NCBI GenBank assembly: GCA_022562795.1
Contig: JADFOP010000020.1
Coordinates: 1-34,003, forward strand
DNA length: 34,003 nt
Reading direction: 5' to 3'
DNA from: Nitrospinota bacterium
GTDB taxonomy: Bacteria; JADFOP01
How positions within the stretch are numbered: position 1 is the stretch's first letter; each line of letters starts with the position of its first letter. Shown here one piece after another: positions 1 to 34,003 of the stretch. The position numbers were made by a program, and so were the translations under genes. The notes beneath the pieces were generated by a model that was not told the origin of the DNA, ran no database searches, and saw only the letters and a list, made by a program, of their open reading frames with translations.

Positions 1-372
1 AACTCCAACGCCGAGACCGCCTACTGGATTGAGAACGGCTACGATGGGACTTTCATCATTCCCGATTTAGGCATCGATGTGGAAGGCGACCCGGGTATAT
101 CGGGCGGCTCGCTGAACGGGGCCATCAATTTGCGGCTCGGCGACCACGTGCTCTTTCCCGTCTTCGATCAGGTAACGGGAAACGGGGCCAACACCATCTA
201 TCATGTGGTGTCCCTGGTGGGGGGCATCATCGAGGGCTTTCGGCTAACAGGGAACATAGGCGAAAGAGAGCTCTTGATTGGTGTTACGGATTTCTCTGCC
301 ACGTGTATTATTTTGGGCGACGGGGACACCGAACTCAACTCCACCGTCTCCGCCCCCGTGCTGATCCAGTAA
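1..372 (+). CDS. TadG-like pilus assembly protein, C-terminal fragment
   Basis: The frame is open from the first base, so the start lies outside the window; about 123 residues are visible, ending at TAA. The visible part is rich in Gly, Ile, Val and Asn and looks like a beta-rich extracellular domain, including a segment reading LGDHVLFPVFDQVTGNG. This resembles the C-terminal end of TadG-related (Flp/Tad pilus) proteins, which sit in the envelope and help assemble type IVb pili. No other tad gene is visible because the window starts here. No transmembrane segment or vWA motif is in the visible part, so the family assignment is a resemblance only. A GTG at 79 is in frame but has no ribosome binding site, so it is not the start. 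Confidence 0.5.
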   Translation, partial: NSNAETAYWIENGYDGTFIIPDLGIDVEGDPGISGGSLNGAINLRLGDHVLFPVFDQVTGNGANTIYHVVSLVGGIIEGFRLTGNIGERELLIGVTDFSATCIILGDGDTELNSTVSAPVLIQ

Positions 373-569
373 CCCCCCCCTTTATCCTTCCCCTCGGTTT
401 AACGAGACATGGGGTTTGGCGGAGGTGCACGCGGGCAGATTGAGACTCCCATCCGGCCACCCGGCCGGGCCGCCTTGACATCCCACCCCTTGTAGAAACC
501 AGGCCGAAATCCTCTTACGGGGACGATCGACGCACCCACTCCACCGCGCCGATGCGCTATACTAGAGCG

Positions 570-1556
570 ATGAGGCGCACGAGCCCCCTCAGCCTTGGGA
601 CGGCTGTGGCCGTTTCGGTATGCCTGGCTGTGTCGGCTGCGTCGGGCGTCGAGGAGGCACCTATGACCGCACCTGAACAGGCCAGCGCGACCATCGCCGA
701 GAACGGTCGGGCTATCGTAAGGCACCTGGCTGAGACCATCGGCCCCCGCAGCCTCTTGAACCCCACGTCCCTGGAGGAAGCGGCCCGCTACATAGAGGAG
801 CGCCTCGCCGAGCTCGGCTACGCCGTCGAGCGCCAGCCCTACGAAGCCCCCGGCGGACACACGGTTCGCAACCTCATCGTCGAGAAGGCGGGCCGTGGGA
901 AGCCGGACGAGATAATCCTCTTCGGGGCCCACTACGACACAGTCCCCTCGACACCCGGGGCCGACGACAACGCCTCCGGTGTGGCGGGTCTTCTCGAGCT
1001 CGCCCGCCTGCTGAAGGCTTACGAGAACCGGCGGACCATCCGGCTGGTGGCCTTCACCTGCGAGGAGCCGCCCTACTACCATAGCCGCTGGATGGGAAGC
1101 CGCGTCTACGCCAGGGAGGCCCGCAAGCGGGGAGACGACATCATCGCCATGGTGAGCATCGAGATGATAGGCTTTTTCGACGCCTCTATCTCCCAGACTT
1201 TCCCCGTCCCGTTCATGAGCTACTTCTATCCAAGTACAGCCGACTTCATCGGCGTCGTGGGAAATCTCTCTTCCCGCCGGCTGGTCACGGCGGTTAGGGA
1301 GGCTATGCGGCGAGGGGGGGCCATCGGGGTAGAGAGCATCACGGCCGTAAGCGTCGTGCCGGGCATTGATTTTTCCGACCACGCCTCTTTCTGGCGAGAG
1401 GACTATCGGGCGGTCATGGTCACCGACACCGCCTTCTACCGAAGCCCCCACTACCACGGCCCCTCGGACACTCCTGACACCCTCAACTACGAATCCTTCG
1501 CCGAGGTCGTAAGGGGCCTCTACCAGGCAATCTTAGAGCTTGACGAGGGGGAGTGA
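570..1556 (+). CDS. Secreted M28-family zinc aminopeptidase
   Basis: This is a predicted zinc exopeptidase of family M28, exported to the periplasm or beyond. I chose the ATG at 570 over an in-frame ATG at 552 because it gives a clean signal peptide (MRRTSP, hydrophobic core, AASG). Metal and catalytic motifs visible in the 328-residue product are GAHYDTV (His121, Asp123), ADDNASGVAG (Asp132/133, bridging metal), FTCEEPP (Glu165/166, general base) and, near the end, the HYHGPSDTPDTL block that supplies the last His ligand. The order and spacing are those of single-domain M28 peptidases. It stands alone, convergent with tlyA. The substrate is unknown; aminopeptidase activity is inferred from family. 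Confidence 0.88.
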   Translation: MRRTSPLSLGTAVAVSVCLAVSAASGVEEAPMTAPEQASATIAENGRAIVRHLAETIGPRSLLNPTSLEEAARYIEERLAELGYAVERQPYEAPGGHTVRNLIVEKAGRGKPDEIILFGAHYDTVPSTPGADDNASGVAGLLELARLLKAYENRRTIRLVAFTCEEPPYYHSRWMGSRVYAREARKRGDDIIAMVSIEMIGFFDASISQTFPVPFMSYFYPSTADFIGVVGNLSSRRLVTAVREAMRRGGAIGVESITAVSVVPGIDFSDHASFWREDYRAVMVTDTAFYRSPHYHGPSDTPDTLNYESFAEVVRGLYQAILELDEGE

Positions 1557-1619
1557 GGAGGGTCTCCCGGTGTAATGGGAGCGCTGCGGAGAGAGAATAG
1601 ACCAGGCGAGTCTCTGGCG

Positions 1620-2405
1620 TCACGATGCCACGACGGAGTCCACGGCGGCCTCCAGGTCCGGCAGTCCGGCGGCGGCCCCTTTTACGGCGTAGAGGAAGAA
1701 CTCCCGGTTTCCCTTCGGCCCTTTGAGGGGCGAGGCAATAAGGCCCGCCACCGTAAGCCCCAGGGCTTGGGCCGACTCGGCCACCTCCAGAATCACACGG
1801 CGGTGCTTGGCCCGATCCCGAACCACACCTCCCCTGCCCACCTCTCCGCGCCCCACCTCGAACTGGGGCTTGACGAGGCCAAGCAGCCATCCGCCCTCCT
1901 TGATGAGTGGCGCGAGGGGGGGGAATATTAGCCGAAGGGAGATGAAGGCCACATCGATAGTAGCCCCGTCGAGGGGTTCGGGGATGTGCTCGTCCGACAG
2001 GTAGCGGGCGTTGAGTTCCTCCAGGACGACCACCCGTGGGTCGGCCCTGAGAGCGGCGTCTATAAGACCTTTGCCCACATCTACTGCGTAGATTTTCCCT
2101 GCGCCGTGCTGCAATAGGCAGTCGGTGAAGCCACCCGTCGATGCGCCGAGGTCTGCGCAGACGGCCCCCTCAAGGGGGGGGTCGAAGGTGTCGAGGGCGG
2201 CCTTCAGCTTCTCGCCGCCGCGGGAGACGTAGGGGGGAATCTCTAGGAGGGCGATTTCGGCCTCGGCGGAGACGGCCTTGCCGGCCTTATCGACCACTGC
2301 GCCGTCAACGACGACCCGACCGGCGAGGATTAGGGCCTGGGCCCGGCTGCGTGTCGCCGCCAGGCCGCGCTCGATGAGGAGCTTATCCAGTCGAACCCCG
2401 GCCAT
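1620..2405 (-). CDS. tlyA: TlyA-type rRNA 2'-O-methyltransferase/hemolysin
   Basis: A 261-residue TlyA-family SAM-dependent RNA methyltransferase. Members methylate the 2'-O of cytidines in 16S/23S rRNA and were originally called hemolysins. The N-terminal S4 RNA-binding domain is visible (RLDKLLIERGLAATRSRAQ, residues 4-22). It is followed by an FtsJ-like Rossmann methyltransferase domain with motif I ADLGASTGGFTDCLL near residue 85 and the LVKPQFEVG segment carrying a catalytic Lys. The ATG at 2405 lies 23 bases inside the end of the upstream dxs-like gene, implying translational coupling. It is the last gene of the folD operon, the common position for tlyA in operons of this type. Confidence 0.9.
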   Translation of the reverse strand: MAGVRLDKLLIERGLAATRSRAQALILAGRVVVDGAVVDKAGKAVSAEAEIALLEIPPYVSRGGEKLKAALDTFDPPLEGAVCADLGASTGGFTDCLLQHGAGKIYAVDVGKGLIDAALRADPRVVVLEELNARYLSDEHIPEPLDGATIDVAFISLRLIFPPLAPLIKEGGWLLGLVKPQFEVGRGEVGRGGVVRDRAKHRRVILEVAESAQALGLTVAGLIASPLKGPKGNREFFLYAVKGAAAGLPDLEAAVDSVVAS

Positions 2406-4314
2406 GGCTCATCGGCAGGGGATGACGGGCCTCAAGGGCCTGCTGGACGCTGGCGGCAATTCCCTCGGCGTCAAGGCCGTACGTGCGCCGAAGGAGCTCC
2501 GGGGAGCCCTGTTCGATTAGGCGGTCGGGTAGCCCGATCCGGTGGACCTTCGTCTCGAAGAGCCGGGCGGTCTCCAGAACCTCCAGAACGGCGCTACCGA
2601 AACCACCTGCGAGGGCGTTCTCCTCGACGGTGACTAGGAAACCCACCTGGCGGGCCTGCTCGCAGAGCAGGGCGTTATCGATGGGCTTGATGAAGCGGGC
2701 GTTGACCACGGACGTCTCGATCCCCTCCTCGGCAAGTAGATCGGCCGCCTCGTAGGCCGACCAGACCGTGGAGCCGAAGGCCCAAATGGCCACGTGCCGG
2801 CCGGGCTTAAGCAGCTCGGCCTTGCCGACCTCGAGAGGCTGCAGCGCCTCGTCCCGCTCCTTCCCGAATCCAGCTCCTGAAGGAAAGCATATGGCAGTCG
2901 GGCCGGCCCGTTGGAGGGCCGTCTTGAGCATGGGGCCTAGCTCGCTCTCGTCCTTAGGGGCCATGAGCACCATGTTGGGCGCGAGCCGGAGATAAGAGAT
3001 GTCGAAGGCCCCGAGGCGGCTGGGGCCCCTTTCGCCCGACAGGCCAGCGCACTCGACGGCGAAGGTCACCGGGAGGCTCTGGAGGCAGACATCGTTGAGC
3101 ACCTGGTCGAAGCTCCGTTGGAGGGCGGTGGACGGGATGAGCACGACCGGCTTAAGGCCCTGGCAGGCCAGCCCCGCGGCGAAGGCCGCGGCGTGCTGCG
3201 TTGCGCGGCCCACGTCGTAGAAGCGATTCGGAAACCGCTTGGCGAAGGGCTTGAGCCCGCTCCGCTCCGTCATGCCTGCGGTCACGGCGACGATGGAAGG
3301 GTCCTCCTCGGCCAGCGCCACGAGGATTTCAGCGAAGTCCTCCGCGTAGGTGGGCTGGCCTGTCTTCGCCTTAGGCCGGCCCGATGCGGGATCGAAGGCT
3401 CCGACGGCATGATACACTCCGGGGTACTGCTCGCTGGGCCGGTAGCCCTTGCCCTTTCGCGTAACGACGTGGACGACGACAGCACGCTCCATAGCTCTGG
3501 CGGCCTCAAATGCTTGGGTTAGGTGCCGAATATTGTGACCCTTGATGGGCCCGAGATAAGCGAATCCCATTTCCCGAAAGCGCTTAGCCGGGCCAAGGAG
3601 ACCTCTTACGGCCTCCTCTAGGCGGGCCCCGACCGAGGAGACCGGCTCGCCCACGACGGGGACTACCCGTATTAGTCCAAGGACGCCGTTACGGAGCTTC
3701 GTATAGAGTCGGCCTGAGAGCATTCTACTCAGAAAGGCCGAGAAGGCTTCAATGAGGGAGGCTGGGGCGAACGCATTGTCGTTCAAGACGACAAGCATCT
3801 TCTTGCCGAGGCGGCCCGCGTGAGTTAGGCCTTCGACGGCGACCCCTGCCGTAATGGCGCCGTCGCCGATTATTGCGACCACATCGTGGTCATCGCCCTT
3901 TAGATCCCTGGCTTCAACGAACCCCACGCCCGCCGAGAGGGAGGTGGAGCCATGGCGCGCGTGGTAAAGGTCGTATGGGCTCTCCCGCCGCTGCCCGACC
4001 TCCGAGATACCCTGGTCCTGGTCCGGGGGTGCGAAGCGCTCCCGTTGGCCTGTGAGCAGCTTATGTGTGTATGTCTGATGGCCTCCATCCCATATGAACT
4101 TGTCGCGCGGCGCGCTGAAGACGGTGTGGAGTGCGATGGTGAGCTCCACGGCTGCGAGGTTGCTCGCGAGGTGCCCCCCCCTGGAGGCCACCGCCTCGAT
4201 GATGGATTTACGGACCTCGGCGGCGAGCGCCTTAAGCTGCTTCTCGGTAAGGTGCTTGAGGCTCTCAGGCCCTTGAATCGTGGAGAGAATGGGCCTCATC
4301 TCTAGCTTTTCCAC
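2383..4314 (-). CDS. Dxs-like ThDP enzyme lacking key catalytic residues
   Basis: This 643-residue protein is homologous over its full length to 1-deoxy-D-xylulose-5-phosphate synthase, the first enzyme of the MEP isoprenoid pathway. It sits in the usual dxs slot after a polyprenyl synthase. The ThDP/Mg motif GDGAITAG (150-157), His48 and the GGHQTYTHK block are kept. However, the canonical DVxIAEQHA motif reads DVGRATQHA: the glutamate that activates ThDP (Glu370 in E. coli) is Thr372, codon ACG at 3199-3201. The positions matching E. coli Tyr392, Arg420, Asp427, His431 and Arg478 are Pro394, Cys422, Arg429, Arg433 and Ser479. The NDNEMSIS segment is also altered. The frame is intact and full length, so this is a diverged enzyme rather than a pseudogene. 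DXP synthase activity is doubtful. The GTG start has GGAG five bases upstream; an ATG at 4299 is the alternative. Confidence 0.85.
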   Translation of the reverse strand: MEKLEMRPILSTIQGPESLKHLTEKQLKALAAEVRKSIIEAVASRGGHLASNLAAVELTIALHTVFSAPRDKFIWDGGHQTYTHKLLTGQRERFAPPDQDQGISEVGQRRESPYDLYHARHGSTSLSAGVGFVEARDLKGDDHDVVAIIGDGAITAGVAVEGLTHAGRLGKKMLVVLNDNAFAPASLIEAFSAFLSRMLSGRLYTKLRNGVLGLIRVVPVVGEPVSSVGARLEEAVRGLLGPAKRFREMGFAYLGPIKGHNIRHLTQAFEAARAMERAVVVHVVTRKGKGYRPSEQYPGVYHAVGAFDPASGRPKAKTGQPTYAEDFAEILVALAEEDPSIVAVTAGMTERSGLKPFAKRFPNRFYDVGRATQHAAAFAAGLACQGLKPVVLIPSTALQRSFDQVLNDVCLQSLPVTFAVECAGLSGERGPSRLGAFDISYLRLAPNMVLMAPKDESELGPMLKTALQRAGPTAICFPSGAGFGKERDEALQPLEVGKAELLKPGRHVAIWAFGSTVWSAYEAADLLAEEGIETSVVNARFIKPIDNALLCEQARQVGFLVTVEENALAGGFGSAVLEVLETARLFETKVHRIGLPDRLIEQGSPELLRRTYGLDAEGIAASVQQALEARHPLPMSHGRGSTG

Positions 4315-4329
4315 ATGAACTCCGTTTGC

Positions 4330-5226
4330 TTACCGTCGCCTCGCCACGACGAAGAGGGCCAGCTCCACCAGCAACTCCCCCCCGTCGCCAATCGGCTCCA
4401 AGGCTCCACAGGCGTCCTCGACCAATCGGTCTGCCTCTGCTCGCGAGGCCTCGAGGCCGTGGAGGGAAGGGTAGGTCGCTTTGGCGTGGGCCTCATCTCC
4501 CCCGGTGGCTTTTCCGAGGGTTGTCTCATCACCCACCACGTCGAGAATGTCGTCGACAATCTGGAAGGCAAGGCCTACCGACAGCCCATAACGGCCGAGC
4601 GCCTCGACGGCCTCAGGGTTCCCACCCCCCAGCAGGGCCCCTGTCACCGTGCTCGCGCGTATTAGAGCCGCCGTCTTGTCGGTGTGTATGGCGGTGAGGC
4701 CCGCCTCATCGATCTCGCGGCCCTCGGCCTCAAGGTCAGCCACCTGACCGCCGACCATGCCGGAGGCCCCGGCAGCCTCAGCCACGGTGCGTACGACATC
4801 CATCAGCACGGCTGGCTCCACCGGCCCCCCGTACAATACGGGGTCGCTCAAGAGCTTGAATGCGTAAGTCAAGAGGGCGTCACCGGCGAGGATTGCCATG
4901 GCCTCGCCGAAAACCATGTGGCTCGTGGGCCGGCCGCGCCGGACGTCGCCGTCGTCCATGGCGGGCAGGTCATCGTGGATGAGGCTGTAGGTGTGGATGC
5001 ACTCCAGGGCGCAGGCGGCCGGCAGGGCCTTTGCCTCCTCGCCGCCAACAGCCTCGGCCGCCGCCAGACAGAGAATGGACCGAAGACGCTTGCCGCCGGC
5101 AAAGAGGCTGTAGCGCATCGCCTCATGGAGGGTCGCCGGGGGTGCGTCGGCCGTGGGCAACCACTTATCCAGCGTCCGATCCACCACCTCCCGCTTTACT
5201 GCCAGATAGTCCTCAAGGTCTCTCAC
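4330..5226 (-). CDS. ispA: Polyprenyl diphosphate synthase (farnesyl/geranylgeranyl type)
   Basis: A 298-residue trans-isoprenyl diphosphate synthase that condenses IPP with allylic diphosphates in the cytoplasm. The first aspartate-rich motif is DDLPAMDDGDVRRGRP (Asp85, 86, 91, 92) and the second is FQIVDDILD (Asp225, 226, 229). The upstream GGKRLRS stretch binds IPP. The insertion of two residues (PA) within the first Asp motif is the bacterial FPP-synthase (type II) pattern, so a C15 or C20 product is likely; chain length cannot be read for certain. The GTG start at 5226 overlaps the TGA of xseB by four bases, and 15 bases separate its stop from the dxs-like start. Confidence 0.9.
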   Translation of the reverse strand: MRDLEDYLAVKREVVDRTLDKWLPTADAPPATLHEAMRYSLFAGGKRLRSILCLAAAEAVGGEEAKALPAACALECIHTYSLIHDDLPAMDDGDVRRGRPTSHMVFGEAMAILAGDALLTYAFKLLSDPVLYGGPVEPAVLMDVVRTVAEAAGASGMVGGQVADLEAEGREIDEAGLTAIHTDKTAALIRASTVTGALLGGGNPEAVEALGRYGLSVGLAFQIVDDILDVVGDETTLGKATGGDEAHAKATYPSLHGLEASRAEADRLVEDACGALEPIGDGGELLVELALFVVARRR

Positions 5227-5471
5227 GGCTTCGTTTCCTCTTCATCGGCCTCTGGCTCTGGAGGGTCGGCGGCGAAGAGGCCCTCGTGCTCCAGGGCGAG
5301 TAGCTCGATTTTCTGCTCGGCCTCCTGGAGCTTATCGGCGCAGAAGCGGGCCAGCTTGATACCTTCCTCGAATAGCTTGAGCGATTTCTCGAGGTCGATT
5401 TGGCCATCTTCAAGCTGCTCGACAATGGCCTCAAGCCTTTTGATTGCTTTCTCGAACTTCATCTCACTCAT
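5223..5471 (-). CDS. xseB: Exodeoxyribonuclease VII small subunit
   Basis: An 82-residue small subunit of exonuclease VII, a bidirectional single-strand DNA exonuclease made of one XseA and several XseB subunits. The conserved pattern is visible: FEKAIKRLEAIVEQLEDGQ followed by LEKSLKLFEEG and a second helix with LARFCADKLQEAEQKIELL. The tail after residue 65 is acidic and probably disordered. The ATG at 5471 overlaps the end of xseA by four bases (ATGA). The pairing with xseA and the length are typical. Confidence 0.93.
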   Translation of the reverse strand: MSEMKFEKAIKRLEAIVEQLEDGQIDLEKSLKLFEEGIKLARFCADKLQEAEQKIELLALEHEGLFAADPPEPEADEEETKP

Positions 5472-6835
5472 CGCTCTCTCCGGCCCCCGCGTGTCGCCTG
5501 CACCTCGGCCTCCACCTCCCCGTGGCGGAGCGTCACCAGCAAGCCGTCGCCCTCTTTAAGCTGGGCTGCGTCGGTCACGAGTCGTCGGTCAGGAAGCCTT
5601 CTGGCGATAGCGTAGCCTCGCTCCAGGACATTCAAGGGGCTTAGAGCATCGAGGCGCCCGGAAGCCACGCTTAGGCGGTGGCTAAATCGCTGGAGGCAGT
5701 CGCTGATGCGGGTACGCAGGAGACGGTGAGCCTCCACGGCCAGGTGGCGCCTCTCCTCGAGCGCGTAGTGGGGCGCAAGAAGGGCAAGCTCTCTTCCGAG
5801 GGCCCGGGCCACATTCTCGCATTCGGCAAGCTGGAGCCGCACTCCTCGGCCGAGCCTGGAGCGGAGCTCATCTAGGCGCTGGCCAGCTGGAGCAACGACG
5901 CCGTAAGGCGAGGCCAGGGGTCGACGGCGGCAAAGGGCGGCGAGCATTTGGGCCCGAACCGCCCGCTCTGTCTTCGCCGATGCCACGAGGCGTCGGGCGA
6001 GGAGGCGAAGGCGGCGCTCGAGATCGGACTTCATCTGGACGACGAGCTCGGCCGCGGCCGAGGGCGTGGGCGCTCTGACATCGGCCACGAAGTCGGCTAT
6101 GGTGTGGTCGATCTCGTGCCCCACGGCGCTGATGACAGGAACTTTTGAAGCCGCGATGGCCCGGGCCACGACTTCCTCGTTGAAGGCCCAGAGGTCCTCC
6201 AGGCTCCCCCCGCCGCGCGATACGATTAGCACATCGAGGCCCCCGCGCCTGTTGAGGGCCGCGAGGGCAGAGGCGATCTCTTGGGCCGCGCCCTCGCCCT
6301 GTACCCGCACCGGCGCCACCAGGAGGTGGACGTTTGCGAAGCGGCGCTGGATGACTGTTGTGATGTCGTGAAGAGCCGCTCCCGTCGGTGAGGTCACCAC
6401 GCCGATGGTCTGGGGCAGGTAGGGGAGCGGGCGCTTGCGGGCTGAATCAAAGAGCCCCTCGTCGGCGAGCCGCACCTTGAGCTGCTCAAATGCCTGTTGG
6501 AGGAGTCCAAGGCCCAGGGGCTCCATGTATCCGACGACGAGCTGATAGTCGCCCCTCGGTTCGTATACGGTGAGCTGGCCCCTAACCAGCACCTTGAGGC
6601 CGTCTTCGGGCTCGCACCGCAAGCCCCCCTCCTGGTACTTGAAGACCACGCACCTGAGCTGGGCCTCGGAGTCCTTCAGGGTGAAGTAACGGTGGCCTGA
6701 GGCGGGGGCGCGTAGGTTGGATATCTCACCCTCGACCCAGAGGTCTGAAAAGCGGTCCTCCAGCAGATCCCGCACCTCGCGGGTCAAGTCGGCGACTGTA
6801 TATACCCGGCGCTCCGGGGCGGCGATGGCGTTCAT
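5468..6835 (-). CDS. xseA: Exodeoxyribonuclease VII large subunit
   Basis: A 455-residue catalytic subunit of exonuclease VII, which degrades single-stranded DNA and acts in repair. An N-terminal OB fold is visible ([15 protein letters not shown] through [13 protein letters not shown], then GHRYFTLKD). The catalytic core contains [13 protein letters not shown] and [17 protein letters not shown], followed by [29 protein letters not shown], all hallmarks of XseA. A long coiled-coil region and a C-terminal segment ([12 protein letters not shown]) follow. The frame extends upstream to 7024 but only as arginine-rich antisense of folD. I place the start at the ATG at 6835, which overlaps the folD stop by four bases. 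Confidence 0.93.
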
Positions 6836-7698
6836 GACGGGCTTCCGCTCGCCCCTTGGAGCCGGCACGCGGTGAGGGTATTTTTCAGCAGCATGGCGAC
6901 CGTCATTGGGCCGACGCCGCCTGGCACCGGGGTGATGGCCCCTGCGACGGCTGCGGCGGCCTCGAAGTCGACATCGCCGACGAGCTTCTCCCCCACCCGG
7001 TTGATGCCGACGTCGATGACACATGCACCGGGCTTTACCATCTCGCCCGTTACGACCGCTGGCCTCCCCGCCGCAGCTATCAGGATGTCGGCGCGGCGTG
7101 CGGTGGCCGCCAGGTCGCGCGTGCGGGTGTGACAGATGGTCACCGTGGCGTGGCGGTGTAGCAGGAGCAGGGCGAGGGGCTTGCCGACGATCGCGCTCCG
7201 GCCGATCACCACAGCCTCGGCACCCTCGATGGGGATGTCGGTGCGGTCAAGGAGCTCTATAATCCCCGCTGGAGTGCAGGGGAGCAGCTCCGCCTTACCG
7301 GCTACCAGCCGGCTGATATTCATTGGGTGGAAGCCGTCCACGTCCTTGGCGGGATCGACGGCCGCGAGGACCGCCTCCTCATCTAGCCGGTCAGGCAGAG
7401 GGAGCTGTACGAGGATGCCGTGGACTTCGGGGTTCTTGCTCAACTCCTCGATGATGGCAAGGAGCTTGTCTTGGCTTACGGAGGCCGGTAGCTCATAGGG
7501 GAAGGAGGCGATGCCGACCTCGGCGCAGGCCCGCTGTTTGGTCTTGACGTAGATTTGACTGGCGGGGTTATCTCCAACGAGCACCGTGGCGAGGCCGGGC
7601 TCCGCGCCCCGGGCCGCCCGGAGTGAGGCGACCTCGGCTTTCAGCTCCTCGCGGATGGCCTGGGCGATGGCTTTGCCGTCGATGATGGTGGCTGTCAT
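6832..7698 (-). CDS. folD: Methylenetetrahydrofolate dehydrogenase/cyclohydrolase
   Basis: A 288-residue bifunctional FolD. It oxidises 5,10-methylene-THF with NADP and hydrolyses the methenyl product to 10-formyl-THF, supplying purine and formyl-Met synthesis. The substrate-site YVKTK motif (Tyr50, catalytic Lys54), the [10 protein letters not shown] signature and the Rossmann segment [16 protein letters not shown] are visible, as is the closing [18 protein letters not shown]. It is the first gene of a six-gene minus-strand operon driven by the promoter at 7739-7767. The ATG at 7698 has no strong Shine-Dalgarno sequence and the predicted leader is short. Confidence 0.94.
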
Positions 7699-7738
7699 GG
7701 ATTCAATCCGAAAGTGGAAGGAAGTTGGAGAACGCCAT

Positions 7739-7767
7739 ATGATACGGGGCCTTCGGCCTCAAGTCAA
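7739..7767 (-). promoter_or_regulatory. Promoter of the folD-xseAB-ispA-dxs-tlyA operon
   Basis: On the minus strand TTGACT (7767-7762) and TATCAT (7744-7739) are separated by exactly 17 bases, a good match to a sigma70-type promoter. Transcription would begin near 7732, giving a leader of about 33 bases before folD. It is back to back with the Nudix promoter. Confidence 0.65.
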
Positions 7768-7782
7768 GGCGAGGGCAGAGGC

Positions 7783-7811
7783 TAGACACCGCCGGTTTGG
7801 AACTCTATACT
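7783..7811 (+). promoter_or_regulatory. Promoter of the Nudix/TMTC-like gene pair
   Basis: TAGACA (7783-7788) and TATACT (7806-7811) are spaced by 17 bases, with the AGGAG ribosome binding site at 7829-7833 downstream. It diverges from the folD promoter in the same short intergenic region. Confidence 0.6.
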
Positions 7812-7842
7812 AGGCTTCGTCCCTGCCCAGGAGAATGCCCCC

Positions 7843-8340
7843 GTGAGCTACGAGCCCACCAAGGACGAGCCGGTGAGCCAGGGCGCCTCTAGCAAGATGG
7901 CTCCCTGCCCCAACTGCGGCCAGCCCGTTACCACCTACCGAAACCCCGTCCCCACGGTGGACATCATCATTGAGTGCGAGACCCCCGGCGGCGAGCGCGG
8001 CATCATCCTCATCGAGCGTGTGAACGAGCCTAAGGGCTGGGCCATCCCGGGAGGCTATGTGGATTACGGCGAGACCTTCGAGGAGGCGGCCAAGCGGGAG
8101 GCCCTAGAGGAGACGGGTCTCGATGTGGAGCTCGTGCGCCAGTTCCACGCCTATTCCGACCCCAGGCGCGATCCGCGCCAGCACAACGTAAGCGTGGTCT
8201 TCGTCGCCCGCGCCACCGGCACCCCCCGCGCAGGCAGCGACGCTGGGCAGGTAGGGCTCTTCACCCAAGAGACCCTCCCCGAGGAGATAGCCTTCGACCA
8301 CTCCGCCATCCTCGCCGACTACTATGCCGCCCGATACTGA
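7843..8340 (+). CDS. Nudix hydrolase with N-terminal zinc-ribbon-like CPNC
   Basis: A 165-residue Nudix-family pyrophosphohydrolase. The Nudix box is complete: [26 protein letters not shown], giving the GX5EX7REUXEEXGU pattern that binds metal and cleaves nucleoside diphosphate-X compounds. Before it is a CPNC near residue 22 followed by [10 protein letters not shown], an N-terminal layout seen in ADP-ribose pyrophosphatase-like and NADH-pyrophosphatase-like members. The substrate is not deducible, though ADP-ribose is a fair guess. The GTG at 7843 follows AGGAG by nine bases. A four-codon ATG-CCC-CCG-TGA reading frame at 7835 overlaps this start, but it sits too close to the Shine-Dalgarno sequence to be used efficiently. 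Confidence 0.85.
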
Positions 8341-8349
8341 GAACCCACG

Positions 8350-10230
8350 ATGACGACGCCACCCGCCAGCACTGCCGCCTCGCTGCTTCGGCGCTGGTGG
8401 CCCTTTCTGCTCGTGGCCGTAGTGGCGGTGGGCGTTTTTTCAAACAGCTTCAACAACGAATTCATCTACGACGATAGGATAGCCATCGTAGAAAACCCCT
8501 ACATCCGCTCCTGGTCCAATCTTTGGGAGCTGATAAACCCCACCTCCACATTCCATCGCACCTACATGCTTCTGAGCTGGCGACCGCTCCAAAGTTTCTC
8601 CTATCTTGCAACTTACATGCTCTTCGGCCTTAATGCAGGACCCCACCATATCTTCAATGTAGCCTTCCATGCCCTTAACGCCGTCCTTGTCTTCGTGATT
8701 CTTCGGCGGCTGACCCGCCACGAGGCGGTCGCTCTTATCGGGGCCCTGGCATTCGCCGTCCACCCCATCCACATTGAGGCGGTTCAGGTCTCGGCCCTGC
8801 GGGCGGACCTTCTGTCCACTCCCTTATTCATCGCCGCCCTCTTATGTCATCTTCGCCTGCGAAGCCGTCCGGGCGACAAACCTCTTCTGTGGGCGGGCCT
8901 TGCGGCGGCGGCCTACTTCTTCTCTTGCACGGCCAAGGAGGTGGGAGCAATCCTCCCGCTGCTGGCTCTCTTCCTCGACGCCCGCCGCCACAAGCTCAGA
9001 GGGCTGCTCAACCTGGAAGGGATTAGGCCTTATCTCGGTTACGCAGTTGCGGCGGCCCTTTACGGCTTGCTACGATTCGGCATTTTCAGCAACGTCCACC
9101 AAGGGGATTTCTACATAGGGGATACGCTCCTGGCGGCCGTTCTTACCACCGGCAGGATTTTCGTCTACTACATCGACCACCTCCTGTTGCCCTTCGATAT
9201 GCGACCCGATTATGTCTTCGCCGCCTCAATGGCGCCCGACCTGGCCAGCTTGAGTTCCTGGGCGCTGCTTGCCTCCCTGGCCGGGGTAGCCTGGCTCGCC
9301 CGCCGCCGCCACCCTACCCTCACGCTGGGGCTTGTGTGGCTCGGCGTTACCCTCCTTCCCGTGACGAACGTCGTTCCCATCCGCAACCCCATGGCGGACC
9401 GCTATCTATACCTGCCGTCGATCGGCTTTAGCGCCATTGTGGGCTGGGCATTGGTCGAGGCGAGCCGAGCCGCGAAGCAGCGGTGGGGAGTGTCGCGAGC
9501 AGGTGTATTGGCCCTGCTCGGAGCGGCGGTGTTCATACCCTGGGGAGCCGTTACCTTGAAGCAAAACACCGTCTGGCGCAACAATATGAATTTGTGGACC
9601 GAGACGGCGCGCCTTGAGCCAAAAAGCGCCAGGGCCCAATACAACCTGGGGGTGTTCAGTCAGCGACAGGACTCATATGAGACCGCCATGGCATACTACC
9701 GCGAGGCGGTACGGCTCGCCCCCGGTTACGGCAAGGCGAACGGCAACCTGGGAGTCCTCATGGCATTGGAGGGCAACAATGCTGAGGCCGAGGTTTTTTT
9801 AAAAAGAGCCATTGCCTTAGATCGGTCCGATGGTTCTGCATATAACAACCTGGGGTTTTTCTATTATCGCCAGGGCCTGACGAAGAAGGCCGAGCCTTAC
9901 TACCACGAAGCGATACGGCTTGAGCCGACTTTCGCCAAGGCGCTCGACAACCTAGGAACCCTGCTGGAAGGGAAGGGTAAATATGCGGAGGCCGAAGCCG
10001 CTTACCTGCGCGCGGTTGCCGCCAAGCCGGAATACACCAAGGCCCACCTCAACCTCGCCGTCCTTTACCTTAAATTTCTCAAGACGCCCGAGAAGGCCCT
10101 TCCCCATCTGGAGGCGATCATCCGCATAAAGCCCGACCACCCCGATATTGAGCTAATCAGGTCCCAGGCCCGCAAACTTAGGGGGGAGTCTAAGTTTTTC
10201 GGAGAAATTCCGCTCCTTCCCGGCAGATGA
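8350..10230 (+). CDS. TMTC-like membrane glycosyltransferase with C-terminal TPRs
   Basis: This 626-residue polytopic membrane protein has roughly ten hydrophobic segments over residues 15-390. About six tetratricopeptide repeats follow (about 410-610; for example the NLGVFSQRQ, NLGVLMALEGN, NLGFFYYRQG and NLGTLLEGKGK units). The first external loop has the acidic FIYDDRIAI motif (Asp41/42) and there is a conserved HPIHIEAV segment, both typical of the GT-C fold TMTC/PMT-like O-mannosyltransferases. Its role is probably transfer of a sugar from a lipid carrier to an exported protein; donor and acceptor are unknown. It starts nine bases after the Nudix gene and is followed by a terminator. Confidence 0.75.
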   Translation: MTTPPASTAASLLRRWWPFLLVAVVAVGVFSNSFNNEFIYDDRIAIVENPYIRSWSNLWELINPTSTFHRTYMLLSWRPLQSFSYLATYMLFGLNAGPHHIFNVAFHALNAVLVFVILRRLTRHEAVALIGALAFAVHPIHIEAVQVSALRADLLSTPLFIAALLCHLRLRSRPGDKPLLWAGLAAAAYFFSCTAKEVGAILPLLALFLDARRHKLRGLLNLEGIRPYLGYAVAAALYGLLRFGIFSNVHQGDFYIGDTLLAAVLTTGRIFVYYIDHLLLPFDMRPDYVFAASMAPDLASLSSWALLASLAGVAWLARRRHPTLTLGLVWLGVTLLPVTNVVPIRNPMADRYLYLPSIGFSAIVGWALVEASRAAKQRWGVSRAGVLALLGAAVFIPWGAVTLKQNTVWRNNMNLWTETARLEPKSARAQYNLGVFSQRQDSYETAMAYYREAVRLAPGYGKANGNLGVLMALEGNNAEAEVFLKRAIALDRSDGSAYNNLGFFYYRQGLTKKAEPYYHEAIRLEPTFAKALDNLGTLLEGKGKYAEAEAAYLRAVAAKPEYTKAHLNLAVLYLKFLKTPEKALPHLEAIIRIKPDHPDIELIRSQARKLRGESKFFGEIPLLPGR

Positions 10231-10238
10231 AGCAAGAG

Positions 10239-10266
10239 CCGGTGGGAGCCTACCGGGCCGTTTTTT
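10239..10266 (+). terminator. Rho-independent terminator after the TMTC-like gene
   Basis: The stem CCGGTGG/CTACCGG (one G-T pair) with loop GAGC spans 10239-10256. A GC-rich trailer and six T residues at 10261-10266 follow. It lies nine bases after the stop codon at 10230. Confidence 0.75.
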
Positions 10267-10321
10267 CCGGGATTTTCCGAATCATGGGTAGGGCAGGAAG
10301 CATCTTCGGATACAGCGGCCT

Positions 10322-11371
10322 CTAGACTTTTTCAACCAACCAGCCTTCGATTTCAACTTCCACCGCCCGGTTTAGGAGGTCCACCGAGATGACGATCCTC
10401 TGGCGCTTCTCTATGACCCCCACCATAATGCCCTCGGCTCCCTTCAGGGGCCCGTCGACCACCTGGACCCGATCACCGGTATCAAGGTACGGGTGGTGGC
10501 GGACGTGGAGGCCCGATTCAACAACTTTTTGGATGGAGTGGACTTGCTCCTCGGGAACAGGGACGGGTTTGTCGGCGTAGCCAAGGAGATTGGCCGCGCC
10601 GGGCGTCTTGACGATCTCGAGCCAGGCATCCTTCGTGAGCTCGCACTCGACGAAGAGGTAGCCAGGGAACATGGGTTGAGTGATCCGCTTTTTGCGATCT
10701 TTGCGGCGGCTCCAGACCTCAATTGTTGGCAAGAAGGCGTGAAATTTCTTGCTTAGAAGCCGGTCTGTAACCTTCTGTTCGTGGCGGCTCTTCGTCCTGA
10801 GCGCATACCACTTAACGGAGGGATCTTTCGGGGATTTTAGATGGCCAAGGCCCTCGGGCAGCAGGGCGAGAAGCTCCTCGACCACCTGCTCGGGCGCCCG
10901 GTCGGTCGTCTCAACATTGATGGTGGCCAGGGCGTTATAGACCGGCTCGCGCTCCTCCAAGAGAGCCTCGAAGGAGGCTCGCGGGTCGCCGGGGTCGAAG
11001 AAGGCAGGCAGGCCCTCGTCCATAATGCGGGCAAAGAGCGCTTCTTTCTCCACCTTGAGGTAGACCACACAGGACTGGGCGATCTGTCTCCTAAGGGGCT
11101 CACTGATAAGGGGTGTGCCCCCGCCTAGGGATATCACCTGCCCGTCGGTGGCGATGAGGTCGCCGGCCACTTCGGCCTCCAGCCGCCTGAAAGCCTCCGC
11201 GCCGAGGTTGCGGAAGATATCCCGAAAGGCAAGCGGCTCGCCCGAGCTGGAGGCGTAGCGGTGCTCGATTGCTTGGTCGAGGTCGACGAAAGGCCTCTCA
11301 AGGCGGTGGGCCAGGGCCCGGCCCACGGTCGTCTTGCCCGAGCCTTTAAAGCCGATGAGGACGACGTTCAT
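10322..11371 (-). CDS. Shikimate kinase fused to a NusG/RfaH-like antiterminator
   Basis: One uninterrupted 349-residue frame holds two unrelated domains. Residues 1-175 are a shikimate kinase: Walker A GFKGSGKTT (7-15), substrate Asp in DLDQAIE, FRRLEAE, and VISLGGGTP (79-87). The lid region is atypical, with GLPAFFDPGDP in place of the usual RPLL arginine, then EEREPVYNA. Residues 186-349 are a NusG N-terminal domain (KWYALRTKSRHEQK, then FPGYLFVE) followed by a KOW domain (DTGDRVQVVDGPLKGAEG). This resembles RfaH/UpxY-type specialised NusG paralogues. The codon at the domain boundary, where such proteins normally begin, is GTT and no in-frame start or Shine-Dalgarno sequence is nearby, so it is a true fusion. 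It overlaps the miaA stop by one base (TGATG). Confidence 0.88.
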   Translation of the reverse strand: MNVVLIGFKGSGKTTVGRALAHRLERPFVDLDQAIEHRYASSSGEPLAFRDIFRNLGAEAFRRLEAEVAGDLIATDGQVISLGGGTPLISEPLRRQIAQSCVVYLKVEKEALFARIMDEGLPAFFDPGDPRASFEALLEEREPVYNALATINVETTDRAPEQVVEELLALLPEGLGHLKSPKDPSVKWYALRTKSRHEQKVTDRLLSKKFHAFLPTIEVWSRRKDRKKRITQPMFPGYLFVECELTKDAWLEIVKTPGAANLLGYADKPVPVPEEQVHSIQKVVESGLHVRHHPYLDTGDRVQVVDGPLKGAEGIMVGVIEKRQRIVISVDLLNRAVEVEIEGWLVEKV

Positions 11372-12366
11372 CAGCCGCCTCCAGTGGTGACCGCTTCCTG
11401 TATTATACGGGCCCAGCCTGGGGATGGCAACGGCGGAAGGCGCCGCCTCAGAGAGTTCAGGACCGCCGAAGCGTCAGCCTCTACATCGTCGCTGGCCTCC
11501 ACCCACTCGATGCCTGGCAGCTTGCGGAACCAGGTCATTTGCCGCTTGGCGTAGCGGCGGGTCTCGCGCATTATGTCCGCCTGGGCTTCCTCGATAGTGC
11601 ACGTCCCGGCCAGGTGCTCGGCCATCTGGCGGTAGCCGATCCCTTGGAGAGCCGGCAGTTCAAGCCCATAGCCCGCCTCCAGGAGCGAGCTGACCTCCTC
11701 TGCCACCCCGGCGTCTATCATGGCCTCGACCCGGGCAGTGATCCGCTCGGCCAGCGCCGCGCGCGGACGGACCAACCCCACGGCCACGAGTCGGAAGGGC
11801 CCGGGCGTCTCGGCTGCCCTCCGTTGCATGGAACTGATTGGCTCCCCGGTGAGCACGTAGACCTCCAGCGCTCTCACGATTCGGACAAGGTCGTGGGGAT
11901 GGATCGACTCGGCCGCCTCGGGGTCCACCGCCGCCAGCCGTGCGTGGAGGGCAGGTCGGCCCTTGGCCTCGGCCTCCGCCCTCAGGCCGGCCCGGAGGTC
12001 CGGGTCCGACGGGGGTCCCGGAAAGAGTCCCTCAGCCAGGGCACGAAGATAGAGGCCGCTGCCTCCCACCACGAGCGGCCAGACAGCCCGCTCGAAGCAG
12101 AAAGCAGCCGCTTTACGGGCGGCCTTCCCAAAGTCTGCTGCGGTGAAGTGGTCGTGAGGGTTGGCTAGATCGAGGCCGTGATGTGTGATGCGAGTCCGGT
12201 CGGCGGCCGTCGGCTTGGCCGTTCCGATATCCATGCCACGGTAGACCTGCCGGGAATCACAACTGAGAATTTCAGCCGGTAGGGCCTCGGCCACAGGAAG
12301 GCTTACAGCCGTCTTGCCCACGGCCGTCGGTCCCACGATGGCTGGAAGTGGCAGGAGATTCCCCAC
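11371..12366 (-). CDS. miaA: tRNA dimethylallyltransferase
   Basis: MiaA attaches a dimethylallyl group to N6 of A37 in tRNAs reading UNN codons. The P-loop IVGPTAVGKTAVS, the catalytic-region DSRQVYRGMDIGTAKPT, the VVGGSGLYLRAL segment and the C-terminal RETRRYAKRQMTWFRK signature are all present. The frame is open to an ATG at 12420, but that start lies inside the intrinsic terminator of the preceding hup gene. I use the GTG at 12366, which has GGGAGG upstream and gives about 331 residues, the usual length. It is followed directly by the kinase-NusG fusion gene. It uses DMAPP, linking it to the isoprenoid genes nearby. Confidence 0.92.
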   Translation of the reverse strand: MGNLLPLPAIVGPTAVGKTAVSLPVAEALPAEILSCDSRQVYRGMDIGTAKPTAADRTRITHHGLDLANPHDHFTAADFGKAARKAAAFCFERAVWPLVVGGSGLYLRALAEGLFPGPPSDPDLRAGLRAEAEAKGRPALHARLAAVDPEAAESIHPHDLVRIVRALEVYVLTGEPISSMQRRAAETPGPFRLVAVGLVRPRAALAERITARVEAMIDAGVAEEVSSLLEAGYGLELPALQGIGYRQMAEHLAGTCTIEEAQADIMRETRRYAKRQMTWFRKLPGIEWVEASDDVEADASAVLNSLRRRLPPLPSPGWARIIQEAVTTGGG

Positions 12367-12385
12367 GACTGGCCCTCCCGGGAAC

Positions 12386-12410
12386 AAAGAAAAAGCCGGG
12401 GCAGAGCCCC
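12386..12410 (-). terminator. Rho-independent terminator of hup
   Basis: On the minus strand GGGGC-TCT-GCCCC is followed by GGC and a T-rich run (TTTTTCTTT). It lies about 58 bases beyond the hup stop codon and just before the chosen miaA start, so miaA may depend on read-through. Confidence 0.65.
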
Positions 12411-12467
12411 TGCCTCTCAAAGGGTTTGGTCTACTAGAGGTGAGCCGGCGGCATGGGGCGAAAGCCT

Positions 12468-12743
12468 TTAGTTATCAATCATCTCCCGCAATTCTTTGCC
12501 GGCTTTGAAGAAAGGCACTTTCTTGGCTGGAATGAAGACGGTGGCGCCAGTCTTTGGGTTGCGCCCCTCTCGGCTGTGGCGGTGTCGCACTCGGAAGGAG
12601 CCAAACCCTCGCAGCTCCACCTTGTCGCCATTTGCCAAGGCCTCGGTGATGCTCTGGAATACCGTATTGACGATTACCTCGGTTTGCTTCTTCGTCAGAT
12701 CGATGCGCTCCGCAACCTTCTCAACCAGCTCTGCCTTGGTCAT
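12468..12743 (-). CDS. hup: HU/IHF-family DNA-binding protein
   Basis: A 91-residue histone-like protein that bends DNA as a dimer. The N-terminal helices (MTKAELVEKVAERIDLTKKQ), the GFGSFRVRHR beta arm start, the GRNPKTG arm tip and the final helix (FKAGKELREMID) match HU/IHF throughout. The arm reads GRNPKTGATVFIPAKKVPFF, so HU versus IHF-alpha-like cannot be separated by eye. The frame extends further upstream, but the ATG at 12743 is preceded by a GGGGGGAG ribosome binding site and gives the standard length. Its own promoter lies upstream at 12820-12848. Confidence 0.93.
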   Translation of the reverse strand: MTKAELVEKVAERIDLTKKQTEVIVNTVFQSITEALANGDKVELRGFGSFRVRHRHSREGRNPKTGATVFIPAKKVPFFKAGKELREMIDN

Positions 12744-12819
12744 AAGTTTGCTCCCCCCACTTGCGCTCCATCGAGGATGTGGTGCCCCTGAAAAAGATGA
12801 TAATTGACTGAGGATAGGC

Positions 12820-12848
12820 AAGTTAGCATAACCCTGGGAGGCTGTCAA
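12820..12848 (-). promoter_or_regulatory. Putative hup promoter
   Basis: A perfect TTGACA -35 box (12848-12843) is 17 bases from a weak TAACTT -10 box (12825-12820) on the minus strand, about 75 bases before the hup start codon. Confidence 0.5.
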
Positions 12849-12888
12849 GGTTAAGACCGGTGGAGCTTTTGTAATTATTTGATGGTAC

Positions 12889-12894
12889 TATAAT
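12889..12894 (+). promoter_or_regulatory. Perfect -10 box upstream of arsC
   Basis: TATAAT stands about 54 bases before the arsC ATG in an AT-rich stretch. No good -35 box is found at normal spacing (the region reads CTTTTG), so an activator may be needed. This is a motif match only. Confidence 0.4.
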
Positions 12895-12947
12895 GTCCTC
12901 TGTTACCCGTTTGAAAACCTGCTTCGAGCCGTTCCTTGGAGTATCCA

Positions 12948-13406
12948 ATGCAAAGTGTCGAATGCCAGACCATTCTCTTTCTTTGCACGGGAAACTCCTG
13001 CCGAAGCCAGATGGCTGAAGGTTTTGGGAGAGCCTTGGCCCCTGTGGGGTTTGAAATATTGAGCGCCGGCACCGAGCCCAGGGGGATTCATCCGAAGGCT
13101 ATCCAGGTCATGGCCGAGATGGGGATCGATATCGGCTCCCAGAACTCTCAGGGCCTTGAGGGCATCGACCTCGGGGGACTTGGCCTGGTGGTAACTCTCT
13201 GCGACTCGGCCGACCAGCGATGCCCATCTCTGCCCGCTTCCGTGTCCAAGGAGCACTGGCCCTTGCCCGACCCGGTGGAGGCCGAGGGGGGCGAGGAAGA
13301 GGTCATGGCCGTCTTCCGCACGGTACGGGATACGATTCGCCGGAGGGTCGAGGAGCTGATGGTGGGGCTAAAGTCCTCGCAGAGCGACTCTGAGAGGCGA
13401 ACGTGA
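12948..13406 (+). CDS. arsC: Thioredoxin-coupled arsenate reductase (LMW-PTPase fold)
   Basis: A 152-residue protein of the low-molecular-weight phosphatase superfamily. The P-loop LFLCTGNSCRSQMAEG carries the nucleophile Cys13 and Arg19 (CX5R). Two further cysteines, Cys85 and Cys92 in VTLCDSADQRCPSLP, are seven residues apart, matching the Cys10-Cys82-Cys89 relay of S. aureus pI258 ArsC. The KEHWPLPDP block supplies the general acid. This predicts reduction of arsenate to arsenite with electrons from thioredoxin. The ATG at 12948 follows TTGGAG; a TTG at 12936 is in frame but lacks a binding site. There are no arsR or arsenite pump genes nearby, so it appears to be a standalone copy. Confidence 0.88.
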   Translation: MQSVECQTILFLCTGNSCRSQMAEGFGRALAPVGFEILSAGTEPRGIHPKAIQVMAEMGIDIGSQNSQGLEGIDLGGLGLVVTLCDSADQRCPSLPASVSKEHWPLPDPVEAEGGEEEVMAVFRTVRDTIRRRVEELMVGLKSSQSDSERRT

Positions 13407-13478
13407 TAAGATTGCCCTAGTGGGGTTATGACCATTGAACCTTACAGGTCTTATCCGCTCAAAAGCGTAGTTTCATCC

Positions 13479-13507
13479 TTGACATACCCTATCAAAGTCG
13501 GTATGCT
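13479..13507 (+). promoter_or_regulatory. Strong promoter upstream of the radical-SAM-like gene
   Basis: TTGACA (13479-13484) and TATGCT (13502-13507) are separated by exactly 17 bases, close to the sigma70 consensus. It precedes the gene at 13551 by about 40 bases. Confidence 0.65.
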
Positions 13508-13550
13508 TGAGGCCTCTCTCCAAGTGTAGCGTCTGTCTGAATTTCCTTGA

Positions 13551-14624
13551 GTGGTTCCTTGCAAGAGGGGACCAATAGAGGAGCATGAGGCTTTGACGCC
13601 CCTTCGCCGACATTACAGATACGCTCACTTCTACCTGAACCATGTCGTGGGCAACCGCCTTCGCCGGACCGTCCGAAGCTCCCTCCTCAAGCCGTTCTGT
13701 GTAACTTACCACGTTACCGACCGGTCTCACCTTGCCCCTGTCGCGGGGGGTAGGCTGGCCCCGGGAACTTCCCCGGAAGCCCCTCTGGCAGACGTGCTGA
13801 CGCTCCTTAAAAAAGTCCGAAAAGAGGTGAGGATGCTCTACCTTTCTGGAGGTGAGCCCCTGCTCCATCCGGCCGTCGGCACAATAGCTACCGCCGCTCG
13901 TGGGTTGGGCTTCGAGCCTATTGTGCTGGAGACCGATTTCACGCTCGCCGACGAGCACGAAGAACTCCTCCAGCATTGCCATCTCGTGGTAGTCCCCCTG
14001 GAGACGGTAGAGGTTGGGAGGCAGGCAGCCCGGTGGCAGTGCGACCCAAGGTGGGTGGAGCGTCTCGTAGGAAACCTTGTCCACTTTGGGCCTCGCCAGG
14101 ACGAGTTGGGCGTCAGGATCATCATCAAGAGCGTCATAGGGGAGGGGACGATTGAAGGGGTTTACGACCTTATGGAATTTTGCTTCGAGCACAACCTCCT
14201 TTTCGCGCCGACCACCTCCAACAGCCTCGATCCGCCAGACCGGCGGGTTCAGAGCGATCCGGCCTATGAGAGGCTGGTGGATTACATAATCGCCCGCAAG
14301 AAGGCAGGCGCCCCAATCCTCGGCGGTCCCGAATCCCTCCGGCGACTTATGGCTTTCGAGGATTTCTCCTGCTACCCGACACTGGCTCCCCACATAGCAC
14401 CCAACGGAGAGCTCTTCTACCCCTGCATGCCCCAAAAGGAGGCGGGTGGCAATCTCCTTGCTGAGAGGACCCTGACGGCGCTCTACCGACGGGCCGAACA
14501 GTCATTCCGCTCTCTGCATGGGGAATTGCACGACTGCCGCCTCCACGGCTACATTACCAAGACCTGGCTGCTCGAGCATTTCTTCGACCGGTCCATTGAA
14601 GGCCTGACCGTTTTTGCCAAATAG
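13551..14624 (+). CDS. Radical SAM/SPASM-like protein without cluster cysteines
   Basis: This 357-residue protein looks like a radical SAM enzyme: VTYHVTDR before the cluster loop, MLYLSGGEPLLHP (GGEP at 100-103, SAM binding), then TIM-barrel-like strands. A C-terminal SPASM-like part has Cys274 (FSCYP), NGELFYPC (Cys292), GGNLL and Cys329. The loop that should read CxxxCxxC reads S59-HLA-P63-VA-G66, so all three cluster ligands are missing. Other frames at this spot do not restore a CxxxCxxC, arguing against a simple frameshift. Function is unknown; it may be a non-radical SAM-fold protein or a regulator. The start is uncertain: the GTG at 13551 lacks a binding site, while a TTG at 13593 follows GAGGAG at good spacing. 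Confidence 0.7.
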   Translation: MVPCKRGPIEEHEALTPLRRHYRYAHFYLNHVVGNRLRRTVRSSLLKPFCVTYHVTDRSHLAPVAGGRLAPGTSPEAPLADVLTLLKKVRKEVRMLYLSGGEPLLHPAVGTIATAARGLGFEPIVLETDFTLADEHEELLQHCHLVVVPLETVEVGRQAARWQCDPRWVERLVGNLVHFGPRQDELGVRIIIKSVIGEGTIEGVYDLMEFCFEHNLLFAPTTSNSLDPPDRRVQSDPAYERLVDYIIARKKAGAPILGGPESLRRLMAFEDFSCYPTLAPHIAPNGELFYPCMPQKEAGGNLLAERTLTALYRRAEQSFRSLHGELHDCRLHGYITKTWLLEHFFDRSIEGLTVFAK

Positions 14625-14680
14625 CCACCTGGTTCCAAGGAGAGGCTCTTAGGTCGGGAGGCTGGAGTCTTTAGCAAACC

Positions 14681-15658
14681 CTACTGACGGGCGGTGAAGC
14701 GATCCATCCATAGCTGGTGGAAGGTTTCCCACTCGGACTTCTCGGTGGTCCAGTTGGCATAAATGGCCACCCCAACGGGAGGCCCAGAGGGGTCGGAGGA
14801 GTTGGTGATCCCTCTAAGGAGCCCGATGAGGCCTACTTCAAGGTATTCCACCTCGGGACGGTGAAACCAGGTGGCCTTCTCATAGGTGGGCAGACCTACG
14901 AGGAGTTGACACGCCGGTCGTCCGCTCTTGTGGTGGGCCTGCACGAGGACAGCGACGTGGGCAGCCACGTATCGCTGGTAGAGTCCAGCGGTGGGGACGG
15001 CCGTGTCGTATACCATGACCACGATCTGGTCGAGGTAGGGCATGAGGCGGGCGAAGGCCTCTCCACTCCAGTAGCGCTCGGATATACCGAAAAGCCCCGG
15101 AACCCAGCCAGGACGCATCTTCGGAGCTGCGAAGGAGATGGTTTTCTTGCCCATGGCGCTCCGGAGAGCTTGGAGTAGGGTAATGAAGTCGGGGTCGGTT
15201 TCCTCAAGTGGCTCGATATTGAGGTGGATGCCGTCGAAGTCGAAGCGTTCAAGGAGGTGAGCGGTTTCGTTGACAATAGCCCCCCTGTAAGCAGCGCTGG
15301 CGAGCTCCAACGTTCCACCCTTCGATTTGGAGCGCCCGCCTAGCCAGGCGAGGCGTTGAATCGCCGGGGCGTGACGCTTCAGGGCCGCGAGCCACACTCG
15401 AACCACGGCGGGCTTGTAGCGGGTAAGGCGGCCCTCAGCGTTGAAAGGGCCGATGTGGACGTATACGTGGGTGGCACCGTGGCGGGTGAGGTGCTCGGCA
15501 AGGGCCTTAAGCTCCTTAGGGCTTCGCTCCTCTTCCATCCAGGCGTGCTTGAGCCACAAGCCGATGGGCATCCGGTTTGCGGCTGCATTGGCGCCGGTAG
15601 CGGGGCTCGCGCTCAATAGCAGCCCGATTCCGAAGCCCATGGCTACCGCTCGACGCAT
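14681..15658 (-). CDS. Secreted GH18-like glycoside hydrolase
   Basis: A 325-residue protein with a signal peptide (MRRAVAMGFGIGLLLSASPATG). The central FDFDGIHLNIEPLE segment matches the GH18 DxxDxDxE-type active-site strand, with a modified pattern: D-F-D-G-I-H-L-N-I-E. Other barrel strands are visible (THVYVHIGPF, IQRLAWLGG, QIVVMVYDTA, QLLVGLPTYE, VGVAIYANWT), supporting a TIM barrel. The substrate is unknown; a polysaccharide or peptidoglycan-like glycan is possible. The ATG at 15658 follows AGAGGGA. It is read divergently from the cupredoxin-like operon. Confidence 0.65.
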   Translation of the reverse strand: MRRAVAMGFGIGLLLSASPATGANAAANRMPIGLWLKHAWMEEERSPKELKALAEHLTRHGATHVYVHIGPFNAEGRLTRYKPAVVRVWLAALKRHAPAIQRLAWLGGRSKSKGGTLELASAAYRGAIVNETAHLLERFDFDGIHLNIEPLEETDPDFITLLQALRSAMGKKTISFAAPKMRPGWVPGLFGISERYWSGEAFARLMPYLDQIVVMVYDTAVPTAGLYQRYVAAHVAVLVQAHHKSGRPACQLLVGLPTYEKATWFHRPEVEYLEVGLIGLLRGITNSSDPSGPPVGVAIYANWTTEKSEWETFHQLWMDRFTARQ

Positions 15659-15696
15659 ATCAATTCCCTCTTCCGTGGGGATTCATTCTTGGGGCG

Positions 15697-15726
15697 ATGA
15701 TACTCGGCGGCCCGAAACCATGTCAA
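15697..15726 (-). promoter_or_regulatory. Promoter of the GH18-like gene
   Basis: On the minus strand TTGACA (15726-15721) and TATCAT (15702-15697) are 18 bases apart, about 40 bases before the start codon. Confidence 0.6.
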
Positions 15727-15746
15727 TCGGGCCGAATCCAGTTTCT

Positions 15747-15776
15747 TTGACAGCCACATGGGGGTCGGGCTAGAAG
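15747..15776 (+). promoter_or_regulatory. Putative promoter of the envelope operon at 15814
   Basis: A perfect TTGACA (15747-15752) is followed after 18 bases by a weak TAGAAG -10 element. It lies 38 bases before the ATG at 15814 and diverges from the GH18-like promoter. Confidence 0.4.
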
Positions 15777-15813
15777 GTATGGGCTCTCGTCGTTGGGCGG
15801 CGTTTGGAGACTA

Positions 15814-16224
15814 ATGATGCCTCGGCTAGGCTTGCACGCGCTTCTGGGGATGGTGTTCATGGTTGGCCTTGGCCTGGGGGCTGGCAATGCAGCGCCCACC
15901 ACTGGCTCCCTGGTGCTGCTTGCTACAGCGGCCCCTCAGCCGAAAGCCTTAAGGGTGGCGCCGGGGAGGATAGTCATCTGGCTAAACCGGACCAAGTACC
16001 GCCCCCTGACCCTCACCTTCGATGGCTCGCCTTCTCCCGACCCATCCTGCCCCGCCGGCATTGGTTTCGTCCGTCGCAACTCCCTGGTTTTCACCCAACC
16101 GGCCCTGCCTCCCGGAGGGACGGCCAGCCTCTGCTTTCCCGCCCCTGGGGTATACGCCTACGTGGTCCATGGTCTCGGCCACCCTGCCTCCGGAACCGTA
16201 ACGGTGGGGGGCCGCCTCCCATGA
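15814..16224 (+). CDS. Secreted cupredoxin-like small protein
   Basis: A 136-residue exported protein with a signal peptide ending near GAGNAA. The remainder reads as a beta sandwich: PGRIVIWLNRT, LTLTFDG, LPPGGTASLCFPAPGVYAYVVHG, GTVTVGG. The last two blocks follow the cupredoxin pattern (F-PG-Y-Y...H...G-V-V). The usual HC..H..M copper ligand set is not intact, so copper binding is doubtful. The start is the ATG at 15814 or the adjacent one at 15817, with TTGGAG just upstream. Its stop overlaps the ATG of the next gene (ATGA), so the two are co-translated. Confidence 0.5.
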   Translation: MMPRLGLHALLGMVFMVGLGLGAGNAAPTTGSLVLLATAAPQPKALRVAPGRIVIWLNRTKYRPLTLTFDGSPSPDPSCPAGIGFVRRNSLVFTQPALPPGGTASLCFPAPGVYAYVVHGLGHPASGTVTVGGRLP

Positions 16225-17444
16225 CACGCCGGTGGTGTGGAGCCCTCCTTGCTGGTCTCGTCGCGGCCCTCATAGGCTGCGCCAGCCAGCCGGAAGTGAC
16301 GGCCCCCGGGCCCACGAGGGACATCCGGCTGCCCATCCGGGTAGCCGTCCTGCCATTCTATCTTGACGTGAAACCGCCCGCCGACCCGCTCCAGCGCCTG
16401 GCGACTCAGATTCTCAGGGAGCAGTTCTTCAACCGCTTTTCCGCTCTAGGCTACCTCGACCTCGACCTGGCCGAAGTCGACCGTCGCCTCAAGGGCGCCA
16501 ATATCTTACCCGAGCAAGCCGCCGTAGCCCGTTCCCCCAACAGATTGGCCGCCATCCTAGGGGTGGACGGCCTCATCGTGGGTCGGGTGAAGGAGGTCTC
16601 CACGTTTAAAGGGGGGGTCTACACCGACGCGCGCCTTGGCGGGACAATCAAGCTTATCTCCTCGGATGGCGCCATCGTCTGGGAGGCCGAGCACACCGAG
16701 AGCCGCAAAGGGGGGCTGATCCTTCGTGGCGGCGAGCTGCTTCGGGCCATAGAAGACCTCCAGAGCCAGTTCAAGGACGAGCGGCACGTAACCTACCTGA
16801 AGCTGGCCGAGGAGTTTAGCCGCAAAGTAGTGGCAACCGTGCCGCAGCCTGCCCGGAATGTAGCCGAGTCCGTCGCACCGCCGCGTATTCGCCGGGTGAG
16901 CGTGCAGGTAGAGACGAAGCGGGTTCTTCAGGCTGGCGACCTGATACGCGTGGTTGTGGAGGGAGACACCGAAATGACCGGAACCATGAACCTCGGGCTA
17001 TGGCGTTCGGGTCTTCCACTGGTGGAGGGCTCACGGGGCAGGTACGAAGGCGCGTACACGATCCAGGCGGGTGATTCTGCCTCGGCCGTTCCCGTGATGG
17101 TCCGGCTGACCGACGCCTTCGGCCTGAGCGCAACCAGTCAGGCTGCTGGGATGGCCCTCACCGTGGATGCCGCTCCGCCGCCGCCGCCGGAGGAGGTGGT
17201 GGCCGAAGCCATTGCGGGCCAGGGGGTCGTCGTACGATGGCGTGTCGGCGCCGAGGCGTCCGGCGTCGCCCTCTACCGCTCTTGCCCTCCTGGAGGGGAG
17301 CTTATCCTGATGGCCCGGATCACCGACGGAGCGAGTTTCACAGACCGGTCGGGACTGGCCTCGGCGGGCTCGTGCAGCTACCAGGCGGCAACTTACGATG
17401 CCCACCGGAATCTCTCTTATCCGGTTGTGGCGAAGTGGAGGTAG
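16221..17444 (+). CDS. DUF799/GNA1162-like lipoprotein with beta and FN3-like domains
   Basis: A 407-residue predicted lipoprotein with signal peptide and lipobox LIGC (Cys20). Residues about 35-210 resemble DUF799/GNA1162- or CsgG-type envelope proteins: IRVAVLPFYLD, AAILGVDGLIVGRV, and GGTIKLISSDGAIVWEAEHTE. A beta-rich module follows (LQAGDLIRVVVEGD to RYEGAYTIQAGD), which the next gene also carries. A proline hinge (PPPPPEE) then leads to an FN3-like end. It starts at the ATG overlapping the cupredoxin-like stop. An open frame continues upstream to 15804 but is only an overprint of that gene. The role is probably envelope assembly or secretion; exact function unknown. Confidence 0.6.
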   Translation: MTRRWCGALLAGLVAALIGCASQPEVTAPGPTRDIRLPIRVAVLPFYLDVKPPADPLQRLATQILREQFFNRFSALGYLDLDLAEVDRRLKGANILPEQAAVARSPNRLAAILGVDGLIVGRVKEVSTFKGGVYTDARLGGTIKLISSDGAIVWEAEHTESRKGGLILRGGELLRAIEDLQSQFKDERHVTYLKLAEEFSRKVVATVPQPARNVAESVAPPRIRRVSVQVETKRVLQAGDLIRVVVEGDTEMTGTMNLGLWRSGLPLVEGSRGRYEGAYTIQAGDSASAVPVMVRLTDAFGLSATSQAAGMALTVDAAPPPPPEEVVAEAIAGQGVVVRWRVGAEASGVALYRSCPPGGELILMARITDGASFTDRSGLASAGSCSYQAATYDAHRNLSYPVVAKWR

Positions 17445-17452
17445 CTGGCGCA

Positions 17453-18418
17453 ATGGACGCCCTACGCTTGAGGATCCGTGCCCTTGCTCTTATTTTCCTC
17501 ATGGCCCTCCTGCCAGGGGTGGACGAAGCGGCCGGAGCCTCGGCCGAGGCCTTCGCCCCGAATCGGGGCCATACAGTCGCGGTGCTCCCCTTCCGGTTCG
17601 CAGCAGGCAAGGGGCTCGGCGGACGGGGGGCGGATACGGACCCCGACGAGGCGGCGGCCCTCGTTCGGGAACAGGTGACGGCCAACCTGCGGCGAGGGCC
17701 GTGGAGGCTACTGGAGCTAAACCAGGTCGATGCCGTCTTGGCCGGCCGTGGATGGGGAGAGCCGGAGGCCTTGGAGCGGGCCGGCCCGCGGCCCGTCGGG
17801 CAGGCTCTCGGCGCGGAGCTCCTCTTCTACGGAGAGGTGACCCACTGGGGTCGCCACTACATGCTCATCCACTCCCAGGCCGAGGTGGGAGCAGACGTGC
17901 GCCTCGTGAGCGCCCGTACGGGCAAGGTCGTCTGGTCCAATTCGGGCAAGAAGGTTCGTACTGCGGGCCTGACCAAAATTCCCACGGGCATTGGCTCGGC
18001 GGTGATCACGCCCTTCCTGGGAATGCAGAAGGCCTTCCTCTTCGAGATTACCAACGAATTGGCCCGGGAGCTTACGGCCTCCCTCGTATATGGCGCCGGT
18101 GAGGCGCCGGCCGCCGCCGCGCCTCCCAAACTCCTGGTGACGTCCGCCCAAGCGGGCTCTGACGGTCTCGTGGAGCCGGGCGACAGGATCACCGTAGTGG
18201 CCATCGGCCAGCCGGACCTCACGGCCACGTTCTCTGTAGGCCCCGAGCGGCGCGACCTCCCCATGACGGAGTTCGGCCCGGGCCGCTACGTCGGCGCTTA
18301 CGAAGTGGCCCCGGGCGACCGATTCACCAATGCGCCCATCACCGTAAATCTCTTCACCCGAGCCGGCGGGCTGACGTCCGCGACCCTGTTCTCTCCCATT
18401 GTGAGCACCAGGCCTTAA
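17453..18418 (+). CDS. DUF799/GNA1162-like exported protein, paralogue of 16221 gene
   Basis: A 321-residue protein with a signal peptide but no lipobox cysteine. The core repeats the neighbour's pattern: HTVAVLPFRFA, RLLELNQVDAVL, GAELLFYGEVTHWG, and VRLVSARTGKVVWSNSGKK, the characteristic DUF799 strand order. The C-terminal module (VEPGDRITVVAIGQ, GRYVGAYEVAPGD) matches the module in the previous protein, so the two arose by duplication. It starts eight bases after the previous stop, with GGAGG upstream. One lipid-anchored and one soluble copy suggest a periplasmic pair, as in accessory factors of envelope secretion. The function is not established. Confidence 0.6.
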   Translation: MDALRLRIRALALIFLMALLPGVDEAAGASAEAFAPNRGHTVAVLPFRFAAGKGLGGRGADTDPDEAAALVREQVTANLRRGPWRLLELNQVDAVLAGRGWGEPEALERAGPRPVGQALGAELLFYGEVTHWGRHYMLIHSQAEVGADVRLVSARTGKVVWSNSGKKVRTAGLTKIPTGIGSAVITPFLGMQKAFLFEITNELARELTASLVYGAGEAPAAAAPPKLLVTSAQAGSDGLVEPGDRITVVAIGQPDLTATFSVGPERRDLPMTEFGPGRYVGAYEVAPGDRFTNAPITVNLFTRAGGLTSATLFSPIVSTRP

Positions 18419-18479
18419 TGCTCCCCGCTTGACGAACGCCTCCTTACTTCACAGATTGAACCATCAGGAGGGATTATCA

Positions 18480-20165
18480 ATGCCCGCAACCGACACCGAG
18501 GCGCTCGGCCTAATCGATGAAGTCCTGGACTCTTACTGTCGGGCCAACCCTGTATGGGCAACCTACGCCGGCGTGCGAGATTTCGACGGCGCCCTACCCG
18601 ACCTGCGAGCCGAGGCCAGGCAGGAGTGGCTGGAGGCCAGGAAGGATTTCGCCCGGCGGCTCAAAGAGGTCCTGGAAGATGGCGAGGGGCTGTCGCGCGA
18701 TGCGCGACTCGATCTCGACTTCCTCAAGCGCAAATTGGATATGGAGGTCTCTTTGGAGGAAGCCACACGTCCGGCGGAGCGCAATCCGACACTCGCCCCC
18801 AAGAGCGCCCTATACGGGCTCTACTTCCTTACGCTTAGGCCCTTCGGGGACGAGGGGGAGCGGGCCGCTCGGCTGAGCGAGAGGCTACGGGGTGTGCCGG
18901 CTCTCTTGGAGGAGGGCGCCCGGCAGCTCGTTGAGCCTGCAGAGGTTCCTCCCCTCTGGGTGACGGTCGCCCGCCAGCTCGTCCAGGGTGGGGATACCTT
19001 CATCGCCGCTGTGGTGCCCGCATTGGCTTCCGAGGCCCCCTCGTTGGCCTCCGATCTCGATCGGGCCAGCGCAGTGGCCCGAGATTCCTTGGAAAAGTAT
19101 GGCCGCTTTCTTGACAAGCTCGCCGAGCGGGCCGCCGGAGACTTCGCCGTGGGGGAGGCCCTCTTCAACAGCATCTGTCAGGACTTCCACGGTCTCGGCC
19201 ACAGGGCGGGCGATCTGGTGGCAATAGGCCACGACGCGATCGATCAGACGAAAGCGGCTCTCGCAGAGGAGGCCCGCCTCATCGAGGCAGGCGAGGACTG
19301 GGAGAGCGTTACCGAGAGGCTTCAGGGTGATGTGGTCGAGCCCTCCGAAGTCCTCCCTCTCTACCGCGATCAGATGGAGAGAGCGCGCCGGTTCGTCGAG
19401 GAGCGGGACCTGGCGACCATCCCGGAGGATGAGCGGCTGGAGATTGTCCCAACGCCTCCCTTCGCCCGGGTCATCATCCCATACGCCGCCTACATCCCAC
19501 CCGGGGCTTTTGAGGCCGACCAGACCGGCTACTTTTGGGTGACCCCGGTGGATGAGGCCGACCCGAAGGTCCGATCCGAGCGCCTTCGGGGTCATTGCCC
19601 GACGAAGGCCCAGGTGACCGCGCTGCACGAGGCTTACCCGGGCCACCACCTCCAGTTCACCAGGGCCAACCGCTTGGCCTGGCCCGTCCGGAAGCTTTTC
19701 TCCTCGACGGTCCTGGTGGAGGGATGGGCTCTTTACTGTGAGGAGCTCATGTACGAGGAGGGTTTTTATACCGAGCCCGGGGTGCGCTTCATGGAGCTGC
19801 TCGGCCAGCTCTGGCGGGACTGTCGGGTAGTCATCGACGCTTCCCTTCACACGAGGCAAATGACGCCCGAGCAGGCCGTGGAGATGCTCGTGAGCGTGGC
19901 CAAGCTCTCCCGGCCAAACGCCGAGGCCGAGGTGCTCCGATACACCTTAAGCCCCACCCAGCCGATGAGCTACCACATGGGCAAGCGCGAGCTGCTCTTC
20001 TTGCGGACGGCCTACCGGCAGCTGCTCGGAGACCGATTCGACCTGAAAGCGTTCCACGACAAGCTGCTCGACTTTGGGAGCCTGCCGCTACCCACCATCC
20101 GGGACGCCATGCTCGAAGACGCCCGGGGCCTGTCCTCGGCAGGTGGTGTCGGGGTTCCGGCTTAG
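18480..20165 (+). CDS. DUF885-family metallo-carboxypeptidase-like protein
   Basis: A 561-residue member of DUF885, a family of predicted zinc peptidases. The zinc motif is LHEAYPGHHLQ (His383, Glu384, His389/390), a modified HExxH typical of the family. The downstream third ligand is Glu414 in VEGWALYCEE. No signal peptide is seen, so it is probably cytoplasmic. The ATG at 18480 has AGGAGG nine bases upstream; an in-frame TTG at 18429 is ignored. The last codons and the stop (GVGVPA-TAG) lie inside a repeat that recurs at 20572, so the native C-terminus may have been replaced. It follows the DUF799-like genes closely. Confidence 0.8.
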   Translation: MPATDTEALGLIDEVLDSYCRANPVWATYAGVRDFDGALPDLRAEARQEWLEARKDFARRLKEVLEDGEGLSRDARLDLDFLKRKLDMEVSLEEATRPAERNPTLAPKSALYGLYFLTLRPFGDEGERAARLSERLRGVPALLEEGARQLVEPAEVPPLWVTVARQLVQGGDTFIAAVVPALASEAPSLASDLDRASAVARDSLEKYGRFLDKLAERAAGDFAVGEALFNSICQDFHGLGHRAGDLVAIGHDAIDQTKAALAEEARLIEAGEDWESVTERLQGDVVEPSEVLPLYRDQMERARRFVEERDLATIPEDERLEIVPTPPFARVIIPYAAYIPPGAFEADQTGYFWVTPVDEADPKVRSERLRGHCPTKAQVTALHEAYPGHHLQFTRANRLAWPVRKLFSSTVLVEGWALYCEELMYEEGFYTEPGVRFMELLGQLWRDCRVVIDASLHTRQMTPEQAVEMLVSVAKLSRPNAEAEVLRYTLSPTQPMSYHMGKRELLFLRTAYRQLLGDRFDLKAFHDKLLDFGSLPLPTIRDAMLEDARGLSSAGGVGVPA

Positions 20166-20182
20166 GCCCGCCTGAGGCGGAA
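20143..20182. repeat. Repeat copy A (GGTGTCG...CCGCCTGAGGCGGAA)
   Basis: About 38 bases here match a second copy at 20572-20609 at roughly 33 positions. Both end in the same 15 bases, including the palindrome CCGCCTGAGGCGG. This copy overlaps the end of the DUF885 gene and supplies its stop codon. Confidence 0.7.
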
Positions 20183-20440
20183 GGTTGGATTGCCAGGAAT
20201 TTCCAGCTAAAACCCTCAAGCCTTATAATTTTAATTGCTTACAAGAATTGGACACCTCCTTTAGACCCGTCTATTTCCCGGAAGCTCGTGATTCTTAATA
20301 ATCGCAGCAAAATCAACAGCTTATGGTAAGTTGAGATTTTTGGACGCTATTTGACACCGTAGGCTTAATTCCAAGGCTGGTGTCTCCTACAAGTCCAGTA
20401 AAATCAATATACAAAGTCCATTTTGGTACATTTGGAAAGT

Positions 20441-20466
20441 TGTCAAGATGTGTCAAAAAGTGTCAA
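20441..20466. repeat. Three TGTCAA boxes at exact 10-bp spacing
   Basis: TGTCAA occurs at 20441, 20451 and 20461, with a variant TGTCCAA at 20470. Inverted relatives appear at 20247 (TTGGACA) and 20350 (TTGACAC). Spacing of one helical turn suggests a protein-binding array. Confidence 0.55.
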
Positions 20467-20496
20467 ATCTGTCCAATCTCTCAGGTCGCGGCAGAT

Positions 20497-20520
20497 GGTG
20501 TCGGGGTCCGGGGCGACCCC
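20497..20520. repeat. Hairpin GTCGGGGT...ACCCCGAC
   Basis: Perfect 8-bp arms flank an 8-base loop. The left arm shares GGTGTCGGGGT with repeat copies A and B, so this is a partial third copy of the same element. No T-run follows, so it is not an intrinsic terminator. Confidence 0.55.
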
Positions 20521-20571
20521 GACTACCCCAAAGTGTGGGAATGCCCTTTGCGGCCCTCCGCCAAAATATAA

Positions 20572-20609
20572 GGTGTCGTGGTTCCGCCTGACGTCCGCCT
20601 GAGGCGGAA
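20572..20609. repeat. Repeat copy B
   Basis: This is the second copy of the element seen at 20143-20182, same orientation. It lies in intergenic DNA and carries the identical palindromic end CCGCCTGAGGCGG plus AA. Confidence 0.7.
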
Positions 20610-20882
20610 CTACCCTTTAATTAAAATTCAGGCAGTATAGAATGTACGGGAAGTGCGTGACGACCACCCTTGCATTTTGATACTACTCTTTTAAGATGCG
20701 GATTGGGGGTGCGTCTTCGCCCGGCTGTTCAACTGGATTATCCCAAGCGGGTCTAAAGTAGATAGGACGTGGACGATACGCTGATCCCGACGCCGGACTT
20801 ATCTCCCGTTATTTTCAACATAGGTCGGGAGTCTCCGCGATCTCGCTCTCCCTTTAGCCCGATTAAGCGATAGGAGGCTTTC

Positions 20883-22289
20883 ATGAACGGAATGAGGTTT
20901 GGTCTTGTTGGTATGCTCGTTGGGTCAATCGTGCTGTTTTCTTCAGGGGCTACACGGTCCGCTGAGGAGAGCCAAGTCGTCACAGCCGACGACCGGACGG
21001 CGCTGACGCTAACCATCTACGACCGGGGGTCGGCCCTGGTTGAGGAGACCCGCCGGGTGCGCCTTCCTGCTTCCGGGAGGATTGTATGGCGGGATGCGCC
21101 TAAGACTTTAGACCCTACGAGCGTTCAGCTTGAAGGCCCCAGGGGGCTTCAAGTCCTGGAGGAGCGCTTCCTCTACGACCCCCTCACTCATGAACGTCTC
21201 CTCAAAGCCGCCCGGGGCGGGCGGGTCGACCTCGTGGTGACGTCCCAGCAGACGGGCGAGGAGAGCAGAACTGAGGCCGTACTCCTCGCCGCCGAGGGCG
21301 CCCCGGTATTCCAGATCGGGGAGGAGGTCCATTTGGGACATCCCGGCCGCGTAGTCCTGCCCCGCATGCCCGGATCACTCGTCCCGGAGCCGGAGCTACT
21401 CTGGAAGCTTGCAGGTCCGACAGGCGAAGCGGCCCTCACCGCCCGTTATCTAGCCGAGGGGTTCAATTGGCGGGCCGACTACGTTCTCCGAATTGACGAG
21501 GCGTCTCTGGTAGGAACCCTCTCTGGGGTCTTCGCCGTCACCAACACAAGCGGGGCCGACGTCCGCGACGCCTCCGTCCAGCTTGTGGCCGGCACTGTTG
21601 GGCGCGTGAAGCCCCCTATAGTCCCGTTGGCCAGGGGTGTCCGGGCGATGGCCGAGAGGGTCGCTGAGGCCCCTGTCGCCGACCTCCACCGCTACACGGT
21701 CGAGGAACCCGTAACCGTGGCCGACGGCCGCACGGTACGCCTCGGCTTCCTCCAGGCCGATAGGCTTCGGCTCGGGCGCCGCTACGAGGTTCGCGGGGGC
21801 TGGCCCGTCCTTCTAAGGCCGCGCTCGGAAGAAGAGCGGCTCCCTGTGGCCGTAATCTGGTTAATGGCAAACACGTCCGAGGCGGGCCTCGGCCGCCCTC
21901 TGCCAGGCGGCACCCTCCGGGTCTACGTTGCCCAGGATGACCGACCCCTCCTGTTCGCCGGCGAGGTGGGCCTGGGTCATACTCCTGCGGGGGTTGAGGA
22001 GGTCAAGTTAGAGACGGGCCTGGCCTTCGATCTTGTGGCGAAGCGCAGGCAGACGGAATTTCAGCGCCTTGGGAAGGATCTCTACGAGTCGGCGTGGCGG
22101 GTGACGATCGAGAACCACAAGAGAGTTGAGGCTTCCGTTCGCCTCGTCGAGCACATCCCACCCCAGGCCGAGATAATCTCGGCGAGCCACGCGCATGAGC
22201 GGGCGGCCGCCGATAGGCTCGTCTTCGATATGGTTGTACCGGCAGACAAGGCCGTAGAGGTCACCTACAAGGTCAGGGTGCGTCGGTAG
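20883..22289 (+). CDS. DUF4139-domain exported protein
   Basis: A 468-residue exported protein; the signal peptide covers residues 1-27 (hydrophobic core GLVGMLVGSIVLF). The sequence shows the DUF4139 pattern: an N-terminal part beginning LTLTIYDRGSALVEETRRVRLP, the conserved YLAEGFNWRADYVLRI block around residue 200, a beta-rich region with KRRYEVRG-like and LPGGTLRVY segments, and an ending with VEVTYKVRVRR. Members are found in many bacteria, with eukaryotic relatives of mucoidy-inhibitor A type. The biochemical role is unknown. The ATG at 20883 has AGGAGG eight bases upstream. It is transcribed alone. Confidence 0.75.
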   Translation: MNGMRFGLVGMLVGSIVLFSSGATRSAEESQVVTADDRTALTLTIYDRGSALVEETRRVRLPASGRIVWRDAPKTLDPTSVQLEGPRGLQVLEERFLYDPLTHERLLKAARGGRVDLVVTSQQTGEESRTEAVLLAAEGAPVFQIGEEVHLGHPGRVVLPRMPGSLVPEPELLWKLAGPTGEAALTARYLAEGFNWRADYVLRIDEASLVGTLSGVFAVTNTSGADVRDASVQLVAGTVGRVKPPIVPLARGVRAMAERVAEAPVADLHRYTVEEPVTVADGRTVRLGFLQADRLRLGRRYEVRGGWPVLLRPRSEEERLPVAVIWLMANTSEAGLGRPLPGGTLRVYVAQDDRPLLFAGEVGLGHTPAGVEEVKLETGLAFDLVAKRRQTEFQRLGKDLYESAWRVTIENHKRVEASVRLVEHIPPQAEIISASHAHERAAADRLVFDMVVPADKAVEVTYKVRVRR

Positions 22290-22478
22290 GGGGTCTCTGA
22301 GGGACCGGCTCTATGTTTGGGGATTGCGAAATGTCCCAGGAAGGTTAAAATGGTTATCGGAGAGGGGAGTTGATTGAGCTCGAGGGATGCTCCCGCCTCT
22401 CTGGCAGATTTCGTCCCCTTGTACGTCGCTACAGCCGAGGGGGTCCAAGGGCGAAGTAAATGCCTTACCGGGAGTATG

Positions 22479-22506
22479 TTGTGACGAAGTCGCTCTCCCT
22501 TATCAA
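22479..22506 (+). promoter_or_regulatory. Possible promoter of the CigR-like gene
   Basis: TTGTGA (22479-22484) and TATCAA (22501-22506) are 16 bases apart, 30 bases before the ATG at 22536. This is a moderate motif match. The rest of the 246-base gap after DUF4139 shows nothing else clear. Confidence 0.35.
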
Positions 22507-22535
22507 ACTTCAGGGCATGAAAGGAGGTATCGCTC

Positions 22536-23099
22536 ATGCGCGTGCTATTTAGCCTTCTTCTCCTTGTGGCCATGGTCGGCCAGGTCGAGGCTCAAGCCCC
22601 GGCGTCCAAACGCGGGCCTAAGGGCCCCAAGTGGAAGGTGAAAGAACAATCCACGGTGAAAAAAGCACCAGACACTAAAAAGGCGCCAGACACTGAGGAT
22701 ATCGCAAGAACCATTTTTAGCGAAATCGAGAGGCGCATCATCGAGAGATATTTTGGCAAAAAGGAGGCTCCGGAGGAGGAAAAGGTTGAGAAGGGCAAGG
22801 GGGCCAAGGGCAAGAGCAAAGCGATGCCACACGGCCTCGCCAAGCGGGAGACACTCCCCCCCGGTCTTGCCCGCCATGTCGAACGTCACGGCGGCTATCT
22901 GCCGCCGGGACTACAGAAGCGCGATTTCCCTGACGACCTAGCTTCGCTCCTGCCGAAGACGTCGCCCGGCCTAGAACGGGTGATCGTCGACAACAATGTG
23001 GTGCTGATCGAGAGGGCGACCGGGCTGGTCCTCGACGTTCTCGAAAACGTGTTAAAGAAGAAAGACATCGGCGCTAAAGGCCACCGCTCAGAGGATTAG
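22536..23099 (+). CDS. CigR-like exported protein with LPPGL motifs
   Basis: A 187-residue exported protein with a signal peptide (MRVLFSLLLLVAMVGQVEA). After it comes a Lys/Pro-rich low-complexity stretch with a repeated APDTKKAPDT unit, then a charged helix. The C-terminal domain has MPHGLAKRETLPPGLARHV, YLPPGLQKRDFP and DLASLLP, and ends GLERVIVDNNVVLIERATGLVLDVLENVL. This LPPGL-LPPGL-NNVVLI-TG-V-DVL order is that of the RcnB/CigR-type periplasmic domain. CigR is an anti-virulence factor in Salmonella, but the general role of the family is unclear. The ATG at 22536 follows AAAGGAGG. Confidence 0.6.
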   Translation: MRVLFSLLLLVAMVGQVEAQAPASKRGPKGPKWKVKEQSTVKKAPDTKKAPDTEDIARTIFSEIERRIIERYFGKKEAPEEEKVEKGKGAKGKSKAMPHGLAKRETLPPGLARHVERHGGYLPPGLQKRDFPDDLASLLPKTSPGLERVIVDNNVVLIERATGLVLDVLENVLKKKDIGAKGHRSED

Positions 23100-23543
23100 C
23101 AAGACGCAAAGCATAGGGGATTCCACATCCCAATGGCGCAATCAGTGATGGATTAAGCACGGGTTTTCTTGTTCCTGGGGGACGATAATTGGTAGTAATT
23201 AACCTAATTTTCATGTAATGTAGAGCCACGATTGCCTGTGATAATCTTCCCCGCCATTTGGTCCATTTACCATTAACAATGAGTACATGTGATTACTTGA
23301 GGCATATCGTAGGCTCTCCAAAAAAAACTATACATTTGTAAAAAAGGCCTTGCGTTCTTTCACAGACCCCGTAGAATGGCACCTTGTGTGCCCGGGAGCG
23401 GTTTCCCCGGAAGAGGAGTAATTAATTAAATTACAAAGGGTTGAGCGCCTTAGGGCCCTTTGAGGGGCCCATTTTTTTGGCGACACGGCACGGCCGGAAC
23501 TAGGACGAAGCAAAGACGCGCACGACAACGAAACGGGATTGAG
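23100..23543. other. AT-rich intergenic region with an orphan terminator
   Basis: This 444-base AT-rich gap has a small GGGAT/ATCCC hairpin just after the CigR-like stop, several A- and T-runs, and a strong intrinsic terminator at 23453-23478. No tRNA, tmRNA or open frame with a ribosome binding site is visible. The terminator could end a long CigR-like transcript or an unannotated small RNA. Confidence 0.5.
23453..23478 (+). terminator. Rho-independent terminator, no gene directly upstream
   Basis: The stem GGGCCC/GGGCCC (23453-23458 and 23465-23470) with loop TTTGAG is followed by A and seven T residues. The nearest upstream plus-strand gene ends more than 350 bases away. Confidence 0.7.
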
Positions 23544-24011
23544 ATGCCAGGCAATTTGCTCTTAAAACTTCAGGCGGCTGTCAATGAAGGGAGAACCATC
23601 AACGATCTTGATAATATTTATCTCGTTGAGGATGGGATTATCGGAAAACGGTGCCGGAATAAAGAGCGCGCCTATAACGAATATGAGATAGGAAAATTTC
23701 TTTTTGAGAATGGCGTGCAAGTTCCTAATATGTTCAATTTAATTACGCCGGGTTCCTTAATGATTCGTAAATCCTCCAAAAACTCTCCAAAAGATTGGTT
23801 CATATTGATGGAAAGAATAAAGGGTAAAACCATAAAGGAGTTGGCCGGAATAGAGAAAAAGGAGGCGATTGAACAACGCAAGTCTGAGTTAGAAAAAGTT
23901 TTGGCTCTGAATGTCCATCATCCTGACTCCGCTTATGACGATAATTCGATATATGATGCAAAGCAGAAGAAGTTATACCTAATTGATTTCGAACATTGGA
24001 GAAAATTATAA
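23544..24011 (+). CDS. Small protein-kinase-like (APH/RIO-fold) protein
   Basis: A 155-residue protein with clearly lower GC than the surrounding genes. It shows kinase-like features: YLVEDGIIGKRCRNKERAYNEYEIGKFL (Lys and Glu of the N-lobe), the hinge FILMERIKGKTIKEL, and the ending HHPDSAYDDNSIYD..LYLIDFEH, which parallels the catalytic HxD..N loop and DFG-like metal motif of aminoglycoside or LPS-type kinases. It is about half the usual length, so it may be a minimal kinase or a truncated one. The ATG at 23544 lacks a strong binding site; an open frame to 23460 runs over the terminator and is unlikely. It was probably acquired horizontally. Confidence 0.6.
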   Translation: MPGNLLLKLQAAVNEGRTINDLDNIYLVEDGIIGKRCRNKERAYNEYEIGKFLFENGVQVPNMFNLITPGSLMIRKSSKNSPKDWFILMERIKGKTIKELAGIEKKEAIEQRKSELEKVLALNVHHPDSAYDDNSIYDAKQKKLYLIDFEHWRKL

Positions 24012-24165
24012 GAGAACCGGATTATTGGTCGAATGTAACTACTGATATATCCTCTTAACCAGCACACTACAACAATCCCCGGCGAAGGTTGTTTGTGGGG
24101 ATTGCGCTCCGCAAATCTCCTTCCCTGACGGTCTTCATTTCCCGCCGTGCGTGGCGTTGGCGTCC

Positions 24166-25197
24166 TTAATGACCCGGTGTGATGTCTGTCTGAACCAGGG
24201 CCGCCGATTTGAGGGGTCTTCCGGCCAACAGCGCATCGAAAATCAGAGAGCCAAGACCTAACAGGACTACGGTTACAGAGATAGCGATGCGGAGCGCGAA
24301 CGCGGCCGAAAGAGCCTGAGCGCTCGTAAGCCCATATAGGAGGAGCCCGCCCATAGTGGCGAAGACGTGGTAGGCCCCGAGGATGCCCGGACCCGTCGGC
24401 AAGGTGAAGCTTAGAAACTGGAGCAGCATCAGCATGAGGGCGGCCGAGAGCGGTAGAGGCAGGTCGAAGGCTCGAAATAGGAAGAAGTTGCCGGCGAACC
24501 AACATCCCCACATAGAGACCGACAAGACGGCGAACGCAACAAGGTTTCTGCCCGTGGGCATCCCTCGCAGGCCGGTGACGAAGTTCTCCGCCCACCATGA
24601 GATTTTCTCAACCCAGCTGGACGGGAGGAAAGCAAACGTCTTATGCAAGCGTTCCAGGGTTCGCTCGCGGTTCCGAACCAGTCCCCAAAGAACCAGCCCA
24701 ACCAATAAAACAATCGCACCAGATAGACCCACGCCGATTTGCAAAGAGGCCTTCGTTGCAAGGCTCAGGTTGGGTGGATTGGCCCATCCTAAAGCCAGCA
24801 GGGTCATGAGAGGGAGTAGTAAGAGGATCCCGATAATCCGCTCTACTACTACGGTGGCGAAAACGCTGCTGACGGGCACGCGGCCTCCCTCTCCCGCCAC
24901 AAAGGCCCTCACCACCGCACCCGCGTGGGCCGGCAGCAGAGTATTGTATAGAAACCCCACTGAGGTGGCCCGAAAGCAGAGGCCGAGCCCCAACGGGTGG
25001 ACTGACCTTAAGAGAAATGTCCAGCGCCATGCGTGGATGCCTGTACGAAGTACAACAATGGCAGAGATGATTCCTAACCACTCCAGCTTCACATCGACAA
25101 ATGATTGGCGGACCTGACCCCACTCAATTCCCCGCACCAGCAATCCGATGAGCAGGAGACTGAAGATAAATCCAGCAATGGCGTAACGCCTCTTCAC
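24166..25197 (-). CDS. UPF0104 / LPG-synthase-type membrane protein
   Basis: A 343-residue integral membrane protein with about eight hydrophobic helices. It matches the transmembrane domain family of lysylphosphatidylglycerol synthase (MprF flippase part; UPF0104): WRWTFLLRSV, FLYNTLLPAHAGAVVRAF, SSVFATVVVERIIGI, and the late LPTGPGILGAYHVF. Without the soluble aminoacyl-transferase domain it is more likely a lipid or isoprenoid-linked transport or flippase component than an aminoacylating enzyme. The start is GTG at 25197, with GGAGG six bases upstream. It lies 68 bases after panE on the same strand and may share its transcript. Confidence 0.75.
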   Translation of the reverse strand: MKRRYAIAGFIFSLLLIGLLVRGIEWGQVRQSFVDVKLEWLGIISAIVVLRTGIHAWRWTFLLRSVHPLGLGLCFRATSVGFLYNTLLPAHAGAVVRAFVAGEGGRVPVSSVFATVVVERIIGILLLLPLMTLLALGWANPPNLSLATKASLQIGVGLSGAIVLLVGLVLWGLVRNRERTLERLHKTFAFLPSSWVEKISWWAENFVTGLRGMPTGRNLVAFAVLSVSMWGCWFAGNFFLFRAFDLPLPLSAALMLMLLQFLSFTLPTGPGILGAYHVFATMGGLLLYGLTSAQALSAAFALRIAISVTVVLLGLGSLIFDALLAGRPLKSAALVQTDITPGH

Positions 25198-25227
25198 GTG
25201 TCGCCTCCATGGAGAGATGGGGTTTGC

Positions 25228-25247
25228 CCAAGTGAGCCACCACTTGG
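25228..25247. repeat. Inverted repeat CCAAGTG...CACTTGG between panE and UPF0104 gene
   Basis: Perfect 7-bp arms with a 6-base loop lie just upstream of the UPF0104 start. No T-run follows on either strand, so this is either an attenuating hairpin or an operator. Confidence 0.4.
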
Positions 25248-25265
25248 TGTGAGAACTATGCGTGC

Positions 25266-26186
25266 CTACTCCATCTCTCGGGCCTGCTCCATCAGCCGGA
25301 GGGCCGCATAGAGAGTGGCGTTGACGGGGGTGGGCACACCCTGAGCGCGGCCCCGATCGACGACCACACCCGACAGCGCGTGGACCTCGATTGGCTTTCC
25401 CGCCTCCCAGTCGTGCCGCATCGAGCTGGTGATGGGCCCCAGGCCCCTGGTGGCCTCGACCATCTTGTCCACCACGTCTTCGGCGAGCTCCACGCCACAG
25501 GCTCGGGCGACCTGGGCCACCTCGGCCATCGCTGCCCTAGCGACCTCCAGTGATTCCGGGATTTCCAGAATCTCCTGGACGTTCGCCCCGGTGATTGTGG
25601 TCAGAGGGTTGAAGCAGGCGTTCCAGGCGAGCTTGGTCCAAAGTCCCTTACGGATGTCCGCTGTGAGCTTGCTCTCAATGCCGGCCGCCTCGAAAAGGGC
25701 CTGTAGGCGTCGGCCCCGCTCCGAGAGATCGCCGTCCATCTCGCCGAAGGTGAGGCCTCCGGCGGCGGTGTGGGCGATGACGCCGGGCGACTCAATGACG
25801 GCCGAGATGAAGGCGAGACCGCCGAGGACGCTACCCATCCCAAAGTGGCTCGCCAATATCTCTTCGCTCTCAACACCGTTTTGCAACGACAGAACGGCCG
25901 TATCCGGGCCCACAATGGGCGCCATCTGCCGGGCGGCGGCCTCTGTGTCATAGGTCTTTACGGCAAAGAGGATGCAATCGACCTGGCCCACTTCCGCCGG
26001 CTCGTCGGTCGCCTTTACCTCTGGCAGGTGGAAGTCGCCCTTCCAGCTTTTGACCGTTAGGCCCTTATCCCGGATGGCCTCAAGGTGGGCCCCGCGGGCG
26101 ACGAAGGCGACCGTGTTACCAGCCCTGGCGAGCAGCGCACCATAGTACCCACCTACCGCGCCTGCCCCCACAACGGCGAACCGCAT
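25266..26186 (-). CDS. panE: 2-dehydropantoate 2-reductase
   Basis: A 306-residue NADPH-dependent ketopantoate reductase, which makes pantoate for coenzyme A. The N-terminal Rossmann motif is MRFAVVGAGAVGGYYGALLARAG, followed by VDCILFAVKTYDT and LSLQNGVESEE. The catalytic helix region GLWTKLAWNACFNPLTTITG contains the essential Lys and Asn, and the C-terminal domain has KPIEVHALSGVVVDRG. The ATG at 26186 has GGAG seven bases upstream, better than the TTG at 26192. Related family members act on other 2-keto acids, so the exact substrate is likely but not certain. Confidence 0.88.
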   Translation of the reverse strand: MRFAVVGAGAVGGYYGALLARAGNTVAFVARGAHLEAIRDKGLTVKSWKGDFHLPEVKATDEPAEVGQVDCILFAVKTYDTEAAARQMAPIVGPDTAVLSLQNGVESEEILASHFGMGSVLGGLAFISAVIESPGVIAHTAAGGLTFGEMDGDLSERGRRLQALFEAAGIESKLTADIRKGLWTKLAWNACFNPLTTITGANVQEILEIPESLEVARAAMAEVAQVARACGVELAEDVVDKMVEATRGLGPITSSMRHDWEAGKPIEVHALSGVVVDRGRAQGVPTPVNATLYAALRLMEQAREME

Positions 26187-26245
26187 GCTCAATCTCCTTA
26201 GAGAATTAGTGCGACTGCAGGCCTCTCAGTCCTCACTACTCTAAC

Positions 26246-26251
26246 ATTATA
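26246..26251 (-). promoter_or_regulatory. Perfect -10 box upstream of panE
   Basis: TATAAT on the minus strand lies 60 bases before the panE start within an AT-rich patch. The -35 region is poor (around ATTCAT). Confidence 0.4.
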
Positions 26252-26323
26252 TTTATCTTGCTATCTTATGAATGACGAGAAGGGGCACAAGGGAGCCGCT
26301 TGGGGGACCCACCAGGCCCTCGA

Positions 26324-27196
26324 TCAGAGCGGCTTGACGGCGAAGCTGATGTCGAGGGCTGGGGCGGCGTGGGTCAAGGCCCCGACCGAGATGTAGTCTA
26401 CTCCGCAGGCGGCCACGGCCTGGATGTTCTCAGGGGTCATGCCGCCCGAGGCTTCCAGCGGGATCCGGCCTTCCGCCGTCCTGACCGCCTCGCGGATCGC
26501 CTCGATGGGGAAGTTGTCCAGCATGATGCGGTCAACTTCGAGCTTAAGGGCCCCTGTTAGCTCCTCGTCGTTCGTCACCTCGACGACAACTGGGTAGCGC
26601 TCTCCGTAGGCCGCGCGCACATTCTCGACCGCCGCCTTTACGCCCCCGGCGGCGGCGATGTGATTGTCCTTGATGAGGACGAGGTCGAAGAGGCCGGCCC
26701 GCCAGTTCTCTCCCCCGCCGACTCGCACGGCGTAGCGCTCGAGGGACCTTAGGCCCGGCGTGGTCTTTCGGGTATCGAGGATCGTCACCCCGTAGGGGGC
26801 GGCCGCCTCGACGCACCGGCGGGTCAGCGTGGCGATGCCGCTTAAGCGCTGGACGAAGTTGAGGGCCACCCGTTCGGCCACGAGTTGTCCGGCCAGGGGG
26901 CCTTCGATCACCATGAGCGCCTCTCCCGGCTCAACGGCCTGGCCGTCGGCGACTTCCTGCCTCACGCTCAAGGAGGCCTCCGCCCTCCGAAAGACCGCTT
27001 CGGCCACAGGGAGGCCCGCCACGAGGGCGGCCGCCTTGGCCACCATGCGGCCGACGCCCAGGGTTTCCGGGCTCACGCAGGCGGCCGTCGTCACGTCGCC
27101 GCTGCCCACGTCTTCGTCCAGAGCCCTGGAGATGACTTCCTCCACGACGGCCTCATCGAGGCCGAGCAGGGCCGAAGGGCTCACAGCCTCTGCCAT
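26324..27196 (-). CDS. nadC: Nicotinate-nucleotide pyrophosphorylase (quinolinate PRTase)
   Basis: A 290-residue NadC, which converts quinolinate and PRPP to nicotinate mononucleotide in NAD synthesis. The motifs are clear: EDVGSGDVTT, AERVALNFVQRLSGIAT, ILDTRKTTPGLRSLE, KDNHI, VVVEVTNDEE, DRIMLDNF, LEASGGM and the closing GVDYISVGALTHAAPALDISF. Length is typical. The ATG at 27196 has GAGGAG upstream. It is 58 bases downstream of the selenoprotein gene on the same strand, so the two may be co-transcribed. No nadA or nadB is in the window. Confidence 0.94.
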   Translation of the reverse strand: MAEAVSPSALLGLDEAVVEEVISRALDEDVGSGDVTTAACVSPETLGVGRMVAKAAALVAGLPVAEAVFRRAEASLSVRQEVADGQAVEPGEALMVIEGPLAGQLVAERVALNFVQRLSGIATLTRRCVEAAAPYGVTILDTRKTTPGLRSLERYAVRVGGGENWRAGLFDLVLIKDNHIAAAGGVKAAVENVRAAYGERYPVVVEVTNDEELTGALKLEVDRIMLDNFPIEAIREAVRTAEGRIPLEASGGMTPENIQAVAACGVDYISVGALTHAAPALDISFAVKPL

Positions 27197-27254
27197 CGGG
27201 TTCTCCTCTTATCTGTGTAGGGAACTCGGGGCAAGTACACCAATGACCTCGCCA

Positions 27255-27701
27255 TCAGAGCTTGAGCCCGAGAATCCGTTTGATCTTTCCTCGAAGCTCA
27301 TCGGGCTCCTGAACCCCGTAGATGGTATCAAGCTTCCGGCCGTCTCCGTCAAAGAAGATGAGCACCGTGTTGGGGACGTTGTGCCGGATGGCGAAGGCAC
27401 GCCCCTCAGGGGTATTGAGGTCGGCAAGGACGAAGATACAATCCTTCCGAAATTCAGGGATGAGCGAGTCCACGACCCGCTTGAGCTCGCGGCAGTTCGG
27501 TCACGTTGGAAGGAAGACTTCGACGATGACGGGCTTTCCCTGTCCGATGGCGCTCAGCGACCCGTATGCGGGGCGGCTCTGGGCGAGAATGTAAGTCCCC
27601 GCGACGGCCACCAGGAGTACCACAAGGCCCGCGAGCATCCAGGTGCTCCGCCTCTTTTTCGGTCGCCTCCTGGCTTTCTTTCCCTTGGGCTTCTTGGCCA
27701 T
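27255..27701 (-). CDS. Membrane-anchored thioredoxin-like selenoprotein (UPNC)
   Basis: This gene reads through one in-frame TGA (27501-27503). The product of 148 residues has a very basic start (MAKKPKGKKARRRPKKRR), one transmembrane helix (about 22-42), then a thioredoxin fold outside the membrane. Around the TGA it reads KPVIVEVFLPT-U67-PNCRELKRVV, matching the W-C-x-x-C active site of thioredoxins with selenocysteine replacing the first, nucleophilic Cys. The homology continues after the TGA, including the cis-proline strand NVPNTVLIFF and the GVQEPDELRGKI helix. A hairpin CCGC/GCGG with an 8-base loop at 27477-27492 is in the right place for a bacterial SECIS. The ATG at 27701 follows AAGGAGG. 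Stopping at TGA would leave a useless fragment. Its likely role is periplasmic thiol-disulfide or peroxide chemistry. Confidence 0.85.
27477..27492 (-). promoter_or_regulatory. Candidate SECIS hairpin of the thioredoxin-like selenoprotein
   Basis: On the mRNA strand CCGC-GAGCUCAA-GCGG starts nine bases after the UGA. A CGA/UCG pairing can extend it around a small internal loop. The apical loop begins with G, as in many bacterial SECIS elements. The stem is short, so confidence is moderate. Confidence 0.45.
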
Positions 27702-27758
27702 CCGTTTGTTCCTCCTTCTTGCCGGCAAGGCAAGGGGCTCCTGAGAGCGGCAGGGACT

Positions 27759-27787
27759 AAATTAGTCGAGGGCTCCGCCGGTGTCAA
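27759..27787 (-). promoter_or_regulatory. Promoter of the thioredoxin-like selenoprotein gene
   Basis: Perfect TTGACA (27787-27782) and TAATTT (27764-27759) lie exactly 17 bases apart, about 60 bases before the ATG. It diverges from the pgi promoter. Confidence 0.6.
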
Positions 27788-27808
27788 CCGCCTTTCAGCC
27801 GCCCGCCG

Positions 27809-27838
27809 TTGTTGGAGGTAGGTTTCGTCTGCTATAAT
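27809..27838 (+). promoter_or_regulatory. Promoter of pgi
   Basis: TTGTTG (27809-27814) and a perfect TATAAT (27833-27838) are 18 bases apart, 53 bases before the pgi ATG. Confidence 0.6.
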
Positions 27839-27891
27839 CCTTTAAACCTTGAAGATGCTAGAGCGTTTACCATATGTAGAAGGGAGTCACA

Positions 27892-29310
27892 ATGGCTGGC
27901 GCGAAGACGTTAAAGAGCAGGCTGGACCTCAACTTCTGTTTGGCGACCTTCCTGGGAAAGGAGGCGGGCCTGACGGCCGCCGAGTGGCGAAAAGGCCTTG
28001 GGAGTTTGGAGAGGGCCCATCGAGTACTAGAGGCCGAGCGGCTCGCCGGGCTCCAGGCCTGGCGGAAGCTCCCCGCCGACAAGGCCCTCGCACGCCGCAT
28101 CACCGACCACGCCTCGGCCCTGGCCCGACGGTTTGAGGCCTTCGTCGTTGTAGGAATCGGAGGAAGCGCGCTAGGTAGCATCATGCTCCAGACAGCCTTG
28201 GCCCACCCCTTTTACAACGAGGACCGCCGGCTTAGGAGAGGCCGGCCCCGCGTGTTCGTGGCCGACAACGTAGACCCGGCCCTCATCGGTGGGCTACTTG
28301 ATACGCTGGATTTAAAGAAGACCTGCTTCAACGTCATCACCAAGAGTGGCGCCACGGCTGAGACGATGGCCACCTACCTCATCATCCGCGACCGGCTCCG
28401 TCGGCGGGTGGGCCGCCGGTGGCCGGAGCACATCATTGCCACGACCGACCCGAGCAGGGGCCATTTGCGGGAGGCGGCCGAGGCCGAAGGCTACGCCACG
28501 TACCCCATCCCGCCGGCCGTGGGAGGGCGCTTCAGCGTGCTTTCGGCCGTGGGGCTTCTCCCTGCCGCCGTTGCGGGCATCGACATCACGGCTCTCCTGG
28601 GCGGAGCTGGACGGGCGGAGAGGGCGCTTTCCGCCATGCCGCCCAGAGAGAACCCGGCCTACGTCTTCGCCCTCGCCTGCTACCTTTTCGACCGCCTGCG
28701 GGGTGTGCGGATTAACGTGCTGATGCCCTACTCCCAGCCGCTTAAGGACCTTGCCGACTGGTTTCGGCAGCTTTGGGCCGAGAGCCTGGGAAAGGCTGTT
28801 GACCGGCGAGGCAAACCGGTCGGGGTGGGCCTCACCCCGGTTCGGGCCCTAGGGGCCACCGACCAGCATTCCCAGCTACAGCTCTACGCCGAGGGGCCAC
28901 ACGACAAGCTCGTCTGCTTCGTTACGGTGGAAGAGGCAGGCCGAGACCTCAAGATTCCGAGGGCGGCAGGCCCCTTGGCAGGGTTGTCCTACTTGGGCGG
29001 GGAGAGCCTCGGGGGGCTCTTGAACGCAGAGGCTCGGGGCACTGAGGCGGCCCTGGCGAAGGCGGCTCGTCCCTCTATGCGGCTCACTATTCCTCGGGTA
29101 GACCCCGACACGGTGGGCGAGCTGATCCTCTTCTTCGAGGTAGCCACCGCCTGCGCCGGGGCCCTCTACAATATCAACCCCTACGACCAGCCCGGCGTGG
29201 AGGCGAGCAAACGGGCCACTTACGGGCTGATGGGCCGAGAGGGCTTCGCCGAGGAGGCTGAGGAGGTTGCCCGCCTTGAAGCGCGCAAGCTCCCCGATTA
29301 CGTTCTCTGA
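27892..29310 (+). CDS. pgi: Glucose-6-phosphate isomerase
   Basis: A 472-residue phosphoglucose isomerase interconverting glucose-6-P and fructose-6-P in the cytoplasm. Diagnostic segments are VVVGIGGSALGS, VADNVDP, FNVITKSGATAETMATYLI, the PGI signature GGRFSVLSAVGLLPAAVAGID, MPYSQPLKDLADWFRQLWAESLGK, and ATDQHSQLQLYAEGP. The conserved Lys and Glu lie in the last two blocks. The length is that of the shorter bacterial/archaeal-like form rather than the 550-residue E. coli type. The ATG at 27892 follows AAGGGAG. Confidence 0.93.
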   Translation: MAGAKTLKSRLDLNFCLATFLGKEAGLTAAEWRKGLGSLERAHRVLEAERLAGLQAWRKLPADKALARRITDHASALARRFEAFVVVGIGGSALGSIMLQTALAHPFYNEDRRLRRGRPRVFVADNVDPALIGGLLDTLDLKKTCFNVITKSGATAETMATYLIIRDRLRRRVGRRWPEHIIATTDPSRGHLREAAEAEGYATYPIPPAVGGRFSVLSAVGLLPAAVAGIDITALLGGAGRAERALSAMPPRENPAYVFALACYLFDRLRGVRINVLMPYSQPLKDLADWFRQLWAESLGKAVDRRGKPVGVGLTPVRALGATDQHSQLQLYAEGPHDKLVCFVTVEEAGRDLKIPRAAGPLAGLSYLGGESLGGLLNAEARGTEAALAKAARPSMRLTIPRVDPDTVGELILFFEVATACAGALYNINPYDQPGVEASKRATYGLMGREGFAEEAEEVARLEARKLPDYVL

Positions 29311-29373
29311 AGGCCTAATATGCCTCGATAACATATTGAGTTTAGAATTCTTATAGTCCGAGGAGGCGCTCCC

Positions 29374-29673
29374 ATGCCGCTATACACCCCCGAAGCAAAG
29401 GAGAGAGCCAAGCAGGTGGAGGCCGCTGTGGTGGCGGCCATCGTCCACCAGTGGCTAGTCCGCGTTCAGGCTTATTCCGAGCAGACGATCCAGAGCAAGC
29501 GGGAAGAGCTGCAGGCCAAAGAGGGGAGAGACGAGGAGACTATAACCAAGCTCAACGAATGGCTTAGCTATCATCGCTTCAACGCCTACACTCTTAAAGA
29601 GATCGAGGAGGGAGGGCTGGACGAGTGGTTTCAGGATCTCTTCGAGCCGCCCAGGTCGTCCCCCGAGGGCTGA
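29374..29673 (+). CDS. Small hypothetical helical protein
   Basis: A 99-residue protein I do not recognise. It has a good ribosome binding site (GAGGAGG) before the ATG at 29374. The sequence is charged and probably all-helical (VEAAVVAAIVHQWLVRVQAYSEQTIQSK, a Glu/Lys-rich middle, then TLKEIEEGGLDEWFQDLF), with no signal peptide, membrane helix or cysteines. It follows pgi by 63 bases and could be read from the pgi promoter. Confidence 0.55.
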   Translation: MPLYTPEAKERAKQVEAAVVAAIVHQWLVRVQAYSEQTIQSKREELQAKEGRDEETITKLNEWLSYHRFNAYTLKEIEEGGLDEWFQDLFEPPRSSPEG

Positions 29674-29725
29674 GAAGGCCGTTTTTCTTCTCTACTTAAA
29701 GAAAGTGGGGTAAGGACACTCGCCG

Positions 29726-30688
29726 TCACGTGGGGCGGCGAAGACGGCCCCCATTGTCGAAACGATAGAGACCCGCTTCTTTGGCAAATCGGAAGGCTTC
29801 GGCCAGTTCCTTCGAGGTGATACGGCGGTTGATATCGCTGTATCTATCGAACTTGACCACCCTTCCGGCCGGGTAGTACTGGTCCATGATGTTGACGTAC
29901 GTATGAGGGGAGATCTCGTCGGCTAGAAACCGCATAATCTCCCGGGTCTCGTCGAGCCCCCCAGGCATAACCAAGTGACGCACGAGCAGCCCCCGGCGGG
30001 CAAGCCCTCTCTCATCGAACTCTAAATGCCCAACCTGGCGGTACATCTCCTTCACCGCCGCCCGCGCAGTCGCAGGGTATTTCGGTGACTTGAGGTAGTG
30101 TTTCGAGGTCTCCTCGTCCCAGTACTTGAAGTCGGGCATGTAGATATCGACTATGCCGTCCAAGTGGTGGAGGCTCTCAAGGGAGTCGAAGGCGCTCGTG
30201 TTGTAGACGATGGGGAGCCGCAGCCCGCCGCGGATCGCATGGGGAAACGCTTCGATGACCTGCGGCGCCACATGCTCTGGTGTGACAAAGTTTATGTTGT
30301 GGCACCCCATCGCCTGGAGCTCCAGCATCATTTCGGCCAACCGCTCGGGGGTCACCTCCTGGCCGGCTTCCTGCTGGCTGATGTCGTAATTCTGGCAAAA
30401 GACGCACTTGAGGTTGCACCAGGCGAAGAAGATCGTCCCGCTCCCGTTCCAGCCTTGGAGGCAACCTTCCTCACCGAAATGAGGGAAGTGGCTGGCCACT
30501 TTTGAATAGCGGCCCGTCCGACATACCTTCTTCTCGTCCTTGAGACGGTTGACGTCACAGTCCCACGGGCAGACCCGGCACTTCTCTAGAGAGGCTAAAG
30601 CCTCCTCGACGCGCCGCTCCAGCTCGCCGGACTCGTAGAGCCGGACGTAATTTGGCTCGTAGCCCGCAGCCACCTGGGTAGAGAACAT
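29726..30688 (-). CDS. Radical SAM protein, PflA/AmmeMemoRadiSam-like
   Basis: A 320-residue radical SAM protein with the complete CNLKCVFCQN cluster motif (CxxxCxxC) near residue 91. It is preceded by an N-terminal Cys-rich region (CRVCPWDCDVNRLKDEKKVC) typical of the pyruvate-formate-lyase-activase-like group often annotated PflA-related or AmmeMemoRadiSam. Later segments NINFVTPEHVAPQV, PIVYNTSAFDS, VDIYMPDFKYWDEETSKHY and LVRHLVMPGGLDET match this group. The substrate is unknown, since no glycyl radical enzyme is adjacent. The ATG at 30688 has a weak GGTGA. It contrasts with the cluster-less homologue at 13551. Confidence 0.85.
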   Translation of the reverse strand: MFSTQVAAGYEPNYVRLYESGELERRVEEALASLEKCRVCPWDCDVNRLKDEKKVCRTGRYSKVASHFPHFGEEGCLQGWNGSGTIFFAWCNLKCVFCQNYDISQQEAGQEVTPERLAEMMLELQAMGCHNINFVTPEHVAPQVIEAFPHAIRGGLRLPIVYNTSAFDSLESLHHLDGIVDIYMPDFKYWDEETSKHYLKSPKYPATARAAVKEMYRQVGHLEFDERGLARRGLLVRHLVMPGGLDETREIMRFLADEISPHTYVNIMDQYYPAGRVVKFDRYSDINRRITSKELAEAFRFAKEAGLYRFDNGGRLRRPT

Positions 30689-30722
30689 TTCACCATTCCC
30701 ATCTATGCGTTGTCTCTATTCA

Positions 30723-30751
30723 AATTTAATATGTAAAGGACCTTTTGTAAA
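30723..30751 (-). promoter_or_regulatory. Promoter of the PflA-like gene
   Basis: TTTACA (30751-30746) and TAAATT (30728-30723) are 17 bases apart on the minus strand, about 35 bases before the ATG. Confidence 0.5.
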
Positions 30752-30782
30752 GCAAATCCTCACAGACCGGGGAGTAGCGTAA

Positions 30783-30968
30783 GCCAGGTGGGCGTGGGTC
30801 TTCGGCCAGAGCCTGCCACTGTCTGGGAAGCCCGTCAAGGATATTCGGGGAGCCTGGAAGGCGGCTTGTAGGGCGGTAGGGTTGGAAGGTAAGCTCTTTC
30901 ACGACCTTCGGAGGACCGCTGTATGGATGCCTATCACGCCTCAATGGGCACAATCTCCGGCAATGTGA
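30783..30968 (+). pseudogene. Tyrosine recombinase (integrase) C-terminal remnant
   Basis: The plus strand encodes VFGQSLPLSGKPVKDIRGAW, then KAACRAVGLEGKLFHDLRRTAV, which is the region around the conserved HxLRRT box of phage-type integrases. A stop precedes it (30780-30782). After RRTAV the homology breaks into unrelated residues and a stop, so the catalytic Tyr is missing. No start codon or binding site is present. It is a decayed fragment, marking past integration at the edge of the 3' island. The rest of the gap to 31097 is AT-rich with nothing recognisable. Confidence 0.65.
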
Positions 30969-31097
30969 GAGTTGCAGAGCGGATTATTGAGGACGTTCAG
31001 GCGGGTTTAAGGTAAGGGCAATTTCTGATGAAATATTAACTAACGGAATTGCTCGCATAGTGCATATTTCATCGTGAAATAGAAACTAGGTAATATC

Positions 31098-31418
31098 TCA
31101 AATCTCCCAGGCGTCGATCCCCCCCTCAAGAACCGAGACTTTTAGAAAACCCTTTTCTCTCATCCTGGCCGCCGAACTGGCGGCCGAGCCTTCGCCAGGT
31201 CAGGTTCAATAGAAAACGATATCCTGTTCCGGGTTTAGAACAACATACCGCTGGTGGAGCACTACCTTTGGGATCGAGATGGCCCCCGGCACGCGGTGGT
31301 CGTTGAAGCTTTCTACCCTACGGACATCTACGATAACCAGGTCTGCTTCCTTCTGTTTAAGCTCCCTGATTGCCTGGGGGGTGATACGTGGAATTTCCTC
31401 TGCAAGCACCGTCGTCAT
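31098..31418 (-). CDS. Rhodanese-domain protein with double selenocysteine (UTUP)
   Basis: A single-domain rhodanese of 106 residues that is whole only if two TGA codons are read as selenocysteine. The start is MTTVLAEEIPRITPQAIREL, with the rhodanese CH2A-like block ADLVIVDVRRVESFNDHRVPGAISIP. The active-site strand reads DIVFY-U71-T-U73-PGEGSAASSAA, then REKGFLKVSVLEGGIDAWEI. Canonical relatives have YCxCPxE here, so both Cys positions are TGA (31206-31208 and 31200-31202). The sequence after them is a perfect rhodanese tail (GG-D-AW). A 7-bp hairpin follows at 31167-31185. The final TGA at 31098 is taken as the stop; a TAG four codons on is the alternative. The ATG has a perfect AAGGAGGTGAT binding site. 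It has no signal peptide, so cytoplasmic sulfur or selenium transfer is likely. Confidence 0.82.
31167..31185 (-). promoter_or_regulatory. Candidate SECIS hairpin of the rhodanese selenoprotein
   Basis: On the mRNA strand GGCCGCC-AGUUC-GGCGGCC forms a perfect 7-bp stem with a five-base loop containing GU. It starts 14 bases after the second UGA, within the usual bacterial SECIS distance. Confidence 0.65.
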
Positions 31419-31448
31419 TGGGAATCACCTCCTTTTGGGACGATAATT

Positions 31449-31463
31449 TCCTTTTGAAAAGGA
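31449..31463. repeat. Palindrome TCCTTTTGAAAAGGA upstream of rhodanese gene
   Basis: Perfect 7-bp arms around a single G lie 31 bases upstream of the rhodanese start codon. It may be an operator or an mRNA leader hairpin. A second palindrome, CCCAAAA-CC-TTTTGGG, lies at 31504-31519. Confidence 0.5.
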
Positions 31464-31503
31464 TACTACTACCTCCTGGAAGCCCCCCAAGAGAGGGACA
31501 GGT

Positions 31504-31519
31504 CCCAAAACCTTTTGGG
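31504..31519. repeat. Inverted repeat CCCAAAA/TTTTGGG after the TPR gene
   Basis: 7-bp arms lie 24 bases beyond the end of the TPR gene. There is no adjacent T-run on the minus strand, so termination is possible but not clear. Confidence 0.35.
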
Positions 31520-31542
31520 ATAATCTGCTTCTATCTATTTGC

Positions 31543-31893
31543 CTAACCCTCGTTAATCAGCCCAAGAAGTTCGTTGGCGGTATCACCATGTAAGTCTTTG
31601 AGAATGTTATACTCTTTCACTGCGCCCTCTCGGTTGCCGATTCTATGGTAAGCTAGGCCCAAATTATAGTGCGCCCCGACAAGGTCGGGCTTCAGAAGTA
31701 TCGCCACCTTGAATGCCATCACCGCTTCTTCGTAGCGGCCAAGATTCCCGTAAGCCGATCCCAAGTTATAGTGGGCCTCGGCATCGTCAGGCTTAAGGCG
31801 AATCGCTTCCTTGTACGACGCTTTTGCATCCTCGTGATGCCCTGAACGAAGTCCCTTAAGCCCCTGTTCTAGCAGCGAAGAAAGGTCTTCCAT
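31543..31893 (-). CDS. Small TPR protein
   Basis: A 116-residue protein made almost wholly of three tetratricopeptide repeats: SGHHEDAKASYKEAIRLKPDD, AEAHYNLGSAYGNLGRYEEA and VGAHYNLGLAYHRIGNREGA, followed by a capping helix. There is no signal peptide or catalytic domain, so it is a protein-binding adaptor with unknown partner. The ATG at 31893 has GGAG eight bases upstream; the TTG just before it is ignored. It lies between the rhodanese selenoprotein and selO on the same strand. Confidence 0.75.
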   Translation of the reverse strand: MEDLSSLLEQGLKGLRSGHHEDAKASYKEAIRLKPDDAEAHYNLGSAYGNLGRYEEAVMAFKVAILLKPDLVGAHYNLGLAYHRIGNREGAVKEYNILKDLHGDTANELLGLINEG

Positions 31894-31944
31894 CAAGTAG
31901 GCTCCGTTTATCGATTATTAGGGCTGGATAAATTCTACCACAGG

Positions 31945-31969
31945 CCAGGCGAGCGGGGGTAGGAGGATG
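31945..31969. repeat. Left direct repeat flanking the selO segment
   Basis: CCAGGCGAGCGGGGGTAGG plus six bases matches 33735-33759 at 21 of 25 positions in the same orientation. The two copies enclose exactly the AT-rich selO and small membrane-protein segment. Confidence 0.5.
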
Positions 31970-32038
31970 TAGCTGTGTGGGCTAAGGAGAGAGACTTGCT
32001 CCGCTTAACCTATTGTTTCGTAAACTCAGGACTGAATT

Positions 32039-33526
32039 TTACGTTCCACAGAAAGTGGCTTTTATCTCTTCTTCCGGCAGTGGAGCTGCTCCATAAGAAT
32101 CCAGATCCGGTTGATGCTTATAAGGGTTTATTAGAACTTTATTTATTTCATTAAAAACCGAGAGGTCACCGTCTATTGCACTTTGTATGGCCCTTTCCAC
32201 CTGATGATTTCGAGGGATATACAGAGGATTGAGGCGATTCATTTTTTCTTTAATAGTAGCAATGTCTATATTATCCTTCTTCAATCTTTTCCTCCAAGCC
32301 TGTACGAAATTTTCAAATTCGCTCGAAGGGCTAAATCGCAAATTTATGTGTTTTTCATTCACCTCCAACAAACCCGAAAGCTTTCTAAAAGAGAGAGTGA
32401 AGTCGAGCTTTTCTTTTTCTAAAATATCAAGCCACATCACAATTAATTTTTCATCTTCATTCTTAGTGGAGGGACTTGAAACAATACCCAGTTTTGCGGC
32501 CATTCGTTTGTGCCACTCACTTGTAAAAAGATCGCTGATCGTTGCTAATTCGTTATTTAACAACTCTATTGCTTTGTCATCGTTCGAATCCACCAGGGGA
32601 ATGAGGCAATCGGCTAGTCGACATAGATTCCAATGGACGATCGTTCTTTGGTTTTTATAACAGTAACGTCCATGTGAATCTATATAGCTGTATACTTGAT
32701 CGAAGTTAAAATGATCCATAAAAGCACAGGGACCATAATCCATGGTTTCTCCTGAAACCGTCATATTATCCGTATTCATCACTCCGTGGATAAAACCCAG
32801 ACTCATCCAATTCCCCACCAGAGGGACTTGCGCTTCAATTACTTTTTTTAAAAATAAAATAGCTGGGTTTAATGCTTCTGAACTTTCTTGAATTGCTGTT
32901 TTAATTTCTGGATAATGACGCTCGATCGAATAATCCAGCAGGGTTTTTAATCCCTCGAGGTCACCTTTGCCGGCAAAGTATTGGAAAGTACCTATACGTA
33001 TATGACTGGCTGCGACCCGGGTAAATACTGCGCCTGGAAGTGCCTCCTGGCGGTAAACCATATCACCCGTAGCGACAGCGGCCAAAGCTCTCGTCGTGGG
33101 CACTCCCAAGTGATGCATTGCTTCACTTACAATATATTCACGAATCACCGGGCCCAGGGCGGAGTATCCATCGCCATTTCTAGAAAATAATGTCGGTCCG
33201 GATCCTTTAAATTGAATATCAAAGCGTTTGCCCTTTGGATCGAGGACCTCTCCCAGAAGCATTGCCCGCCCATCTCCAAGCTGAGGGACAAAATTTCCAA
33301 ACTGATGTCCCCCATAGGTCATAGCAATAAAATGAGAGCCTTCGAGAAGTTTTTGTCCGCAAAAGATTTCGGCCAGACTTGTAGCGTCTTGCTCTCCCAG
33401 GTTTAAGCCCAATTCACTGGCTAGCTTTTCATTAAATGCCAATAGCTTCGGGTTTGAGAAACTTTCTGGAGTGGCCTCTGCGAAAAACCTCCCGGGCAGG
33501 GCGTCATAGGTATTATTAAATTTCAT
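32039..33526 (-). CDS. selO: SelO-family protein adenylyltransferase (YdiU-like)
   Basis: A 495-residue SelO pseudokinase. The family transfers AMP, not phosphate, from ATP to protein Ser/Thr/Tyr and responds to oxidative stress. Hallmarks are GGHQFGNFVPQLGDGRAMLLGE, FKGSGPTLFSRNGDGYSALGPVIREYI, HGVMNTDNMTVSGETMDYGPCAFMD (Asn/Asp metal site and DYG in place of DFG), and the C-terminal PYxP-like region. The third-last residue is Cys493 (FCGT-stop), where animal SelO has Sec and E. coli has CSS. So this selenoprotein family uses Cys here (TGT), although other genes in the window use Sec. GC is far lower than the window average, pointing to transfer. The ATG at 33526 has GAGAG upstream. Confidence 0.92.
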   Translation of the reverse strand: MKFNNTYDALPGRFFAEATPESFSNPKLLAFNEKLASELGLNLGEQDATSLAEIFCGQKLLEGSHFIAMTYGGHQFGNFVPQLGDGRAMLLGEVLDPKGKRFDIQFKGSGPTLFSRNGDGYSALGPVIREYIVSEAMHHLGVPTTRALAAVATGDMVYRQEALPGAVFTRVAASHIRIGTFQYFAGKGDLEGLKTLLDYSIERHYPEIKTAIQESSEALNPAILFLKKVIEAQVPLVGNWMSLGFIHGVMNTDNMTVSGETMDYGPCAFMDHFNFDQVYSYIDSHGRYCYKNQRTIVHWNLCRLADCLIPLVDSNDDKAIELLNNELATISDLFTSEWHKRMAAKLGIVSSPSTKNEDEKLIVMWLDILEKEKLDFTLSFRKLSGLLEVNEKHINLRFSPSSEFENFVQAWRKRLKKDNIDIATIKEKMNRLNPLYIPRNHQVERAIQSAIDGDLSVFNEINKVLINPYKHQPDLDSYGAAPLPEEEIKATFCGT

Positions 33527-33566
33527 TCGGCTCTCAATTCACTTTGCCATTGAGTATACCCACTAG

Positions 33567-33680
33567 TCATACTATAGACTTTTTCAAATCCTCTGTCATT
33601 AAAAAAGCTGCCAGTTGAGCGAAAACTAAAACCACTATGCACAACAACGCAATATTTTTAGAGGATTTAATGGTTTTCAT
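33567..33680 (-). CDS. Small single-pass membrane protein upstream of selO
   Basis: A 37-residue peptide: MKTIKSSKNIALLCIVVLVF followed by AQLAAFLMTEDLKKSIV. It has a basic start, one hydrophobic helix of about 20 residues and a charged tail. GGAGG lies seven bases before the ATG at 33680 (another ATG at 33683 adjoins it). It is 40 bases upstream of selO in the same orientation and shares its AT-rich composition. Unrecognised; supported by binding site and membrane-helix shape only. Confidence 0.45.
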   Translation of the reverse strand: MKTIKSSKNIALLCIVVLVFAQLAAFLMTEDLKKSIV

Positions 33681-33734
33681 CATTAAACCTCCATTATAAT
33701 TTGTATAACGGGGAGTTGTGAAATTATATCATAA

Positions 33735-33759
33735 CCAGGCGTGTGGGGGTAGGTGAATG
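33735..33759. repeat. Right direct repeat flanking the selO segment
   Basis: CCAGGCGTGTGGGGGTAGG plus six bases is the partner of the copy at 31945-31969, 21 of 25 positions identical. The adjoining 33684-33943 stretch holds nothing else recognisable. Confidence 0.5.
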
Positions 33760-33943
33760 CCATCTATCTTTTTTATGCTCCGTCCGGCAGGGGTCTGGTG
33801 ACCACTACCTCACCCTCTAGCCTTGCCTTTCGGTAGTGTTCTGTGTCCGACAGACGATCTTGTGCGCTTTTCGGAGTGCTTTCGCTTAGGGGGGGAAATT
33901 ACTATTTCAACCGAAATATGCCCCTGGGAGGCAGGGGAGCATC

Positions 33944-34003
33944 ATGGCCGAGCTGAAATCATCCAGGCGGCTCAGCCTTTCGTCTGGGGCGGAACGTAGC
34001 CCT
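33944..34003 (+). CDS. Possible start of a gene running off the window
   Basis: An ATG at 33944 preceded by GGGGAG opens a frame to the window end (about 20 codons, starting MAELKSSRRLSLSSGAERSP). Too short to identify. Confidence 0.3.
   Translation, partial: MAELKSSRRLSLSSGAERSP

Follow-up and report, generated by a model that had tools for sequence, protein, structure and literature searches.

A putative double-selenocysteine rhodanese with a Sec-x-Sec active-site loop in a Nitrospinota bacterium

We identified a gene for a single-domain rhodanese in a Nitrospinota bacterium in which two in-frame UGA codons, one codon apart, occupy both cysteine positions of the active-site loop. The product is very probably a true double-selenocysteine rhodanese. 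The frame, its conservation, a SECIS hairpin and a tRNA-Sec are all observed; actual selenocysteine (Sec) insertion at the two sites is inferred, there being no protein or 75Se data. The window, that is the whole stretch of DNA analysed (34,003 nucleotides), is contig C20 of the genome here called G000, and the features discussed below are collected in Table 1.

Table 1. Coordinates of the rhodanese gene and its associated features in the window.
Feature	Position	Strand	Remarks
Putative double-selenocysteine single-domain rhodanese, 106 aa	31098..31418	-	ATG 31418, stop TGA 31100-31098; translated with TGA=U
Shine-Dalgarno AGGAGGTGA of rhodanese gene	31425..31433	-	Strong; read from sequence
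UGA-1 = Sec71 (predicted)	31206..31208	-	Catalytic Cys position of rhodanese loop; U in 16 loci
UGA-2 = Sec73 (predicted)	31200..31202	-	Second Cys of CxC loop; U in 34 loci (16 UxU, 18 CxU), C in the 8 CxC
bSECIS hairpin GGCCGCC-AGUUC-GGCGGCC	31167..31185	-	7 perfect pairs, 5-nt loop AGUUC
Upstream TPR protein travelling with rhodanese	31543..31896	-	Segment 92-96% identical to sister genome; functional association not shown

With TGA translated as U, the minus-strand product reads MTTVLAEEIPRITPQAIRELKQKEADLVIVDVRRVESFNDHRVPGAISIPKVVLHQRYVVLNPEQDIVFYUTUPGEGSAASSAARMREKGFLKVSVLEGGIDAWEI followed by the stop, and the loop, ...VFY-UGA-T-UGA-PGEGSAA..., brings both UGAs onto the two cysteines of the CxCP loop. 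An earlier, sequence-only reading of the window had followed a rhodanese frame through TGA-ACC-TGA-CCT; this frame is borne out, with the addition of the strand, which had not been stated. A plus-strand reading of the same interval was rejected because the frame there is not a gene. With Cys in place of the two UGAs, the protein matches PF00581 (Pfam) at 56.0 bits, for a gathering cut-off of 22.2. An AlphaFold2 model made with 22 aligned sequences as input has a rhodanese fold with a mean pLDDT of 92.4, and its top fold matches are rhodaneses in the PDB. Residue 71 comes directly after the modelled strand 66-70, and in the alignment it falls on the family's loop Cys. By profile, predicted fold and position of the loop nucleophile (Sec for Cys), the protein meets the criteria for a rhodanese domain of PF00581; its sulfurtransferase activity is inferred.

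The double UGA (UxU) was found at 16 loci in 15 genomes of four phyla, the window gene and a paralogue included, and related genes have either one UGA (CxU, n=18) or none (CxC, n=8). Cysteine is encoded at the first site in all 18 CxU and all 8 CxC relatives, and the occurrence of C or U at exactly the two positions confirms the earlier assignment of both UGAs to the cysteines of the loop. The paralogue in G000, also with two TGA codons, is 70% identical to the window protein and lies on contig C5 (C5:51038-51340; L041 7039-7341), directly 3' of nuoH within the nuo cluster. In a genome of the same genus, Nitrospinae bacterium AH_259_B05_G02_I21 (G001), the gene is 94% identical, with UAU replacing UTU and both TGA codons kept. 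The window and G001 copies, at 95.5% DNA identity compared with 80-82% elsewhere, appear to have been exchanged recently and so do not count as fully independent. Two TGA codons are also present in G034 (38-40% identical) and in G018, which are more distantly related. A contig search matched the congener alone because its patterns had been built with Cys codons.

A survey of 386 genomes gave CxU forms in several genomes and one further UxU form, in G318. Among 85 genomes of the phylum of G318, two TGA codons were found in 11 and one in 4, and there was one match with none. The double UGA is not a matter of chance: about 30 of the matches listed at E<=1e-10 in the 386 genomes have an in-frame stop, which is TGA in every case; no TAA or TAG was found inside the rhodanese frames of these listed matches, which came from the first profile. 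Stops at unrelated positions in homologues, named beforehand as an observation that would refute the reading, did not appear, in-frame TGA being confined to the Cys sites. In the tree, the UxU label changes by gain or loss at least five times, with at least three of these changes forced by well-supported (starred) branches, so that Sec and Cys have replaced one another repeatedly at the first position. The protein of the G318 phylum has an N-terminal signal-like segment, and cytoplasmic and exported forms therefore both seem to exist. At three loci (L090, L094 and L096) a DedA-like membrane part is joined to a CxU rhodanese that has the SECIS of the family. These are seleno-forms of the DedA-rhodanese fusion, with the DedA part judged by eye only.

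The gene neighbourhood was considered as a guide to function and set aside, as the neighbours differ in each lineage (nuoH; TPR/SelO; TauE; sucAB; disulfide reductase) and none is a firm partner. The segment 31082-31889 of the window, holding the rhodanese and TPR genes, is 92-96% identical to G001; identity in the other genes shared with G001 is 80-82%, and the genes flanking the segment are not the same. The segment looks like a recently exchanged cassette. Nearby, a gene for SelO (protein adenylyltransferase, Cys form) at 32039-33526 has 42% GC in a window of 60% GC, is absent at the matching place in G001, and was probably acquired. Elsewhere in the window, an unusual fusion of shikimate kinase (PF01202) and a NusG N-terminal domain (PF02357) is encoded by a single ORF (10322-11371). 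At L044 6610-6936 in G018, sucA/sucB-type genes are followed by a C-D-C rhodanese without UGA and then by the UxU one.

In rhodanese chemistry the first loop residue carries the persulfide. The window protein would be a small cytoplasmic single-domain rhodanese with a Sec-x-Sec-P loop where its sulfur relatives have C-x-C-P. tRNA-Sec and SelB would decode both UGAs as selenocysteine under the direction of one downstream bSECIS. Judging by homology, the first Sec would act as the nucleophile and bind sulfane sulfur (or selenium), forming a selenopersulfide. The second, two residues on, may release the cargo and close an easily reduced diselenide, which a thioredoxin-like or pyridine-nucleotide-disulfide reductase could then reopen. 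Sec at position 2 is the common family state (CxU); UxU has a further Sec, in the catalytic position, and the two states have interchanged several times. The selenopersulfide/diselenide chemistry is an inference that we advance tentatively, at just short of even confidence. We are a little more reserved about the fuller proposal of a diselenide sulfur/selenium-transferase, one that has Sec as nucleophile and as resolving residue alike, occurs both in the cytoplasm and as an exported protein across four phyla, depends on one SECIS for two insertions one codon apart, and may handle selenium (as selenopersulfide or selenide) rather than sulfur.

A real double-Sec rhodanese could instead serve as a redox or peroxide-reducing couple, a diselenide oxidoreductase and not a sulfurtransferase. 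The resemblance of CxC and UxU to dithiol redox motifs is consistent with this, as are the MerA/lipoamide-dehydrogenase-like disulfide reductase adjoining the gene in G403 and G406 and the 2-oxoglutarate dehydrogenase genes that come before it in G018. However, the fold is that of a plain rhodanese, the neighbour in G034 is a TauE/SafE sulfite exporter, and the variation of neighbours by lineage makes the context weak either way. The redox role remains a possibility of about one in three; we rate sulfur/selenium transfer somewhat above it, and neither has been shown.

The hairpin downstream of the UGAs begins after an interval of 14 bases from UGA-2, and its loop is 21 nt after UGA-2 and 27 nt after UGA-1. 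The seven perfect pairs and the 14-base distance had been correctly given in the sequence-only reading, which described the loop merely as GU; it is AGUUC. Folding energy is -14.9 kcal/mol, compared with a shuffled mean of -5.95 (z -4.2). The published bSECIS model has a loop of 3-9 nt with G in the first two loop positions, a stem of 4-16 bp, a UGA spacing of 16-37 nt and an MFE <= -7.5 (PMC13188914). The window hairpin satisfies every point of this model for both UGAs. In isolation, some of the relatives' hairpins fold less stably than -7.5, and no SECIS family was found in the window by Rfam at gathering thresholds.

Hairpins at this fixed place, with a stem of at least 4 bp and the loop N-G-[G/U]-N-N, are present in 16/16 UxU, 18/18 CxU and 0/8 CxC genes, where a synonymous-recoding null gave means of 0.95/16, 1.29/18 and 0.44/8. 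Over 33 distinct sequences, 80.5% of the stem cells are paired and the covariation score is 0.366, versus 0.167+/-0.018 for shuffled sequences (none of 500 shuffles as high) and 0.05-0.15 with a slid partner. One stem pair swaps between GC and CG, and the next between UA and CG, many times across the sequences. The two outermost pairs form in only a minority, so that the conserved core is five pairs. Summed over five pairs of genes, four-fold sites differ at 2/26 positions in the SECIS, 50/109 upstream and 17/37 downstream. The hairpin covaries and its four-fold sites are almost fixed, a pattern that the encoded protein does not explain. The sequence-level tests set out beforehand have thus all come out favourably, with C or U at both sites, recurrent swaps at the first site and a supported bSECIS.

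We infer that this one hairpin is used for both UGAs; a second hairpin is not needed. Inserting Sec twice at sites one codon apart is expected to be inefficient, which counts against the double-Sec reading. A single UGA might be read as Sec and the other suppressed by a Trp or Cys tRNA, or the gene might yield mostly a truncation of 70 or 72 residues, with Sec insertion rare. Such readings gain from the cost of double insertion and from the position of the SECIS, which is set relative to UGA-2 throughout the family, CxU included. They are nevertheless improbable, because Cys codons are the only alternative to UGA-1 across the tree, because the loop of this hairpin is 27 nt away from UGA-1, inside the published range (PMC13188914), and because truncation would cost the protein its active site.

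Values of dN/dS past the SECIS are 0.04-0.21 in most pairs, and the two G000 paralogues give 0.13, which indicates that the 3' part is translated and under protein-level selection; G000 and G001, taken as a pair by themselves, are too alike to tell. It is very difficult to maintain that the gene is a decayed or mis-sequenced CxC rhodanese with two TGA codons that are errors or pseudogene stops. The assembly is indeed a fragmented draft (84 contigs) without selA and selB, but both codons are TGA in 16 loci from 15 separately assembled genomes, there are no other internal stops, purifying selection acts on the codons downstream, and the UGAs are followed by a hairpin that covaries. Genome-wide reassignment of UGA to an ordinary amino acid can be dismissed, with nothing in its favour, since TGA is the commonest stop in the window and ends 15 of its 31 genes, in-frame TGA is confined to the Cys sites and a SECIS is present.

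The genome encodes a tRNA-Sec (77.6 bits, anticodon UCA) and a selD that has its own in-frame UGA and lies at a contig end. We did not find selA or selB in the G000 assembly, which is 97% complete, and this absence is the main weakness of the double-Sec reading. Both genes are present in G034, G018, G026 and G001, adjacent to one another in the last, and selD was not found in the G001 assembly. Of the sel genes that the earlier reading proposed to look for, selC and selD were thus seen in G000 itself, and selA and selB not there but in its congener. Sel genes can be missing from incomplete assemblies. The place of selAB in G001 is rearranged in G000, where the flanks map inside contigs C34 and C78 without selAB. 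A single contig gap, considered as the cause, is therefore not shown and does not explain the missing genes; that they are lacking both from the assembly and from the place held in the congener counts against the double-Sec reading.

A 2026 review lists the rhodanese selenoprotein forms UxxS, UxxG, CxU and a further UxxG, plus the double-Sec fusion TsoB (UxxxxU), and UxU is absent among them (PMC13188914). We found no match for a UxU rhodanese in the searchable literature; an unseen report is still possible. Haft and Tolstoy (2025) are said to be the source behind several of the listed entries. Single-Sec rhodaneses were, as the earlier reading held, already known, and form 3 (CxU, NF041203 rhodanese_LYCAU) is of the same subtype (PMC13188914, PMC9312934). 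It resembles the window protein in fold and loop (YCxU in form 3, YUxUP here), and CxU relatives carry the UxU-type SECIS at the same place, but form 3 has one Sec and a first-position Cys where the window protein has a Sec codon at both. NF041203 is the best NCBIfam match of the window protein, at 65.9 bits, without reaching the cut-off of 115; the other UxU and CxU proteins scanned score 47-94 bits, all below it. Standard annotation can readily overlook UxU genes, since a stop codon stands at each of the two Cys positions and none of the NCBIfam models is matched above its cut-off.

The earlier statement that no double-Sec rhodanese had been described cannot stand as worded, given TsoB (NF045694, a rhodanese/DsbD fusion-like selenoprotein, UxxxxU, with two Sec; PMC13188914). 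TsoB shares with the window protein a rhodanese-related domain and two Sec, but it is a 572-position fusion model, in contrast to a single 106-aa domain with U-x-U, and against this model the UxU and CxU proteins score at best 36 bits (cut-off 805). The closest Cys forms, 32-41% identical, are CxCP rhodaneses, often DedA-fused (Cupriavidus, Caballeronia and others), which differ in having no UGA and no SECIS (0/8) and in being mostly membrane fusions. A UxxU motif is listed for SelL and Prx-like selenoproteins (PMC2398784, PMC13188914). Here too a redox motif contains two closely spaced Sec, but with two residues between them and in a thioredoxin/peroxiredoxin fold of an unrelated family. Shchedrina et al. 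(2007) reportedly described a diselenide in SelL. Since CxU and a two-Sec rhodanese fusion are already listed, the U-x-U arrangement alone appears undescribed, and it is no new class.

The double-Sec rhodanese adds an apparently unlisted U-x-U motif to the prokaryotic selenoproteome. It offers a small natural system for asking if a single bacterial SECIS can support Sec insertion at two sites separated by six nucleotides, and the UxU, CxU and CxC homologues of this one small enzyme form a ready set with which the contribution of each Sec to rhodanese chemistry may be measured.
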